Assembly (NCBI RefSeq): GCF_004299785.2
Contig: NZ_CP036246.2
Location: 1,922,001 to 1,986,000, forward strand
DNA from: Arcobacter porcinus
Lineage (GTDB): Bacteria > Campylobacterota > Campylobacteria > Campylobacterales > Arcobacteraceae
Length of the DNA: 64,000 bases
Direction: 5' to 3'
Numbering within the stretch: the stretch's first letter is position 1; the number at the start of each line of letters is the position of its first letter. Position numbers and translations under genes: made by a program. Of the stretch, positions 1 through 64,000 are shown one piece after another. The notes beneath the pieces are model-generated. The model worked only from the letters and a program-made list of their open reading frames with translations. It had not been told where the DNA came from and ran no database searches.

Positions 1-549
1 CATCAAAATAAATATAATAAATAGAGCAGGAATTAACATATTATTTAACCTCTCTATACCTTTTTTTATACCTTTTGAAATGATAAAAGCAATTAAAAAA
101 AATACAAATGTAAAGTAAGATATCTGAGATAAAAGATTAGTTTGTGAATAATTTACAAAATACTTTTCAGCTAAATCTACACTTGCAGGCAAAGTTGTAA
201 AGCTTAGAACTGTATAGTGTAAAATCCAAGCTATAACAATAGGATAAAAAGAGATTATTAAGATTCCTGTTATAAAAGTAAAACCAATATATTTAAAATA
301 TTTATGCTTTTTTGGAGATAAAACTTCAAAAGTTGTAACAGCATCTTTTTTTACAATTTTTCCTAAAATCACCTCAGCAATGAATATAGAAATTCCAATA
401 GAAAAAACTGCAAGTAAGAATACTAAAACAAAAGCTCCACCACCATTTTCTCCTGTAATATAAGGAAATTTCCAAATATTACCAAGCCCAATTGCACTTC
501 CTGCAATCGCCAAAACATATCCAACTCTTGAAAACCTATTTTTATGCAA
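1..549 (-). CDS. Sodium-dependent transporter, NSS (SLC6) family, N-terminal part
   Basis: Inner-membrane Na+-coupled symporter, probably for an amino acid. The visible 183 residues are the N-terminal half of a protein normally about 440 residues long; the rest lies beyond the window start. TM1 carries the family signature GLGNIWKFPY followed by TGENGGG, the unwound sodium and substrate-binding helix of LeuT-like transporters; several more hydrophobic segments follow. The start is taken as TTG at 549 because AGAGG lies five bases upstream and no ATG fits the signature. Substrate cannot be told from the sequence. It is transcribed divergently from nfo. Confidence 0.85.
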   Translation of the reverse strand, partial: MHKNRFSRVGYVLAIAGSAIGLGNIWKFPYITGENGGGAFVLVFLLAVFSIGISIFIAEVILGKIVKKDAVTTFEVLSPKKHKYFKYIGFTFITGILIISFYPIVIAWILHYTVLSFTTLPASVDLAEKYFVNYSQTNLLSQISYFTFVFFLIAFIISKGIKKGIERLNNMLIPALFIIFILM

Positions 550-690
550 AACAACCTCTGATATAAACTTTTTTTGATTGTATCTAAAAGTTTATAATTT
601 TTTTACCTCTACTTTATACTATTATCTCTTAAACACTCTATTATTCTATACTTAGCTGTTTTAGGATATTATAAATTTCTAATTAAATTG

Positions 691-709
691 GATAAAGATT
701 ATCATAATA
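691..709. promoter_or_regulatory. Possible Fur-like box upstream of nfo
   Basis: The stretch GATAAAGATTATCATAATA matches the classical 19-base Fur consensus at 15 positions by eye. It lies about 40 bases before the nfo start. In so AT-rich a genome chance matches are common, so this is a weak call. Confidence 0.25.
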
Positions 710-749
710 TGTATATAAATATTACTTTTATTCATAAATAGGAGTTAAA

Positions 750-1595
750 ATGAAATTTGTTGGTGCTCATGTGAGTGCAAGTGGTGGAGTTTATAATTCA
801 CCAATAAATGCTAGTTTAATAGGAGCAAAAGCTTTTGCTTTATTTACTAAAAACCAAAGACAATGGAATGCAAAAGCTTTAGATAATGAGACAATTGATA
901 GATGGTTTAAAGAGCTTGAAAAAAGTGGAATACAAAGCAAACATATTTTACCTCACAACTCATATCTTATAAATCTTGGTCATCCAGATAGTGATGCTAG
1001 AGAAAAATCTTTAAATAGTTTTATTGATGAAGTTCAAAGATGTGAAATATTAGCTTTAGATAAATTAAATTTTCATCCAGGTTCTCACTTAAGAAAAATA
1101 AGCGAAGATGAGTGTTTAGATAATATTGCAGAGTGTTTAAATATAACTTTAGAAAAAACAAGTGGTGTTAAACTTGTTATTGAAAATACTGCTGGTCAAG
1201 GAAGTAATCTTGGTTACAAATTTGAACATCTTGCATATTTAATAGATAAAGTTGAAGATAAAAGTAGAATTGGTGTATGTATTGATACTTGTCATATGTT
1301 TACAGCTGGTTATGATATTAGAACAAAAGAAGCTTACGATAAAACTTGGGCAGAATTTGACAAAATTGTAGGAAGAGAATATTTGGCAGGAATGCACATA
1401 AATGATTCAAAACCAGAACTTGGAAGCCGTGTTGATAGACACGATAGTCTTGGAGCTGGTCAAATTGGTTGGGATGCTTTTAAATTTATAATGAATGATT
1501 CAAGAATGGATGATATTCCACTTGTTTTAGAAACAATAGATGAAAACATTTGGGCAGAAGAGATAGAAACTTTATATAGTTTTATAGGAAAATAG
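750..1595 (+). CDS. nfo: Endonuclease IV (AP endonuclease)
   Basis: Cuts DNA 5' of abasic sites in base excision repair; a TIM-barrel enzyme with three zinc ions. All the metal-binding motifs are visible in order: H in [10 protein letters not shown] in [15 protein letters not shown] and H in [14 protein letters not shown] in MHINDSK, D and H in [12 protein letters not shown], and the last E in PLVLETI. Length 281 residues is standard. The ATG follows TAGGAG. The MFS gene begins one base after its stop, so the two are probably cotranscribed. Confidence 0.97.
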
Positions 1596-1596
1596 T

Positions 1597-2787
1597 TTGA
1601 AAAAAAGATTAATAAACCCTAAGTTTATAACAACAATTTCACTAATTGTAATTTTATGTTATATGGCTATTGATATGTATCTAGCTTCAATGCCTGATAT
1701 TGCAACATATTTCCAAACTTCATATGCAAAAGTACAGCTTTCACTTACTTTTTATCTTTTTGCTTTGGGAATTGGACAACTGTTTTTTGGACCACTTATT
1801 GACTATTTTGGAAGAAAAAAGCTTCTTCTATTTGGTTTTTTAGTTTATGCTTTTTGTTCATATTTGATCACAACTGCATCAAGCGTTGAGATATTTTTAT
1901 TTTATAGAATAATCCAAGGGTTAGGAGTATCTTTAACTTATGTTTCATTAATAAGTATGATAAGAGATGTTTCAAAAGGAAAAGTAGCAGCAAAAATATT
2001 TGCAATATTAATCACAATAGGAGCGATTACTCCAATTTTAGCACCTGCTATTGGTGGATATATTGATCAGATTTTTGGATGGAAATCAATATTTTATGTA
2101 CTTTGTGTTTTAGCACTAATTTTAACTTTTGTATCAGTTTTTACTTTGCAAGAGACTTTAAAAGAAGAGAAAAGAGTAATAATAAATTTTAAAAATGTAT
2201 TTATTATATATGCTTCAATTTTCAAAGATAAAAAATTTATAATCCCTGCTTTAGCAACTTGTCTTATGTATATGTTTATTTTTGCATATATTGCAGGTGC
2301 TTCTTATGCATATAGAGAAGTTTATGATATAGATGCAAAAACTTTTGGTCTTCTTTTTGGAGCAACGGGAAGTGCTTTATTACTTGGAGCTTTATTATCT
2401 ACTAAACTTCTAAAAATTATGGATATGGATAGATTATCTATTACAGGAGCAACTTTTATATTTATTGGAGCTCTTATAAGTTTTACAAGCTCAAATATTG
2501 CTGTTATAGGTTTAGATGGAATTGTATTTGGATTTTTTATATCTTTCTTTGGTTTAGGTTTAGCAGAAGCAAGTCTTTTTGCTATTGCTATGTCCTCACA
2601 AAAAAAATCATTGGGAGCAACTGCTGCACTTTTAGGTTCTTTACAACTTTTACTTCCAGCAACAGTTACTTTAATAGCTGGATATCTAGTAGAGATTTCA
2701 AACTTTCATTGGCTTAGTTTAATTCTTGTTTTAAGTATCCTATCTTTTGTATTCACTGTAAGAGTATTTAGGAAGAAAAAAGCTTAA
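1597..2787 (+). CDS. MFS multidrug exporter, Bcr/CflA type
   Basis: Twelve-helix inner-membrane proton antiporter of the drug-resistance DHA1 group. Family signs are the N-terminal DMYLASMPDIATYF and the loop 2-3 motif GPLIDYFGRKKLL (motif A), followed by RIIQGLGVS. The gene starts with TTG one base after the nfo stop; no ATG is available before the first helix. A paralogue of the same family is at 55081-56235. The exported compound cannot be inferred. Confidence 0.85.
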   Translation: MKKRLINPKFITTISLIVILCYMAIDMYLASMPDIATYFQTSYAKVQLSLTFYLFALGIGQLFFGPLIDYFGRKKLLLFGFLVYAFCSYLITTASSVEIFLFYRIIQGLGVSLTYVSLISMIRDVSKGKVAAKIFAILITIGAITPILAPAIGGYIDQIFGWKSIFYVLCVLALILTFVSVFTLQETLKEEKRVIINFKNVFIIYASIFKDKKFIIPALATCLMYMFIFAYIAGASYAYREVYDIDAKTFGLLFGATGSALLLGALLSTKLLKIMDMDRLSITGATFIFIGALISFTSSNIAVIGLDGIVFGFFISFFGLGLAEASLFAIAMSSQKKSLGATAALLGSLQLLLPATVTLIAGYLVEISNFHWLSLILVLSILSFVFTVRVFRKKKA

Positions 2788-2800
2788 GATTAAGCTTTAT
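2776..2800. terminator. Bidirectional terminator between convergent MFS and SulP genes
   Basis: AAAGCTTAA and TTAAGCTTT form a perfect stem around two bases (2779-2798) and overlap both stop codons. Read on the minus strand it is followed by a T run, so it suits the end of the SulP gene best. Confidence 0.7.
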
Positions 2801-4430
2801 CTTTCAATATTATATTTTCAAGATGCCTTACATATTCTAAAGAATCTTCAATATTTGAAAAGCTTGTAACATAATCAAATTTTGCTCTTTCTAATTTTTT
2901 TAATACTCTATTATTTAATCCTGAAAGAATAAGTTTTTTATTTTTTGCTGCAAATGTATCTATAATAGATTTTAAAGCAACCATAGCTGTCATATCAATC
3001 ATAGAAACATTTTTCATATTTAAAATAACAATATCTCTTTTATCACTTGAGCTAAGTAGTGATTTCATAGCTTTTTGTGCAGCTCCAAAAAACATTGGTC
3101 CATTTATATCATAAATCAAAACATTTTTTGGCAAATCTGGATGTAGAGTTTTATTTTCACTTACAAGCTCAATTGAATATAACTCAATAGTTCTTTTTAT
3201 AAATAGAACTGAAGCTAGTCCAATACCAACTGCAACTGCAACTTGCATATCAATTAAAACAGTCAATGAAAAACATGTAAGAAGTACATATATATCATCT
3301 TTTGGTGCTGTTCTTAAAATATTTTTGAAGTGTTTAATTTCACTCATATTCCAAGCAACTATCAATAAAAGAGCAGATAATCCAGCCATTGGAAGATAAG
3401 AAATATATGGAGCAATAAATAAAATTGAAACTAAAATAAATAAAGAGTGAACTATACTTGCTAGTTTTGCTGTTCCACCTGCATTTATATTTGCAACCGT
3501 TCTTGCTATTGCAGCAGTTGCTGGAATTCCTCCAAAAAATGGAACAACAATATTTGTGATTCCTTGACCTATTAGCTCTTTATTTGGATCTGTTTTATTA
3601 CCTGTTATTCCATCACTAATAACTGCACACAATAAAGATTCCAAAGCACCTAAAATTGCAATTGCAATTGCATGAGGAAGTAGTTTTGTAATTAAAGCAA
3701 AATTTATCTCTTCTGGTTTTAAAAACTCCCAAGGAAGAATAAACTGTAAAGGAATTGGTGGAATTCCTGTTCCACTATTTTCTCCAACTTCATAAGAAAA
3801 AGTTGAATGAATAGTTGCAATATTTAGCCCAAACTTATGATTAAAATATGCTACAAGCAGAGTTACTATGCTCAATGCAATCAAAGCTGGTGGAATTTTA
3901 CTTTTTGATTTTTTCCAAAGAATGAGAATAAGCAAAGTTAAACTAGCAGTTAAAAATTCATATAAGTTAATTGTAGGAAAAGATTGAAAAAGTAAAAAAA
4001 TCTTATCAAGATATGAACCTGTAAAGTTCTCAATTGTAAGTCCAAAAAAATCTTTTATCTGAAAAGTTGCAATTACAACAGCAATTCCAGAAGTAAACCC
4101 AACTGTAACTGGATATGGAACAAGTTCTATTAGGTTTCCTAATTTAAATACACCAACTAAAACTAAAATAACTCCTGACATAAGTCCACAAAGTAAAAGT
4201 CCAGTTACTCCAAACTCTTGAACAATAGGAATTAAAATTACTATAAAAGCAGCTGTTGGCCCTGATATGTTTACCTTACTTGAACCAAATATAGCTGCAA
4301 TAATTCCAGCAATAATTGCAGTATAAAGCCCTAGTTCTGGTGGAACTCCAGTTCCAATAGCAAGAGCCATAGATAAAGGAAGAGCAATAATTCCAACCGT
4401 AAGACCAGCAAAAATATTACTTTTTATCAT
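2790..4430 (-). CDS. SulP family anion transporter with STAS domain
   Basis: Inner-membrane permease of the SLC26/SulP family; bacterial members carry sulfate, bicarbonate or dicarboxylates. The N-terminal 400 residues are strongly hydrophobic and include the SulP signature region with ISGPTAAFIVIL and GVTGLLLCGLMSG. The C-terminal 110 residues form a STAS domain (VLIYDINGPMFFGAAQKAM, then NMKNVSMIDMTAM). Length 546 is typical. No carbonic anhydrase lies beside it, so the substrate is open. It lies 12 bases downstream of the lipoprotein gene and probably shares its transcript. Confidence 0.9.
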   Translation of the reverse strand: MIKSNIFAGLTVGIIALPLSMALAIGTGVPPELGLYTAIIAGIIAAIFGSSKVNISGPTAAFIVILIPIVQEFGVTGLLLCGLMSGVILVLVGVFKLGNLIELVPYPVTVGFTSGIAVVIATFQIKDFFGLTIENFTGSYLDKIFLLFQSFPTINLYEFLTASLTLLILILWKKSKSKIPPALIALSIVTLLVAYFNHKFGLNIATIHSTFSYEVGENSGTGIPPIPLQFILPWEFLKPEEINFALITKLLPHAIAIAILGALESLLCAVISDGITGNKTDPNKELIGQGITNIVVPFFGGIPATAAIARTVANINAGGTAKLASIVHSLFILVSILFIAPYISYLPMAGLSALLLIVAWNMSEIKHFKNILRTAPKDDIYVLLTCFSLTVLIDMQVAVAVGIGLASVLFIKRTIELYSIELVSENKTLHPDLPKNVLIYDINGPMFFGAAQKAMKSLLSSSDKRDIVILNMKNVSMIDMTAMVALKSIIDTFAAKNKKLILSGLNNRVLKKLERAKFDYVTSFSNIEDSLEYVRHLENIILKDKA

Positions 4431-4442
4431 TTTATCTATCTC

Positions 4443-5054
4443 TTATTTAGCATATATTTTTTTTGAAAAATCTTTTTTCTTATCTTGATATAATGAGTCA
4501 AAATAGTTTGATTTTTCACTATCTTCTTTTATATATTGTCCATTTGAATATAAAATCACCAACTCTTTTTGTGCATCTTTAACACCAGCATTTGCTGAAA
4601 ATTCAAGAAGCTTAATAGCCTTTTTTGCATCATCATTTGCAAGATAATAAAAAGATATTTTATAAGCAGCTATTGGATCTAATTTTTCAACATCTTTTAA
4701 AAGTTTAATTGCCATCTCTTCATCTTTTTTATAGAAAATTCCATTTTCATACATTGAAGATAAAAAAACATTTGCATAGATATTTCCAGCCTCTTTTGCT
4801 AAAAGAAATCTATCTTTAGCAACTGTTGAATTTCCTATTTTAAGCTCATAAATTCCCAATCTTAATTGCGCAAAACTATTTTTATAAGCTATTAAATCAT
4901 AACAATCCATTTCCAATTTTACTTTTTTATTTTTACAAGAATCTGCTGTTTGTAACTCTGATTGTAAAACTTCACTATTTTTATATTTTGAAAAACAAGC
5001 AGTAAACGAAAAAGAGATTAAGATTATTATTGAATATTTAATAAATTGTGACAT
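4443..5054 (-). CDS. Lipoprotein with Sel1/TPR-like repeats
   Basis: Predicted lipoprotein: hydrophobic signal with a lipobox FTAC, cysteine at residue 20. The mature part contains helical repeats resembling Sel1 units, for example ANVFLSSMYENGIFYKKDEEMA and, near the C terminus, AQKELVILYSNGQYIKEDSEKS-type spacing. Sel1-like repeats usually bind proteins; no specific role can be given. It is the first gene of a likely two-gene unit with the SulP transporter and is divergent from the AAA+ ATPase gene. Confidence 0.7.
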   Translation of the reverse strand: MSQFIKYSIIILISFSFTACFSKYKNSEVLQSELQTADSCKNKKVKLEMDCYDLIAYKNSFAQLRLGIYELKIGNSTVAKDRFLLAKEAGNIYANVFLSSMYENGIFYKKDEEMAIKLLKDVEKLDPIAAYKISFYYLANDDAKKAIKLLEFSANAGVKDAQKELVILYSNGQYIKEDSEKSNYFDSLYQDKKKDFSKKIYAK

Positions 5055-5164
5055 AAATGCTCCCCAGAAAGAATATAATGAATTTTATCATCTTTTCATT
5101 CATTTGTAGTTAAGACGATTTAAGATATCATAAAAACTAATTCAAATTTTATTTTCGGAGCTAA

Positions 5165-6898
5165 ATGCAAGAGGTAATAGACTTTCTAAAAGAAAAAGAT
5201 GTAGAAAATACAAAGTTTTTTGCACAATTAAAATGTAGTATTGATGAAGCAAAAATCCTGCAATATCTATCAAAAGAGTATATGCAAGGAAGAGATGTTT
5301 TAAGTGTAATTGATATCTTAACTCAATTTTATAATATTGAAAAATATGAACATCTTGAGAAGTTGAATATTATAAAATCACTTTTAGAGTTGGGTTGGGT
5401 TATTCAAATAGCTTTTGAACAAGTAAAACTAAATGAAGCCTCAAAATTTGAGCTAATAAACTCTTCAATATCTTTATCAAGTGCATATTTAAAAATGTTA
5501 GAAAGCGGAACTAGTGAATTTATATTACCTGAAATAAGAAATTATAGTGACCACTTGGAGTACTTACAAGATCAATTTTTAAAAATCGATATTTCTCAAC
5601 AATTAAATAGTGTAAAAAGAAATTTTGATATAAATTCTCCAAATACAAGCAGACTTAAAAACAAACTTCTACTTATTGAAAATAGAATTAAAGATAGAAT
5701 AAATGCAACAACAAATAAAATTTTAATAGAAGAGTTTTTTAAAGAACACAATTTAAATGAACAAGAACAAACACTATTTCTAGCTTTGTTAAAAGAAGAA
5801 TATAGTGGTGGAGATGGAACATTAAGAGAGATGAACTATCTACTTGAACTAATCTCAAATGATGATTATGAAAAAATAAAATATAGAAGTTTACTAGAAG
5901 AGAGTTCAACACTTATTTCAAAAAATCTATTTGATTATGATGAAGTTTTAACTCCTTTTGGTGGAATAAATAGAAACTTTTACATAACAGATGAAGTTTT
6001 ATATAAAATATCTCATCCAAATAAAAAAGGTTCTGCTGTTGCAAAAATCAAACTTGAAACAATCATAAAAGAGCAAGAGATGTTTGAGCTAATCTCTACA
6101 ACTAAGACTTTAGAAGATGTAGTTTTAAATCCAAAAACAAAAGAGACTTTAGATAATCTTTTAAAACAAGTTGATAAAAGTGTTATAAATAGACTTAAAT
6201 CTTGGGGAATAAAAGATAAAAAAAGAGGAATTGATGCAAAAATCATATTTTATGGTCTTGCTGGAACTGGAAAAACAATCACAGCTTTAGCTCTTGCAAG
6301 ATCACTAAAAAAAGATGTTCTTAGTTTTGATTGCTCTAAAATTTTATCAATGTATATAGGTGAAAGTGAAAAAAATGTACGAAATATATTTGATAAATAT
6401 AATGAGATAAAAGAGCAAACAAAAACAGAACCTGTTTTACTTTTAAATGAAGCTGACCAATTTTTAAGCTCAAGAACAAGCGGAACTGGAAGTAGTGCTG
6501 ATAAAATGCATAACCAAATGCAAAATATATTTTTGGAACAAATCGAGAGATTTGATGGAATTTTAATAGCTACTACAAATCTACTTGAAAATCTTGATAA
6601 AGCATTCTCAAGAAGATTTAATTACAAAATAGAATTTACAAAACCAAACCATGAACAAAGAGTAAAACTATGGAAGAAATTAACTCCTAGTGCTTTACCT
6701 TTAGAAAAAGATTTTGATTTTGAGAAAATTGCAAATCATGAACTTACAGGTGGGCAAATAGAGCTTGTGATTAAAAATACAGCTTATAAATTAGCTGTAA
6801 ATGATAATGCAGTTTTTACAATAGATGATTTTGAAGAGCAGATTACAAAAGAGAAAAAGTCTCAATTTGATAAAGAGACAAAAGTTGGATTTTTTTAA
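5165..6898 (+). CDS. AAA+ ATPase (classic AAA clade), role unknown
   Basis: 577 residues. The C-terminal 220 or so form an AAA domain: Walker A GLAGTGKT near residue 365, Walker B region LLLNEADQFL with Asn in place of the usual first Asp, sensor 1 in ILIATTNLLENL and the arginine pair in AFSRRFNYK. The first 330 residues are helical, with no recognised domain; this half probably selects partners or substrate. The family is found in Campylobacterota beside ordinary genes, often annotated only as ATP-binding protein. ATG follows TTCGGAGCTAA. The next gene begins 11 bases after its stop, suggesting cotranscription. Confidence 0.75.
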   Translation: MQEVIDFLKEKDVENTKFFAQLKCSIDEAKILQYLSKEYMQGRDVLSVIDILTQFYNIEKYEHLEKLNIIKSLLELGWVIQIAFEQVKLNEASKFELINSSISLSSAYLKMLESGTSEFILPEIRNYSDHLEYLQDQFLKIDISQQLNSVKRNFDINSPNTSRLKNKLLLIENRIKDRINATTNKILIEEFFKEHNLNEQEQTLFLALLKEEYSGGDGTLREMNYLLELISNDDYEKIKYRSLLEESSTLISKNLFDYDEVLTPFGGINRNFYITDEVLYKISHPNKKGSAVAKIKLETIIKEQEMFELISTTKTLEDVVLNPKTKETLDNLLKQVDKSVINRLKSWGIKDKKRGIDAKIIFYGLAGTGKTITALALARSLKKDVLSFDCSKILSMYIGESEKNVRNIFDKYNEIKEQTKTEPVLLLNEADQFLSSRTSGTGSSADKMHNQMQNIFLEQIERFDGILIATTNLLENLDKAFSRRFNYKIEFTKPNHEQRVKLWKKLTPSALPLEKDFDFEKIANHELTGGQIELVIKNTAYKLAVNDNAVFTIDDFEEQITKEKKSQFDKETKVGFF

Positions 6899-6909
6899 GA
6901 AGGAAAATT

Positions 6910-7668
6910 ATGAATTTAGAAAAATATGATTATATTTTAAGTATTGGGACTTTTTTTGAAGATAAGAATTTATTTGAAAATATTAAAAAAGTATCAGATT
7001 TTACATATATGCACCCTATTGATAAAGCTAGTTTAAAAGAGTTTTATTCTCAATTTATAAAATATGAAGTAGGAAGTGAAGAGGCTGTTTTAGCTTTGGT
7101 TTTATACTTCTTTACAAATAATAGATCAAGAGAGTTAGAAGATTATTTAGAAGATCTTGATATTGGTTATTTATCTGCTGAAAGCTCTTGCGGAGAAGAG
7201 GAGTTTGAAGATAGTTTTGAACTATTTAAAAAAGCTTCAAACAAAGCTTTAGTTTTAGGAGATGATTTAGAAAATCATCAAAATATAGAAAATATTTTAG
7301 CAATCTTAAAAAACATAGAAAAATATTCAGATTTTGAACTACTTTTTACAAATAAAAAGCTTGAAAATAGTTTTAAGAACTACTCTAATTTCACATTAAA
7401 TGAACCAGAAGAGTTAAAAAGTTTTAATGGAACAATATTATACTTTTTAGATGATTCTTCATTAGGTACTAATCTAGTAGCTAGTCAAACATTTTTAAAT
7501 ATTGCAAAGCTAAATGACAAAGATTTTGTATCTTTTTCTATAAATAACAAAGAGTATAAAAAGCAAATAATCTTAGATAAAAATCTTTTAGGAACTATTG
7601 CTTTAATAAATGAAAATATCTCTACTTATAGTTTTTCTAAAGTAGTTTTAAAAAAGGAAGAAATATGA
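6910..7668 (+). CDS. Uncharacterised protein resembling an internal segment of NuoG
   Basis: 252 residues without signal peptide or membrane helix. I do not recognise a full domain, but phrases such as KYEVGSEEAVLAL, IGYLSAESSCGEEEFED and LVLGDDLENHQNIENI followed by a short ILAILKNIEKYSDFELL segment recall the molybdopterin-oxidoreductase-like part of Campylobacterota NuoG, the complex I subunit. No iron-sulfur cysteine motifs are present (a single Cys). That resemblance is from memory and untested. AAGGAAAATT precedes the ATG. The gene overlaps mqnD by four bases (ATGA), so the two are translationally coupled. Confidence 0.5.
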   Translation: MNLEKYDYILSIGTFFEDKNLFENIKKVSDFTYMHPIDKASLKEFYSQFIKYEVGSEEAVLALVLYFFTNNRSRELEDYLEDLDIGYLSAESSCGEEEFEDSFELFKKASNKALVLGDDLENHQNIENILAILKNIEKYSDFELLFTNKKLENSFKNYSNFTLNEPEELKSFNGTILYFLDDSSLGTNLVASQTFLNIAKLNDKDFVSFSINNKEYKKQIILDKNLLGTIALINENISTYSFSKVVLKKEEI

Positions 7669-8531
7669 AAAATATAAGTGTAGCTCACTCACCTGATGCA
7701 GATGATATATTTATGTATTATGCTATTAAATTTGGTTGGGTTGATATAAAAGATGCCAAATTTGATAATATTGCAGATGATATTGAAACATTAAATCAAG
7801 CAACTTTAAAAGGAGTTTATGACATTTGTGCAATATCTTTTGCTCTTTATCCTTTTGTAAAAGATGATTATGCTCTTTTGAAAACTGCTGTCTCTTTTGG
7901 TGAGGGATATGGTCCAAAACTAATTAAGAAAAAAGGTGTAAAACTAAAAAGAAATTTCAAAGTTGCTTTAAGTGGAGAATTTACAACAAATGCACTAATA
8001 TTTAAAATCTCTTATCCAGAAGCAAGAATCACTTATATGAATTTTTTAGATATTGAACAAGCTGTAATAGATGGAACAGTTGATGCTGGAGTTTTAATTC
8101 ATGAATCAATTTTGACTTACAATAATGAGCTTGAAGTAGAAGCTGAAGTTTGGGATCTTTGGCAAAATTTATGCGAAGATAAAACTCTTCCTTTACCTCT
8201 TGGTGGAATGTGTTTAAGAAGATCTATTCCTTTAATTGATGCTATAAAATATGAAAATGTTTTAATAAAAGCTGTTGATGTAGCAAATAAAAATAGAAAA
8301 ACTTTAGCTCCAATGCTCTTAGAAAAAGGTTTAATTAGAGTTGATGCTCCAACTTTAGATAAATATTTAGATTTATATGCAAATGATAACTCTGTAAATT
8401 TAAGTCCAATTCAATATAAAGCTATAAATAAACTTTTTGAACTTGGTTATAAACATGGTTTTTACCAAAATTTAATAAAAGCAGAAGAATTTTTAATCCC
8501 AAGTGAGTATGAAGAGCTAAGAAACAGTTAA
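7665..8531 (+). CDS. mqnD: 1,4-dihydroxy-6-naphthoate synthase (futalosine pathway)
   Basis: Converts cyclic dehypoxanthine futalosine to 1,4-dihydroxy-6-naphthoate in the alternative menaquinone route used by Campylobacterota. The fold is that of periplasmic-binding-like proteins. The N-terminal HSPDADDIFMYYAI and the central TLPLPLGGMCLRRSI are typical of MqnD rather than MqnA. Length 288 is standard. It overlaps the upstream gene by four bases and murB by one (TAATG), so it sits inside a tightly coupled operon. Confidence 0.92.
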   Translation: MKNISVAHSPDADDIFMYYAIKFGWVDIKDAKFDNIADDIETLNQATLKGVYDICAISFALYPFVKDDYALLKTAVSFGEGYGPKLIKKKGVKLKRNFKVALSGEFTTNALIFKISYPEARITYMNFLDIEQAVIDGTVDAGVLIHESILTYNNELEVEAEVWDLWQNLCEDKTLPLPLGGMCLRRSIPLIDAIKYENVLIKAVDVANKNRKTLAPMLLEKGLIRVDAPTLDKYLDLYANDNSVNLSPIQYKAINKLFELGYKHGFYQNLIKAEEFLIPSEYEELRNS

Positions 8532-9316
8532 TGGAAAACTACTTTAAAACAATAGATTTTAAAAGATACTCTTCAATTCATATTGGAAGCCAAAAAGAAG
8601 TTTTAGTAATAAATCAAATATCAGATTATGAAGATTATCAGATTATTGGAAGAGGAAATAATCTTCTAATCTCTCCTGATTGCAATAAAAAATTTGCAAT
8701 TTTAGGTGAAAACTTTGATTATATAGAAGAAAAAGAAAATTTAATTTATGTTGGATGTGCTACAAGTAGTGGAAAACTTCTTACTTATACAAGAAAAAAT
8801 AATATTGCAAATTTAGAGTTTTTAGCAAAATTACCTGGAAATTTAGGTGGTTTAGTAAAAATGAATGCTGGGCTTAAATCTTGGGAAATTTTTAATTATG
8901 TTCACTCTATAAAGACAAAAGATGGATATATAAAAAAAGAAGATTTGGATTTTTCTTATAGACATACAAATATAAATACAATTATTTATGAAGTTGTTTT
9001 CCAAAAAGAGCTAGGTTTTAGCAAAGAAAGACAAGATGAATTTGTAAAGATGAGAGACAACCAACCTCAAAAACCAAGTGCTGGAAGCTGTTTTAAAAAT
9101 CCAAAAGATGATTTTGCAGGAAGATTAATAGAAGCTGTCGGTCTAAAAGGATATAGAATTGGAGATATGGAGTTTTCAAATACTCATGCAAACTTCTTAG
9201 TAAATCATGGAAATGGTACATTTGAAGATGCAATTTCTTTGATAAATCTTGCAAAACAAAAAGTAAAAGAACAATTTAACATAGAATTAGAAACTGAAAT
9301 TATAGTTTTTTCTTAA
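8531..9316 (+). CDS. murB: UDP-N-acetylenolpyruvoylglucosamine reductase
   Basis: FAD- and NADPH-dependent second step of UDP-MurNAc synthesis for peptidoglycan, cytosolic. FAD-binding residues lie in IIGRGNNLLIS and LPGNLGGLVKMNAG; the catalytic Ser is in AGSCFKNP and the C-terminal Glu in LETEIIVFS. At 261 residues it is the short type found in Campylobacter and Helicobacter. The start overlaps the mqnD stop by one base. Confidence 0.95.
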   Translation: MENYFKTIDFKRYSSIHIGSQKEVLVINQISDYEDYQIIGRGNNLLISPDCNKKFAILGENFDYIEEKENLIYVGCATSSGKLLTYTRKNNIANLEFLAKLPGNLGGLVKMNAGLKSWEIFNYVHSIKTKDGYIKKEDLDFSYRHTNINTIIYEVVFQKELGFSKERQDEFVKMRDNQPQKPSAGSCFKNPKDDFAGRLIEAVGLKGYRIGDMEFSNTHANFLVNHGNGTFEDAISLINLAKQKVKEQFNIELETEIIVFS

Positions 9317-9318
9317 AT

Positions 9319-9476
9319 ATTATCTCTTATGCTGATAAAGAAGTTTCTCATTCAAAAATTATAAATTTAGATTTTTAATATGAAAAAAGATTTAAAAATC
9401 ACTTATCTAAAAAAACCAATGAAGTTTTAAAGAAACGATAATTGAAGATATTGGTTTTAGAGGAGATATCTATTAA
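9319..9476 (+). pseudogene. Decayed ORF fragment after murB
   Basis: Reading on from the murB stop gives NIISYADKEVSHSKIINLDF, a stop, then YEKRFKNHLSKKTNEVLK, after which a shift to the next frame continues TIIEDIGFRGDIY and a stop. The pieces look like coding sequence broken by one nonsense codon and one frameshift. I cannot name the parent gene. The rest of the 288-base gap before 9605 shows only AT-rich DNA. Confidence 0.3.
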
Positions 9477-9604
9477 TATTTATTAAATTCTTTATTCTCA
9501 ATTCATTTTTAATCTCATATATTTACATTATTTAAAATTAAAGTTAAACAAAGGTTAATTAAACTAGTATTAAGAAAAGTAATTATTTTAAAGGAGTTTT
9601 TGAT

Positions 9605-10972
9605 ATGATTATAAATACAAGTACATCTTCATTTAGCTCACAAAGTGGAATTAAAGTAACACAACACAATAATTCTTCAAATAACTCTAATAATAAAAAT
9701 GAAGTAAATCTAAATATTAATTCTAATACTTTAAATAGTTTAAATAAATTATCCTCTTTAGATGAACAAACTTTTTTAAAAGCCAATACTAATGGATATG
9801 TAAATCTTGAATCAAAAATTGCAAGAGAAAGATTAGAAGATATTTATTCAAAAACAACAAAAGAAAATTTAAAATTTAAAGATCCTGAATCTCATATAAA
9901 TAATAAATATTTTTCTCCTACATATCCGCACTATATAGAAGGTTTAAGTAAAACAGAAAGAGAAGTAGCTTACAAACACGAAATTGATTATTTAAAAAAT
10001 GGTAAATTAAATAATATAAACTACATAGACCCAAATATAAAAGACTTACCTGCTGTTAATGGTTATATAGAAGAATTAGAAGAAAAATCATTTAAAAGAG
10101 ATAGAATAAATAATCAATTTCAAGAACTTTTAAATAGATACGATATAGATATTCCAAAAGATACAAATATTAATTTTACTATTGACCCTTATGATTTTAA
10201 AGTAAATGTTAGTGGAATTGATGATAATAATCTAAAAACTCTTTTAGAAGATGCTCTAAATACAGCATATAATTCAAAAGAACTCTTTAAGCATATTTAT
10301 AAAAGTAGTTCTTACAATAACTCTCAAATATCTCTAGAAAAGAATAATAAAAATCTTATTTTTCATGAGATAAAAGATAAAACGGGTTATGATTTAAGAG
10401 ATTTAGAAAACAAAGATGGAAAGTTTTTTACACAAGATGGAGTAGATATTATAGAATTATATAAAGAAGGTGTTATAAAATCAAATGATATTCCTGAACA
10501 ATACAAAGGTTTAATGTTTGAACATAATGTAAAAATATTAAATGATTTAGCTCTTAAAGGATTTGATAATGTTCCTGATATGAATCTTTCAATAGATTAT
10601 AAAAATGGAAGTTTTTACGATATTGGTCAAAGTGAAAACTTTGGTACTGAAAAAAGAGATTGGTTAGATAGTCTTAAAGCCTCAAAGGAACAGACATTAG
10701 ATGATGCTTTTAAGGAATACAGAAAAGATTATTCTTCAAACAAGAACAATCAAACTATTATAAAAGATTCAATCTACAAAGAAGAATATGGTTTAAATTT
10801 ATTTAAATCTAGAAATCTAGACTTAATAGATAAATATAAAGATAATCCTGAATTATTAAAGTTACTTCTTATTCAAAAGTATCTATTTGGGAAAAATGAT
10901 GATAGCTTAGATAAGAAATTCTTTGAATTGCTTGATAATTGGGAAGATTTAAAATCTAATTCTAAATCATAG
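9605..10972 (+). CDS. Uncharacterised Asn/Lys-rich protein
   Basis: 455 residues, no signal peptide and no membrane helix. The first 60 residues are low-complexity and rich in Ser and Asn (NNSSNNSNNKNEVNL). The rest is charged and apparently globular, with a notable stretch ESHINNKYFSPTYPHYIEGL, then SKTEREVAYKHEIDYLKNG. From memory this recalls the DUF4885 family of Firmicutes, but I could not test it. The start has AAAGGAG at good spacing. It stands alone between a decayed ORF and topA, which suggests an accessory gene. The flexible N terminus without a signal would fit flagellar-type export, but that is a guess. Confidence 0.6.
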   Translation: MIINTSTSSFSSQSGIKVTQHNNSSNNSNNKNEVNLNINSNTLNSLNKLSSLDEQTFLKANTNGYVNLESKIARERLEDIYSKTTKENLKFKDPESHINNKYFSPTYPHYIEGLSKTEREVAYKHEIDYLKNGKLNNINYIDPNIKDLPAVNGYIEELEEKSFKRDRINNQFQELLNRYDIDIPKDTNINFTIDPYDFKVNVSGIDDNNLKTLLEDALNTAYNSKELFKHIYKSSSYNNSQISLEKNNKNLIFHEIKDKTGYDLRDLENKDGKFFTQDGVDIIELYKEGVIKSNDIPEQYKGLMFEHNVKILNDLALKGFDNVPDMNLSIDYKNGSFYDIGQSENFGTEKRDWLDSLKASKEQTLDDAFKEYRKDYSSNKNNQTIIKDSIYKEEYGLNLFKSRNLDLIDKYKDNPELLKLLLIQKYLFGKNDDSLDKKFFELLDNWEDLKSNSKS

Positions 10973-11060
10973 ATTTAATTATATTTAAATTTTGCATTAA
11001 GAAAACCTTACAAATTTTATGTTAGAATGCAAACTTTTATAAAATATGAAGGTAATTTAA

Positions 11061-13400
11061 GTGAAAAATTTAGTAATAGTCGAGTCTCCAGCAAAAGCAA
11101 AAACAATATCAAAATTCTTAGGTAGTGATTATACAGTTATGGCATCTATGGGTCATGTAAGAGATTTACCAAAATCAACTTTAGGTTTTGATCCAGAAGA
11201 TAATTTCAAACCAAGCTATCAAGTGTCAACCGACAAAAGAAAAGTTATTGCTGATTTAAAAAAGAATATTACAAAAGATACTACAATTTACCTAGCGGCC
11301 GATGAGGATAGAGAGGGGGAAGCTATTGCTTGGCACTTAATTCCAGCTCTGAAAATTGAGAAAAATCCAATAAAAAGAATAGTTTTTCACGAAATTACAA
11401 AAGATGCAATTTTGAAGGCATTAGCAAATCCAAGAGATGTTGATCAAAATCTTGTAGATGCTCAACAAGCAAGAAGAATTCTTGATAGAGCAGTTGGATA
11501 TGAATTATCTCCTTTATTATGGAAAAAAGTAAGATATGGACTAAGTGCAGGTCGTGTTCAAAGTGTTGCAGTTAGAATTATTGTAGAAAGGGAGAATGAA
11601 ATAAGAGCTTTTATTCCTGAAGAGTTTTGGAAAATTAAAGCAGATTTCATAAATCCTGAACTTCAAAGTGAACTTGCAAAGAAAAATGGTAAAAACATTA
11701 AAGTACAAAATGAAAAAGAGGCAAAAGAGATTGAAGCTTCTTTAAATAATGGAAATTTTACTTTAGTTGATATTGAAGAAAAAGATAGCACAAGAAATCC
11801 TGCTGCTCCATTTACAACTTCAACTTTACAACAAGAGGCTTCAAGAAAAATAGGCTTAAGTGTTGCACAAACTATGATGATAGCTCAACAACTTTATGAA
11901 GGAAACACTGCAAATATTCCAAATCATACAGGTGGTTTGATAACTTATATGAGAACAGACTCTTTAAACCTTTCAACACTTGCTACAAGTGCTGCTAAAA
12001 AAGTTATTGAAGAAGAGTATGGGAAAGATTACTCTTTAGCAAAACCTAGAGTTTTTAAGTCAAAAGCAAAAGGAGCACAAGAAGCTCACGAAGCGATAAG
12101 ACCTGTTGATATGAGTTTAAAACCATCAGATGTAAAAGCCTATTTAGATTCAGCTCAATATAGACTTTATAGTTTAATTTGGAAAAGAACAATAGCAACT
12201 CAAATGGCAGTTGCAAAAATAGCAAATACTACTTATAAAATAGAAGCTGGTTCTAAAAAAGAGTTTGAATTTCAAACAAAAGGTCAAAGAATTATATTTG
12301 CTGGATTTATGAAAGCATATACTGAAGGTAGCGATAATCCTGAAGAAGTTCTTGAAAGTAGCGAAAAAATATTACCAGAAATAAAAGTTGGTACTATTTT
12401 AAATCTTGAAAATCTTTCAAGTGAACAGCATTTCACAAAACCACCAGCAAGATATACAGAAGCATCTTTGGTAAAAAAACTTGAAAGTGAAGGAATTGGA
12501 AGACCATCAACTTATGCTCCAACAATTTCAACAATTCAAGCAAGAGAATATGTAAGTAAAACTGAAGATAAAAAACTAATCCCAACTCCAACAGGAGAGA
12601 TTGTAAATAGTTTTTTAACTGATCATTTCTCAAATATTGTTGATTTAGGATTTACTGCAAGAATTGAAGAAGAATTTGATGATATTGCTGATGGTAAAAA
12701 AGCTTGGGTTGATGTAATAAAAAGCTTTTATGGTAACTTTAAAGAGACAATTCAAGATAAAGAAGAGAATATTAATAAATCTGATTATCTTCAAGTAAGA
12801 GAGCTAGGAACTGATCCAAAAAGTGGAAAACCTGTAAGCGCAAGAGTTGGAAGATTTGGTCCATTTATACAAATTGGTACAAAAGATGATGAAGAAAAAC
12901 CAAAATTTGTAGCTATTCCAAAAGAGTTGAATATGGATACTATAACTTTTGAGGAAGCTATGTTTTTATTTACACTTCCAAGAGTAGTTGGAGTTGATGA
13001 TAGTGGAAATGAGATAAAAGCAAATATTGGAAGATTTGGTCCTTATTTACAAGTAAAATCTACTTATTACTCATTAAAAACTGATGATCCTTATAAAATT
13101 GAAGAAAAAAGAGCAAAAGAGATTATAAGTGAAATAGATGAAGCTAAGAAAAAAGCACTAATCCAAGATTTTCCAAAAGAAAAAATCCAAATTTTAAATG
13201 GTCAATATGGACCATACATAAAGCAAGGTAGAAAGAATTTCAAAATACCAAAGACAAAAGATGCTTCAAATCTTACTTTAGAAGAGTGCTTAGAAATTAT
13301 TGAGAAAGATTCAAAAACAAAAAAAGCTCCTGCTAAAAAAACAACAACTAAGAAAACTAGTGCAACAAAAACAAGTACCAAAAAAGAAAAAAAAGAGTAA
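11061..13400 (+). CDS. topA: DNA topoisomerase I
   Basis: Type IA topoisomerase relaxing negative supercoils. The Toprim domain starts at VIVESPAKAKTISKFLG with acidic DEDREGEA near residue 85; the catalytic Tyr is in GGLITYMRTDS near residue 298. The C-terminal part has three glycine-rich topoisomerase repeats (GRFGPFIQIG, GRFGPYLQVK, GQYGPYIKQG) but no paired cysteines, so zinc ribbons are absent, and it ends in a Lys/Thr tail of about 25 residues. It starts with GTG after AAGGTAATTTAA. The phosphodiesterase gene begins directly after its stop. Confidence 0.97.
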   Translation: MKNLVIVESPAKAKTISKFLGSDYTVMASMGHVRDLPKSTLGFDPEDNFKPSYQVSTDKRKVIADLKKNITKDTTIYLAADEDREGEAIAWHLIPALKIEKNPIKRIVFHEITKDAILKALANPRDVDQNLVDAQQARRILDRAVGYELSPLLWKKVRYGLSAGRVQSVAVRIIVERENEIRAFIPEEFWKIKADFINPELQSELAKKNGKNIKVQNEKEAKEIEASLNNGNFTLVDIEEKDSTRNPAAPFTTSTLQQEASRKIGLSVAQTMMIAQQLYEGNTANIPNHTGGLITYMRTDSLNLSTLATSAAKKVIEEEYGKDYSLAKPRVFKSKAKGAQEAHEAIRPVDMSLKPSDVKAYLDSAQYRLYSLIWKRTIATQMAVAKIANTTYKIEAGSKKEFEFQTKGQRIIFAGFMKAYTEGSDNPEEVLESSEKILPEIKVGTILNLENLSSEQHFTKPPARYTEASLVKKLESEGIGRPSTYAPTISTIQAREYVSKTEDKKLIPTPTGEIVNSFLTDHFSNIVDLGFTARIEEEFDDIADGKKAWVDVIKSFYGNFKETIQDKEENINKSDYLQVRELGTDPKSGKPVSARVGRFGPFIQIGTKDDEEKPKFVAIPKELNMDTITFEEAMFLFTLPRVVGVDDSGNEIKANIGRFGPYLQVKSTYYSLKTDDPYKIEEKRAKEIISEIDEAKKKALIQDFPKEKIQILNGQYGPYIKQGRKNFKIPKTKDASNLTLEECLEIIEKDSKTKKAPAKKTTTKKTSATKTSTKKEKKE

Positions 13401-13913
13401 ATGAAAATAGGCATTATCTCAGATAGTCATCAGAAATTAGATTATTTAAAGTCTTGCATAGATTTTTTAAAATCTGAAGGATGTGAATATTTAATCCATG
13501 CAGGAGATATTTGCCAAAAAGAAGCTTTGGAAATATTAGAGAACTCTACTTTAAAATACATAGCAGTTTTTGGAAATAACGATAATCAACTTTTGAGCTA
13601 CTCAAATGATTTTAATATAAAAAAAGAGCCATATTATTTCAAAATAAAAAATAAAACCTTTAAACTTATGCATCTTCCTTTTTATTTAAATCCTGATGCA
13701 AATATCGTAATATTCGGTCATACTCATCAGTTTTCTTGTGAATATAAAAACAAAACACTTTTTCTAAATCCTGGAGAAGTTTGTGCAAGAGAGAAAGATT
13801 TTATTGAATGTGTAAAACTAGAAATTAAAGAAAATGAGTATATAATCAATCGCTATTTTAAAAGAATTGAAGAAAATAATTTTAATAAGGAAGAGATTAA
13901 ATATGAACAATAA
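13401..13913 (+). CDS. YfcE/MJ0936 family metallophosphoesterase
   Basis: Small calcineurin-like phosphodiesterase, 170 residues, probably cytosolic with two metal ions. Visible metal motifs are GIISDSHQ, HAGDICQ, GNNDNQ and FGHTHQ in the right order. Members of the family hydrolyse simple phosphodiesters in vitro and their natural substrates are unclear. It abuts topA and its last 11 bases overlap the start of bioB, so the three form one unit. Confidence 0.88.
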   Translation: MKIGIISDSHQKLDYLKSCIDFLKSEGCEYLIHAGDICQKEALEILENSTLKYIAVFGNNDNQLLSYSNDFNIKKEPYYFKIKNKTFKLMHLPFYLNPDANIVIFGHTHQFSCEYKNKTLFLNPGEVCAREKDFIECVKLEIKENEYIINRYFKRIEENNFNKEEIKYEQ

Positions 13914-14772
13914 TGAAGAGATTTTTTTATGTGCAATTTGCAATGTTGAAAGTGGTACTTGCAACGAAGATTGTAAATTCTGTACTCAAAGTGTAAGATA
14001 CAAAGCTGATATTCAAAGATATAAACTAAAAAGTATTGAACAAATCGTAAAGGAAGCAACAGTTGCAAGAGCAAATGGAGCAGTTGGTTTTTGTTTAGTT
14101 ACTGCTGGTGCTGGACTTACAGATAAAAAAACAAAATTTGTAGCAGAAGCTGCAAAAGCAGTAAAAGCTGCAAATTTAGGGCTTAGAGTAATTGCATGTA
14201 ATGGAATTGCAACAGTTGATCAACTAAAGGAACTAAAAGCTGCTGGAGTTGATAACTATAATCATAACTTAGAAACATCAAGAGATTTTTATAAAACTAT
14301 TTGTACAACTCACACTTGGGATGATAGATATCAAACTTGTTTAAATGTTAAAGAAGCTGGTTTAAAACTTGTTTGTGGTGGAATTTTTGGAATGGGTGAA
14401 ACTCAAGAAGATAGAGTTTCTATGCTTGAAGCTATAAATTCACTTGACCCTATGAATGTACCTTTAAACTTTTTTCATCCAAATGAAGCTCTACCAATAG
14501 TTGAAAATACAATCAATATTGAACAAGCTTTTGATTTGATAACTTTAGCTAGAAAGATGATTCCAAATGCACACAAAATAATGGTTGCAGGTGGAAGAGA
14601 ACTTATGTTTGGAGATAGACAATATGAGATTTTTGATCGTGGTGCAAATGCATTTGTAATTGGCGATTATCTTACAACTACTGGAAAAACTCCAAAAGAT
14701 GATGTGGAAGCTCTTGAAAAACTAGGTTTTAAAATAGCTAAACATATGCACTTAATGCCTGACGAAAAATAA
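13903..14772 (+). CDS. bioB: Biotin synthase
   Basis: Radical SAM enzyme inserting sulfur into dethiobiotin. The SAM-cluster motif is CNEDCKFCTQS near residue 24. Further motifs are NHNLETSRDFY and GGIFGMGETQEDRV. The start is set at the ATG at 13903, preceded by AAGGAAGAG; an earlier in-frame TTG at 13867 would add 12 residues but has no ribosome site. 289 residues, as in other Campylobacterota. A BioC-like gene is elsewhere in the window (34949-35638), so the pathway is dispersed. Confidence 0.95.
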   Translation: MNNNEEIFLCAICNVESGTCNEDCKFCTQSVRYKADIQRYKLKSIEQIVKEATVARANGAVGFCLVTAGAGLTDKKTKFVAEAAKAVKAANLGLRVIACNGIATVDQLKELKAAGVDNYNHNLETSRDFYKTICTTHTWDDRYQTCLNVKEAGLKLVCGGIFGMGETQEDRVSMLEAINSLDPMNVPLNFFHPNEALPIVENTINIEQAFDLITLARKMIPNAHKIMVAGGRELMFGDRQYEIFDRGANAFVIGDYLTTTGKTPKDDVEALEKLGFKIAKHMHLMPDEK

Positions 14773-14784
14773 TATTTCTTAAAT

Positions 14785-14839
14785 TTTTGCTTTATCATTT
14801 TTTATTAAATTTGATAAAGCAAAAGCCAAATTTTTTTTA
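14785..14839 (+). terminator. Terminator after bioB
   Basis: TTTTGCTTTATCA and TGATAAAGCAAAA make a 13-base stem with a 14-base AT loop, followed a few bases later by a run of eight T. Confidence 0.6.
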
Positions 14840-14841
14840 GA

Positions 14842-14847
14842 TATAAT
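14842..14847 (+). promoter_or_regulatory. Probable -10 element of the eno promoter
   Basis: TATAAT preceded by a T run, about 30 bases before the GTG start of eno. Campylobacterota promoters often lack a clear -35 box and show T-rich upstream DNA, as here. Confidence 0.45.
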
Positions 14848-14869
14848 CAAGCCAAATTTTTTAAACTAG

Positions 14870-16155
<1,286 letters not shown>

Positions 16156-16156
<1 letters not shown>

Positions 16157-16395
16157 TGAACATAAAAAGTGAAAAAGCAAGATTTACTATTGTTGCGATA
16201 GTTTCAGGTATTTTTACAATATTTCTTGCTTATCACTTTGCAATTTTACTTTTTGGAGCTAACTCTTTTATTGCTTATGATTCATTAAAGAATAAAAAAG
16301 TATACTTAGAGAGTGAAATTTTAAGACTACAAAAAGAGAATGCTAGATTACAAAAAGAGTATTTCGAACTTAAAAACTTGGAGCCAGAAGAATGA
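16156..16395 (+). CDS. FtsB/DivIC-like septum protein
   Basis: 79 residues: short cytosolic N terminus, one membrane helix (residues about 12-33), then a coiled coil of charged heptads such as LESEILRLQKENARLQKEYF. This is the build of FtsB/DivIC, which bridges early and late cell-division proteins. Position directly after eno, overlapping it by one base, matches ftsB placement in many Proteobacteria. It overlaps the next gene by four bases. Confidence 0.8.
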
Positions 16396-17108
16396 AAAAA
16401 TTACTAAAAACTACATTGTTATTTGCACTAGTTTTATCACTAGAAGCAAGAGAAAATCCTTTCTCAAATTACAAAGATGATGCAGAGCTTAAATCAGCAG
16501 TTGAAGCTATGCAAGAAGATATGTATATCAAAAAAATGCAAGAAGAGATAAATAGTAAAACTTCTCAAAAAGAAGAAGTAAAACCTACTCCTCAAAAGCC
16601 AGTTGAAAAAACATATACAAAAAAAGAGCTTGATGCAATAATCAAAAAATCAAATCAAGCAAATGAGCAAAAGACAAAAGAGATTATTAAAAAAGAGCTT
16701 GAAAATGTAAAAAAAGAGCCAGAGCAAGTAGTTTTTGTAAAACCTAGAGCTGATATAGGAAGTGAAGATGAAGTTTCTAAAGAAGAGATAAAAACTTTTA
16801 GTATTGATAGAACTGTTCTTCCATTTCTAAAAATTGCAATAGATGAAAATAAATTTATAATAAAAACAGATTATAAAATTTTAAAGAAATTTGCTCTTGA
16901 TAAAGATAATAAACTTATCTTTGATTTCAAAGCAAAAACAAATTTTTCTACTGTTAGAGAATCTTTTATGGATACAAATTACAAAAGTCTTGTAGTAGGA
17001 AATCATAAAGAAGCAGGTTTTTTCAGACTTTCTCTTGAGTTAAGTGATAGTGTTTCAAAATATGAAACTGATATAAAAGAAGGTATTATTACTATTACTA
17101 AAAAATAG
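16392..17108 (+). CDS. Periplasmic AMIN-domain protein
   Basis: 238 residues. A signal peptide (first 19 residues, ending LSLEA) is followed by a charged Lys/Glu-rich linker and a C-terminal region from about residue 145 (VLPFLKIAIDENKFIIKTDYK... to the end) built of short beta strands like an AMIN domain. AMIN domains bind peptidoglycan or direct proteins to the division site, which fits the FtsB-like neighbour. No amidase domain is present. Confidence 0.65.
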   Translation: MKKLLKTTLLFALVLSLEARENPFSNYKDDAELKSAVEAMQEDMYIKKMQEEINSKTSQKEEVKPTPQKPVEKTYTKKELDAIIKKSNQANEQKTKEIIKKELENVKKEPEQVVFVKPRADIGSEDEVSKEEIKTFSIDRTVLPFLKIAIDENKFIIKTDYKILKKFALDKDNKLIFDFKAKTNFSTVRESFMDTNYKSLVVGNHKEAGFFRLSLELSDSVSKYETDIKEGIITITKK

Positions 17109-17128
17109 AAGTTAAAACTTCTATTTTT
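17101..17128. terminator. Bidirectional terminator between AMIN-domain gene and mnmG
   Basis: AATAGAAGTT and AACTTCTATT pair around two bases, with A run before and T run after, so it works in both directions. It contains the stop codon of the AMIN-domain gene. Confidence 0.8.
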
Positions 17129-17129
17129 A

Positions 17130-19001
17130 TTAAGATTTTCTGTGATTTATATTATTCAAATTTAAATGTATAATATCTAAAGCAGCAGGTGTAATTCCCG
17201 ATATTAAACTTGCATTATATAAAGTTGGTGGCTGATTGTTTTCAAGCTTCTCTATAACTTCATTTGAAAGCCCTGGAAGTCCTTTATAACAAAAGTTCTC
17301 AGGTATTCTAAGCTTAAGCATTTTCTTCATTTTTTCTATCTGTTTTTGCTGTTTTTGAATATATCTATAATATTTTGCTTCAACTATTATTTGCTCTTTT
17401 AAATAATCATCAAAATCTTTAAATCTTGGTACTAAAATATCTAATTTTGAGATATCTATTGTATTTCTTCCTATTAAATCAATTAAAAGAACTTTGTCAT
17501 TTATCTTATCTTCTCCAATACTTTCAAGAAGCTCCAAAGTCTCTTTTTTAGAAGTTACCCAAGTTTCTGCCATATAAGAAATTGCATCTTCAAGAGTTTT
17601 TTTCTTATTAAGCATTTTATTGTATGAATTTTCATCCAATAATCCAATCTCATATCCATATTTTGAAAGTCTTATATCTGCATTTTCTTCTCTTAAAAGA
17701 AGCCTATATTCAGCTCTACTTGTAAACATTCTATATGGTTCATGTGTTCCTTTTGTAACTAAATCATCAATCAAAACTCCAATATATGCTTCATCTCTTC
17801 TAAGAATAAATGGCTCTTTTCCATCTATTGCCAAACAAGCATTTATACTAGCCATCAATCCTTGAGCAGCTGCTTCTTCATATCCTGTTGTTGCATTTAT
17901 CTGTCCTGCATGATAAAGATTTTTTATCTTTTTTGTTTCTAAAGTATGTTTTAGTTCTGTTGGATCTACATAATCATACTCAATAGCATATCCATATCTT
18001 ATAACTCTTGCATTTTCAAGACCTTTTACACTTGCTATCATCTTCTTTTGTATCTCAATTGGAAGAGAGCTTGACATTCCATTTAAGTAGTATTCTGTGC
18101 ATTTTGCAGTTTGTGGTTCTAAAAACAGCTGATGTCTTTCTCTTTCACTAAATCTTTTTACCTTATCTTCAATACTTGGACAATATCTTGGACCTAAACC
18201 TTCAATTTGACCTGTATAAATTGGTGCTCTATGGAAGTTTGCGGCTATTAGTTCATGTGTATTTAAATTTGTATAAGTCACATAACATGGATATTGTGTT
18301 GGATTAAAAGTTTTTTTATCTGTTCTAAATGAAAATGGTGTTGGATTTATATCTCCACCATGAGTCTCCATAACAGAAAAATCAATAGAGTTTGCATCAA
18401 GTCTTGATGGAGTTCCTGTTTTTAATCTCCCAACTCTTAATCCCATCTCTTTTAACTGTAAAGATAGAGTTGTAGATGGTAATTCCCAAGCCCTTCCTGC
18501 TTCATATTTGTTTTCACCAATATGAATTAATCCTCTCATAAAAGTTCCAACAGTAAGAATAGTTTTTAAAGCTTTAAACTCTTCTCCTAATTTTGTTTTT
18601 ACACCTAATACTTCGTTGTTTTCAAGAATTAAAGAGCTTACCTCATCTTGATAAATATCTAAATTTGGAGTGCTATGACAAACTTTTCTCATATACTCTT
18701 TATAAAAATCCATATCAATTTGAGCTCTAGTTCCTTGAACTGCTGCACCTTTTGAACCATTTAAAACTCTAAATTGAATACCTGTTTCATCAGTACAAAG
18801 CCCCATCTCTCCACCAAGAGCATCTACTTCTTTTACTAAATGCCCTTTTGCTAAACCACCAATTGCTGGATTACAACTAGCAGCTCCTATTTGTTCTACT
18901 AGCATTGTTATTAAAAGTGTTTTTTTACCAAGTCTTGCACCTGCTAATGCTGCTTCAATTCCAGCATGTCCAGCACCTATAACAATAATATCATATTGCA
19001 T
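17130..19001 (-). CDS. mnmG: tRNA uridine-5-carboxymethylaminomethyl modification enzyme
   Basis: FAD protein that with MnmE modifies the wobble uridine of several tRNAs. The dinucleotide motif [18 protein letters not shown] is at residue 7; later motifs include [18 protein letters not shown], the [13 protein letters not shown] segment with a catalytic Cys, and [12 protein letters not shown]. 623 residues is the usual length. It is a single gene facing the AMIN-domain gene and divergent from ribE. Confidence 0.97.
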
Positions 19002-19109
19002 ATATTTTCCTTTTTCTATATAGAGTATTAGATTTTTAAATATTTGTAGAAATTAGCTTCTTATAAAATTTTGGCTATTATAACTAAATTTTATCTAAAG
19101 GTTTTTTAA

Positions 19110-19724
19110 GTGTTTACAGGACTTATAAGAGAGATGGCAAAAGTTGTTAGTTTCTCAAACAATATTTTAACCCTAAAAGCAAATTATTCTCCAAAAATCG
19201 GCGATTCTATTGCAGTAAATGGAGCTTGTTTAACTGTAATAAAAATTTCAAATGATACTTTTAGTGTTGAGTTATCTCCTGAAAGTACAAGCTTACTTGC
19301 TTTGGAAAACTATAAAAACTTTGTACATATAGAACCAGCTATGCAAATGGGTGATAGATTTGAAGGACATATTGTTCAAGGACATGTTGATTGTATTGGA
19401 ATTATTGAAAAGATAGAAACAAAAGGTAACTCAACAGATTTTTATATAAAAGTTCCAAATGAGTTTATAAAATATATGATAAACAAAGGAAGTGTTGCAA
19501 TTGATGGAATATCTTTAACTATAAATGAAGTGTTTAAAGACTCTTTTAGGCTTACAATTATTCCTCACACTATAAATAATACTCTTTTTAAAAACTATAA
19601 AATAAACTCAAGAGTAAATATAGAAACTGATATGTTTGCTAGATATATTTTTAATATGTTTAAGAAAAATGATAAAGATAATTTAACTTGGGAGAATGTA
19701 GATAGAATAATGGCTAATTACTAG
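19110..19724 (+). CDS. ribE: Riboflavin synthase alpha subunit
   Basis: Dismutates two 6,7-dimethyl-8-ribityllumazine molecules to riboflavin. Begins MFTGLI, typical of the family, and shows two lumazine-binding halves, with VNGACLTV and IDGISLTINE. 204 residues. Start is GTG, after AAAGGTTTTTTAA. No FMN riboswitch fits in the short upstream region. Confidence 0.95.
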   Translation: MFTGLIREMAKVVSFSNNILTLKANYSPKIGDSIAVNGACLTVIKISNDTFSVELSPESTSLLALENYKNFVHIEPAMQMGDRFEGHIVQGHVDCIGIIEKIETKGNSTDFYIKVPNEFIKYMINKGSVAIDGISLTINEVFKDSFRLTIIPHTINNTLFKNYKINSRVNIETDMFARYIFNMFKKNDKDNLTWENVDRIMANY

Positions 19725-19736
19725 CCATTATTTAAA
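19706..19736. terminator. Hairpin between convergent ribE and mgtE
   Basis: AATAATGGCTA and TAGCCATTATT form an 11-base stem with a five-base loop that includes the ribE stop. The T tracts are interrupted, so efficiency is uncertain. Confidence 0.6.
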
Positions 19737-19740
19737 TTTA

Positions 19741-21117
19741 TTAAGCTGGAATATCTAATATAGAAGTTGCTATTGAGAAAAATATCAATACCCCAACAGC
19801 ATCTGTTATTGAAGTAATAAGTGGCGAACTAGCTGATGCTGGGTCTAGTTTAAATTTACTTAATAAAAATGGTAAAGACATTCCAACAATACTTCCAAAC
19901 ATAACTATAAAAATCATTGACAAAGATACTACTAAAGCTATCTCATATCCACCTCTAAAAATCCCCACAAAAGATACAGCAAAAGCCATAGTTAATCCAA
20001 GCAAAGTTGCAATCATCAACTCTTTTCCTAGCATACCAGCCCAATCTTTTAAATTTATATCTCCTGTTGCCAAAGCCCTAACAGTTAATGTAGCAGATTG
20101 AGATCCTGCATTTCCTCCACTTCCAATAAGTAATGGTAAGAAAAATACAAGTGCAATATATGCTGAAATTGTATCTTCAAAATATGCTATTCCTGCACTT
20201 GAGAAAATATTTCCAAATACTAAAATCACAAGCCAATATATTCTTTTTTTATATAGTGTTGAAATTGCTGCATCTTTTATACTTGTTAAAACACCTGTAT
20301 TTCCATGTTTACTTACTTCAACACTTGTACCACTCATTTTTTGGAAATCTTCTTCAGCTTCTTCTATTGCAACATCTATAACGTCATCATAAGTGATTAT
20401 TCCCACAAGAATATTATTCTCATCTACAACAGGAGCAATAAGTAAATCATAATCTTGAATTACTTTAACACAAAATTCTACTGGATCACTAGCTTTTAAA
20501 GAGATAGGATTCTTTCTCATAAAATCTTCTATTAAACTATCTGGCTCTGCCATAATTAAAGACTTTAAAGACACACTTCCTACCAACTCTCTATTTTCAT
20601 TTATAACAAATGTTTCATAAATAGACTCTATATCTCCAGCAATCTTTCTTAGATATGAGATTGATTCCAATGCATTCATATTAGCTTTCAAAGTAGCATA
20701 ATTTGATGTCATAATTGAACCAATTACATTCTCTTCGTATGATGATAATTTTATTATGTCTTCTTGCTCTGCCTTAGTCAAAATAGGTAAAATTCTATCT
20801 TGTAATGTTTCTGACATTATGTTAAATAAGTCAGCTCTTTCATCGCTTGGCATCTTTTCAAAAAGCTCTTTTATCATTGTTCTATCCATAAAATCAAGGA
20901 TAGTTAATTGCATTTGCTCATCTAAATATCCAAATAGCTCTGAACTATTTTTAAGTGGCATTAATGATATGAAATTGAATACTTCTTGAGGCTTCATCTC
21001 TTCAAAAGCTTCTTTTAAATCTACTGGATATGTATTGTGTAAGATTTTTACAATCTCTTTTTTACTTCTATTTTCTATAACATTGTGAATGCTAGAAATT
21101 AACTCTTTTTTATTCAT
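19741..21117 (-). CDS. mgtE: Magnesium channel MgtE
   Basis: Mg2+-gated inner-membrane magnesium channel. Order: N-terminal helical superhelix domain (ERADLFNIMS, residues about 1-130), CBS pair (about 135-255), and five C-terminal helices including the pore-lining GSGGNAGSQSATLTVRALATGD-type segment. I start it at the ATG at 21117, preceded by GGGG seven bases upstream, giving 458 residues; an in-frame ATG at 21129 has no ribosome site. Its 5' region holds a probable leader ORF and long-range stem (see 21284-21355), suggesting regulation by magnesium. Confidence 0.93.
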   Translation of the reverse strand: MNKKELISSIHNVIENRSKKEIVKILHNTYPVDLKEAFEEMKPQEVFNFISLMPLKNSSELFGYLDEQMQLTILDFMDRTMIKELFEKMPSDERADLFNIMSETLQDRILPILTKAEQEDIIKLSSYEENVIGSIMTSNYATLKANMNALESISYLRKIAGDIESIYETFVINENRELVGSVSLKSLIMAEPDSLIEDFMRKNPISLKASDPVEFCVKVIQDYDLLIAPVVDENNILVGIITYDDVIDVAIEEAEEDFQKMSGTSVEVSKHGNTGVLTSIKDAAISTLYKKRIYWLVILVFGNIFSSAGIAYFEDTISAYIALVFFLPLLIGSGGNAGSQSATLTVRALATGDINLKDWAGMLGKELMIATLLGLTMAFAVSFVGIFRGGYEIALVVSLSMIFIVMFGSIVGMSLPFLLSKFKLDPASASSPLITSITDAVGVLIFFSIATSILDIPA

Positions 21118-21235
21118 ATTTTGCCCCATATATGTTTATATAATTTACAATAGTTAAGTATTATATTGATTACAATCTATAATTAGATTTTTAAGATTAT
21201 CATACAAAACTATCAACATTGGCTTAAACAATTTA

Positions 21236-21326
21236 CATGAAGTTTTAATGATTATAAGATTTTTTAAGGTTTATATTAAAAGTTTAAATACTCAAATTTA
21301 TATTAATCATAAAATAAAACTTCATG
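21236..21326 (-). promoter_or_regulatory. Interrupted inverted repeat in the mgtE leader
   Basis: On the minus strand CATGAAGTTTTA plus ATGATTA, separated by TTTT (21326-21304), is matched by TAATCAT directly followed by TAAAACTTCATG overlapping at the shared T (21254-21236): 12 and 7 base pairs with a four-base bulge and a 49-base loop. The 5' arm lies within the leader ORF from its codon 10 onward, so a translating ribosome would open it. A short partner of the 3' arm at 21199-21210 could form a competing stem. No T run follows, so this is not a plain intrinsic terminator. Confidence 0.6.
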
Positions 21327-21355
21327 AATCTACTCTGACTACTATCTGAATCCAT
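21284..21355 (-). CDS. Probable 23-residue leader peptide upstream of mgtE
   Basis: Short ORF of 23 codons with a strong Shine-Dalgarno, AGAGGAG five bases before ATG. The peptide begins MDSDSSQSRFMKF and ends NINLSI, with acidic residues at positions 2 and 4. The ORF lies in the 304 bases between mreC and mgtE, 166 bases before the mgtE start. Its 3' two thirds form one arm of the inverted repeat described separately. Enterobacterial mgtL is a leader ORF of similar size and acidic start (MEPDPTPLP) controlling a magnesium transporter; there is no homology beyond that theme. A function in magnesium sensing is inferred, not shown. Confidence 0.6.
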   Translation of the reverse strand: MDSDSSQSRFMKFYFMININLSI

Positions 21356-21370
21356 TTCCGCTCCTCTTAT

Positions 21371-21408
21371 GAAATATTTAATTTTGCCGTAGTTTAGAAA
21401 AATATTTC
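21371..21408 (-). promoter_or_regulatory. Hairpin just before the leader ORF ribosome site
   Basis: GAAATATTT and AAATATTTC are nine-base inverted repeats with a 21-base loop, ending two bases before the AAGAGGAG site. It may be part of a promoter or an mRNA hairpin. No terminator is visible between mreC and the leader, so readthrough from mreC is possible. Confidence 0.3.
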
Positions 21409-21433
21409 TTAATTTTTAATTAATAGGCTATTT

Positions 21434-22198
21434 TTACTCATTTATAGTTTGATATGTATAGAAATATCTTTTTGTAAGTGGTTTTGCATAAGGTTCAATA
21501 TATGCCACTTTCATATCTGGATACTCTTTTATATCAACAACTTTTCCTACTCTTACACCTTCATAAAAGATATTATCAAGACCTGAAGTTATAACTTCAT
21601 CTCCTAAGTTTACTTTTGCCCAAATAGGTATAAATTTAACAGATAATAATCTTTCATCACTATCATTTGACATCACAATTCCAGAATTTCTATCATTTCC
21701 TACAAAAACAGCATAAGAACAATCTTTGTTTCCATTTAATAATCCTACGCTTTTACCTTGCTTATTTAAAGCAATTCCAGCAGCATAATTTTCTGATATA
21801 AGTCCTACAATTTCATCATCCAATTTTTTATCTATCCAAACTGTTGTAAAATCATCAAATTTTACATATGATAAAACTCTTACTATATCAATTTTTGCAT
21901 TTATACTAGGAAGTTCTACATTTATCAAAAATTCTCTCAAAGAGTCTATTTTTGAAGTTGTAGATTCATATAGGATTTTGTACTCTTTTAACCGTAAATT
22001 CTCTTCTTGTAACTTCTTTATAAGCTCTTCATGAGAAAAATGATCTTTTACTTTTTGTGATAATTCTATATAACTATTTAAATAAGATTTTTTTATCTCT
22101 GCAAAAAATCTAAACTGTTTTGAAATATATTCATCTATTTCAAATAAGTATAATAATCCTGCAAAGATAAATAGAGATAAAAAAAGAAATCTTTTCAT
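21434..22198 (-). CDS. mreC: Rod shape-determining protein MreC
   Basis: Bitopic inner-membrane protein of the elongasome. It has one N-terminal membrane helix (residues 1-20), a coiled coil (about 45-85) rich in Glu and Lys, then the two-lobed beta domain, with VGLLNGNKDCSYAVFVGNDR and LGDEVITSGLDNIFYEGVRVG typical of MreC. 254 residues. It lies seven bases after mreB. No mreD is visible; the next gene is the mgtE leader. Confidence 0.92.
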   Translation of the reverse strand: MKRFLFLSLFIFAGLLYLFEIDEYISKQFRFFAEIKKSYLNSYIELSQKVKDHFSHEELIKKLQEENLRLKEYKILYESTTSKIDSLREFLINVELPSINAKIDIVRVLSYVKFDDFTTVWIDKKLDDEIVGLISENYAAGIALNKQGKSVGLLNGNKDCSYAVFVGNDRNSGIVMSNDSDERLLSVKFIPIWAKVNLGDEVITSGLDNIFYEGVRVGKVVDIKEYPDMKVAYIEPYAKPLTKRYFYTYQTINE

Positions 22199-22205
22199 CT
22201 AGTTT

Positions 22206-23243
22206 TTAATTTTTCATCTCTTCAATAATTTTTAATAATTCTGGTTCATCAAGAACTTGACTTGTTCCATATGCAACAGAAAGTAGTGGTTCATCTGCAA
22301 TTTTTACAGGTATTTTTACAATTTCCGATAGATATTTATCTATTCCTCTAATTAATGCTCCACCACCTGTTATTATAATTCCATTATCTACAACATCTCC
22401 TGCTAAATCAGGTGGCATATTTTCTAATACACTTCTAATTGCTGAAGCTATCTCTTTTAGAGGTTCTTTTATAGCAATTCTTACACCTTCACTACCTAAT
22501 TCAATAGTTGAAAGATACCCTGAATGATCTTTTCCTTTTATTTGGAATTTTAATTCTGGGTCAAGTTTTGAAGCAGCTCCAATAGCTATTTTAATATTTT
22601 CTGCTGTTCTTTCACCTATGAAAAGATTATAGTTTTGTCTTACATATTCAACAATAGATCTATCTATTTTATCTCCACCAACTTTAACTGATTTACATAA
22701 AACTAATCCACCTAAAGATGTAACACCAATTTCAGTTGTTCCTCCACCAATATCAACAACAACGTGTCCATCTGGATCAGAAACAGGAATTCCAGCTCCA
22801 ATAGCAGCTGCCATTGGCTCTTCTACTAAGAAAACCTCTCTAGCTCCAGCACTCATAGCTGACTCTTCAACTGCTTTTCTTTCAACTTGTGTAATTCCAT
22901 AAGGAATACAAATAATTACTCTTGGTCTAATAAATGATTTTCTTGAATGTGCTTTTTCTATAAAATATCTAATCATTCTTTCAGTCATTTCGAAATCTGC
23001 AATAACTCCATCTTGCATCGGTCTTACCGCTTGAATATTTAAAGGAGTTTTTCCAAGCATTCTTTTTGCTTCTTGACCAACAGCTAATATTCTATCTTTT
23101 CCTTGTCTATCAACTTGTACAGCTACAACTGAAGGTTCATTGATAATTACACCTTTTCCTTTAACACTAACAATAGTATTTGCAGTTCCCAAATCTATTG
23201 CCATGTCATTTGAAAATATTCCTATTAATTTATCTAAAATCAT
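22206..23243 (-). CDS. mreB: Rod shape-determining protein MreB
   Basis: Actin-like filament protein directing lateral wall growth. ATP-binding motifs are visible: AIDLGTANTIV (phosphate 1), VVDIGGGTTEIGV (phosphate 2) and IIITGGGALIRGID (adenosine). 345 residues is standard. It begins four bases after clpX and lies in the lpx-clpX-mre gene string. Confidence 0.97.
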   Translation of the reverse strand: MILDKLIGIFSNDMAIDLGTANTIVSVKGKGVIINEPSVVAVQVDRQGKDRILAVGQEAKRMLGKTPLNIQAVRPMQDGVIADFEMTERMIRYFIEKAHSRKSFIRPRVIICIPYGITQVERKAVEESAMSAGAREVFLVEEPMAAAIGAGIPVSDPDGHVVVDIGGGTTEIGVTSLGGLVLCKSVKVGGDKIDRSIVEYVRQNYNLFIGERTAENIKIAIGAASKLDPELKFQIKGKDHSGYLSTIELGSEGVRIAIKEPLKEIASAIRSVLENMPPDLAGDVVDNGIIITGGGALIRGIDKYLSEIVKIPVKIADEPLLSVAYGTSQVLDEPELLKIIEEMKN

Positions 23244-23247
23244 CTGT

Positions 23248-24471
23248 TTATCCTTTACTCACTTTAGGTTCTTCTTGTTTTAGAATAACTTTTTGTGTAA
23301 TTGTAATTTTTTTATTTTTGAATTCTGGAAGATTAAACATAATATCCAACATAATATCTTCCAAAATAGACCTAAGTCCTCTTGCCCCTGTTTTTCTTTT
23401 TATAGCTAAATCTGCTAATTCTAAAAGTGCATCTTTATCAAAATCTAAAGTTACACCATCCATAGCAAAAAGTTCTTTATATTGTTTGATTAATGCATTT
23501 TTTGGTTCTGTTAATATATGAACCATATCTTCTTTTGTAATCTCATTTAATGTTGCAATCATATGAAGTCTTCCAATTAATTCTGGAATAAGACCATATT
23601 TTACTAAATCATCTGTTTCAACTTTTGAAACAATTTTATCATTATCTTCTTTTGATTTTTTATCTTGATTAAAACCTAAGATATTTGCACCTTGTTTTCT
23701 TTTTATAATATCTTCAAGTCCATCAAAAGCTCCTCCACAAATAAATAAAATATTTGTAGTATCTACTTGTAAAGAGTCTTGTCCAGGATGCTTTCTTCCA
23801 CCTTTTGGAGGAACATTTACAACAGCTCCTTCAACAATTTTTAGCAAAGCTTGTTGAACTCCTTCTCCTGAAACATCCCTTGTAATACTTCTATTTTCAC
23901 TCATTCTTGCAATTTTATCAATCTCATCAATGAAAATAATTCCTCTTTCTGCTTTTTCAATATCTCCATTTGCAGCTTGTACAAGTCTTGTTACAACATT
24001 TTCAACATCGTCTCCTACATAACCAGCTTCTGTTAAACTTGTTGCATCTGCAATAGCCAATGGAACATCTAAATATTTTGATATTGTTTGAGCTAAAAGA
24101 GTTTTTCCACTTCCTGTTGGTCCTATTAAAAGTACATTTGATTTATTTAATTCAATATCATTTTTTAATTCATCTTTTCTAAATATTCTTTTATAATGAT
24201 TATAAACTGCAACTGAAAGAACTTTTTTTGCTCTTTCTTGCCCAATTACATACTCATCTAAAATACTCTTTAGCTCTGAAGGTGTTTTAATTTTTATCTC
24301 TTTATCTTCGATTTTAATTTCACTATTTTCAAAATTTCCATCTATTTGAGAAGTCATAATCTCATTTGCAGCTGTTACGCAAGATTTACAAATACAAGCA
24401 TTATCCCCTGTTATTATAGGATTAGTTTTTGTATCATTTGCTCCACAAAAATCACAAATAATTTTACTCAT
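23248..24471 (-). CDS. clpX: ATP-dependent Clp protease ATP-binding subunit ClpX
   Basis: AAA+ unfoldase feeding ClpP. The N-terminal zinc domain has CDFCGAND and CICKSC; Walker A is [14 protein letters not shown], Walker [11 protein letters not shown], and the pore loop [15 protein letters not shown]-like ClpP loop is seen as ANILGFNQ. The start is the ATG at 24471, overlapping the lpxA stop by eight bases; a GTG two codons earlier is less likely. 407 residues. Confidence 0.96.
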
Positions 24472-25267
24472 TTTCACTCTTTACTGTTCTTTCAAAAGGT
24501 ATTCCTCTTTTTGTATTCATAACAAAACCTGCTAACTCTTTTACTAAATCATTTTTACTTGTCTCAAATAGTTCTTTTGCTACTTCTTGAAGTGGTTTAC
24601 CTGAAGCAAAAAGTGATCTATATGCACTTTTTAAATCATTAATATCTTCTTTATTCTCTAATCTTCTTCTTAATCCAACTAGATTTAAACCTCTAATTGT
24701 AGCTTTGTTTCCTTCTGCTAAACAAAAAGGTGGAATATCTTGTGCAACTGCACTCGCTCCTCCAACCATAGCTTGAGTTCCAATTTTACAAAACTGATGA
24801 ACAGGTGTTAATCCACCAACAACTGCAAAATCATCAACTTCAACATGCCCAGCAAGAGTAACTCCATTTGCAAAGATACAATTGTCTCCAATAATACAAT
24901 CATGTGCTACGTGAGTATATCCCATAAATAGATTATTATTTCCAATTTTTGTAACTGCTCCACCACCAATAGTTCCTGGATTAAATAAAGTAAATTCTCT
25001 TATTCTATTATTATCTCCAATTATTAACTCAACATCATCACTTGGATTAAATTTTAAATCTTGTGGTATTGAACCAATTGATGCATGAGAAAAAATATGA
25101 TTATTTTTACCAATAGTTGTTTTACCTGTAATTAATGAGTTAGAATCAACAATAGTTCCATCCCCTATTTTTACATTTTTTCCTATTATGGTATATGCAC
25201 CAATTGTTACATTTTCCCCTAAGATTGCACCATCTTCTATTATGGCTGTTTTATGAATATTACTCAT
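24464..25267 (-). CDS. lpxA: UDP-N-acetylglucosamine acyltransferase
   Basis: First step of lipid A synthesis: transfer of a 3-hydroxyacyl chain to UDP-GlcNAc. The left-handed beta helix is visible as hexapeptide repeats through residue 180, with the catalytic His in [13 protein letters not shown]. The C-terminal helical domain follows. 267 residues. It lies 11 bases after fabZ and overlaps clpX. Confidence 0.96.
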
Positions 25268-25278
25268 ATTAGTCCTAA

Positions 25279-25722
25279 TTATTTATCTACTATCATTGCT
25301 TTAAATTCAGCTTCAGCTGTAAGTTTTCCATCAATATAAGCTTTTCCTTCAAATACCATTAAAGTACTTTTCATTTTGATAGCTGTTAATTCATAATCTA
25401 ATCTATCTCCTGGACGAACTGGATTTCTAAATTTAGCTTTATCAATACTCATAAAATAAATAACTTTACTTTTTAACTCTTCATCGCTTAAACCAGCACT
25501 TTTTAAAGCTAAAACTCCCCCACATTGAGCCATTCCTTCAAGAATCATAACACCTGGATAAATTGGATGTCCAGGGAAGTGACCTTGAAATGCTGGTTCA
25601 GAAATAGATATATTTTTATAACCTTTAATTGTCTTACCAGCTTCCATATCAGTGATTCTATCCACTAAAAGTAAAGGGTATCTATGTGGTAAAATCTCTT
25701 GAATTTGCATAATATCAAACAT
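25279..25722 (-). CDS. fabZ: 3-hydroxyacyl-ACP dehydratase FabZ
   Basis: Hot-dog fold dehydratase of fatty acid synthesis, 147 residues. The catalytic His is in [12 protein letters not shown] and the acidic residue in ILEGMAQ; the N-terminal [13 protein letters not shown] is typical. The order fabZ then lpxA links membrane and lipid A synthesis and is common. Confidence 0.97.
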
Positions 25723-25773
25723 ATTTGTGTCCTACTAATTTTAAAATTGCTTTCGATTATATCTAAAAGAAGT

Positions 25774-26817
25774 TTAGTTTTTTATAATCCTAGCAACATT
25801 TTCTGAACTTCCTTCAATTAAATAATTTCTTAGAATTTTAGAATTATCAAAAAAATCACTTCTATTAAAAGTATTATAATCATTTAAAAGATTTTCAACT
25901 GTTACTTCATCTTGTAAAAACTCACTATGAAGTGGCTTCTTTCCCATTTTCTCAAAAAATATATTTGCTAAACCGACATATGGTAGCTTTACAAAAGTTC
26001 TTCCTATAAAAAAATCTAATTTTTTTGCAATATAAGCTAAAGTAAAAGGTGTTCCTATAAGAGATGCTTCAAGTGTTGCTGTTCCACTACAAATAAATGC
26101 ATACTCTGCTTCATATAGTGCTTGATGAGATTTCTTTGATATAGTAAATTTACTAATATCTCCATAATTCTCTTCAATATATTTATTATCGAATTTTTCA
26201 GGAACAACTAATATATACTCTTTGTTTGGAATATTTTCTATAAGTTCTTTAAAAATTGGCATAAGATTTCTTATCTCTGTTTTTCTACTTCCTGGCATAA
26301 AAATAATTTTATTAGAATCTATCTGTTTTTCTTTAAATTCTTTTATTTCATCTAATAATGGATGCCCTACATAAGTTATTTTATCTTTTTTAGTATATAT
26401 ATCTTTTTCAAATGGTAATATTGAGCATAATTTTGTACAAGTCTCTTCCAAAACTTTTACCCTTCCTTTTTTCCATGCCCAAGCTTGTGGTAATATATAG
26501 TAAATAATCTCTTTTTCTGGATATTTTTCTCTTAGTTTTTTTGCTAAAGGAAGATTAAATCCAGAACTATCAAGCAAAAGAACCTTATCACAATCTTTTG
26601 CCAAATCAACCATCTCATCTCTTAATCTAAAAAAGAATCTAAGTTTTTTTAATGCATCAATTATTCCCATAATTGCTAATGAACTTAAATCATATAATGG
26701 ATTTCCTAGCTCTTTATCAAAAACTCCTACAAATTCAATATCATTTGGCAAATATTTCTTTAACTCTTTTAAATGCACATTTGATGATGTTTCCATCGCA
26801 CTTACCAAAATCTTCAT
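25774..26817 (-). CDS. lpxB: Lipid-A-disaccharide synthase
   Basis: Glycosyltransferase condensing lipid X and UDP-2,3-diacylglucosamine. Recognised from DSSGFNLPLAKKLREKYP, YYILPQAWAWKKGRVK, the FMPGSRKTEIRNLMP motif and CSGTATLEASLIGTPF. 347 residues. The start overlaps the queH stop by four bases, so the two are coupled. Confidence 0.95.
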   Translation of the reverse strand: MKILVSAMETSSNVHLKELKKYLPNDIEFVGVFDKELGNPLYDLSSLAIMGIIDALKKLRFFFRLRDEMVDLAKDCDKVLLLDSSGFNLPLAKKLREKYPEKEIIYYILPQAWAWKKGRVKVLEETCTKLCSILPFEKDIYTKKDKITYVGHPLLDEIKEFKEKQIDSNKIIFMPGSRKTEIRNLMPIFKELIENIPNKEYILVVPEKFDNKYIEENYGDISKFTISKKSHQALYEAEYAFICSGTATLEASLIGTPFTLAYIAKKLDFFIGRTFVKLPYVGLANIFFEKMGKKPLHSEFLQDEVTVENLLNDYNTFNRSDFFDNSKILRNYLIEGSSENVARIIKN

Positions 26818-27887
26818 ACAATCTCCTCTTTTATATCCTCATATGTTTTACTATCAATAAAAATATCATACTTTTCATATACTATTTCATCCAAAACTAT
26901 TAGTGCGGATAAGTCATAATAACTTTTTAATATTTTAAATCTTAATTCTATCTCATCTTCTATTTTTAAAGGGTTATACATAAGCTCTTTTGCATTTTTA
27001 TATGTAGAATTTGATAATTTATTAAAAGTATTTATAGTTATAAATTTTACTTCATCACGATTTAAATAAAATATTTCATCTTTATCAAAGTCAATCTTTG
27101 CACTAATTTGTTTTTTTGAAATAAGTGAATAAAAAAATATATAAGATGGAATAATAATATTATTTATAGAAACACTTCCACTAAAAAGCCTATAATTCAA
27201 AAATTTCTGTTTTATCAATTTATAGTTTATATTATTCTCTTCTAATTTATTTCTTTTATGATATAGCTCTAATCTTTGCTCTATGGATTCAGGTAATATT
27301 TGATTTGATATTGGACTAAACATCTCATCCATAAGTTTTTTTTGATGTTCTCTTTGTGCAGTTAATCCATATAAACATCCACAATAGTTTTGTCTATATA
27401 AATTGTTTTCTTTTACTCTTAATCCTTGCATTTGCATACCAATTCCACTTCTATAATCTTTAAAAACAAACTCTATTCCTGTCTCTTTAGATAGTTTATT
27501 TCCTATTATCTGTAGTTTTTCTTGAGACTTTTTTGGTGAAATTAAAAGTGTAGTTGTAACTTTATTATGTCCTAATTCAATAGCTTTATCAAAACTATTT
27601 TCCAGCCTAAAATCATAACAAACCGTACATCTTTCAGCTTTTTCAGGAAGATGTTCCATTCCTTTTGTTTTTTTTATCCAATCTTCTAGATTATAAGGTC
27701 CTTCAAGAAGTTTTATTCCTAGCTTATTACATGAAAACTCTACATCCAAATATCTTAATCTATATTCACTATAAGGATGAATATTTGGATCATAAAAATA
27801 TCCTACAATCTCTTCTTCTTTATACTCTTCTTTTATTCTTTCTAAAAAATAATGGCTATCAACTGAACAACATATATGTACAAGCAA
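26814..27887 (-). CDS. queH: Epoxyqueuosine reductase QueH with C-terminal extension
   Basis: Last step of queuosine synthesis in tRNA, non-cobalamin type (formerly DUF208). The N-terminal 200 residues carry the paired cysteines HICCSVDS, ERCTVCYDFRL and YCGCLYG that hold iron-sulfur clusters and metal. A further 150 residues without cysteine motifs follow; their role is unknown to me. The start is TTG at 27887, with AAGGA five bases before it; that ribosome site lies in a hairpin (27891-27921). Confidence 0.88.
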   Translation of the reverse strand: MLVHICCSVDSHYFLERIKEEYKEEEIVGYFYDPNIHPYSEYRLRYLDVEFSCNKLGIKLLEGPYNLEDWIKKTKGMEHLPEKAERCTVCYDFRLENSFDKAIELGHNKVTTTLLISPKKSQEKLQIIGNKLSKETGIEFVFKDYRSGIGMQMQGLRVKENNLYRQNYCGCLYGLTAQREHQKKLMDEMFSPISNQILPESIEQRLELYHKRNKLEENNINYKLIKQKFLNYRLFSGSVSINNIIIPSYIFFYSLISKKQISAKIDFDKDEIFYLNRDEVKFITINTFNKLSNSTYKNAKELMYNPLKIEDEIELRFKILKSYYDLSALIVLDEIVYEKYDIFIDSKTYEDIKEEIV

Positions 27888-27890
27888 GTA

Positions 27891-27921
27891 ATTCCTTTAA
27901 AATAGTTCCATTTTAAGGAAT
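27891..27921 (-). promoter_or_regulatory. Hairpin covering the queH ribosome binding site
   Basis: On the minus strand ATTCCTTAAAAT and ATTTTAAAGGAAT pair around GGAACT with one bulged A. The 3' arm contains the AAGGA that serves the TTG start of queH, so the folded mRNA would hide it. It does not resemble the preQ1 riboswitches that I know. Confidence 0.5.
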
Positions 27922-27938
27922 CTATCGAGTTTTTTAAT

Positions 27939-27944
27939 TATAAT
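27939..27944 (+). promoter_or_regulatory. Probable -10 element for the small lipoprotein gene
   Basis: TATAAT in a T-rich context, 34 bases before the proposed AUA start at 27978. Confidence 0.4.
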
Positions 27945-27977
27945 TATAGTTAATTTTTTTTAAATAAAGGATTTACA

Positions 27978-28364
27978 ATAAAAAAGTTTATTCCAATTAT
28001 ATTTATGGTTTTTATTATTTCTGGTTGTAGTTTAAAAGAGCCATTAATATCTTCAAATAGTGCAACAATACTATTTAAAACACCTACTATTAAATTTCAC
28101 GATAAAGGTTTTATTTATAAATATAAAAATTATACTCAATTGCAAGTTTTTACGACGGGAAAAGTCATTTTTGATGTAAAAATATATAATAATGAGATAT
28201 GTACAGGAACATTTAAATGTATGAGTTTAAAAGAATTTAATAAAAATAATCTTAGCTCTACATATGAAGATAATTTTATTAAACAATTATTTGATGAAAA
28301 CAATAAAATTAGCTATTTTAAAGATAGTAAAAATGGAATATTAATAAAAATAAATAGAGACTGA
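27978..28364 (+). CDS. Small lipoprotein with an apparent AUA start codon
   Basis: Reading from ATA at 27978 gives a complete lipoprotein signal, (M)KKFIPIIFMVFIISGCS, with lipobox ISGC and cysteine 17. AAGGA sits six bases before that ATA. There is no ATG, GTG or TTG between the preceding in-frame stop (27951) and 28005; starting at the ATG at 28005 would leave only six residues before the lipobox and no positive charge. Total 128 residues; the mature part is not recognised. Either AUA is used or the start was recently mutated. Confidence 0.6.
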   Translation: MKKFIPIIFMVFIISGCSLKEPLISSNSATILFKTPTIKFHDKGFIYKYKNYTQLQVFTTGKVIFDVKIYNNEICTGTFKCMSLKEFNKNNLSSTYEDNFIKQLFDENNKISYFKDSKNGILIKINRD

Positions 28365-28433
28365 TTAGAGTATTAAAAATGGATAAAAGGAGCAAGGTAA
28401 TAGAAGGTGCTGGGAAGGGAAAGTTAGGGGGCA

Positions 28434-28484
28434 TAAAAAAAGCTTAGCTTAGATTATAAATAGATATAAAATAAGCTAAGCTTT
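28434..28484 (-). terminator. Terminator of the rRNA operon
   Basis: AAAGCTTAGCTTA and TAAGCTAAGCTTT form a perfect 13-base stem with a 20-base AT loop (28439-28484); on the minus strand it ends in a run of seven T. It follows the 5S gene by about 25 bases. Confidence 0.85.
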
Positions 28485-28509
28485 CAAATAATGTGTATAA
28501 ATACTCAAG

Positions 28510-28626
28510 AGTTGGCAGTGACCTACATTTCCACAGGGGGACCCTGCAGTATTATCGGCGATGAAGTGCTTGACTACCAGGTTCGGAATGGGGCTGGGTA
28601 TTTCCACTTCTCTTTAACCACCAACA
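28510..28626 (-). rRNA. rrf: 5S ribosomal RNA
   Basis: About 117 bases. On the minus strand it reads GGTGGTTAAAGAGAAGTGG at the 5' side, contains CCCATTCCGAACCTGG, the conserved loop of 5S RNA, and ends with a complementary GTCACTGCCAAC. Ends are set by pairing of the terminal helix and may be off by a few bases. Confidence 0.93.
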
Positions 28627-28745
28627 AATTTGAGTAGTAAAAATTTATAAATATAAACTCTTAATACTCAAATCAGATTGAGTTAAATCTAATGCTAAAG
28701 TCTTCTTCATTCAATATTGTGTAAAACAAACCTTTAAGTATATAA

Positions 28746-28779
28746 ACTTAATAAGATAGTAGAACCAAAGAATTCATAA
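28746..28779 (-). other. 3' arm of the 23S processing stem
   Basis: On the plus strand TTAATAAGATAGTAG and CCAAAGAAT here are complementary to CTACTATCTTATTAA and ATTCTTTGG at about 31732-31761. The two segments flank 23S and would form the RNase III processing helix. Confidence 0.6.
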
Positions 28780-28782
28780 AAA

Positions 28783-31690
<2,908 letters not shown>

Positions 31691-31953
31691 TTTGCCTATA
31701 AATATAATTTCTTATATTTATAATTTGATAATATTCTTTGGCTACTATCTTATTAAATTTACATTTAATAATTTAGTTGTGTTATATCATTATTGATATG
31801 AAATTTATTTTTAAATTCAAATATCGCTATTTAAATTTACGAAAAAATTTTAAAGACTTTAACATTATATTTTTAAATATCACTCTAGTTTAAAACCAGA
31901 TATAAATCTTTATATCTCTATAAAAACTTATATCTAACTTTACTCTTTCTTTT
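31691..31953 (-). other. Spacer between tRNA-Ala and 23S
   Basis: AT-rich spacer of about 260 bases. It holds the 5' arm of the 23S processing stem (about 31728-31765). I see no other gene in it. Confidence 0.6.
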
Positions 31954-32029
31954 TGGTGGAGAATAGCGGGATCGAACCGCTGACCTCCTGCGTGCAAAGC
32001 AGGCGCTCTCCCAGCTGAGCTAATTCCCC
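31954..32029 (-). tRNA. tRNA-Ala (TGC)
   Basis: 76 bases with encoded CCA. On the minus strand GGGGAATTAGCTCAGCTGG opens the acceptor and D arm, the anticodon loop is CTTTGCACG (anticodon TGC), and the T arm is GGTTCGATCC. The acceptor stem pairs GGGGAAT with ATTCTCC through one G-T pair. Usual position in the 16S-23S spacer. Confidence 0.97.
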
Positions 32030-32044
32030 AACAAGATTATTTAA

Positions 32045-32121
32045 TGGTGGGCCTATCAGGACTTGAACCTGAGACCTCACGATTATCAGTCGAGCGCTCT
32101 AGCCAGCTGAGCTATAGGCCC
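32045..32121 (-). tRNA. tRNA-Ile (GAT)
   Basis: 77 bases with encoded CCA. On the minus strand GGGCCTATAGCTCAGCTGG starts the molecule, the anticodon loop is CTGATAATC (anticodon GAT), the T arm GGTTCAAGTCC, and the acceptor ends TAGGCCCACCA. First tRNA of the spacer. Confidence 0.97.
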
Positions 32122-32147
32122 CTTCACCTACATGTGTTTCTCTAAAT

Positions 32148-32177
32148 AACCTTTATAAACCGAACATATATTGTTAA
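32148..32177 (-). other. 3' arm of the 16S processing stem
   Basis: The plus-strand run CTTTATAAACCGAA here is an exact reverse complement of TTCGGTTTATAAAG at 33900-33930, and the match extends with few mismatches to 30 bases. The arms flank 16S and would form the RNase III helix. Confidence 0.7.
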
Positions 32178-32220
32178 TTGTTTTTTCTATTAATAATCAA
32201 ATATTAATAGTTTTCTTTGA

Positions 32221-33738
<1,518 letters not shown>

Positions 33739-33953
33739 TTTTATATCTAATCTAATAATTAAATATATTTATAGTGTTTGAATCTGACTTTTTTGTTTTT
33801 AATTACTTAATTACAAAATTATCACTCAAAAGTTTATAGACAAGTTTATTATCATATTTATATCAATATAAATATTAACTTGTACAAATTTTTATTTTTT
33901 TAACAATTATATATTCGGTTTATAAAGATTACTCTTCAAAAAAACCTATCAGA

Positions 33954-33969
33954 TTTTAAAGAACTTATT
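33954..33969 (-). promoter_or_regulatory. boxA-like antitermination site
   Basis: AAGTTCTTTAAAATC on the minus strand resembles the boxA consensus TGCTCTTTAACA and sits between the promoter and 16S, where NusB/NusE would load. Confidence 0.5.
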
Positions 33970-33996
33970 TAACCGCTCTGGTCAAATTGGACGGGA

Positions 33997-34025
33997 ATTA
34001 TAATAGGAAAAATTTACTTTGTCAA
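33997..34025 (-). promoter_or_regulatory. rRNA promoter with consensus -35 and -10
   Basis: TTGACA (34025-34020), exactly 17 bases, then TATAAT (34002-33997). Both hexamers are perfect sigma-70 consensus, unusual for this phylum and fitting a maximal rRNA promoter. Confidence 0.9.
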
Positions 34026-34235
34026 GAGCTTTACGCTTAATTGAAGCTTAAATTTTAAAATTCGCGCTTTTTTCGTCTTACATTAGATAAAAAGTACCAT
34101 TAAATCAGACTCCCTCCTTTTTAGATTTCAAAAGAAATTATATTAATCTTTTATTTACATATTTTTTATACTATAATTCCACAAATACAAATTGATTTTG
34201 TATTAATAATAATATAACATATATAAGGAAGGGAA

Positions 34236-34931
34236 ATGTACAATAGAGATTATTTAACTGATAATTCATCTTCACATTCAAATGAGTCTTCTCAGGCTTA
34301 TTTAATGAGCTTTTTAAAAGCTACATATCAACTATTTGCTGGTTCATTATTAGCTGCTACTGCTGGAGCTTATATTGGATTAGGTTTAGTTCACTTTATA
34401 GCAGGTCCAATGATGTGGGTACTTTTTGCTATTGAGTTAGCTTTAATATTCTTTGTAATTCCAAGAGTAAAACATACTCCAGGTGTAAATCTTGCAGTTT
34501 TATTTGCATTTACATTTATTACAGGTCTTACAATTGCTCCATTATTAACAGCAATTTTTGCAATGCCAGGCGGTGCATCAATTGTTGGTCAAGCATTTTT
34601 AATGACTTCAATTGCTTTTGGTGGAATTTCAATGTTTGCAATGACAACTAAAAAAGATTTCTCATTTATGGGTAAATTTTTACTTATTGCTCTTATTATT
34701 CTAATTGTTGCTGGTATTTCTAATATATTTATCCAGTCTTCGATGATGCAACTTATGATTGCAAGTGCAGGAGCTTTAATATTCTCTGCTTTCATTCTAT
34801 ATGATACTCAGAATATTATCAAAGGGAATTATGATTCTCCAGTTGAAGCTGCACTTTCACTATATTTAGATTTCTTTAATCTATTTATTTCATTACTTCA
34901 AATCTTAGGGATTATGAAAAACAATGAATAA
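34236..34931 (+). CDS. BAX inhibitor-1/YccA family membrane protein
   Basis: 231 residues with seven hydrophobic helices and the family segment AFILYDTQNIIKGN near the C terminus; TMBIM proteins act as pH-sensitive calcium leak channels or interact with FtsH in E. coli. The cytosolic N terminus is Ser/Asn-rich. Start ATG follows AAGGAAGGGAA, a strong ribosome site. Monocistronic, ended by the terminator at 34933. Confidence 0.9.
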   Translation: MYNRDYLTDNSSSHSNESSQAYLMSFLKATYQLFAGSLLAATAGAYIGLGLVHFIAGPMMWVLFAIELALIFFVIPRVKHTPGVNLAVLFAFTFITGLTIAPLLTAIFAMPGGASIVGQAFLMTSIAFGGISMFAMTTKKDFSFMGKFLLIALIILIVAGISNIFIQSSMMQLMIASAGALIFSAFILYDTQNIIKGNYDSPVEAALSLYLDFFNLFISLLQILGIMKNNE

Positions 34932-34932
34932 T

Positions 34933-34960
34933 ATAAAAGACTAGGAAACTAGTCTTTTAT
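34933..34960. terminator. Bidirectional terminator
   Basis: ATAAAAGACTAG and CTAGTCTTTTAT make a 12-base stem with a GAAA tetraloop between the convergent BI-1 and methyltransferase genes. Confidence 0.85.
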
Positions 34961-35638
34961 AGCTTTTATAAATATAACTTCAAATTCTAAATAATTTAAA
35001 TCATACTCTTTATATAACTTTTTTGCATTTTCAAATGATAGTGTTGCACTTGAACTTACACCTGATTTCTTAATATATGAGAAAAGTTCTTTTTTTGAAT
35101 CAAACTCTAATTTATAAGATATTAGTTCAAATTCACAAGAAAAATATCTTGAGAATGCATATTTTATACTCTCTTCATCTAAAATTGGTGATTTTGTATT
35201 TGTAAGTTTTTGAATAGTTTTAAAAGTATTTGAAGTAAATAGAACTGCATTTATCTCTTTTGTTATATATGACAAGTTTTCAACTATTTTTGAAAGATTA
35301 CTTGACCATTGAAGTGCAGATGATGATAAAACCATATCAAATTTATATCTATTTATCTCATTAAAAAACTCTTCACTATCGAAATCAAAGCACTTTATTT
35401 CAAGATTTTTTGATTTTGGGTGCAGTTCACACATACATTTTGAAGCATCTATTGCTAAATATTTATCAAATTCCCAAGATATATTTGAAAATATCTGTCC
35501 GCTTCCACAACCTAATTCTAAAATAGTTTTTGGATTTGATTTGATTTCTCTAACTAATGATTTTGCACAAATTTGTTGAATTATATTGTTTGATTTATAT
35601 TCATTTGCATATTTACTGAATTGATTTTTACTTTTCAT
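34949..35638 (-). CDS. bioC: SAM-dependent methyltransferase, probably BioC
   Basis: 229 residues. Motif I is ILELGCGSGQIF; later MVLSSSALQWSSNL matches the BioC pattern of Ser-Ala-Leu-Gln-Trp after motif II. BioC methylates malonyl-ACP to start pimelate synthesis for biotin. No other bio genes adjoin it, but bioB is at 13903. Other small methyltransferases share parts of this pattern, so the name is likely, not certain. Confidence 0.75.
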   Translation of the reverse strand: MKSKNQFSKYANEYKSNNIIQQICAKSLVREIKSNPKTILELGCGSGQIFSNISWEFDKYLAIDASKCMCELHPKSKNLEIKCFDFDSEEFFNEINRYKFDMVLSSSALQWSSNLSKIVENLSYITKEINAVLFTSNTFKTIQKLTNTKSPILDEESIKYAFSRYFSCEFELISYKLEFDSKKELFSYIKKSGVSSSATLSFENAKKLYKEYDLNYLEFEVIFIKAIKD

Positions 35639-35733
35639 TTAGATCTTTAATTAAAATTTTAAGTTCTATTTTAGCTTGTTCTTAATAAGTATTGGATAAA
35701 ATTGACACCATTTTTAAAAAAGGAATATAGATT

Positions 35734-36063
35734 ATGACATCTACACTTTTAATAGTTCAGTTTGTTTTAGCAGTACTAATAGTGATTGTAGTACTACTTC
35801 AAAAAAGCTCAAGTATAGGGCTAGGAGCATATAGCGGAAGCAATGATTCTTTGTTTGGTGCAAAAGGACCAGCAAATTTTTTATCAAAAGCAACTATGGT
35901 TTTAGGTATTGTTTTTGTAATAAACACTTTAATTTTAGGTTATTCTTATAATCAAGAGAAAAATAAAAGTGCAGTTGATAATGTAAAAATAGAATCATTA
36001 ATTCCAGCAAAACCAGTAGAAAACAATTCAACACCTGCTCCAACAGCACCAGAAGTAAAATAG
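35734..36063 (+). CDS. secG: Protein translocase subunit SecG
   Basis: 109 residues. Two membrane helices (about 3-25 and 50-70) separated by [20 protein letters not shown] and [14 protein letters not shown], typical of SecG. The C-terminal tail is Pro/Ala/Lys-rich. First gene of the run secG-frr-pyrE, common in Campylobacterota. Confidence 0.95.
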
Positions 36064-36077
36064 TTAAGGAGATTTTT

Positions 36078-36635
36078 ATGTTAGAAGAGATTTATTCACA
36101 AACAAAAGAGCAAATGGAGAAATCTATTGATGCTCTAAAAAGAGATTACAAAACTTTAAGAACAGGTAAAGTAAATGTAAATATTTTAGATAATATCAAA
36201 ATTGATTATTATGGAACTATGACTGATTTAAGCCAAGTTGGTTCAGTTTTAGCAACTGATGCTACAACTATCACAATAAACCCTTGGGAAAAAAATCTTT
36301 TAGGTCTTATTGAAAAAGCTATTCAAACAGCTAATATTGGAGTTAATCCAAATAATAATGGAGAGTCTATAAAACTATTTTTTCCTCCAATGACTGTTGA
36401 GCAAAGACAAGAAACTGCAAAACAAGCAAAAGTTATGACAGATAATGCAAAAGTTGCTATTAGAAATATTAGACAAAATGCAAATACAAAAGTTAAAAAT
36501 CTTTTAAAAGATAAAGAGATTACAGAAGATGATAACAAAAAAGCACAAGATGAAATTCAAAAAATAACTGATGGTTTTGTTGCAAAAGCAGATGAAACTC
36601 TAAAATCAAAAGAGAAAGAGATTTTAACGGTATAA
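36078..36635 (+). CDS. frr: Ribosome recycling factor
   Basis: With EF-G it splits post-termination ribosomes. 185 residues, with [19 protein letters not shown] and the C-terminal helix pair ([18 protein letters not shown]), as in all RRF. ATG follows AAGGAGATTTTT. pyrE starts two bases after its stop. Confidence 0.97.
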
Positions 36636-36637
36636 AT

Positions 36638-37246
36638 ATGAATATAGAACAAATTTACAAAGATGCAAATGCTCTACTAGAAGGGCACTTTAAATTAAGT
36701 AGTGGGAATCACTCATCATTTTATCTTCAAAGTGCAAAAGTTTTGGAAGATCCAAAAACTGCTAAAATTTTAGCTGAAGCACTTGCTGTAGAAATAAAAA
36801 AATCTGGTATAAAAATCGATGCTGTTTGTGCTCCTGCACTTGGTGGTCTTATTGCTGGTTTTGCTTTGGCAAGTGCTTTAGATGTAAGATTTATCTTTGC
36901 AGAAAGAGTTGAAAAAGAGATGACAATCAGAAGAGGATTTGAGGTAAAAGCTGGAGAAAAATATCTTGTATGTGAAGATATTATTACAACTGGTGGAAGT
37001 GCTTTAGAAGCAGCAGCTCAAATCACAAAAGATGGTGGAGAAGTTGTAGCTTATGCAGCTTTAGCAAATAGAGGTTTTTGTCAAAGAGTTGGAAGTGAAT
37101 TATCAAGAAAAGACAATTGTAAATTACCTTTAGATAAACCACTTTTTGCTTTAGAAGATTTTGCATTTGAGATGTATAGTCCAGAAAACTGTCCTATGTG
37201 TAAAACTGGAAGTATTGCAATAAAACCAGGTAGCAGAGGGAACTAA
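36638..37246 (+). CDS. pyrE: Orotate phosphoribosyltransferase
   Basis: Makes OMP from orotate and PRPP. The PRPP-binding motif is [31 protein letters not shown] near residue 20 and [10 protein letters not shown] are also typical of the longer PyrE form. 202 residues. Its stop overlaps the next ATG by one base. Confidence 0.95.
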
Positions 37247-37728
37247 TGGCAAAATGGAGAGATGTAAAACAAAAAAGGGTAGATAAAACTCTTCTTGAAA
37301 AAAACTCTCCAAAAGCTAACTCTACAAATCTAGCATCTGTTGCTCAAAGATTTAAAGCTTTTTTAACTGACTCATTTTTAGTTACAACTCCTATTATGTA
37401 TATTGTTATTTACCTAATAATGGGTGGTGGTGAAGGTTTTTCTTTAAATAGATCTCTTGGTTGGAGTATCATTTTATTTGCTACTTTTGTAATCATAGGA
37501 ATATTTTGGCTCAAAAATGGTCAAACTCCTGGATTAAAAGCTTATGATATAAAACTTGTAGATGCAAAAACGGAAGATAGAATTTCTGTTTTTCAAGCAT
37601 TTATAAGATTTTTTTCTACACTATTTGCAATAATTTTATTTGCTCCAATGTTTTTTGTATTTTTCAATAAAAATAAAAGAACTTTTCAAGATATAGTTTC
37701 AAATACAAAAATCATTATTGAAAAATAA
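37246..37728 (+). CDS. RDD family membrane protein
   Basis: 160 residues with three or four hydrophobic helices. The family motif appears in modified form as RFKAFLTDSFLV, Asp kept but the Arg-Asp-Asp reduced. GQTPGLKAYDIKLVD before the third helix is typical of RDD proteins, some of which act as ion antiporters. Overlaps both neighbours by one base (TAATG), so it belongs to the secG-frr-pyrE transcript. Confidence 0.8.
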   Translation: MAKWRDVKQKRVDKTLLEKNSPKANSTNLASVAQRFKAFLTDSFLVTTPIMYIVIYLIMGGGEGFSLNRSLGWSIILFATFVIIGIFWLKNGQTPGLKAYDIKLVDAKTEDRISVFQAFIRFFSTLFAIILFAPMFFVFFNKNKRTFQDIVSNTKIIIEK

Positions 37729-38828
37729 TGCTATTTTTTAATATTTCCGCTTTTTATTTCTTTTACTTTGCTGCTGTTGGAGTATATGTAATATTTTTAC
37801 CAAAGGTACTAAATGATATTGGTTATAGTGCTTTTGATATTGGTATTATTTTGGCTGTTGCTCCTTTAATGAAGTTTTTAATGCCTTTTTTATTTTTAAA
37901 ACATATTAGCTTAAATAAGCATATGTTTAAAAAAGCTCTTTTTTTAACAGTTTTTTCTGTTTCATTATTTTATATTACAATAGAAAACTACTATCTATTT
38001 ATGCTAAACAATGCAATATTAGCAGCTTGTTTATCTTTAATTTTACCCTATCTTGAAGTTACAACTGTAACACTTTTAGGAAGAGATAAATATGGAAAAG
38101 CAAGACTCTTTGGCTCTATTGGTTTTGCACTTATTGCACTTGTTTTAGCAAAAGTTTTAAGTGCTCCTTTTGTAGCACTTCATTACTATTTAGCTATTGT
38201 TGTTTTAGTTGTAGTTTTTGCTTTACTTCTTTTAAAAAATGATTTTGAAGATAAATTAAATCCAATAAGCGACGAAGTTTTCTCATTTCTAAAACATTTT
38301 GCTTTTTGGGCAAGTATATTTTTCATGCAAGTTAGTTTTGGAGGATTTTATAACTTCTTTACAATTTATGAATTAGAACATGGTTTATCTTTAGAAACTA
38401 TATCTTATCTTTGGGCTTTTGGAGTTTTATGCGAAATTTTAATGCTCTATTTTCAAGCTCCAATTTTAAAAAACAATCTTCTATCTATAATAAAATTTTG
38501 TGTAGGAGTAACTGCTCTTAGATGGTTACTTTTATATCTATATCCTGATTCATTAGAAATTGTATTTTTCACTCAAGCAATACATGCCTTCTCTTTTGCA
38601 CTTTTTCATAGTGCAGTTGTGATATATCTTTATTCACTTTATGACAATAAAAAATTGGCACAACAATTTATGTTTGGTGTGGGATATGGTTTAGGTGGTT
38701 TTATTGGTGCTTTGGTTTCTGGTGCAACATATGGAAAATATCTATTTTTATATAGTGCAATTTTTGCACTATTATCTTTTGTTGCTATTTGTTTTGTTAA
38801 AAAAAACCAATACCTACAAAATAATTAA
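37728..38828 (+). CDS. MFS transporter, MFS_1-like group
   Basis: 366 residues with about 12 hydrophobic helices. Resembles the nucleoside-symporter-like/MFS_1-like group in its first helix (FYFFYFAAVGVYVIFLPKVL) and in the ARLFGSIGFALIAL segment before helix 5. Substrate unknown. Start overlaps the RDD gene stop by one base and ends the operon. Confidence 0.8.
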   Translation: MLFFNISAFYFFYFAAVGVYVIFLPKVLNDIGYSAFDIGIILAVAPLMKFLMPFLFLKHISLNKHMFKKALFLTVFSVSLFYITIENYYLFMLNNAILAACLSLILPYLEVTTVTLLGRDKYGKARLFGSIGFALIALVLAKVLSAPFVALHYYLAIVVLVVVFALLLLKNDFEDKLNPISDEVFSFLKHFAFWASIFFMQVSFGGFYNFFTIYELEHGLSLETISYLWAFGVLCEILMLYFQAPILKNNLLSIIKFCVGVTALRWLLLYLYPDSLEIVFFTQAIHAFSFALFHSAVVIYLYSLYDNKKLAQQFMFGVGYGLGGFIGALVSGATYGKYLFLYSAIFALLSFVAICFVKKNQYLQNN

Positions 38829-38893
38829 ATTAGTAACACGAAATATAACTAAACTTAAGGTAATATATTCAAAAAATTTTAATAGGATGGATT

Positions 38894-40342
38894 ATGGGAA
38901 GAATCAAGTTTTTTAGTGGTGAAAATATTCCTTTAGAGATGCACAAAGTAAGGATTGTTCAAAAGTTAAATTTACCTTGTATTGAAGATAGATTAAAGTT
39001 TATGCAAGAAGCAGGAAATAATACTTTTTTATTAAATAATAGAGATGTATTTATGGATATGCTTACAGATAGTGGTGTAAATGCAATGAGTGACAATCAA
39101 CAATCAGCTATGCTTATTGCTGATGATAGTTATGCAGGAAGTGAAACATTTACAAGATTAGAAAAAACTTTAGAAGATATTTTCCAAACAAAATATTTCT
39201 TACCAGCTCACCAAGGAAGAGCTTGTGAAAATATATTAGCTCAAGTGTTTGTAGAAAAAGGAACTGTTGTTCCAATGAACTATCACTTTACAACAACAAT
39301 GGCACATATTGTACTAAATGGTGGTTCTATTGAAGAGATTGTGATTGATGAAGGTATCAAAGTTACAAGTAAACATCCTTTCAAAGGGAATATGGACTTA
39401 GATAAATTAAAAGCTGTAATTAAATCTTATGGAAAAGAGAAAGTTGCTTTTGTAAGAATGGAAGCTGGTACAAACTTAATTGGTGGACAACCTTTCTCTT
39501 TACAAAATCTAAAAGATGTTAAAAAAATCTGTGAAGAGAATAATCTTTTACTGATTTTAGATGCAAGTTTATTATCTGATAATCTTCATTTTATAAAACA
39601 AAGAGAAGAAGCTTGTAAAAATATGAGCATAAAAGAGATTACTCAAGAGATGATAGCACTTTGTGATGTTACATACTTTTCTGCTAGAAAACTAGGCTTC
39701 TCAAGAGGTGGTGGAATTTGTACAAACAACAAAGATTTGTATATGAAAATGAGAGAGCTTGTAACTTTATATGAAGGTTTCTTAACTTATGGTGGAATGT
39801 CTGTTAGAGAAATGGAAGCACTAAGAATTGGTCTTGAAGAGACTATGGATGAAGATATTATAAGTCAAGGTCCTTTATTTATTGAATATATGGTAAATGA
39901 GCTTGATAAAAAAGGTGTTCCTGTAATTACGCCAGCTGGTGGTTTAGGTTGTCATATAAACGCTATGGAATTTGTAAAACATCTTCCACAATCTCAATAT
40001 CCAGCAGGTGCACTTGCAAGTGCTTTATATATAGTAAGTGGTGTTAGAGGAATGGAAAGAGGAAGCTTATCTGAGCAAAGAGATGCAAATGGAAATGAAG
40101 TTTTCTCAAATATGGAGTTACTAAGACTTGCAATGCCAAGAAGAGTATTCACACTTTCTCAAGTTAAATATGCTATTGATAGAATAGAGTGGCTTTATAA
40201 AAACAGAGAATTAATTGGTGGTTTAAAATTTGTGGAAGAACCAAAAACTCTAAGATTCTTCTTTGGAAGACTTGAAGCTACAACAAACTGGCAAGATGAA
40301 CTAGTAAAAGCATTTAGAAAAGATTTTCCAGATAGCTTATAA
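38894..40342 (+). CDS. PLP-dependent beta-eliminating lyase, tryptophanase/tyrosine phenol-lyase family
   Basis: 482 residues. Fold type I PLP enzyme; the Schiff-base lysine is in YFSARKLGFSRGGGICTN near residue 260, and the Asp contacting the cofactor in LLILDASLLSDN. HQGRACENILAQVF and GGLGCHINAMEFV match the family. The usual tryptophanase motif reads differently around the lysine (SAKKD in E. coli), so this may be a separate clade acting on another beta-substituted amino acid. AGGA precedes the ATG. Confidence 0.75.
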   Translation: MGRIKFFSGENIPLEMHKVRIVQKLNLPCIEDRLKFMQEAGNNTFLLNNRDVFMDMLTDSGVNAMSDNQQSAMLIADDSYAGSETFTRLEKTLEDIFQTKYFLPAHQGRACENILAQVFVEKGTVVPMNYHFTTTMAHIVLNGGSIEEIVIDEGIKVTSKHPFKGNMDLDKLKAVIKSYGKEKVAFVRMEAGTNLIGGQPFSLQNLKDVKKICEENNLLLILDASLLSDNLHFIKQREEACKNMSIKEITQEMIALCDVTYFSARKLGFSRGGGICTNNKDLYMKMRELVTLYEGFLTYGGMSVREMEALRIGLEETMDEDIISQGPLFIEYMVNELDKKGVPVITPAGGLGCHINAMEFVKHLPQSQYPAGALASALYIVSGVRGMERGSLSEQRDANGNEVFSNMELLRLAMPRRVFTLSQVKYAIDRIEWLYKNRELIGGLKFVEEPKTLRFFFGRLEATTNWQDELVKAFRKDFPDSL

Positions 40343-40388
40343 TTATATAGAATAGAGTTTTTCTCTATTCTAATTTACAAGGATTTTT

Positions 40389-40541
40389 ATGCAAACATTT
40401 ATGACTATTTTATTTATTCTTATTTCTGTAATAGCTATGTTTTTGACTCTTTTGGGGATTAAATATTTTTTACATATGACTGATTATAAAAATAGAAAGA
40501 AAGATGGAAGTGAAGATGATAAATTCAAGAAATTTGATTAA
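40389..40541 (+). CDS. Small single-pass membrane protein, 50 residues
   Basis: Starts MQTFMTILFILISVIAMF, one membrane helix to about residue 28, then a charged tail (YKNRKKDGSEDDKFKKFD). ACAAGGATTTTT gives a good ribosome site before the ATG. It lies 46 bases after the PLP lyase gene and may share its transcript. No known family; resembles other small inner-membrane proteins only in build. Confidence 0.7.
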   Translation: MQTFMTILFILISVIAMFLTLLGIKYFLHMTDYKNRKKDGSEDDKFKKFD

Positions 40542-40558
40542 TCATCATCTTCTTAAAC

Positions 40559-41527
40559 TTATATCCACTTATTTCTTTTAAATAATAAAAATTGAAAAAC
40601 AACAACACAAACTAAAATAACACTAAAAATCAAAAAAGCATTTTCATTTGACGAACCAGGAATTCCACCTACATTTATTCCCAAAAGTCCTGTTAAAAAA
40701 GTAAGTGGTAAAAATGTTGCTGAAATAATTGCAAGCATATACATCTTTTTATTTATATCTTCACTAAGCCTATTTCTTAGCTCTTCTTGAATTAAAATTA
40801 CTTTATCTCTAATTGTATCAAGCTCTTCAATATGTCTTATTAGTTGATCATTTGTTTCTCTTATTTCAACTCTTTGATATTCATCTATCCAAGATATTTT
40901 CTCATTTGAAAGTTTAATTAATGCCTCTTTTTGAGGAGATAAATATCTTTTCAAAACAATAGATTCTCTTCTTATTTTTAATATCTCATTTCTAAATTCA
41001 AGGCTTTTTAAATCTATTATATTCTCTTCTAAATAGTCCGTTCTATCTTGTATTTGCTCAATAGTATCATCCATTCTATCAATCATTTTATATGTAAGCT
41101 CTACTAAGAATTGAGAAGAACTTTTAACTCCAATACCATGTTTAAGCTCATCAATAATCTCTTCAACGGATAAAATCATCTCTTTACTTGTAGATATAAT
41201 AAGATTTTCTGAAATATAAAGCCTAATTGATTTCATATCTTCTGGATTTGCATCTGCATCAAGATTTACACCTCTTAAAGATAGAAGTAAATTATCTTTT
41301 AAAACTATCATTCTAGGTCTTGTTTCATCTGCTAAAAGTGCATCAACAGCTACATCTTCTATTCCACTTCTATTTGATATCCAATTTATTGCATCGTTTT
41401 TTGTATAATCAAAATGTAGCCACAAAAGATTATCACTATTTTTATATTCACTAATCTCTTCAATTCTTATCTCTTTTGCAAAAGATTTTTTATCTAATAC
41501 AAATCCTCTAAATGATTCTATCTGCAT
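40559..41527 (-). CDS. CorA-family transporter, ZntB-like
   Basis: 322 residues: cytosolic alpha/beta domain, long helices (about 140-260), and two C-terminal membrane helices. The loop signature is GINVGGIPGS instead of the CorA GMN with acidic follow-up; E. coli ZntB has GVN and GGIPG. This suggests a ZntB-type proton-coupled zinc transporter more than a magnesium channel. It follows yaaA by three bases and is likely cotranscribed. Confidence 0.8.
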   Translation of the reverse strand: MQIESFRGFVLDKKSFAKEIRIEEISEYKNSDNLLWLHFDYTKNDAINWISNRSGIEDVAVDALLADETRPRMIVLKDNLLLSLRGVNLDADANPEDMKSIRLYISENLIISTSKEMILSVEEIIDELKHGIGVKSSSQFLVELTYKMIDRMDDTIEQIQDRTDYLEENIIDLKSLEFRNEILKIRRESIVLKRYLSPQKEALIKLSNEKISWIDEYQRVEIRETNDQLIRHIEELDTIRDKVILIQEELRNRLSEDINKKMYMLAIISATFLPLTFLTGLLGINVGGIPGSSNENAFLIFSVILVCVVVFQFLLFKRNKWI

Positions 41528-41530
41528 TTT

Positions 41531-42268
41531 CTATCCTATATTATAAACTATCTCTTTTTTTAGTTTTTTCTCTATTATTTCAACAATACTTAGATTCTCT
41601 ATTTGCATATTTAAAAGTTCATCAAAGTTTTTTATACTATTTTGTGCCATTAATTTTAGAACTTCTCCTCTATATGCTTTTGCAAAATGACTTACCACTT
41701 TCCCATCTTTTATAAATTTCATTGTGTAATATGGTTTTTTTATATTATAGAATTTTTCATAAAATCCTGCTCTTAAATCTAAAATATCTTCATCTTTTAA
41801 ATATTCATCAAGGGCTTCACTAAAATTCTCATTATAAAATTTATCTATTTTTAGATTATCAAAAGTTTCACCTTGTTTTAATTTATAATCAGGAATTTTA
41901 TCATCTGCTTTTAAAACTCCAAAAAGATTTGAAAATATAAGTGTATTTTCATCTATATATTTTTTCTCATCATCTTTTAGTAATTCATATTTTAAATAAT
42001 CATAAGCTACACCTGTATATCTTTCTATAGCTTTCATAGTATCTTGCGAGAATATATCTGCTTGATATTTTTTGATAATATCCTCTTTTTTTGTTCCAAA
42101 AAGTTTTTCTAGTTCAATATTCGATGCATTTTTTATAAAATTATTGTAAGAGTTTATTATTTCAAATCTTTTTTCATATAAATTTTCAAAAATAAAACTT
42201 TTTTTATCTATATATTCAACTATTCCACCACTAACTTTTGTCTCACTTGGAGAAAATAAAATTTTCAT
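41531..42268 (-). CDS. yaaA: YaaA family peroxide-stress protein
   Basis: 245 residues. Starts MKILFSPSETK, typical of the family, with RYTGVAYDYLKYELL and the late VSHFAKAYRGEVLKLMAQN. In E. coli YaaA limits free iron and oxidative damage. Its pairing with a metal transporter gene fits metal homeostasis. Divergent from the YitT-type gene. Confidence 0.88.
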   Translation of the reverse strand: MKILFSPSETKVSGGIVEYIDKKSFIFENLYEKRFEIINSYNNFIKNASNIELEKLFGTKKEDIIKKYQADIFSQDTMKAIERYTGVAYDYLKYELLKDDEKKYIDENTLIFSNLFGVLKADDKIPDYKLKQGETFDNLKIDKFYNENFSEALDEYLKDEDILDLRAGFYEKFYNIKKPYYTMKFIKDGKVVSHFAKAYRGEVLKLMAQNSIKNFDELLNMQIENLSIVEIIEKKLKKEIVYNIG

Positions 42269-42375
42269 TTTTATCCTTACTTCTTCTAACCATAGTTTAC
42301 TAAGCTTTATTATACAATTAGAGTCTAAATACTACTCTTGTATTATGCTTACAAAATGAAAGAATATGAATAATT

Positions 42376-43221
42376 ATGAAAAAAAATGATTTTAAACAAT
42401 ATATATTAATAATATTAGGTTCCTTTTCTTTATCTTTTGGTGCTGTTGCTTTTTACTCACCAAATGAGATAATCTCAGGTGGAGGAATAGGTATTTCTCT
42501 TATGCTTCACTTCTTATTTCCAGATATTACTCTTGGTATTTTTATGGCATTAGTTAGTGCACCTTTTTTAGTTTTATCTTATATCTTTTTTGGAAAATAT
42601 TACTTATTTAAAACATTTATAGTGGTTGTTTTACTATCAACTTTTACAGATATTTTAAAAGAAGTTCTAAAAATTGATGCAATTACAAATGATATTTTAC
42701 TAGCAGCTATTTTTGGTGGTATATTTATAGGTCTTGGAATTGGACTTATAATAAAAGGTAGAGCTTCAACAGGAAGCACTTCTGTAATAGGAGAAATTTT
42801 AGCAAAAAAGACAAAATATAAAGCAGCAGAAGTATTATTAACTATCGATGCTTTTATTATGTTGGCATCAGTTTTTGTGTATAAAGATATTGATAAATCT
42901 CTTTATAGCTTACTAAGTGTATATATAGGAATGAAAGTTCTTGATATCTTACTAACAGGTCGTCCTTCTAAAAAGATTGTAAATATTATCTCTACAAATG
43001 TAGAAGTATTAAAAGAGCAAATTAGAGATAAAATTGAAGAACATGGAACAATTTTAACTGGAATTGGTCTGCATCAAGCTCAAGATAAAACTATAATTTA
43101 TGTAACAGTTGAAGCAAGTAAAATTGAACTTTTAAGAGATTTAATAAGAAAATATGATCCAGATGCTTTTATGATAATTTCTGAAGCATCTGAATTTATG
43201 GGAAGAGATAATAGTATTTAA
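42376..43221 (+). CDS. YitT family membrane protein (DUF161 and DUF2179)
   Basis: 281 residues: five or six hydrophobic helices in the first 190 (SFGAVAFYSPNEIISGGG and GLIIKGRASTGSTSV are typical), then a soluble DUF2179 domain ending in IRKYDPDAFMIISEASEFMG. Function of the family is unclear. It faces marC, with a shared hairpin. Confidence 0.88.
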   Translation: MKKNDFKQYILIILGSFSLSFGAVAFYSPNEIISGGGIGISLMLHFLFPDITLGIFMALVSAPFLVLSYIFFGKYYLFKTFIVVVLLSTFTDILKEVLKIDAITNDILLAAIFGGIFIGLGIGLIIKGRASTGSTSVIGEILAKKTKYKAAEVLLTIDAFIMLASVFVYKDIDKSLYSLLSVYIGMKVLDILLTGRPSKKIVNIISTNVEVLKEQIRDKIEEHGTILTGIGLHQAQDKTIIYVTVEASKIELLRDLIRKYDPDAFMIISEASEFMGRDNSI

Positions 43222-43233
43222 GTTAGTTTTACT

Positions 43234-43260
43234 AATAGTTAATTTGGAAAGTTAACTATT
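43234..43260. terminator. Hairpin between convergent yitT-like and marC-like genes
   Basis: AATAGTTAA and TTAACTATT pair around a nine-base loop. The 3' end of the marC gene runs into it. T tracts are weak. Confidence 0.5.
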
Positions 43261-43880
43261 ATCTCTTTAATACCATTTATAATAAATTGTGTTCCCATAC
43301 AAACCAATAAAAACCCCATAATTCTCGAAATTGCATCTACTCCATTTTCACCAAATATTTTCATAATTGAGTCTGCACTTCTTAAACTTAGCCATATTAT
43401 TACACTAAGAATAAGAGGAACTGCAATAGATGAAATATAGATTATCCAACTTGGAGTATCAGATTGTCCACTACTTACTGTTGAAGCTAAGCTAATAACC
43501 ATAGCAATAGTTCCTGGTCCAGCAGTACTTGGCATAGCAATAGGAACAAAAGCAATATTATTAAAACTAGAACTACTACTGCTATCACTTTTACTTGCAG
43601 GAAACAACATCTTAAATCCAATATAAGCAACAATCATTCCACCAGCAACTCTAAGTCCTGGAATAGAGATTCCAAAAGTTTTCATAATAAATTGACCAAA
43701 ATAAAAAGATATTACTATTATAAAGAATATATATACAGATGCTAAAAAAGCTTGTCTATTCTTATTTTGTTTTGTCATATTTTTACTAAGAGCTATAAAT
43801 AAAGCGACAGTTGTTATAGGATTTGCTAGGGGAATAAGAATTATAAGTCCAAAAAATATACTATTAATTAATTCAAACAA
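43239..43880 (-). CDS. MarC family integral membrane protein
   Basis: 213 residues, six hydrophobic helices. Recognised by PLANPITTVALFIALSKNMT near the N terminus and PLAMPSTAGPGTIAM-type wording (here VPIAMPSTAGPGTIAMV). Function not established; earlier links to drug resistance in E. coli were withdrawn. Confidence 0.88.
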   Translation of the reverse strand: MFELINSIFFGLIILIPLANPITTVALFIALSKNMTKQNKNRQAFLASVYIFFIIVISFYFGQFIMKTFGISIPGLRVAGGMIVAYIGFKMLFPASKSDSSSSSSFNNIAFVPIAMPSTAGPGTIAMVISLASTVSSGQSDTPSWIIYISSIAVPLILSVIIWLSLRSADSIMKIFGENGVDAISRIMGFLLVCMGTQFIINGIKEIIVNFPN

Positions 43881-43978
43881 TACTTTCCTTTAATTAAATT
43901 AGGTAAGTATTTTAGCATAAGATTATAAATTAGATTTGAAGTTATTTTAGCCTAGAACCATAGTTCTAAGCTATTTAT

Positions 43979-45262
43979 TTACCAAGAGAAAGATAATGAT
44001 GCATTTATATTTGCATATCTTGGATATTTATCTCCATCAATTTCTGTTGTTTTTGAAGCCATTTGTCCAGATATTTCAAGTGGTCCTATTCCTATTCCTG
44101 CAGTGTAAACAAGCCCTGCATTATCACTATTTGCAAGGTTTTTCATAAGTCCAGCATTGATTTGAAAAATCCATAAATCAAAACCAACTCCACCACCTAC
44201 AAATTTCGTTTTATATCCATTTAAAGATTCACTTTGTGTTAAATCTGCATCAAATGCCAACTCCATAAAACCTAATTGATATGCTACCCCTGCTCTAAGC
44301 ATAGGTTTTAACTCATGAGTAGTTCCATTTACTAAGTTAAATTTTGGTTTATTTAGATTTTTTCCTACTAAAGCTAGAGTTAAATCTTTATCAAAATCTG
44401 GATTATATGCTAATCCTAAATCAATACCGATATTACTTGACTCTTTTTTACTATCATCAAAATCATCAAACAAATCTTTATCACTATCTAATCTATAAAA
44501 ACTAGAGTATGCATAACCTTTCATAAACTTAACAGCTCCACCAAGATATATATCTCCAAAATCACTATTAAATTCATGTCCATAAGCAAGAGGAACTTCA
44601 ACTATTCCTAAAGTCTCTAATTCAACTCCTGTTTTTGCATTACAAGAAGAGTCATCATCCATAGCACAAATCAAAGATGAGTTTTCATAATCAGTTTGAT
44701 TTGATATTTGAACATTACCACCTTCTAAAATCTCATAAAAACCTCCACTATTGTCTTTAAAGATTAGTCTATTATAGTTTTCATCAACTTGTGCAGTTGC
44801 ACTCATATCAGCTGTTCCAAATATTCCAAAACCAAAATTCTTTATTGCAAAAGATAGATCAGCAGTTGGATTTGCTTGCATTGATGCTTCATCCATATTT
44901 AAAACTATATCTCTTGCTTCAAATAAAGTATTTATATCATTTAAATCTACATTTGTAGGCATTGAAGAAACATCTTTATATTTATCAATTAAGTCTGAAA
45001 AGTTTAAGTCATCAAGTTTATCAACTGATGCAAAAACATCATTATCTGTTAATCCAACTCCAACACCTGTATGAAAAGCAAATGTTTTTTTATTTTTTGC
45101 TAGTAGTGCTGGGTTATTATAAACTGCCAAAGAAGATGGTGAAGTTGCAATTCCAGCTCCTCCCATAGATGCAGCTTTACTTCCTAATACATGAAACTGC
45201 GATGCTTCTAAACCTGAAACAAGTAAAGATGCAAGAATAGCCGATTGAGTTATTTTTCTCAT
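43979..45262 (-). CDS. TraF-like outer membrane beta-barrel protein
   Basis: 427 residues, signal peptide cleaved after about residue 20 (LLVSGLEAS). The N-terminal GSKAASMGGAGIATSP and YNNPALLAK resemble FadL-type and TraF_2 (conjugal transfer protein F-like) outer membrane proteins; alternating hydrophobic strands run to the end, which closes with the aromatic SFSW. Despite the family name there is no conjugation system here. It may bring a hydrophobic compound across the outer membrane. Confidence 0.75.
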   Translation of the reverse strand: MRKITQSAILASLLVSGLEASQFHVLGSKAASMGGAGIATSPSSLAVYNNPALLAKNKKTFAFHTGVGVGLTDNDVFASVDKLDDLNFSDLIDKYKDVSSMPTNVDLNDINTLFEARDIVLNMDEASMQANPTADLSFAIKNFGFGIFGTADMSATAQVDENYNRLIFKDNSGGFYEILEGGNVQISNQTDYENSSLICAMDDDSSCNAKTGVELETLGIVEVPLAYGHEFNSDFGDIYLGGAVKFMKGYAYSSFYRLDSDKDLFDDFDDSKKESSNIGIDLGLAYNPDFDKDLTLALVGKNLNKPKFNLVNGTTHELKPMLRAGVAYQLGFMELAFDADLTQSESLNGYKTKFVGGGVGFDLWIFQINAGLMKNLANSDNAGLVYTAGIGIGPLEISGQMASKTTEIDGDKYPRYANINASLSFSW

Positions 45263-45323
45263 ATTTTTCTCTTTCCTATAATATTTATTTGCGAATTATA
45301 TCAAAAAAGAGAGTATTTTTATT

Positions 45324-45971
45324 CTAAAAAGAAGCTTTATAAAATCCAAGTTTTTTATGATCTAAAATTCTTATATATCCTTTTTCATTCTCAATTACAG
45401 CATCTTTTTTTAGCTTTGCTAATTGTCTTGAAAGTGTTTCTGGAGTTATATTTAAAAGTTTTGCTATTTTTACTTGTTTTAAATTTAATAAATGCTCTTC
45501 ATTTTCAAGTAAGAATTTTGCTATTTTCTCCATACTATTTAGTGTTACATTATAATTTATAAAATTTTCTAAATATTTTATCTTTTTTGTAAGTGATTTT
45601 ATAAAAAACATTGATATTTCAGGTTTTTCTAAAAACTCTTCTTTAAATCTCTTATAATCTATTAATATAACTTCTCCATCTGTTTCAAAAGAGCAATTTG
45701 CCAAAAAATTCATATCTTCATAATTCATTATTTCTGCAACCAAAGAGGGTGCTACTAAATTATGAATTACAACTTCATTCTCTTTAAAATCATGAGTATA
45801 AAGTTTTACTATTCCTTTACTTAATAGATGCAAATATTTTGATTCATCACCTCTATAAAAAAGTATTTCATCTTTTTTGTAATTTTTTTTAAAAGATATA
45901 TCTTTTAATTTCTCTAAATCTTTTTTCTCTAAAAAATCAAAAAAAGAGTAAGGATCACTTATGTTTTTCAT
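45324..45971 (-). CDS. Crp/Fnr family transcription regulator, no FeS cysteines
   Basis: 215 residues from the ATG at 45971 (preceded by AAGG); an earlier in-frame ATG has no ribosome site. N-terminal cyclic-nucleotide-like domain (LFYRGDESKYLHLLSKGIVKL) and C-terminal HTH with NITPETLSRQLAKLKK; the E-T-L-S-R recognition helix matches the E..SR of FNR, which reads TTGAT. Only one cysteine is present, so it cannot hold the FNR 4Fe-4S cluster; a haem or NO sensor of the Dnr/NnrR/NssR kind is more likely. A perfect FNR-type box lies 13 bases before its start. Confidence 0.85.
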   Translation of the reverse strand: MKNISDPYSFFDFLEKKDLEKLKDISFKKNYKKDEILFYRGDESKYLHLLSKGIVKLYTHDFKENEVVIHNLVAPSLVAEIMNYEDMNFLANCSFETDGEVILIDYKRFKEEFLEKPEISMFFIKSLTKKIKYLENFINYNVTLNSMEKIAKFLLENEEHLLNLKQVKIAKLLNITPETLSRQLAKLKKDAVIENEKGYIRILDHKKLGFYKASF

Positions 45972-45984
45972 ATATTTTGCCTTA

Positions 45985-45998
45985 TTGATTATTATCAA
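45985..45998. promoter_or_regulatory. Perfect FNR/Dnr-type palindrome
   Basis: TTGATTATTATCAA fits TTGAT-N4-ATCAA exactly. It lies in the intergenic region between the divergent Crp/Fnr gene and the YgbA-type gene, and so could serve autoregulation and activation of the partner. Confidence 0.65.
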
Positions 45999-46053
45999 TG
46001 TTTTATACTAAGTTATATGTAAATATTCTATTAAATATTAAAAAGTAGTTAAA

Positions 46054-46401
46054 ATGAAATTTGAGAAGTTTAATGAAGAGATAAACACTCTTAAGAAATT
46101 TTATGAACTATATTGCAAAGATAAACACGAAAAACAAGCAATATATCAAAAGAATATTCTTTATAAAGAGAATAATTTTAGACTAGATTTAAATTTATGT
46201 GAAGATTGTCTAAAAAACATATCTTACTCTTTTTCAAAATTACAATCTTGCCCACATGAAATTAAACCAAGATGCAGATCTTGTCCTGCACCTTGCTATG
46301 AAAAGCTTGAGTGGAAAACATGTGCAAAAGTAATGAAATATTCAGCTATAAAACTATCATTAGGAAAAATAAAATCAAGAGTTATAAATATTTTTAATTA
46401 A
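46054..46401 (+). CDS. YgbA family protein (nitrous-oxide-stimulated promoter family)
   Basis: 115 residues with eight cysteines, several in motifs: CEDCLKNISYSFSKLQSCPH, then KPRCRSCPAPCYEKLE, and a C-terminal CAKVMKYSAIKL. This matches E. coli YgbA, an NO-induced cytosolic protein likely to bind metal or an FeS cluster. The divergent Crp/Fnr regulator and the palindrome between them support induction by nitrogen oxides. Stops one base before the end of ung on the other strand. Confidence 0.82.
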   Translation: MKFEKFNEEINTLKKFYELYCKDKHEKQAIYQKNILYKENNFRLDLNLCEDCLKNISYSFSKLQSCPHEIKPRCRSCPAPCYEKLEWKTCAKVMKYSAIKLSLGKIKSRVINIFN

Positions 46402-47052
46402 TTACCAGTTTATTGGCTCTTTATTTATTTTTCTTAAAATCTCATTTGTCTTAGAAAAATGTTTAGAACCAAAAAAACCTCTATATGCACTAAGTGGGCT
46501 TGGATGAACTGAAGTTAAAATGTGATGTTTATCTTTATTGATTAAAGAACTTTTTTTAATAGCTGGTGCTCCCCACAAAATAAATACTATATCTTTACAA
46601 TTTTCATTTATATATTTAATTATATTATCAGTAAAAATCTCCCAACCAAGTTTTTGATGACTTCCTGCTTTACCTTGTTCTACTGTTAAAACTGTATTCA
46701 ATAAAAGCACTCCTTGTTTTGCCCAAGATGTTAAATCACCATCTTGGCAAAAAGATTTTCTTCCTAAATCATTCTCTATCTCTTTTAAGATATTTTGCAT
46801 TGAAGGTGGATTTTTAATATCTTTTGGTGTTGAAAAAGCCAAACCTTGTGCTTGATCATAGCCATGATATGGATCTTGTCCTAAAATTACAATCTTCAAA
46901 TTATCAAGTTTTGTAAGAGTAAAAGCTTTAAATATATTCTCTTTTTCTGGAAAAACTATAAAATTCTTATATCTTTCTTCTATCTCAATTTTTAACTTTT
47001 TATAATAATCTTTCTTCTTTTCTAAGTTTATTATATCTTCCCAACTATTCAT
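46402..47052 (-). CDS. ung: Uracil-DNA glycosylase
   Basis: Removes uracil from DNA. The catalytic water-activating loop is VILGQDPYHG and the DNA-binding loop HPSPLSAYRGFFGSKHF; 216 residues. It ends next to the YgbA-type gene and has its own start after AAGGAAAAAT. Confidence 0.97.
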   Translation of the reverse strand: MNSWEDIINLEKKKDYYKKLKIEIEERYKNFIVFPEKENIFKAFTLTKLDNLKIVILGQDPYHGYDQAQGLAFSTPKDIKNPPSMQNILKEIENDLGRKSFCQDGDLTSWAKQGVLLLNTVLTVEQGKAGSHQKLGWEIFTDNIIKYINENCKDIVFILWGAPAIKKSSLINKDKHHILTSVHPSPLSAYRGFFGSKHFSKTNEILRKINKEPINW

Positions 47053-47072
47053 ATTTTTCCTTCTATAAATAA

Positions 47073-47105
47073 AAAAAGCTAAGGCTATAAAAACCTTAGC
47101 TTTTT
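47073..47105 (-). terminator. Terminator after the aldehyde dehydrogenase gene
   Basis: AAAAAGCTAAGG and CCTTAGCTTTTT form a 12-base stem around nine bases, with T run on the minus strand. Confidence 0.85.
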
Positions 47106-47126
47106 AAAGATAATTTTAAATAACAA

Positions 47127-48518
47127 TTATAAAACAGGAGATTTTATAACCATCATTTTTTCTACACTCATATCATTCATTGAATGAGGAATTCCACCCA
47201 TTCCAAGTCCTGATACTTTTGCTCCACCAAATGGCATCCAATCTACTCTAAATGCAGTATGATCATTTACCATTACAGCTGTTGCATTTAATCTTTTTAC
47301 AGTTTTTAATGCATTATCAATATTTTTTGTAAATACTGCTGCTTGGAAAGATACATCAAGTTGATTTGCTCTTGCTATTGCTTCATCTAATGTTTTATAT
47401 GAATAGATACAAACAACTGGTCCAAATACCTCTCTTGTAGAAACAAGAGCATCTTCAGCTGGATTTAGAATAACAGTTGGTTCAAAACAAGATGCAGAGA
47501 TTCTTTTTCCACCTGTTAAGATTTTTCCACCTTTTGCTACTGCTTCATTAACCCACTCTTCAACTCTATCTACTTCAGCATTATTAATTAATGGTCCAAC
47601 TTCCGTTTTAGGATCAAGTTGATTCCCAACAATTAATTTTGAAGCAGCATTTGCTAACTTACTAGCAACTTCTTCACAAATTGATTCTTGAACAAATACT
47701 CTTTGAACTGATACACAAACTTGACCAGCATGATAGAAACCACCTTTTGCTAAAGCTGGAATCATATCTTCAATATCAGCATCTGCTTCAACAATAACAG
47801 GTGCAACTCCACCATGCTCAAGAACAACTCTTGTTCCATCACTAGCTTTCGAATTTAAATACCATCCAACACTTCCACTTCCAATAAATGTTAAAAATGC
47901 AGTTTTTGGAGATGTAGATAACAGTTCTCCACCTTTTCTATCACAAACAACAGCTTGTGCCCATCCTTTTGGAAGACCAGCTTCTTCAAGAATTTCTACT
48001 AATCTAACAGCACTCATAGGAGTTTGAGTTGCTGGTCTTATAATAACTGGACATCCAGCTGCAATTGCAGGTACAACTTGGTGAACTGCAAGATTAAATG
48101 GGTGATTAAATGCAGAAATAGCAGCAACAACACCTATTGGTTCTTTAAATGTATATGCCATTCTATTTGCACTTGTATTTGTATGCCCCATAGCTATCTC
48201 TTTACCTTCAAATACACTTAGGTGTTCAATAGCTATTTTAATTCCATTAATCGCTCTTAAGATTTCAACTTTTGAGTCAATATAAGGTTTACCACCTTCA
48301 CTTGCACAAAGAATTGTAAGCTCTTCAACTTGAGAACTCATAATTTTCATAACATTTTCTAAAATTTCAACTCTTTTATATTTTGGTAACCATCCATCTT
48401 TATTTGTAAAAGTTTTATGTGCTAAATCAATTGCTGCTTCTACTTCTTCAAATGTATTATATTTTACTGTTCCAACTACTTTTCCATCAAATGGTGATGT
48501 AACTTCTATTTTACTCAT
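47127..48518 (-). CDS. NAD(P)-dependent aldehyde dehydrogenase
   Basis: 463 residues, aldehyde dehydrogenase superfamily. Rossmann motif FIGSGSVGW, the general-base Glu in VVLEHGGVAPVIV, and catalytic Cys in GGFYHAGQVCVSVQR. The wording LEHGG instead of LELGG marks a clade whose substrate I cannot name. The acetolactate-synthase-like gene lies upstream, separated by a strong terminator. ATG follows AAGGAGTAAACA. Confidence 0.85.
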   Translation of the reverse strand: MSKIEVTSPFDGKVVGTVKYNTFEEVEAAIDLAHKTFTNKDGWLPKYKRVEILENVMKIMSSQVEELTILCASEGGKPYIDSKVEILRAINGIKIAIEHLSVFEGKEIAMGHTNTSANRMAYTFKEPIGVVAAISAFNHPFNLAVHQVVPAIAAGCPVIIRPATQTPMSAVRLVEILEEAGLPKGWAQAVVCDRKGGELLSTSPKTAFLTFIGSGSVGWYLNSKASDGTRVVLEHGGVAPVIVEADADIEDMIPALAKGGFYHAGQVCVSVQRVFVQESICEEVASKLANAASKLIVGNQLDPKTEVGPLINNAEVDRVEEWVNEAVAKGGKILTGGKRISASCFEPTVILNPAEDALVSTREVFGPVVCIYSYKTLDEAIARANQLDVSFQAAVFTKNIDNALKTVKRLNATAVMVNDHTAFRVDWMPFGGAKVSGLGMGGIPHSMNDMSVEKMMVIKSPVL

Positions 48519-48544
48519 TGTTTACTCCTTATTAATTTTTATAA

Positions 48545-48580
48545 AATAAAAAAGGGGGCTTTAATTTTAAAGCCCCCTTT
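48545..48580 (-). terminator. Strong terminator between the ALS-like and aldehyde dehydrogenase genes
   Basis: AAAGGGGGCTTT and AAAGCCCCCTTT pair around six bases; the minus strand then has TTTTTTATTTTAT. The GC-rich core is unusual in this genome and predicts efficient termination. Confidence 0.88.
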
Positions 48581-48592
48581 AAATACTATTGA

Positions 48593-50245
48593 TTATACCA
48601 TACAAGTTTTTTGTGGTAAAAGCTCATTTAAAATTGAGTGATTCAAAGAGTAATCAACTGCTAAATCAATTAGATGTACTCCTTTACTATTTACACATTT
48701 TTCTAATGTAACTTCAAACTCTTCAACAGATTTTGGTCTGTATCCATGAGCTCCATAAGATTCTGCATATTTAACAAAATCTGGATTTCCAAGATCAAGT
48801 CCAAATGTTTCTAGACCCATTCCTGTTTGTTTCCATTTAATCATTCCATAAGCATTGTCATTTAATATAATTACTACTAAATCAAGACCTAATCTTACAG
48901 CTGTTTCCATCTCTTGTGAGTTCATCATAAACCCACCATCTCCACAAACACTTACTACTTTTTTATTTGGGTAAACCATTTTAGCCATCATTCCTGAAGG
49001 TAATCCAGCTCCCATTGTTGCAAGTGCATTATCAAGTAATAGTGTATTTGGTTTAGCACATCTATAATTTCTTGCAAACCATAATTTATAAACACCATTA
49101 TCAAGTGTTACGATATCTTCATCAGCTAAAGTTTTTCTAATAGCTCTTACTGCTCTTTGAGGTAAAATTGGGAATCTATTATCTCCAAAATATTTTGACA
49201 ATCTATTTCTAATCTCTTCAGCCATTCTTGTATAATAATCAAAATCCCAGTGTGATTGAACTTTAATTTTTTCTGTAATTTTTTCAATATTACATGCAAT
49301 ATCACCTACAACATCCATTTGTGGGAAATATGTATCATCAACTTCACTTGGGAAGAAGTTTACGTGCATAACTTTTGTAGCACCCTCTTTATTTGTCATA
49401 AAAAATGGTGGTTTTTCAATAACATCATGCCCAACATTAATAATTAAATCTGCTTTATCAATTGCACAGTGAACAAAGTCATCTTTACTTAATGCTGCTG
49501 CACTTAAACACATTGGGTGATTTTCATCAACAACACCTTTACCCATTTGTGTAGAGAAGAATGCCATTCCAGTTTTATTTACAAAATCTGTTAATGTATT
49601 TCCGATTCTTGTTCTATTTGCTCCCGCTCCAATTAAAAGAAGTGGTCTTTTTGCTTTTTCAATCATTGCAACTGCGTCTGCAATAACTTCATCAATAGCT
49701 GCTGGATATTTTACAGTATGTACTGGATATACATTTGCATCTGCATCTACTGCTTCTACTGAGATATCTTCAGGGAATTCAATATGAACTGCACCTGGTC
49801 TTTCAGTTGTTGCAATTTTAAATGCATCTCTTACTACTGAAGGAACATTATGACCATTTACAATCTGTTTTGCATATTTAGTCATTGGTCTCATCATTCT
49901 TACGATATCAATAATTTGGAATCTACCTTGTTTTGACTTTTTGATTGGTTTTTGACCTGTAATCATAAGCATTGGCATTCCACCAAGTTGCGCATATGCA
50001 GCACTTGTTGCAAAGTTTGTAGCACCAGGGCCTAAAGTTGATAAACAAACTCCAACTTTTCCTGTTAATCTTCCATAAGTTGCAGCCATAAATCCTGCAC
50101 CTTGCTCATGTCTTGTAAGTATAAGCTTAATTTTAGATTTTCTTAATGACTCTAAAAAATCTAAATTCTCCTCACCTGGAACACCAAAAATATACTCAAC
50201 ACCTTCGTTTTCTAACGCTTTAATAAATAAATCTGATGCATTCAT
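48593..50245 (-). CDS. Acetolactate-synthase-like thiamine diphosphate enzyme
   Basis: 550 residues. Three-domain TPP enzyme with catalytic Glu in TRHEQGAGFMAATYGRLTG and the TPP motif GDGGFMMNSQEMETAV to NDNAYGMIKWKQ. Resembles catabolic AlsS and unpaired IlvB-like enzymes rather than the biosynthetic one, and no IlvN small subunit adjoins it. Neighbour is an aldehyde dehydrogenase, so the pair may process a 2-oxo acid or aldehyde. Start has GGAGTAAAAAG. Confidence 0.85.
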   Translation of the reverse strand: MNASDLFIKALENEGVEYIFGVPGEENLDFLESLRKSKIKLILTRHEQGAGFMAATYGRLTGKVGVCLSTLGPGATNFATSAAYAQLGGMPMLMITGQKPIKKSKQGRFQIIDIVRMMRPMTKYAKQIVNGHNVPSVVRDAFKIATTERPGAVHIEFPEDISVEAVDADANVYPVHTVKYPAAIDEVIADAVAMIEKAKRPLLLIGAGANRTRIGNTLTDFVNKTGMAFFSTQMGKGVVDENHPMCLSAAALSKDDFVHCAIDKADLIINVGHDVIEKPPFFMTNKEGATKVMHVNFFPSEVDDTYFPQMDVVGDIACNIEKITEKIKVQSHWDFDYYTRMAEEIRNRLSKYFGDNRFPILPQRAVRAIRKTLADEDIVTLDNGVYKLWFARNYRCAKPNTLLLDNALATMGAGLPSGMMAKMVYPNKKVVSVCGDGGFMMNSQEMETAVRLGLDLVVIILNDNAYGMIKWKQTGMGLETFGLDLGNPDFVKYAESYGAHGYRPKSVEEFEVTLEKCVNSKGVHLIDLAVDYSLNHSILNELLPQKTCMV

Positions 50246-50562
50246 CTTTTTACTCCAAAATTTTATAATAATTTAATTATAGTTATATAATTAACCTTTT
50301 TTAAATGAAAATTACTCTCAATATATATTAAATATATATTTGATAAACACTCGCTATTATACCCATAATAAATATATAGTTTATCTTATATTCCAAAATT
50401 ATTTTATTTTATAACTATTTTTCTTAACAAAAAGTTACACTTATTTTACAAAAGCCGACAAAATAGCTCTTCTTTGTTTTTATATTTTAATATAAAATGT
50501 TACATAAAATCCCAAATTATACAAAAATTAGTTAAAATTCTCTTTTATTTTAAAGGATCAAG
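50246..50562. other. Divergent intergenic region, 317 bases
   Basis: No gene seen. Very AT-rich, with two copies of the self-complementary AATATATATT at 50320-50340 and a further inverted pair around 50355-50380. It must carry promoters for the ALS-like gene and for the phosphatase at 50563. Confidence 0.4.
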
Positions 50563-51210
50563 ATGAAAAAGACAGTTATTTTTGATTTAGATGGAACTCT
50601 ACTAGACTCTATTTATGATATTGCAGTATGTATGAATGAAACTTTAAAAAGTTTAAACTTAGATACTTATAGCATTGATGAATATAAATATTTCGTTGGT
50701 TATGGAGTTGATGAATTAGTTTTAAATGTATTAAAAAACAATTTAGATTTAAAAGAAAAGCTTGTAAAAAGATTTAAAGAGATTTATGATGAGAAACTTC
50801 ATAGCAATACAAAGCCTTATGATGGAATTTATTCTCTTTTGGATGGATTAGTAAAACTTAATTGTAATTTAGCAGTTTTATCAAATAAACCTGATTTAAT
50901 GACAAAAGAGTATGTGAAAATAAATTTTAAAGATTATCCATTTTTTGAAGTACATGGTCAAAGAAGTGATATTCCGAAAAAACCAGATCCAATAGCAGCT
51001 ATTAATATTGCAAAAAGATTAGATATACCTTGTGAAAAAGTATTTTTTGTAGGAGATACAAAAGTTGATATGCAAACAGCAAAAAGTGCAGGAATGATTG
51101 CTATTGGTGTTTTATGGGGTTTTAGAGATGAAAAAGAGTTAAGAGAAAATGGAGCTGATTTTATTGTAAATCATCCTTTAGATATCTTAGAAATAATCTC
51201 AAACTCTTAA
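50563..51210 (+). CDS. gph: HAD family phosphoglycolate phosphatase
   Basis: 215 residues, HAD superfamily with helical cap. Motif 1 is VIFDLDGTLLDS, motif 2 LAVLSNKPD, motif 3 KKPDP and motif 4 FFVGDTKVDMQTA. Gph clears 2-phosphoglycolate; other small phosphate substrates are possible. ATG after AAAGGATCAAG. Confidence 0.85.
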   Translation: MKKTVIFDLDGTLLDSIYDIAVCMNETLKSLNLDTYSIDEYKYFVGYGVDELVLNVLKNNLDLKEKLVKRFKEIYDEKLHSNTKPYDGIYSLLDGLVKLNCNLAVLSNKPDLMTKEYVKINFKDYPFFEVHGQRSDIPKKPDPIAAINIAKRLDIPCEKVFFVGDTKVDMQTAKSAGMIAIGVLWGFRDEKELRENGADFIVNHPLDILEIISNS

Positions 51211-51217
51211 ATTATTC

Positions 51218-51246
51218 ATATAAAGCCCTTATGGGCTTTATATTTT
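51218..51246. terminator. Terminator between gph and torA (convergent)
   Basis: ATATAAAGCCC and GGGCTTTATAT pair around TTAT and are followed by T on the plus strand. Confidence 0.85.
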
Positions 51247-53725
51247 ATGGTTGTTTAAATATAGATATATCTTTAGCAGGTTTCGTATATTTTTCAATAT
51301 TTACTAATGCTGTGTTTGAACTATTTCCATTTGCAAGTTGAGAAGTTGGCATATCTTTTGTAAGGACATTTACACATCCATTTAAACAAAGCGTTCCTAT
51401 TTTTCCTCTTTCAAGTGGATCATACCAAGCTCCTTCATCAATTCTTACAACACCTGTTCTTAAATCATCTGTTAAAACAGCACCTGCTAAAATTTCACCT
51501 CTTTGGTTATAAACTCTTACAATATCACCATCTTTAATATTTTTAGATATTGCATCTCTTCTGTTTATAAAAATTGGTTCTCTATTTGCAACTGCATATT
51601 TATCTCTTAATGTTGTATTATTTAACTGAGAATGCAATCTTTTATCAGGATGCGAAGTAATAAGAGCAAATTCTGCATTCTTTTTCTTCATTCCAAGCCA
51701 CTCATCTGGCTCAAACCATGATGGATATGCTCTACAATCTTTATAATTCATTTTTTCAATAGCTTTTGAATATATCTCAATTTTTCCAGATGGAGTTCCA
51801 AGTGGCTCTAAAATTGGATCTTCTCTAAAGTCTGCATATCTTATAAACTCTGTATTCTCAAAAGGAACTTCAAAATTAACAGGTTTATTAGCTTCCCAGA
51901 AATCTTTAAATTTTGGTATTTCTAAGCCTAAATTCTTTGTTTGATTATAAGCACTATTATAAAACTCTTCTATCCATTGTAGAGCTGTTTTATTTTGAGA
52001 ATACTCTTCATATGCACCAAACTCTTTTGCTAAATCACAAAATATATCATAATCATCTCTTGCTTCATTTTGTTTTTCAACTGCTTGTTTCATAGGAACT
52101 ATACTTGAATTTGAGTAATCTCCACTCATAGTAATATCATCTCTTTCATAACTAGTAGTTACAGGCATAACAATATCTGCCATTCTAGCAGTTGGTGTCC
52201 AGAAAATCTCATTTACAACTATTGTCTTAGGTTTTCTTAAAGCTTTAACTAAAGTATTTGTATCTTGATGATGCACCATTGGATTTCCACCAACCCAATA
52301 TATAAAATCAATATCAGGATATGTAACTACAGACCCATTGTGATTTATTTTTTTCCCTGGATTTAAAAGTGCATCTGCAATTCTAGCAACTGGAAAAGAG
52401 AATTTTGCACTCTTCTCAAGCCAAGATGCTCCACCTGTATTTTTTGTTGAACCAACTGTTGAAGTAATACCACCTATTACTCCACCTTTTGTTGTAGGAG
52501 CTCCTCCATTTGAGTAGTGATAAGAGAATCCAAATCCTCCTCCTGGAAGTCCAATTTGCCCAAGCATAGAAGCAAGTGTAACTATCATCCAGTGAGTTTG
52601 CTCTCCATATTGAGCTCTTTGAATTCCCCAACCTGCCATTATCATTGTTCTGTTTTTGTACATTAATAAAGCTAACTCTTTAATAGTTTTTTCATCAATT
52701 CCACAAATTTTTGATGCCCATTTTGTATTCTTTATAACTTTATCTTCTTTTCCAAAAAGATAATCTTTGAATTTATCAAAACCTTCTGTGTACTCTTCTA
52801 AAAACTTTTTATCATAGTTTTCTGTTTTTATTAAATGATAAGCCATTCCCATCATAAAAGCAACATCAGTTCCAGGAACTATTGGTTGCCATTTTGCATT
52901 TAAATATGTACAAGTTTCATTTTTTTCTGGATCAATACAAATAATCTTTTTATTTGAATTTTTTAATTTTTCTAAGTATTTAAATCCTTGTTCATCTGAT
53001 GAAGTCCAAGAAAGTTTAAGAGTTCTTATTAAGTTTGCTCCCCAAATTACCACTACTTCAGAATTCTCAAGTACAAGTGGCCAAGATGTTTGTTGTTCAT
53101 AAACTTCAATAGTTCCTAAAACGTGAGGCATAATAACTTGAGCTGCTCCAGTTGAATAATCTCCTAAAGTTCCAGTAAATCCACCTGTTACATTCATAAG
53201 TCTATGTAAAAGTACTCTTGAGTTATGCATATTTCCACTACTTTTCCATCCGTAGCTTCCTGCAAAAACACCTTCAGCTCCTCTTTCTTTTCTAGTATTT
53301 TTAATCTGATTTGCAATTAATTTAATAGCTTTTTCATAAGGAACTCTAACCCATTCATCATTTCCTCTTAATTCTGGTTTTGAATTATTTGGATTTTCTA
53401 AATAAGATTTTCTAACCATTGGATATTTTATTCTATCTTTTGCATATACTAAATCTTGAGTATAGTATTGTAAAGGATTATAAATATCTGATGTTTTTTG
53501 AATTGGCTCAGATTTTACAATCTTTCCATCTTTAATTGTAAGCTTAAGAGTTCCCCAGTGAGCTGCTGTTATAACTTCACCATTTTGTACTAAAGTTGTA
53601 GAAAACTTTGAAACTGTTGCTGCTAAAAGATTTGTTCTATTTGTTACAACATCAACAAATGGCACTGCTGCAAACAACACAGCATACTTTAAAATATTTC
53701 TTCTTTTTTTATCTATATTTTTCAT
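51245..53725 (-). CDS. torA: Trimethylamine-N-oxide reductase, molybdoenzyme
   Basis: Periplasmic terminal reductase of anaerobic respiration, bis-MGD molybdenum enzyme. The twin-arginine signal has KKRRNILKY at residues 6-14. The molybdenum ligand Ser is in GDYSTGAAQVIMPHVLG, as in TorA and DMSO reductases. No N-terminal FeS cysteine motif, also typical. 826 residues. It follows a monohaem cytochrome c gene by three bases, as Cj0264-Cj0265 in Campylobacter. TMAO or DMSO as substrate is inferred from family. Confidence 0.9.
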   Translation of the reverse strand: MKNIDKKRRNILKYAVLFAAVPFVDVVTNRTNLLAATVSKFSTTLVQNGEVITAAHWGTLKLTIKDGKIVKSEPIQKTSDIYNPLQYYTQDLVYAKDRIKYPMVRKSYLENPNNSKPELRGNDEWVRVPYEKAIKLIANQIKNTRKERGAEGVFAGSYGWKSSGNMHNSRVLLHRLMNVTGGFTGTLGDYSTGAAQVIMPHVLGTIEVYEQQTSWPLVLENSEVVVIWGANLIRTLKLSWTSSDEQGFKYLEKLKNSNKKIICIDPEKNETCTYLNAKWQPIVPGTDVAFMMGMAYHLIKTENYDKKFLEEYTEGFDKFKDYLFGKEDKVIKNTKWASKICGIDEKTIKELALLMYKNRTMIMAGWGIQRAQYGEQTHWMIVTLASMLGQIGLPGGGFGFSYHYSNGGAPTTKGGVIGGITSTVGSTKNTGGASWLEKSAKFSFPVARIADALLNPGKKINHNGSVVTYPDIDFIYWVGGNPMVHHQDTNTLVKALRKPKTIVVNEIFWTPTARMADIVMPVTTSYERDDITMSGDYSNSSIVPMKQAVEKQNEARDDYDIFCDLAKEFGAYEEYSQNKTALQWIEEFYNSAYNQTKNLGLEIPKFKDFWEANKPVNFEVPFENTEFIRYADFREDPILEPLGTPSGKIEIYSKAIEKMNYKDCRAYPSWFEPDEWLGMKKKNAEFALITSHPDKRLHSQLNNTTLRDKYAVANREPIFINRRDAISKNIKDGDIVRVYNQRGEILAGAVLTDDLRTGVVRIDEGAWYDPLERGKIGTLCLNGCVNVLTKDMPTSQLANGNSSNTALVNIEKYTKPAKDISIFKQP

Positions 53726-53728
53726 CCC

Positions 53729-54301
53729 CTACTCCATATCTTTTGAATGTTTTTGTAAGTATTGAACAACTAAATAGTTATCTTCTTTTGTTAAAGCTGT
53801 TCTACTAAGCATTGATTTCATAACACTTGGCCAAAGGTTTGCTGTAAACTCTTTTTTATCATGTGCACTATGACAAATTCCACAGTTATTTCCATAAAGT
53901 TCTGCTGCTTTTACATATAATGAATTTAAATCTTTTGTTAAATCATCTTTATCTATAAAAGCCACAAGTTCTAATTGACTGAAATCTTCATTTCCTGTTT
54001 TTTCTGAACTTAAAACCTCAAAACTATTATTTTTTGATAATCCAGCAACCAATATTCTATTTTTTTGTGTAAAGTATAAAGCATGTTCTACTCCTTCTTT
54101 TACAAAACCTACTATTTTAATTTTATATCTATTATTCTCTTCACCTAAAATTTCTACTTTAGATGTTGGTAATAATCTTCCTTTTGTACTATTACTTTTT
54201 GAAGTTTCATACAAATTTTTAACACTTCCTGTATAGAAAATTTCATTAGCAAACAAGCTAGATGTTAAAAAAAGTATGCAAAGCAATACAAGTTTTTTCA
54301 T
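53729..54301 (-). CDS. Monohaem c-type cytochrome partner of TorA
   Basis: 190 residues with signal peptide (about 1-18, ending SLFA) and one haem site CGICH at residues 140-144; a Met ligand may be one of those in WPSVMKSMLSRT. N-terminal part is beta-rich and SH3-like. It takes the place of the pentahaem TorC of Enterobacteria, and a similar pair is found in Campylobacter. First gene of the two-gene unit. Confidence 0.88.
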   Translation of the reverse strand: MKKLVLLCILFLTSSLFANEIFYTGSVKNLYETSKSNSTKGRLLPTSKVEILGEENNRYKIKIVGFVKEGVEHALYFTQKNRILVAGLSKNNSFEVLSSEKTGNEDFSQLELVAFIDKDDLTKDLNSLYVKAAELYGNNCGICHSAHDKKEFTANLWPSVMKSMLSRTALTKEDNYLVVQYLQKHSKDME

Positions 54302-54483
54302 TTGATCTCCTTTTTCCTTGTATAGTTCTTATATATCAGTAATATAAAAACACCAAACTAAATTAACTTATACAAAATAATTATAACATAAATTATCTTA
54401 TATATTAAGCTTATATAAAGTTATATAGATAAAATTATCATATATTATAGTTTTTTGTAAATTATAAAGTTTATCATCTAATA

Positions 54484-54512
54484 TTGACAATTTATTTTTT
54501 TGTATATATAAT
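54484..54512 (+). promoter_or_regulatory. dps promoter with consensus -35 and -10
   Basis: TTGACA (54484-54489), 17 bases, TATAAT (54507-54512); the start codon is at 54547. Both boxes match consensus and predict high expression. Confidence 0.85.
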
Positions 54513-54546
54513 AGAAAGTATTTTATTATTAAAAAAGGATTAAAAA

Positions 54547-54984
54547 ATGTCAAAAGTAATTTCACAATTAAATCAAATTCAAGCAGATGCTCACGCACTT
54601 TATGTAAAACTTCATAACTTCCATTGGAATGTAAAAGGAATGGATTTTCATCCTGTTCATAACTTCACAGAAGGTTTATACAATGAAATGTCAACTCTTT
54701 TTGATGATACAGCAGAAAGAGCAATTATTATTGGTGGAAAAGCACTTCTTACAATTGATGTATTAGCAAAAACTACAAAAATTGCAACAGAAACTGCTGA
54801 TTGTTTCAAATCAAAAGAGATTGTTGAAAAAATCACTGCTGATTTTACATATCTTTTAAAAGAGTTTAAATCTTTGAGTGAATTTGCAGGTGAAGCAAAT
54901 GATAAAGGAACTGAAGCATTTGCTGATGATAAAGTTGCAGAATTAGAGAAAAATCTATGGATGCTAAACAGTATGTTAAAATAA
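54547..54984 (+). CDS. dps: Dps family DNA-binding ferritin
   Basis: 145 residues, a four-helix bundle forming dodecamers that oxidise and store iron. The ferroxidase ligands at the dimer interface are visible: H in KLHNFHWNVKGMDFHPVH and D, E in FDDTAERAIIIGG. ATG has AAAAAAGGATTAAAAA before it. Starts from a consensus promoter; downstream hairpins at 54971-54989 and 55010-55032. Confidence 0.93.
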   Translation: MSKVISQLNQIQADAHALYVKLHNFHWNVKGMDFHPVHNFTEGLYNEMSTLFDDTAERAIIIGGKALLTIDVLAKTTKIATETADCFKSKEIVEKITADFTYLLKEFKSLSEFAGEANDKGTEAFADDKVAELEKNLWMLNSMLK

Positions 54985-55032
54985 CATACTCCCAATTTCA
55001 GTCTATTTTGGAGGCAAATTAAATTTGCTTCC
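54971..55032 (+). terminator. Two hairpins after dps
   Basis: GTATGTTA and TAACATAC (54971-54989, containing the stop), then GGAGGCAAATT and AATTTGCTTCC (55010-55032). The second is stronger; neither has a full T run. Confidence 0.45.
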
Positions 55033-55080
55033 ACTTCACATAATTTATAATTTTTACCCATCAAGTTTTAAAGAGTTTTA

Positions 55081-56235
55081 ATGAAAAAATCAATTAATCA
55101 TATTTATTTAATTATTCTATTATCTATTTTATCATCTGTTGCTCCTATGGGAGTAGATACATATTTGCCATCTATTCCTGAAATTGCAAAATATTTTGAT
55201 GTAAATATTCATAAAGTAGAACTATCTTTATCTATTTTTTTAATAGGTTTTGCTGTTGGTCAAATATTTGGTGGTCCAATTTCTGATAAATATGGAAGAA
55301 AGTTTGGTTCTATTTTTGGACTTATTGGATATGCATTCTTTAGTTTTATAATAATATTTAGCTCATCTATTTATGAACTTTGGCTTTATAGATTTTTTGA
55401 AGCATTCTTTGGAGGAATTACAGTTGTAAATGCTGCAGCTGCTGTAAGAGATAGATTTAAAGGTAAAGAAGCGGCAAAAGTATTCTCACTTATTGGAATA
55501 ATAAGAAGTATTGCTCCACTTTTAGCACCTGTAATTGGCGCAGCTATTATTCACTTTTTTCCATGGGAAGGAGTATTTGTATTTCTTACAATATATGCTT
55601 TATTGGTTGCTTTTTTTGTATATAAAGATTTACCTGAGAGTTTTACAAAAACTTCAGTTGGAGTTATTGAATCATATAAAAGTGTACTTACTCACAAAAC
55701 TGCATTAAAAGCTATGTTTATTTTAGCACTTAGCTTTGGTGGTTTTTTTATAATTATTGCAAGAACATCTTATATTTATATTGAGCACTTTAAAATATCT
55801 ACTGATATGTTTCCTATATTTTTTGGTATAAATTTTATTATTTTAATGCTAATGATAAAAGTAAATGTTAATTTGCTAAAAAAACACTCTGCTCTTTTCA
55901 TAACAAAAATGGCAATAATATTTCAAATACTTGTAGGTGTTATTTTCTTATTCTTTAATAAAGATATCAATCTTATTGGAATTATTATAATTTTAGCTTC
56001 ATATATGAGTATGATGGCTTTTATTTTTGGAAATTGTATGGCTATGGCTTTAGAGCATTTTTCTCAAAATGCTGGTGTTGCAAGTGGAGTAATTGGTGTT
56101 TTACAGTTTGGATTAGGAGCTATTATATCTTCGATTGCTCTAAATTTTGTAGATGATGGCTTTTTTGTAATTGCACTTAGTATTACTCTTATATCTATAA
56201 TAAATTTAATAATTATAAGAAGCTATAAAAATTAA
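55081..56235 (+). CDS. MFS multidrug exporter, Bcr/CflA type (second copy)
   Basis: 384 residues, 12 helices. Motif VDTYLPSIPEIAKYF in helix 1 and motif A GGPISDKYGRKFGSIFG match Bcr/CflA. It is a distant paralogue of 1597-2787. No operon partner; ends at a perfect palindrome. Confidence 0.88.
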   Translation: MKKSINHIYLIILLSILSSVAPMGVDTYLPSIPEIAKYFDVNIHKVELSLSIFLIGFAVGQIFGGPISDKYGRKFGSIFGLIGYAFFSFIIIFSSSIYELWLYRFFEAFFGGITVVNAAAAVRDRFKGKEAAKVFSLIGIIRSIAPLLAPVIGAAIIHFFPWEGVFVFLTIYALLVAFFVYKDLPESFTKTSVGVIESYKSVLTHKTALKAMFILALSFGGFFIIIARTSYIYIEHFKISTDMFPIFFGINFIILMLMIKVNVNLLKKHSALFITKMAIIFQILVGVIFLFFNKDINLIGIIIILASYMSMMAFIFGNCMAMALEHFSQNAGVASGVIGVLQFGLGAIISSIALNFVDDGFFVIALSITLISIINLIIIRSYKN

Positions 56236-56246
56236 TTTTTATAGCT
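56221..56246. terminator. Perfect palindrome between convergent genes
   Basis: AGCTATAAAAATT is followed directly by its complement AATTTTTATAGCT, so it can act as a bidirectional terminator. Confidence 0.7.
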
Positions 56247-56592
56247 CTATTTCGAAGAAATCCTCGCTTGTTTTTTGATATTTAGCAACAGAACAAGACA
56301 ATTTAATAGCATTTGTATAATCTTTAAATTCATCAATAAATAGTTTTTTTAATTTATCTACCTCAACCGCTCTAAAAATAAAATATCCCAATATATCAAT
56401 CTTTCTTTCTCCTGCTTTTTCTATTCCAAAGCTATCAAACTTCCAGTCAACTCCTTTTGAAAAAAAGAAAACCTCACTTACTCTTTTTTCAAGTTCATCT
56501 CTAACATTTTGATTAAACTCTTTTAAATGAATTTGAAATGCAACATTATAATTAAACTCTTCTTGCACTAAATTTTCTAAATTTTTATTCAT
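56239..56592 (-). CDS. Uncharacterised small cytosolic protein
   Basis: 117 residues, no signal or membrane helix, one cysteine. Predicted mixed alpha/beta; I do not recognise the family. It is single, convergent with the MFS gene and divergent from the diguanylate cyclase gene. Confidence 0.6.
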   Translation of the reverse strand: MNKNLENLVQEEFNYNVAFQIHLKEFNQNVRDELEKRVSEVFFFSKGVDWKFDSFGIEKAGERKIDILGYFIFRAVEVDKLKKLFIDEFKDYTNAIKLSCSVAKYQKTSEDFFEIEL

Positions 56593-56715
56593 AACTCTTC
56601 TTAAATCCTTTTATTATTTCTTTATAATTATATTTTTATGTTAACAAAACTTTATTGAAAATTCAAACTACATACTTTATTTGATATAATAATTCAATTT
56701 TATTCAAGGTATATT

Positions 56716-58464
56716 ATGGACAAAGTTTCAAAAATGATTTTTACTAAAGGAATTTCATTAAAAAATACAATTTTTTTATTCTCTTTATGTATTATAATTA
56801 TATTATTAGTAGTTATGGGAAGTCAGCTTTTATTTTATAACAAAGAGTTAGCACTTTCAAAGGTCGCATCAAAACTAAAAAGTATTACAATAGATTTAAA
56901 AAACAATATAGAACAAAAGGATATAACTTACAGTAGCACCGTAAAAGTTCTTAGTTTTTTAGAAAATGATGCAAATGTACTTGAAATTTATTCTAAACTT
57001 CTTAAATCAAATCCTAGTGTATATGCAATTTATACACTATCTAAAGATAATAAATTTATTCAAGTAATAAATTTAGATATACACAAAGATTTAGGTAACT
57101 ATTTTAAAGCAAAACAGAATGATAAGTGGCTTAAATTAGAAGATGTTAACAATAGCCTAAATAGTATTCAATTTACTTTTTATGATGAAAATCTAAATGA
57201 AACTTCAAAAAGAACTTCATTTAATGACTACTCTGCTGAAAAAAGACCTTGGTATGAAAATGCACTAAAAAATGATGAAGTATCAAAAACTTATCCTTAT
57301 GAATTTTTAAATGCAAAAGCAATAGGAATTACATATTCAAAAAAATCTTATGATAATAAATCTATAGTTTCCTTAGATCTTTTGGTTCATAACTATCTTG
57401 ATACTTTAAAAACTCATATAGATCTAAATAGTATGGAGCTATTCTTGCTTGAACCATCAAAAAGAGTACTCTCTTACTTATCAAAAGATCCTAAAATATT
57501 TCAAGAAATATTAAATAATGATTTAGTATTAGATGATTATAAAAGAGCAAAAGTTATAGAAAACAATGGTAAAAAATATATTTTAAGAATAATAAATCTA
57601 GATAACTATAACAATGGTTATTTAGCACTACTTGGTGACTATAATAAAATCACAGAACCTTACAACAAGGAAGCTTTATGGTTATTAAGTGTATTTCTTT
57701 TTGTTAATATTCTTACAATTCCTATTATTTTATATCTTTCTAGAATGATTGTTAGACCTATTTATTCTTTAGTAGAACAAAGTAATAAAATTAAAAGTAA
57801 AGATTTTAATATCGTACATATTGATTCAAATATAAATGAGATAAATTTACTTTCTAACTCTTTTACCTCTATGTCAAAATCTATTTATGAGCATCAAACT
57901 TCACTTGAAGAAAAAATACTACAAAGAACAGAAGAGTTGCATCTAAAAAATATTGAACTTGAGAAATTATCTATTACAGATAAACTAACTTCTTTATATA
58001 ATAGAGCTAAACTTGATACAGCTTTAAAACAAGAGTTTGATAGAGCAAAAAGATACAATGAAGTTTTTAGCTTAATTCTAATTGACCTTGATTTTTTTAA
58101 ATCTGTAAATGATACATATGGTCACCAAATAGGAGATGATGTTTTAAGAGAAAGTGCTCAAGTATTTAAATCTTGTATTAGAGAAACTGATATTCTTGGA
58201 AGATGGGGAGGAGAAGAGTTTTTAATAATTTGTCCAAACTCTTCAAGTGAAAATGCAATGGTAATTGCAGAAAAATTAAATGAATCGATAAAAAAATATA
58301 ATTTTACTACTTATCCAAAACCAATTACTATTAGCTTAGGTATCTCTTCTTTTAACCATAATATATCTAAAGCTGAAGATTTACTATCATTTGCAGATAT
58401 TGCACTTTATGAGGCAAAAAAGAAAGGAAGAGATAAAGCTATAATCTATAATTCTATTAAGTAA
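56716..58464 (+). CDS. Membrane diguanylate cyclase with periplasmic sensor
   Basis: 582 residues: membrane helix at about 16-38, a periplasmic dCache-like domain with YSAEKRPWYENAL typical of such sensors, second helix (about 322-345), HAMP, a short coiled coil, then GGDEF. The active site is GGEEF; the RETD five residues ahead is an intact product-inhibition site, so it should make c-di-GMP under feedback. The ligand is unknown. Probable -10 TATAAT at 56685. Confidence 0.9.
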   Translation: MDKVSKMIFTKGISLKNTIFLFSLCIIIILLVVMGSQLLFYNKELALSKVASKLKSITIDLKNNIEQKDITYSSTVKVLSFLENDANVLEIYSKLLKSNPSVYAIYTLSKDNKFIQVINLDIHKDLGNYFKAKQNDKWLKLEDVNNSLNSIQFTFYDENLNETSKRTSFNDYSAEKRPWYENALKNDEVSKTYPYEFLNAKAIGITYSKKSYDNKSIVSLDLLVHNYLDTLKTHIDLNSMELFLLEPSKRVLSYLSKDPKIFQEILNNDLVLDDYKRAKVIENNGKKYILRIINLDNYNNGYLALLGDYNKITEPYNKEALWLLSVFLFVNILTIPIILYLSRMIVRPIYSLVEQSNKIKSKDFNIVHIDSNINEINLLSNSFTSMSKSIYEHQTSLEEKILQRTEELHLKNIELEKLSITDKLTSLYNRAKLDTALKQEFDRAKRYNEVFSLILIDLDFFKSVNDTYGHQIGDDVLRESAQVFKSCIRETDILGRWGGEEFLIICPNSSSENAMVIAEKLNESIKKYNFTTYPKPITISLGISSFNHNISKAEDLLSFADIALYEAKKKGRDKAIIYNSIK

Positions 58465-58522
58465 TATTAAAAATCGGTTAAACTTAATATTATAGAATAA
58501 ATAAAAAATTTGGGAATTCATA

Positions 58523-59650
58523 TTGAAAATATTTAAAACTTTACTAAGCCTATCTTTTATCTTAATTCTTTTAAGCTCTTGCTCTAATACAGAGCAAACA
58601 AGCAATAAAGACCTAACAATTGAAGTTGGATATATAAATCCAAGTGAACAAAGTCTATTTTTGGATATAACTCTAAGTGGTAGAGTAAAAGCAAAACAGA
58701 TTGCTCAAATAAGACCACAAATTAGTGGTATTATAAAAGAACAACTATTTACTGAGGGAAGTTTTGTAAAGCAAAATGATGTTTTATATAAAATTGATGA
58801 TTCTACTTACAAAGCAACTTATAATAAAGTAAAAGCTGAATTACAAAGCTCAAATGCAGTTTTAAAAAGTGCTCTTGCAAAAAATTCAAGAGCTAATGAA
58901 TTATTAAAGTTTGAAGGTATTTCAAAACAGGAATTTGAAGAGATAGAAGCATCTTATTTACAAGCACTTGCAGAAGTTAAGAAAAAAGAAGCAGAGCTTG
59001 AAGATGCAAAGATAAATCTTGATAGATGTGAGTTAAAAGCACCAATAAGTGGTTATATTGGAGTTTCATCTGTTACGACAGGTGCTTTAGTAAGTGCAAA
59101 CCAAAGTGATTTTTTGGCAAGTATAAAAGATAGTAGTACAGTTTTTGTAGATTTAAATTTATCTTATAATGAATATTTAAAAGCAAAATCTATAATTGAT
59201 TTTGAAAATAGTACGAAAGTAAAATTATTTTTAAGTGATGAGTTATCATATGATATTGAAGGTTATTTACAAAGTAAAGAGTTAAGTGTTGATGAAAATA
59301 CACAAACTGTAAAATTAAGAGCTGTTTTTGAAAATCCTAATAATATTTTGCTTTCTGGTATGTTTGTAAAAGCAAAGCTTCAAAGTCAAAAAAGATTTGA
59401 TGGATTTTTAATTCCTCAACAAGCAATTTTAAGAGACCAAAAAGCAAATCCTATAATTACTATTATAAATGAAGATTTAACTACAAGTGAAAAAAAAGTG
59501 GAAATTTTGAGATCATTTGAAAATTTTTGGATTATAAAAGACAAACTAAATACAGATGATAAAGTGATTATTGAAGGATTAAATAAAATAAATAGTAAAT
59601 CAAAAATATCTCCAAAAGATTTAAATCATAAATATGAAGTTAAGAAATGA
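58523..59650 (+). CDS. RND efflux periplasmic adaptor lipoprotein
   Basis: 375 residues. Lipoprotein signal with LSSC, cysteine 20. HlyD/AcrA fold: lipoyl half (IRPQISGIIKEQLFTEGSFV), coiled-coil hairpin, and LKAPISGYIGVSSVTTGALV. Start is TTG at 58523, preceded by GGGA. Overlaps the RND pump gene by four bases. Confidence 0.92.
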   Translation: MKIFKTLLSLSFILILLSSCSNTEQTSNKDLTIEVGYINPSEQSLFLDITLSGRVKAKQIAQIRPQISGIIKEQLFTEGSFVKQNDVLYKIDDSTYKATYNKVKAELQSSNAVLKSALAKNSRANELLKFEGISKQEFEEIEASYLQALAEVKKKEAELEDAKINLDRCELKAPISGYIGVSSVTTGALVSANQSDFLASIKDSSTVFVDLNLSYNEYLKAKSIIDFENSTKVKLFLSDELSYDIEGYLQSKELSVDENTQTVKLRAVFENPNNILLSGMFVKAKLQSQKRFDGFLIPQQAILRDQKANPIITIINEDLTTSEKKVEILRSFENFWIIKDKLNTDDKVIIEGLNKINSKSKISPKDLNHKYEVKK

Positions 59651-62600
59651 TTGCAAATTTCTTTATTTTTAGACCAATATTTGCTTGGGTAATATCACTT
59701 ATTATTATGATAAGTGGGATTGTAAGCCTTTATCTACTTCCAGTGGAACAATATCCTGATATTGCTCCTCCTCAAGTAAATATTTTTACAACATACACTG
59801 GAGCATCTGCACAAACAGTTGAAAATAGTGTAACTCAAATAATAGAGCAACAATTAACTGGTCTTGATGGTATGTTATATTTCTTCTCAAGTTCTAGTTC
59901 TTCTGGAAATGCAAGAATAAGTGTAGTTTTTAATCAAGATGTAAACCCTGATATTGCTCAAGTTCAAGTACAAAATAAAGTAGAGCAAGTATTATCAAGA
60001 CTTCCTGAAGATGTACAAAGACAAGGAGTAAGAGTATTTAAGTCGCAAACTGACTTTTTAATGCTAGCTAGTGTTTATGATTCAAAAAATATTGCAGATA
60101 AAACAGATATTAGTGACTTTTTAGTAAGTAATCTTCAAGATAGTATTGCAAGAATTGATGGAGTTGGAGAAGTTAGTGTTTATGGTGGTCAATATGCTAT
60201 GAGAATATGGCTAGATCCATATAAACTTGAAAAATACTCTTTAATTCCAAGCGATATTCAAGCTGCAATAAATGCTCAAAACTCTCAAGCTAGTGCTGGA
60301 AGACTTGGAGCAATGCCAACAATACAAGATCAACAACTAGCTGTTACAGTAACTGCTAGAAGTAAATTTCAAACAGTTGAAGAGTTTGAAAATATTATTT
60401 TAAAAGCAAATCTTGATGGTAGTAGCGTAAAAATAAAAGATATTGCAAAAGTAGAAATTGGAGCTCAAAGTTACAATAATATAACTGCTCTAAATGGTTT
60501 CCCTGCTTCTGGAATATCTATTCAACTTGCAAGTGGTGCAAATGCAGTTGCTACTTCAAATAGAGTAAAAGAGTTTTTAAAACAAAGCGAAAGTTTTCTT
60601 CCTGAAGGGTATAAAATAGCATATCCTAGAGATACAACTCTTTTTATAAAAGCATCAATTTATGAAGTTATAAAAACTTTAATTGAAGCAATTATTTTAG
60701 TTGTTTTAGTTATGTTTTTATTTCTTAAAAACTTTAGAGCAACTTTAATTCCTGCTATTGCTGTTCCTGTTGTACTTTTAGGAACTTTTGCTATTCTTAA
60801 TATTCTTGGCTTTACAATAAATACTTTAACAATGTTTGCTCTTGTTCTTGCAATTGGTCTTTTGGTTGATGATGCTATTGTTGTTGTTGAAAATGTTGAA
60901 AGAAATATGAATGAAAAAGGTCTAAGTCCAAAGGAAGCAACTATTTTATCAATGAAAGAAGTAACTAGTGCATTAATTGGTATTACAACTGTTTTATCAG
61001 TAGTTTTTCTTCCTATGGCTTTTTTTGGTGGTTCAACTGGTGTTATTTATAGACAATTTTCTGTAACAATTATATCTGCAATGGTTCTATCAGTAATAGT
61101 TGCTTTAACTTTAACTCCAGCTCTTTGTGCAACTATTTTAAGACCAAATAAAGAGAAAAATAGTGGTTTTATATTTTGGTTTAACTCAAAATTTGAAAGT
61201 CTAACTTCAAACTATTCAAGAGTTGTAGAAAAAAGTATTATATTTTCAAAAAGATGGGCATTTTTTTACTTATTAATCATTATTGCATCTGTTTATATGT
61301 TTATAAAGCTTCCTACAAGTTTTCTTCCAAAAGAGGATCAAGGAAGTATGATGGTTCAATATACTCTTCCAACTGGAGCTATTGCTTCAAGAACTGTTGA
61401 AATTGCAGATACAATAAGAGATTATTTTTTAATTGAAGAAGAGAAATATTTAAATACAATTTTCACAATTTCAGGGTTTAGTTCAAGAAGTAGTGGTCAA
61501 AATGTGGGAACAGCTTTTATATCTTTGAAATCATGGGATGAAAGAGATAAAAATGGACATGTAGATAATATTTCAGCAAGAGCAACAAGAGCATTTAATA
61601 ACCCTGAAAGTAAATACTTTATAAGAGATGCAAGAGTTTTTGCACTTAATCCAAGTGTTATTCAAGGATTAGGTTCTAGTGATGGTTTTGAATTTCAATT
61701 ACTTGCTAGTTCAAATATAACAAGAGAAGATTTAACTATCGTAAAAAACAATATTTTAGAAGAAGCTAAGAAAAATGCTTATATTAAATCAGTAAGAGCA
61801 GATGGTACTGATCAATCTCCTCAACTTAAAATATCTTATGATATTCAAAAAGCAACAAGCTTGGGTATCAATTTAAGAGACATTGATACAACTTTAAGTG
61901 CGGCTTGGGGTGGAGTTTATGTAAATGACTATATAGACCGAACTAGAGTAAAAAGAGTTTATATTCAAGGAGATGCTCCATTTAGAAGTGCACCTGAAGA
62001 TTTATATAAATGGAAAATAAGAAATAGTAGTGGTTCAATGACATCTTTCTCTGAATTTAGTTCATTTTCTTGGGAATATGGTCCAGAAGAGTTAAGTAGA
62101 TTCAATGGTTATATGTCTTATGGAATTCAAGGAAGTGCAGCAGATGGAATTAGTTCTGGGTTTGCTATGAAAGAGATGGATAGTATTTCAAACTCACTAG
62201 CAAATGGAACTATGAATGCATATAGTGGAGCTTCTTATCAAGAAAGACTTGCTAGTAATCAATCAATGATGCTTTATTCTATATCTCTTTTGGTTGTATT
62301 TTTATGTTTAGCCGCTTTATATGAAAGCTGGAGCGTACCTTTTTCTGTAATTCTTGTTGTTCCTTTAGGAGTTTTTGGAGTTGTTTTAGCTGTATTATTA
62401 AGAGATTTACATAATGATATTTATTTCCAAGTTGCTCTTTTGGCAGTTATGGGACTTGCAAGTAAAAATGCTATTTTAATAGTTGAATTTATAAATAGCT
62501 CATATAAAAATGGAATTGGATTAATTGAGTCTGCGATACTTGGTGCTAAATTAAGACTTAGACCAATAATAATGACATCTTTAGCATTTATTGCAGGAAT

Positions 62601-62754
62601 TATACCTCTTGCCATTTCAACTGGAGCTGGTGCAAATAGTAGAATCGCAATAGGAACTGGAATAATTGGAGGAACAATTAGTGCTACAATATTAACTCTA
62701 TTTTTAGTTCCTCTTTTTTATATATTTATAAAAAAAATATTTAGTAAAGAGTAA
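59647..62754 (+). CDS. RND inner-membrane efflux pump, AcrB/MexB (HAE1) family
   Basis: 1035 residues, 12 membrane helices and two large periplasmic loops. The proton-relay Asp pair is in LAIGLLVDDAIVVVENVER; GASAQTVENSVTQ and PTSFLPKEDQGSMMVQ are standard HAE1 marks. With the adaptor and outer-membrane lipoprotein genes it makes a tripartite drug efflux operon. No regulator gene adjoins it. Confidence 0.95.
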   Translation: MIANFFIFRPIFAWVISLIIMISGIVSLYLLPVEQYPDIAPPQVNIFTTYTGASAQTVENSVTQIIEQQLTGLDGMLYFFSSSSSSGNARISVVFNQDVNPDIAQVQVQNKVEQVLSRLPEDVQRQGVRVFKSQTDFLMLASVYDSKNIADKTDISDFLVSNLQDSIARIDGVGEVSVYGGQYAMRIWLDPYKLEKYSLIPSDIQAAINAQNSQASAGRLGAMPTIQDQQLAVTVTARSKFQTVEEFENIILKANLDGSSVKIKDIAKVEIGAQSYNNITALNGFPASGISIQLASGANAVATSNRVKEFLKQSESFLPEGYKIAYPRDTTLFIKASIYEVIKTLIEAIILVVLVMFLFLKNFRATLIPAIAVPVVLLGTFAILNILGFTINTLTMFALVLAIGLLVDDAIVVVENVERNMNEKGLSPKEATILSMKEVTSALIGITTVLSVVFLPMAFFGGSTGVIYRQFSVTIISAMVLSVIVALTLTPALCATILRPNKEKNSGFIFWFNSKFESLTSNYSRVVEKSIIFSKRWAFFYLLIIIASVYMFIKLPTSFLPKEDQGSMMVQYTLPTGAIASRTVEIADTIRDYFLIEEEKYLNTIFTISGFSSRSSGQNVGTAFISLKSWDERDKNGHVDNISARATRAFNNPESKYFIRDARVFALNPSVIQGLGSSDGFEFQLLASSNITREDLTIVKNNILEEAKKNAYIKSVRADGTDQSPQLKISYDIQKATSLGINLRDIDTTLSAAWGGVYVNDYIDRTRVKRVYIQGDAPFRSAPEDLYKWKIRNSSGSMTSFSEFSSFSWEYGPEELSRFNGYMSYGIQGSAADGISSGFAMKEMDSISNSLANGTMNAYSGASYQERLASNQSMMLYSISLLVVFLCLAALYESWSVPFSVILVVPLGVFGVVLAVLLRDLHNDIYFQVALLAVMGLASKNAILIVEFINSSYKNGIGLIESAILGAKLRLRPIIMTSLAFIAGIIPLAISTGAGANSRIAIGTGIIGGTISATILTLFLVPLFYIFIKKIFSKE

Positions 62755-62756
62755 AA

Positions 62757-64000
62757 ATGTTTAGATATATATTTTATTTTATAATAGCAATATCTTTTGT
62801 ATCTTGTACTTCAATGCAACCAACTCTTAATCTTGAAGATAAAGAGTTCACAAAAGAGTCATTTAAAAATTATGAACAAAATAGAAATGATAATTTTGAA
62901 GAATTTAATAGTAATAAGTTTTTAAAAGATGAAAAATTAAAAACTATTATTAATCTTGTTTTAGAAAATAATAAGAGCTTAGAAATAGCTCTTTTGAAAA
63001 TAGAGAGTTCAAAAGCTCTTTATGGGATACAAACTTCAAATCTATTTCCAAAAATTGATGCTAAAGGTTCTTTAGATAGAACAAAAGCAAGTGATTATAC
63101 AAATCCAAATAATCAAATCTCAAATAACTATAAAGCAAATATTACAGCATCTTTTGAGCTTGATCTATTTGGTAAAAATCAAAGCCTAAATGATGCTGCT
63201 AAAAATAGTTTTCTTGCTACAAAGTATGCTTATAATAGTACAAAACTTATTTTAATTTCTGAAACAATTAATACTTATTTAAAACTAGCAAGTAGTTTAG
63301 AGAATCAAAAATTATCAAATGAAATATTAAAAAATTTAGAAGAAACATACTCTTTAACAAGTAAAAAATATGTTCTAGGAGCTACTTCTAAACAAGAGAT
63401 GTTGGCAAGTTTAGCTTCACTTAAAGAGATGGAAAATAGAAGCTTAGAGTTTGAAAATGAAGTAGCAAAAAGTATAAATGCTCTTGAGTTTTTATTATCT
63501 TCTAAACTTGATGAAAATTTAATGCCAAGTGAATTTTTAAAGTCTGATTATATTGATACTTTAAATTATCAAATAGAATCAAATGTTTTACTAAATAGAC
63601 CAGATATAAAAGAGTTTGAGTTTAAATTAAGAGAAAAAAATGCGAATATAGGTGCTGCTAGAGCAGCTTTTTTTCCAAGTATTAGTTTAACTGCAAGTAC
63701 AGGATATGCAAGTAACTCTTTAAGTGGATTATTCTCAAATCAAAATACATTTTGGCAAATTAGTCCAAGTATAAATATTCCTATTTTTACAGCTGGTGAG
63801 AATATAAAAAGATTAGAATACTCAAAAAAAGAGCAAGAGATAGCTTTAAAAGAGTATGAGAAAGCTATTCAAACGGCATTTAAAGAGGTAAATGATACTT
63901 TAGCTATTAGAAAAAACATTGCTTCTAAATTAGAAAACTACTCTTTACTTTTAGAGTCTTTAAAAGACACTTACAATATTGTTTTAAATTCATATAAGAT
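62757..64000 (+). CDS. Outer membrane efflux lipoprotein, NodT/OprM type, partial
   Basis: Starts two bases after the pump gene; runs off the window after 414 codons. Lipobox FVSC with cysteine 17, then the TolC-fold segments, such as ASFELDLFGKN and NRPDIKEFEFKLREKNANI. It is the outer-membrane channel of the operon. About 40-50 residues probably remain beyond the window. Confidence 0.92.
   Translation, partial: MFRYIFYFIIAISFVSCTSMQPTLNLEDKEFTKESFKNYEQNRNDNFEEFNSNKFLKDEKLKTIINLVLENNKSLEIALLKIESSKALYGIQTSNLFPKIDAKGSLDRTKASDYTNPNNQISNNYKANITASFELDLFGKNQSLNDAAKNSFLATKYAYNSTKLILISETINTYLKLASSLENQKLSNEILKNLEETYSLTSKKYVLGATSKQEMLASLASLKEMENRSLEFENEVAKSINALEFLLSSKLDENLMPSEFLKSDYIDTLNYQIESNVLLNRPDIKEFEFKLREKNANIGAARAAFFPSISLTASTGYASNSLSGLFSNQNTFWQISPSINIPIFTAGENIKRLEYSKKEQEIALKEYEKAIQTAFKEVNDTLAIRKNIASKLENYSLLLESLKDTYNIVLNSYK

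Follow-up and report, generated by a model that had tools for sequence, protein, structure and literature searches.

A leader upstream of mgtE in Arcobacter porcinus as a candidate ribosome-operated translational switch

In translational attenuation of the erm type, the position of a ribosome on a leader open reading frame (ORF) decides whether the downstream ribosome-binding site (RBS) is sequestered. Magnesium transporter genes, including mgtE, are controlled in other bacteria by the M-box (ykoK) riboswitch (RF00380). In the MgtL leader peptide, Glu2 and Asp4 of the EPDP motif lead to ribosome drop-off at low Mg2+ and consequently to expression of mgtA (PMC11282234). Here, we describe a leader preceding mgtE in Arcobacter porcinus, in which the control principle known from enterobacterial magnesium genes may be realised in a new version.

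The window, which is the whole stretch of 64,000 nucleotides analysed, belongs to a genome of 2.02 Mb in one contig. Its minus strand carries clpX, mreB, mreC, the leader and mgtE in this order, and the gene of riboflavin synthase converges from the opposite side (clpX, mreB and riboflavin synthase being names which we assume from our own reading). The start of mgtE is probably the conserved ATG at 21117; an in-frame ATG further upstream, at 21129, is not kept in the relatives and was rejected. At the other end of the module, TAAACT at 21396-21391 is a candidate -10-like element of a putative promoter. An ORF of 33 amino acids on the opposite strand (21248-21349, plus) is open in the relatives too, shows no Shine-Dalgarno (SD) sequence and is taken as a by-product of the conserved DNA. 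The features of the locus are collected in Table 1.

Table 1. Features of the mgtE leader region, in window positions.
Feature	Position	Strand	Basis
mgtE, magnesium transporter	19741..21117	-	NCBIfam TIGR00400 equivalog, 356.6 bits against a cut-off of 232.75; start ATG 21117 by alignment
mgtE RBS region, proposed partner of the anti-RBS strand	21124..21136	-	SD GGGG at 21127-21124 and upstream bases
Bridging stem, 3' side	21148..21160	-	Invariant pairs
Bridging stem, 5' side (8+3 pairs), overlapping 21199-21210	21203..21215	-	Invariant pairs; seen in most ensembles but less in G014
Anti-RBS strand CUUCAUGUAAAUU, made up of the 3' part of arm 2 and its flank; proposed OFF-form partner of 21136-21124	21230..21242	-	10-13 of 13 standard pairs in four species; ribosome-dependent in folding
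Arm 2, partner of arm 1 in the proposed ON form	21236..21254	-	Folding and pair conservation
Arm 1 (12 nt, TTTT bulge, 7 nt), inside leader ORF codons about 10-18	21304..21326	-	Folding; invariant
Leader ORF, 23 codons, MDSDSSQSRFMKFYFMININLSI, acidic residues at positions 2 and 4	21284..21355	-	ORF reading and codon comparison
Leader ORF SD, AGGAG	21361..21365	-	Read from sequence; invariant in four species
5' edge of the conserved module	21391..21425	-	Interspecies similarity begins here despite differing upstream sequence

Like mgtL of mgtA and corL of corA, this leader places a short ORF ahead of a Mg2+ transporter gene, here conserved and furnished with its own SD, and its peptide shares with theirs the acidic residues at positions 2 and 4 (PMC11282234, PMC11552253). 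It is also alike in that translation of the leader selects one of two exclusive RNA forms, which are here predicted, and in that early failure of the ribosome would be expected to switch the transporter on. The transporter, however, is MgtE and not the P-type ATPase encoded by mgtA or CorA, and the phylum is another; moreover, the peptide is longer (23 amino acids), its motif is without proline, no RNA family match is detectable for the leader, and the output is probably mgtE translation rather than Rho-dependent termination.

With the erm type, the leader shares the predicted sequestration of an RBS according to the ribosome position on the leader ORF. In contrast to that type, three strands instead of four would decide the state, an early ribosome would free the RBS because an arm inside the ORF captures the anti-RBS strand, and the target is a Mg2+ transporter with no link to antibiotics. 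The M-box differs in that the RNA fold is the sensor, whereas here the proposed sensor is the ribosome; the RF00380 covariance model gives no match in the leader at the gathering cut-off or at E <= 5, and the leader matches no other Rfam family. Classical trp-type attenuation requires an intrinsic terminator as one of its alternatives, and the leader contains 0 sites of this kind. In the open-library literature, searches combining mgtE with leader peptides, or Arcobacter with mgtE, returned nothing on such a system.

Both mgtE and the leader DNA occur in the same 4 of 31 congeneric species, namely that of the window (G000) and three relatives (G026, G014 and G012), and both are absent from the other 27. 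The MgtE proteins of the relatives are 88-90% identical to that of the window, and the leader DNA matches in the mgtE carriers reach E values of 5e-67 to 1e-90; in the 27 congeners without the leader, the best DNA matches are short and AT-rich. The similarity between species starts sharply at about 21425. Upstream of this edge, two species have mreC next to the leader; the other two have riboflavin synthase in between, one of them together with a transporter gene. A covariance model of 137 positions, searched against 299 genomes of the order, matches strongly in only the four species; besides these there are three weak matches (27.7-29.5 bits), none of which adjoins mgtE. Since the neighbour of the leader varies and the strong matches are limited to the four carriers of mgtE, the leader belongs to mgtE and not to mreC, and we hold with high confidence that it is a functional element of mgtE. 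As to more distant copies, a scan of genome contigs found MgtE loci of only 30-33% identity, from other phyla, and a search of the phylum yielded one further MgtE (41% identity), with no leader ORF in its upstream gap of 120 bp.

CorA-type transporters are present throughout the genus, usually two per species, apart from one incomplete genome that yielded none. The mgtE gene is therefore additional and dispensable, which fits conditional expression. Several observations were made alongside. In the window, a CorA-family transporter gene (40559-41527, minus) directly follows another gene without a leader, so that it does not share the arrangement of mgtE. A distant MgtE-like protein (29% identity) is encoded beside a CorA-family gene in two congeners (L005, L006). 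Between mreC and mnmG (19110-23243 in the window), the order is mreC, mgtE, riboflavin synthase in two species and mreC, riboflavin synthase, mgtE in two. Downstream of mgtE, all four species have the near-palindrome AATGGCTAGTAATTAGCCATT (19709-19729), whose copy in the window codes for the C-terminal residues of the converging riboflavin synthase and which persists in G014 and G012 though riboflavin synthase lies elsewhere there. It may represent a shared terminator or a trace of rearrangement.

Among codons for conserved, degenerate residues, synonymous variation affects 0 of 18 in the leader ORF versus 143 of 353 in mgtE (Fisher p = 2e-4). The leader ORF is thus under a constraint on its nucleotides that goes beyond the protein it encodes, and variable positions are more numerous in every 23-codon window of mgtE. 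The non-coding arm 2 with its flank (TCATTAAAACTTCATGTAAATTG) is likewise invariant in the four species.

The preliminary description of this DNA had reported a stem between codons of the leader ORF and the gap downstream, and folding recovers it: 21326-21315 pairs with 21236-21247 in 12 perfect base pairs and, beyond a TTTT bulge (21314-21311), 21310-21304 pairs with 21248-21254 in 7. Taken from the window sequence alone, the stem is weak evidence and modestly above chance, as a Watson-Crick helix of at least 12 bp arises in 10 of 300 dinucleotide shuffles of the window leader (about 3%), and the minimum free energy gives z-scores of -0.57 (whole leader) and -1.59 (stem region). The stem stands out because all 12 pairs of its first block are invariant in the four species, while third positions of mgtE codons for the same residue differ by 10-25%; the second block holds 6 bp in the three relatives as opposed to the 7 of the window. 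A search for compensatory changes, the absence of which had been put forward as a refutation, found no pair with a change on both sides; among four close sequences with invariant arms almost nothing varies, and covariation thus neither proves nor disproves the stem.

We folded each leader with a 30-nt ribosome footprint placed at successive codons. In the construct including 45 nt of mgtE, a ribosome with codons 2-5 in its P site leaves arm 1 paired with arm 2 at a probability of 0.91-0.99 in the four species. With the ribosome on codons 8-16 this probability falls to 0.00 and arm 2 moves to the mgtE RBS, whose SD is 96-100% paired in all four species (0.00-0.04 unpaired); in a shorter construct, up to 0.23 of the SD is unpaired with the ribosome in mid-ORF. 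The closed state holds across 25-37 °C and across footprint sizes. The geometry leaves little room: arm 1 begins at ORF nucleotide 30, immediately past the stretch covered by a ribosome whose P site holds codon 5, and it starts to come free again from codons 18-20 onward. It pairs again when the ribosome waits at the stop codon, so that the OFF state requires frequent ribosome traffic.

The open state is more heterogeneous. With an early ribosome, accessibility of the SD ranges from 0.08 to 0.61 across species, and with an empty leader it is just 0.23 in G000 and 0.37 in G026; the SD of G012 opens mainly with an empty leader, that of G000 most with an early ribosome. When the columns of the alignment from the ORF stop to the SD are permuted so that relatedness is preserved, 0 of 219 permuted alignments reach the observed change in SD accessibility (0.386 versus -0.044 +/- 0.084), and 0 of 208 do so when arm 2 is kept fixed and its surroundings alone are permuted. 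Dinucleotide shuffles of single species match the switch in 3/321, 1/322 and 0/321 cases. The model thus predicts that translation of the leader selects between two mutually exclusive RNA forms, in one of which the position of the ribosome on the leader ORF would sequester the downstream RBS in all four species.

The preliminary description had seen in this region an attenuation-like geometry, in which the first stem cannot form under a ribosome translating the ORF but can once a ribosome leaves early. Constrained folding in four species agrees with this part; the competing partner of arm 2 was misassigned and is predicted to be the mgtE RBS at 21136-21124. The strand originally proposed, 21199-21210, pairs with arm 2 (21254-21236) at a probability of 0.00-0.06 in every ribosome state, the second block of that pairing is not conserved in G014 and G012, and the strand belongs instead to an invariant 11-pair stem with 21160-21148. 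The anti-RBS strand, in turn, forms 11 (G000), 10 (G026), 13 (G014) and 12 (G012) standard pairs of 13 with the RBS region, although the RBS side has itself diverged between species. When about 225 windows of the leader are compared for pairing with the mgtE start region, the best one shares positions with arm 2 in each of the four species. The affinity of arm 2 for this start is just moderately special compared with other gene starts in the window, of which 3, 10, 0 and 3 out of 45 equal or exceed it in the four species, and the claim consequently rests on the combined evidence.

We propose, with slightly more confidence than doubt, that the leader from about 21425 to 21117 acts as a whole as a ribosome-operated translational switch for mgtE. 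Arm 1 would lie in codons 10-18 of a strongly initiated 23-codon ORF. In the ON form, arm 2 would pair with arm 1 and leave the mgtE RBS free; in the OFF form, the 3' part of arm 2 and its flank would lie on the RBS, the invariant bridging stem bringing the two strands together. A ribosome on about codons 7-17 would mask arm 1 and thereby permit arm 2 to cover the mgtE SD, while a ribosome that pauses or is lost at the first codons (Asp2, Asp4) would allow arm 1 to take up arm 2. If low Mg2+ favours such early failure, as in enterobacterial MgtL, the transporter would be made when Mg2+ is scarce. This magnesium step is tentative, and we judge it somewhat less probable than its opposite. The leader peptide carries Asp2 and Asp4, a combination of acidic residues at both positions found in 0 of 46 long ORFs of the window; their match to the positions of Glu2 and Asp4 in MgtL is a lead, not a test. 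We infer the structures in vivo, the translation of the ORF, the direction of regulation and Mg2+ as the signal.

A more specific version, which we regard as conceivable but rather doubtful, treats the ORF as a decoy. Its codons would imitate the mgtE RBS (AUGAAG...UUUUAUGA compared with AUGGGG...AAUAUGA in mgtE), and one antisense strand would be common to the decoy and the true RBS. Ribosomes traversing the ORF would shut mgtE off and their loss at Asp2/Asp4 in low Mg2+ would turn it on, which would amount to an mgtL-like Mg2+ sensor that works without Rho and arose independently in another phylum. By eye, we also observed that UCAUAARA, which runs into the leader SD (21363-21370), is complementary to UUUUAUGA in arm 1 (21308-21315) in all four species. 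Through this pairing an empty leader might hide its own SD, and in G000 it may constitute a third state.

The translational switch has to be weighed against other readings. Transcription could be attenuated by Rho in the manner of Salmonella mgtA and corA; full translation of the leader would then expose a rut site in the untranslated stretch 21283-21130 and early ribosome loss would refold the RNA and hide it. Rho is encoded in the genome, and the leader is free of intrinsic terminators: no terminator-like site was found, in keeping with the missing T run noted in the preliminary description. MgtL and CorL also share the same polarity of control (PMC11552253, PMC11282234). Termination by Rho would, however, leave unexplained both the complementarity of the released arm to the mgtE RBS and the closure of the SD in all four species with a mid-ORF ribosome, and we consider it unlikely. 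Of the three outputs offered at the outset, namely Rho, RNA stability and translation, the sequence points to mgtE translation, although polarity or control by Rho could still operate, given that the genome encodes it.

To a similar degree improbable is that the same RNA switch responds to a signal other than Mg2+, such as translation capacity, an amino acid or tRNA, an antibiotic or arrest of the nascent peptide around RFMKFYF. The geometry of the switch is set by ribosome positions alone and the acidic motif is short and lacks proline, which would accommodate such signals, but the leader is linked to a Mg2+ transporter gene wherever it occurs, and its ORF has no run of any single codon. Still less probable, in our view, is that no switch exists and that the leader is kept for another reason (a promoter, an sRNA, protein binding or recent transfer), its pairs being chance in AT-rich sequence. 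The four sequences are close and show no covariation, a 12-bp helix arises in about 3% of shuffles and the folding energy is ordinary; against this stand the permutation nulls and a leader ORF far more conserved than the synonymous sites of the adjacent mgtE that travels with it.

If the proposed switch is real, Mg2+ sensing via ribosome instability on an acidic leader peptide would not be peculiar to enterobacteria. The same solution would have arisen independently, for another family of transporters and with an output that is probably translational. The switch would also offer a short and testable case: since arm 1 starts at codon 10, just beyond the edge of a ribosome at codon 5, the pause or drop-off would have to precede about codon 6.

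Follow-up and report, generated by a model that had tools for sequence, protein, structure and literature searches.

A conserved leader ORF upstream of mgtE in Arcobacter porcinus and a predicted switch on mgtE translation

The mgtE locus and its leader ORF

We analysed a 64 kb stretch of Arcobacter porcinus DNA, hereafter the window. Its mgtE gene lies on the minus strand (19741..21117) and encodes a protein of 458 residues with MgtE_N, CBS and MgtE domains, by which it is a standard MgtE channel. This reading, from alignment and domain search, uses a corrected start at 21117 (MNKK), which is the most likely one because it is the sole ATG with a Shine-Dalgarno (SD) sequence and the sole start common to the four relatives. 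The longest possible start, at 21129, has no SD. An earlier note on this DNA had recognised the gap ahead of mgtE and given its length as 304 bases; with the start at 21117 it measures 316 bases.

The gap contains a short ORF on the minus strand (21355-21284), identified from sequence and alignment. It has 23 codons and a TAA stop and encodes the peptide MDSDSSQSRFMKFYFMININLSI, which has no match in Pfam. Its SD, AGAGGAG (21361..21367, minus strand), is located five bases ahead of the ATG in the context AGAGGAG-CGGAA-ATG, and reads AAAGGAG in three relatives. A 23-codon ORF with AGAGGAG at good spacing had been described before and is confirmed here; that description omitted the strand. Further upstream is an AT-rich palindrome, TTAATT-AAA-AATTAA (21409..21423, minus strand), possibly a regulator or promoter region. 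Directly 3' of mgtE, a hairpin (TAATGGCTAGTAATTAGCCATTA, 19706..19732, minus strand) is terminator-like in position and present in all four genomes that carry this type of mgtE.

Background rates for codons and ORFs were computed from the ORFs of the 64 kb window. An ATG ORF of 8-60 codons with an SD in front occurs just 29 times there, three times in intergenic sequence, and acidic residues occupy positions 2 and 4 in two of the 29. The leader ORF has CAG at codon 7 in all four species, a rare codon at 2.5 per 1000. The Ser codon AGT is not rare, at 22 per 1000. Elsewhere in the window, an SD-preceded ORF of 50 residues with one hydrophobic stretch (MQTFMTILFILISVIAMFLTLLGIKYFLHM...) at 40389-40541 on the plus strand adjoins a corA gene near 40574-41431 on the minus strand.

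Distribution and genomic linkage

An mgtE of the window type is found in 4 of 31 congeneric genomes: the window genome (G000), G026, G014 and G012. The MgtE proteins of the last three are 88-90% identical to the window copy. MgtE proteins from beyond the genus show an identity of about 30%, one of them 41%, and a contig search for closer relatives returned matches of 30-33% only. Since almost every congener has two CorA genes, the window-type mgtE is an extra channel.

The leader ORF with its SD, start and stop is present in every one of the four genomes, so that a loss in relatives, which would have spoken against it, is not seen. The peptide is identical in G000, G026 and G014, and carries two substitutions (S5G and N20I) in G012. 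Asp2 and Asp4 are kept in all four species. A search of 397 genomes sampled from the phylum recovered the peptide in four, all of one genus, and otherwise gave a partial hit at chance level (E 0.07), and the upstream regions of distant (about 30%) MgtE genes that were parsed contain no similar ORF. A leader common to Campylobacterota mgtE genes is ruled out by these counts. Comparison of the sequences indicates a leader system confined to a small clade. The earlier reading of the locus as a Mg2+ leader thus stands with respect to a conserved leader ORF of mgtE with D2 and D4 in all four species and no M-box, and falls with respect to the phylum-wide Mg2+ uORF that it had envisaged.

The four genomes have a common block, which consists of the AT-rich palindrome, the leader, mgtE and the hairpin directly after mgtE. 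The palindrome marks its 5' edge: in G014 and G012 the alignment shows conservation beginning there, with unrelated sequence further upstream. The hairpin at 19706..19732 closes the unit on the 3' side, where it overlaps with the 3' terminus of the convergent ribE. The unit is located between mreC and ribE in G000 and G026, and between ribE and mnmG in G014 and G012. The unit thus occupies two different gene positions, and the leader and mgtE have remained together over one relocation or more. In a search of plasmid and viral contigs the unit was absent; there was one match of 13% coverage, in an mgtE of an Acinetobacter plasmid.

Downstream of mgtE, G014 and G012 have 22-46 bases that match the ribE 3' end of G000, suggesting that the mreC-unit-ribE order is the older one. 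These matches lie at about 6216-6260 in L098 and 5272-5333 in L099, with ribE itself elsewhere, as if the tail had moved with the unit. From the hairpin overlap at 19706-19732, the last ribE residues in G000 and G026 may in turn have been supplied by the transferred unit. We do not claim two clean insertions: both positions fall in the neighbourhood from mreC to mnmG, where genes may have been rearranged locally. Between G000 and G026 (window 19741-21433 against L097), mreC is 95% identical in DNA and 99% in protein and the leader 96%, with mgtE at 88%. The low mgtE identity beside the close mreC and leader suggests that mgtE was swapped by recombination in one of these two genomes.

Conservation of the leader ORF

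The leader ORF varies less than its surroundings. The dS of mgtE is 0.48-0.60 in five pairs (0.49-0.60 between G000 and each relative) and 0.20 in the G014-G012 pair. Over the same comparisons with G000, the ORF shows 1, 1 and 3 differences per 72 bases. In the four sequences 3 of 72 columns vary in the ORF, compared to 48 of 230 (21%) for the remaining leader columns and 56 of 300 in early mgtE. The difference between the ORF and the rest of the leader is significant (p = 0.0005 by Fisher's test and p = 0.00025 by permutation, the latter becoming 0.011 when any stretch of the ORF's length is allowed). In codons 1-10, almost wholly outside the predicted helices described below, one of 30 columns varies (p = 0.02 when compared to the remaining leader).

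These values bear on whether the ORF is there by chance and looks alike simply because the mgtE units share a recent ancestor. In favour of chance, the unit is present in a scattered 4 of 31 congeners, it may have passed from one species to another, and the sequences number four. However, an mgtE dS of 0.48-0.60 beside so few changes in the ORF, and the variation in the leader around it, make a chance ORF the least probable of the explanations we considered.

The alignment check proposed in the earlier note gave the start, D2 and D4 in all four sequences, with the synonymous positions of the ORF likewise conserved. Because synonymous sites are conserved too, constraint on the peptide and constraint on the RNA are inseparable in four sequences. 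We conclude that the leader ORF is conserved, and that it is probably translated and belongs to mgtE.

A predicted ribosome-controlled fold over the mgtE SD

Folding and alignment point to three parts of the leader, all on the minus strand, that would form a switch. Element 1, an anti-anti-SD, lies inside the ORF (21305..21326) and consists of CATGAAGTTTTA (21326-21315) and ATGATT (21310-21305). Element 2 (21229..21253), a candidate anti-SD, is noncoding and almost invariant, and has two alternative partners, element 1 or the mgtE SD. Its core, ACTTCATGTA (21243-21234), pairs with the mgtE SD region (21123..21132), which element 2 covers in the OFF fold. Between element 2 and the SD is hairpin 3:4 (TGATAGTTttGTA ... 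TACttAACTATTG, 21148..21215), with 11 pairs, all invariant, which would draw element 2 and the SD together. The three-part switch predicted here is new.

The element 1:2 helix has 18 pairs (12 + 6), kept in all four sequences with one G-U change, and the pairing of element 2 with the SD spans 10 positions, with 95% of cells paired over the four sequences. Two-sided compensatory changes were not found in the four related sequences and most pairs are invariant, so the support for the helices comes from conservation and folding and not from covariation.

The two folds were compared with element 1 blocked or free. With element 1 blocked, the probability of the SD being paired in element 2 was 0.98, 0.81, 0.97 and 0.40-0.69 in the four species; with element 1 free it was 0.03-0.06. 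Folding with a ribosome footprint gave an open mgtE SD when there was no ribosome or when it stood at codons 1-5. In a scan of P-site positions, element 2 seldom contacted the SD with the P-site at codons 2-5 and lay over it at codons 7-16, in shares of about 0.97, 0.8, 0.97 and 0.4-0.76; in three species this sealed the SD. The mean change in SD accessibility across the four species was 0.32; alignments with permuted columns gave a mean of -0.01 (sd 0.04), and none of the 240 came up to the observed value. Of 200 dinucleotide shuffles per genome, the effect was reached by 1 for G000, 0 for G026, 0 for G014 and 25 for G012, where the response is weak. The effect disappeared when element 2 was masked, and held from 25 to 42 C. 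The switch hypothesis was formed on the same four sequences, the controls were designed afterwards, and folding was computed at equilibrium.

Several simpler properties do not distinguish this leader. The element 2:SD duplex by itself is not remarkable, since shuffled leaders gave an unexceptional fraction of 0.07-0.40. The leader as a whole is not unusually stable (z -0.20 against shuffles). A trp-type four-element logic, with 2:3 set against 1:2 and 3:4, is ruled out by a 2:3 pairing that never exceeds 0.03.

In silico, then, the leader has exclusive pairing over the SD and a fold set by ribosome position, as in a translation attenuator, weakly so in G012. A leader-ORF regulator of mgtE is well supported by this modelling, and the predicted fold suggests that its output is translational.

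The proposed switch would work as follows. With no ribosome on the ORF, or with one that exits within codons 1-5, elements 1 and 2 would pair, leaving the mgtE SD free and mgtE ON. Ribosomes on about codons 7-18 would cover element 1 and release element 2, the SD would be paired across hairpin 3:4, and mgtE would be OFF. The scan also showed that the element 1:2 helix can re-form after the ribosome passes about codon 20; hence the OFF state needs ribosomes that are closely spaced, frequent or pausing. A possible pause site is codon 7, the rare CAG conserved across the four species.

Other readings of the conserved noncoding sequence were weighed. A search of the mgtE leader region against Rfam, taken up to E = 5, brought up neither an M-box nor any other credible family, which rules out the M-box and other known RNA families and agrees with the earlier remark that no M-box is apparent. 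A structured RNA regulator of mgtE (an ion riboswitch, or a protein or sRNA site) with an incidental ORF would account for conservation at the nucleotide level, synonymous ORF positions included, and for an element 2 that is almost invariant yet noncoding. Unvalidated mgtE riboswitch candidates are also known elsewhere, in Thioalkalivibrio (PMC11109978). Against it, the ORF retains its SD, start, frame and stop, codons 1-10 are conserved outside the predicted helices, Rfam has no match, and global folding is no better than in shuffles. We regard such a regulator as improbable.

A sigma-70-like site, TTAATA-17-TATAAT (21279-21251, minus strand), is found between the leader ORF and element 2. 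As an mgtE promoter it would place the ORF outside the mgtE leader, and it matches at 10 of 12 positions in the window genome. However, its -10 hexamer is changed in the relatives (TATAAG, TATAAA and TATAAA), the AT-rich region has 8 such sites compared to 5.3 in shuffles, and both the conserved ORF and the element 1:2 pairing would be left unexplained. This promoter is a very improbable explanation. The gap upstream of mgtE contains no terminator-like site. A charged-tRNA attenuator of the LeuL/TrpL type was rejected on this ground, and its Ser codons would be unrelated to the target gene.

Discussion

Our analysis moderately favours a translational switch on mgtE controlled by the leader ORF, with Mg2+ as the likeliest signal, acting through ribosome loss at D2/D4. 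We infer that the ORF is translated, that ribosomes drop off at D2/D4 and that Mg2+ is sensed. In low Mg2+, ribosomes would fall off at Asp2-Ser-Asp4 much as they do at MgtL Glu2-Pro-Asp4, and mgtE would be ON. Such a drop-off would leave mgtE ON because D2 and D4 stand just ahead of the codons at which a ribosome is predicted to cause sealing of the SD.

That the signal is Mg2+ and the sensor a drop-off at acidic residues is plausible. MgtL ribosomes drop off on EPDP, and changes of Glu2 and Asp4 abolish mgtA output (PMC11282234). The sensor step is nevertheless the weakest link, since two acidic residues alone are stated to be insufficient in the MgtL study (PMC11282234) and prolines are absent here; by known rules, D-S-D without proline would be a weak destabiliser. 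The protein bL31 is present. In E. coli, bL31 counteracts ribosome drop-off on acidic leaders.

The same ribosome-position switch could have another sensor, with a pause or arrest further along the ORF (the CAG at codon 7, three AGT Ser codons, RFMKFYFM) shutting mgtE in response to tRNA charging, growth rate or another ion. A ribosome paused in the OFF range, codons 7-18, would have the required effect, CAG stands at codon 7 in all four species and is rare in the ORFs of the window, and conservation spans the whole peptide, beyond its acidic start. Leader-peptide attenuators of the amino-acid/charged-tRNA type have also been predicted in Campylobacterota (PMC3847290). Yet AGT is common, Ser, Gln and Arg have no obvious tie to a Mg2+ channel, and the acidic start would be left without a role. 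We consider a pause sensor unlikely, though worth keeping in mind.

The switch with loss at D2/D4 resembles known Mg2+ leaders in logic, and we do not claim membership in the mgtL or mgtQ class. In mgtL and corL, efficient leader translation represses the transporter and poor elongation activates it (PMC11552253). Like mgtL, which precedes mgtA in E. coli and Salmonella, the mgtE leader has a short SD-led ORF before a Mg2+ transporter, alternative RNA folds and acidic residues at positions 2 and 4 (E2-P-D4 in MgtL, D2-S-D4 here), and under our model its full translation would be repressive as well. By eye, this peptide has nothing in common with the published MgtL start but the interval between its two acidic residues. 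MgtL is proline-rich and acts by Rho-dependent termination on a P-type ATPase, whereas here there are no prolines, the SD is predicted to be hidden and the target is an MgtE channel.

Salmonella mgtQ, located before mgtB, is closer in output: control is at the level of translation with alternative stems near the RBS, and mgtB is translated only if the leader has its Asp2 and Glu5 (PMC8092293). It differs in having 8 codons and lying within an operon, and its sequence and element layout are unrelated to those of the mgtE leader. Translation of corL, before corA in E. coli and Salmonella, opposes expression of a Mg2+ channel (PMC11552253), but corL has a UUG start, is Rho-dependent and contains few acidic or proline residues. 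The M-box (ykoK), including the Mycobacterium M-box with uORFs, can precede mgtE and may combine uORFs with SD hiding (PMC12810186); the window leader has no M-box match. The mycobacterial M-box leaders, with their mgtE-type class, and the Thioalkalivibrio candidate are different devices from this switch.

In attenuators of the ermC type, the position of the ribosome on a leader ORF releases or captures an anti-SD. Our model for mgtE follows the same principle with the opposite sign: a stalled ribosome means ON in ermC, whereas a ribosome at about codons 7-18 is predicted to mean OFF here.

The literature searched contains no report of a leader ORF that regulates mgtE in Campylobacterota, and the leader peptides it describes for this phylum are of the amino-acid type (PMC3847290). 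The fullest form of our proposal is a convergent, proline-free Mg2+ sensor of the Arcobacteraceae, in which drop-off at Asp2-Ser-Asp4 would act on an MgtE-type channel through an SD switch and which would move as a self-contained unit with the channel gene; we put it forward tentatively, as a possibility more doubtful than the switch itself. If true, the sensing of Mg2+ through how stable a ribosome is on an acidic leader, known from enterobacterial transporters, would also apply to an MgtE channel of Campylobacterota, with a translational output and without prolines. It would help to define which acidic motifs are sufficient to destabilise the ribosome. Leader regulators outside amino-acid operons are rare in Campylobacterota; this would be one, compact and suited to direct reporter tests.
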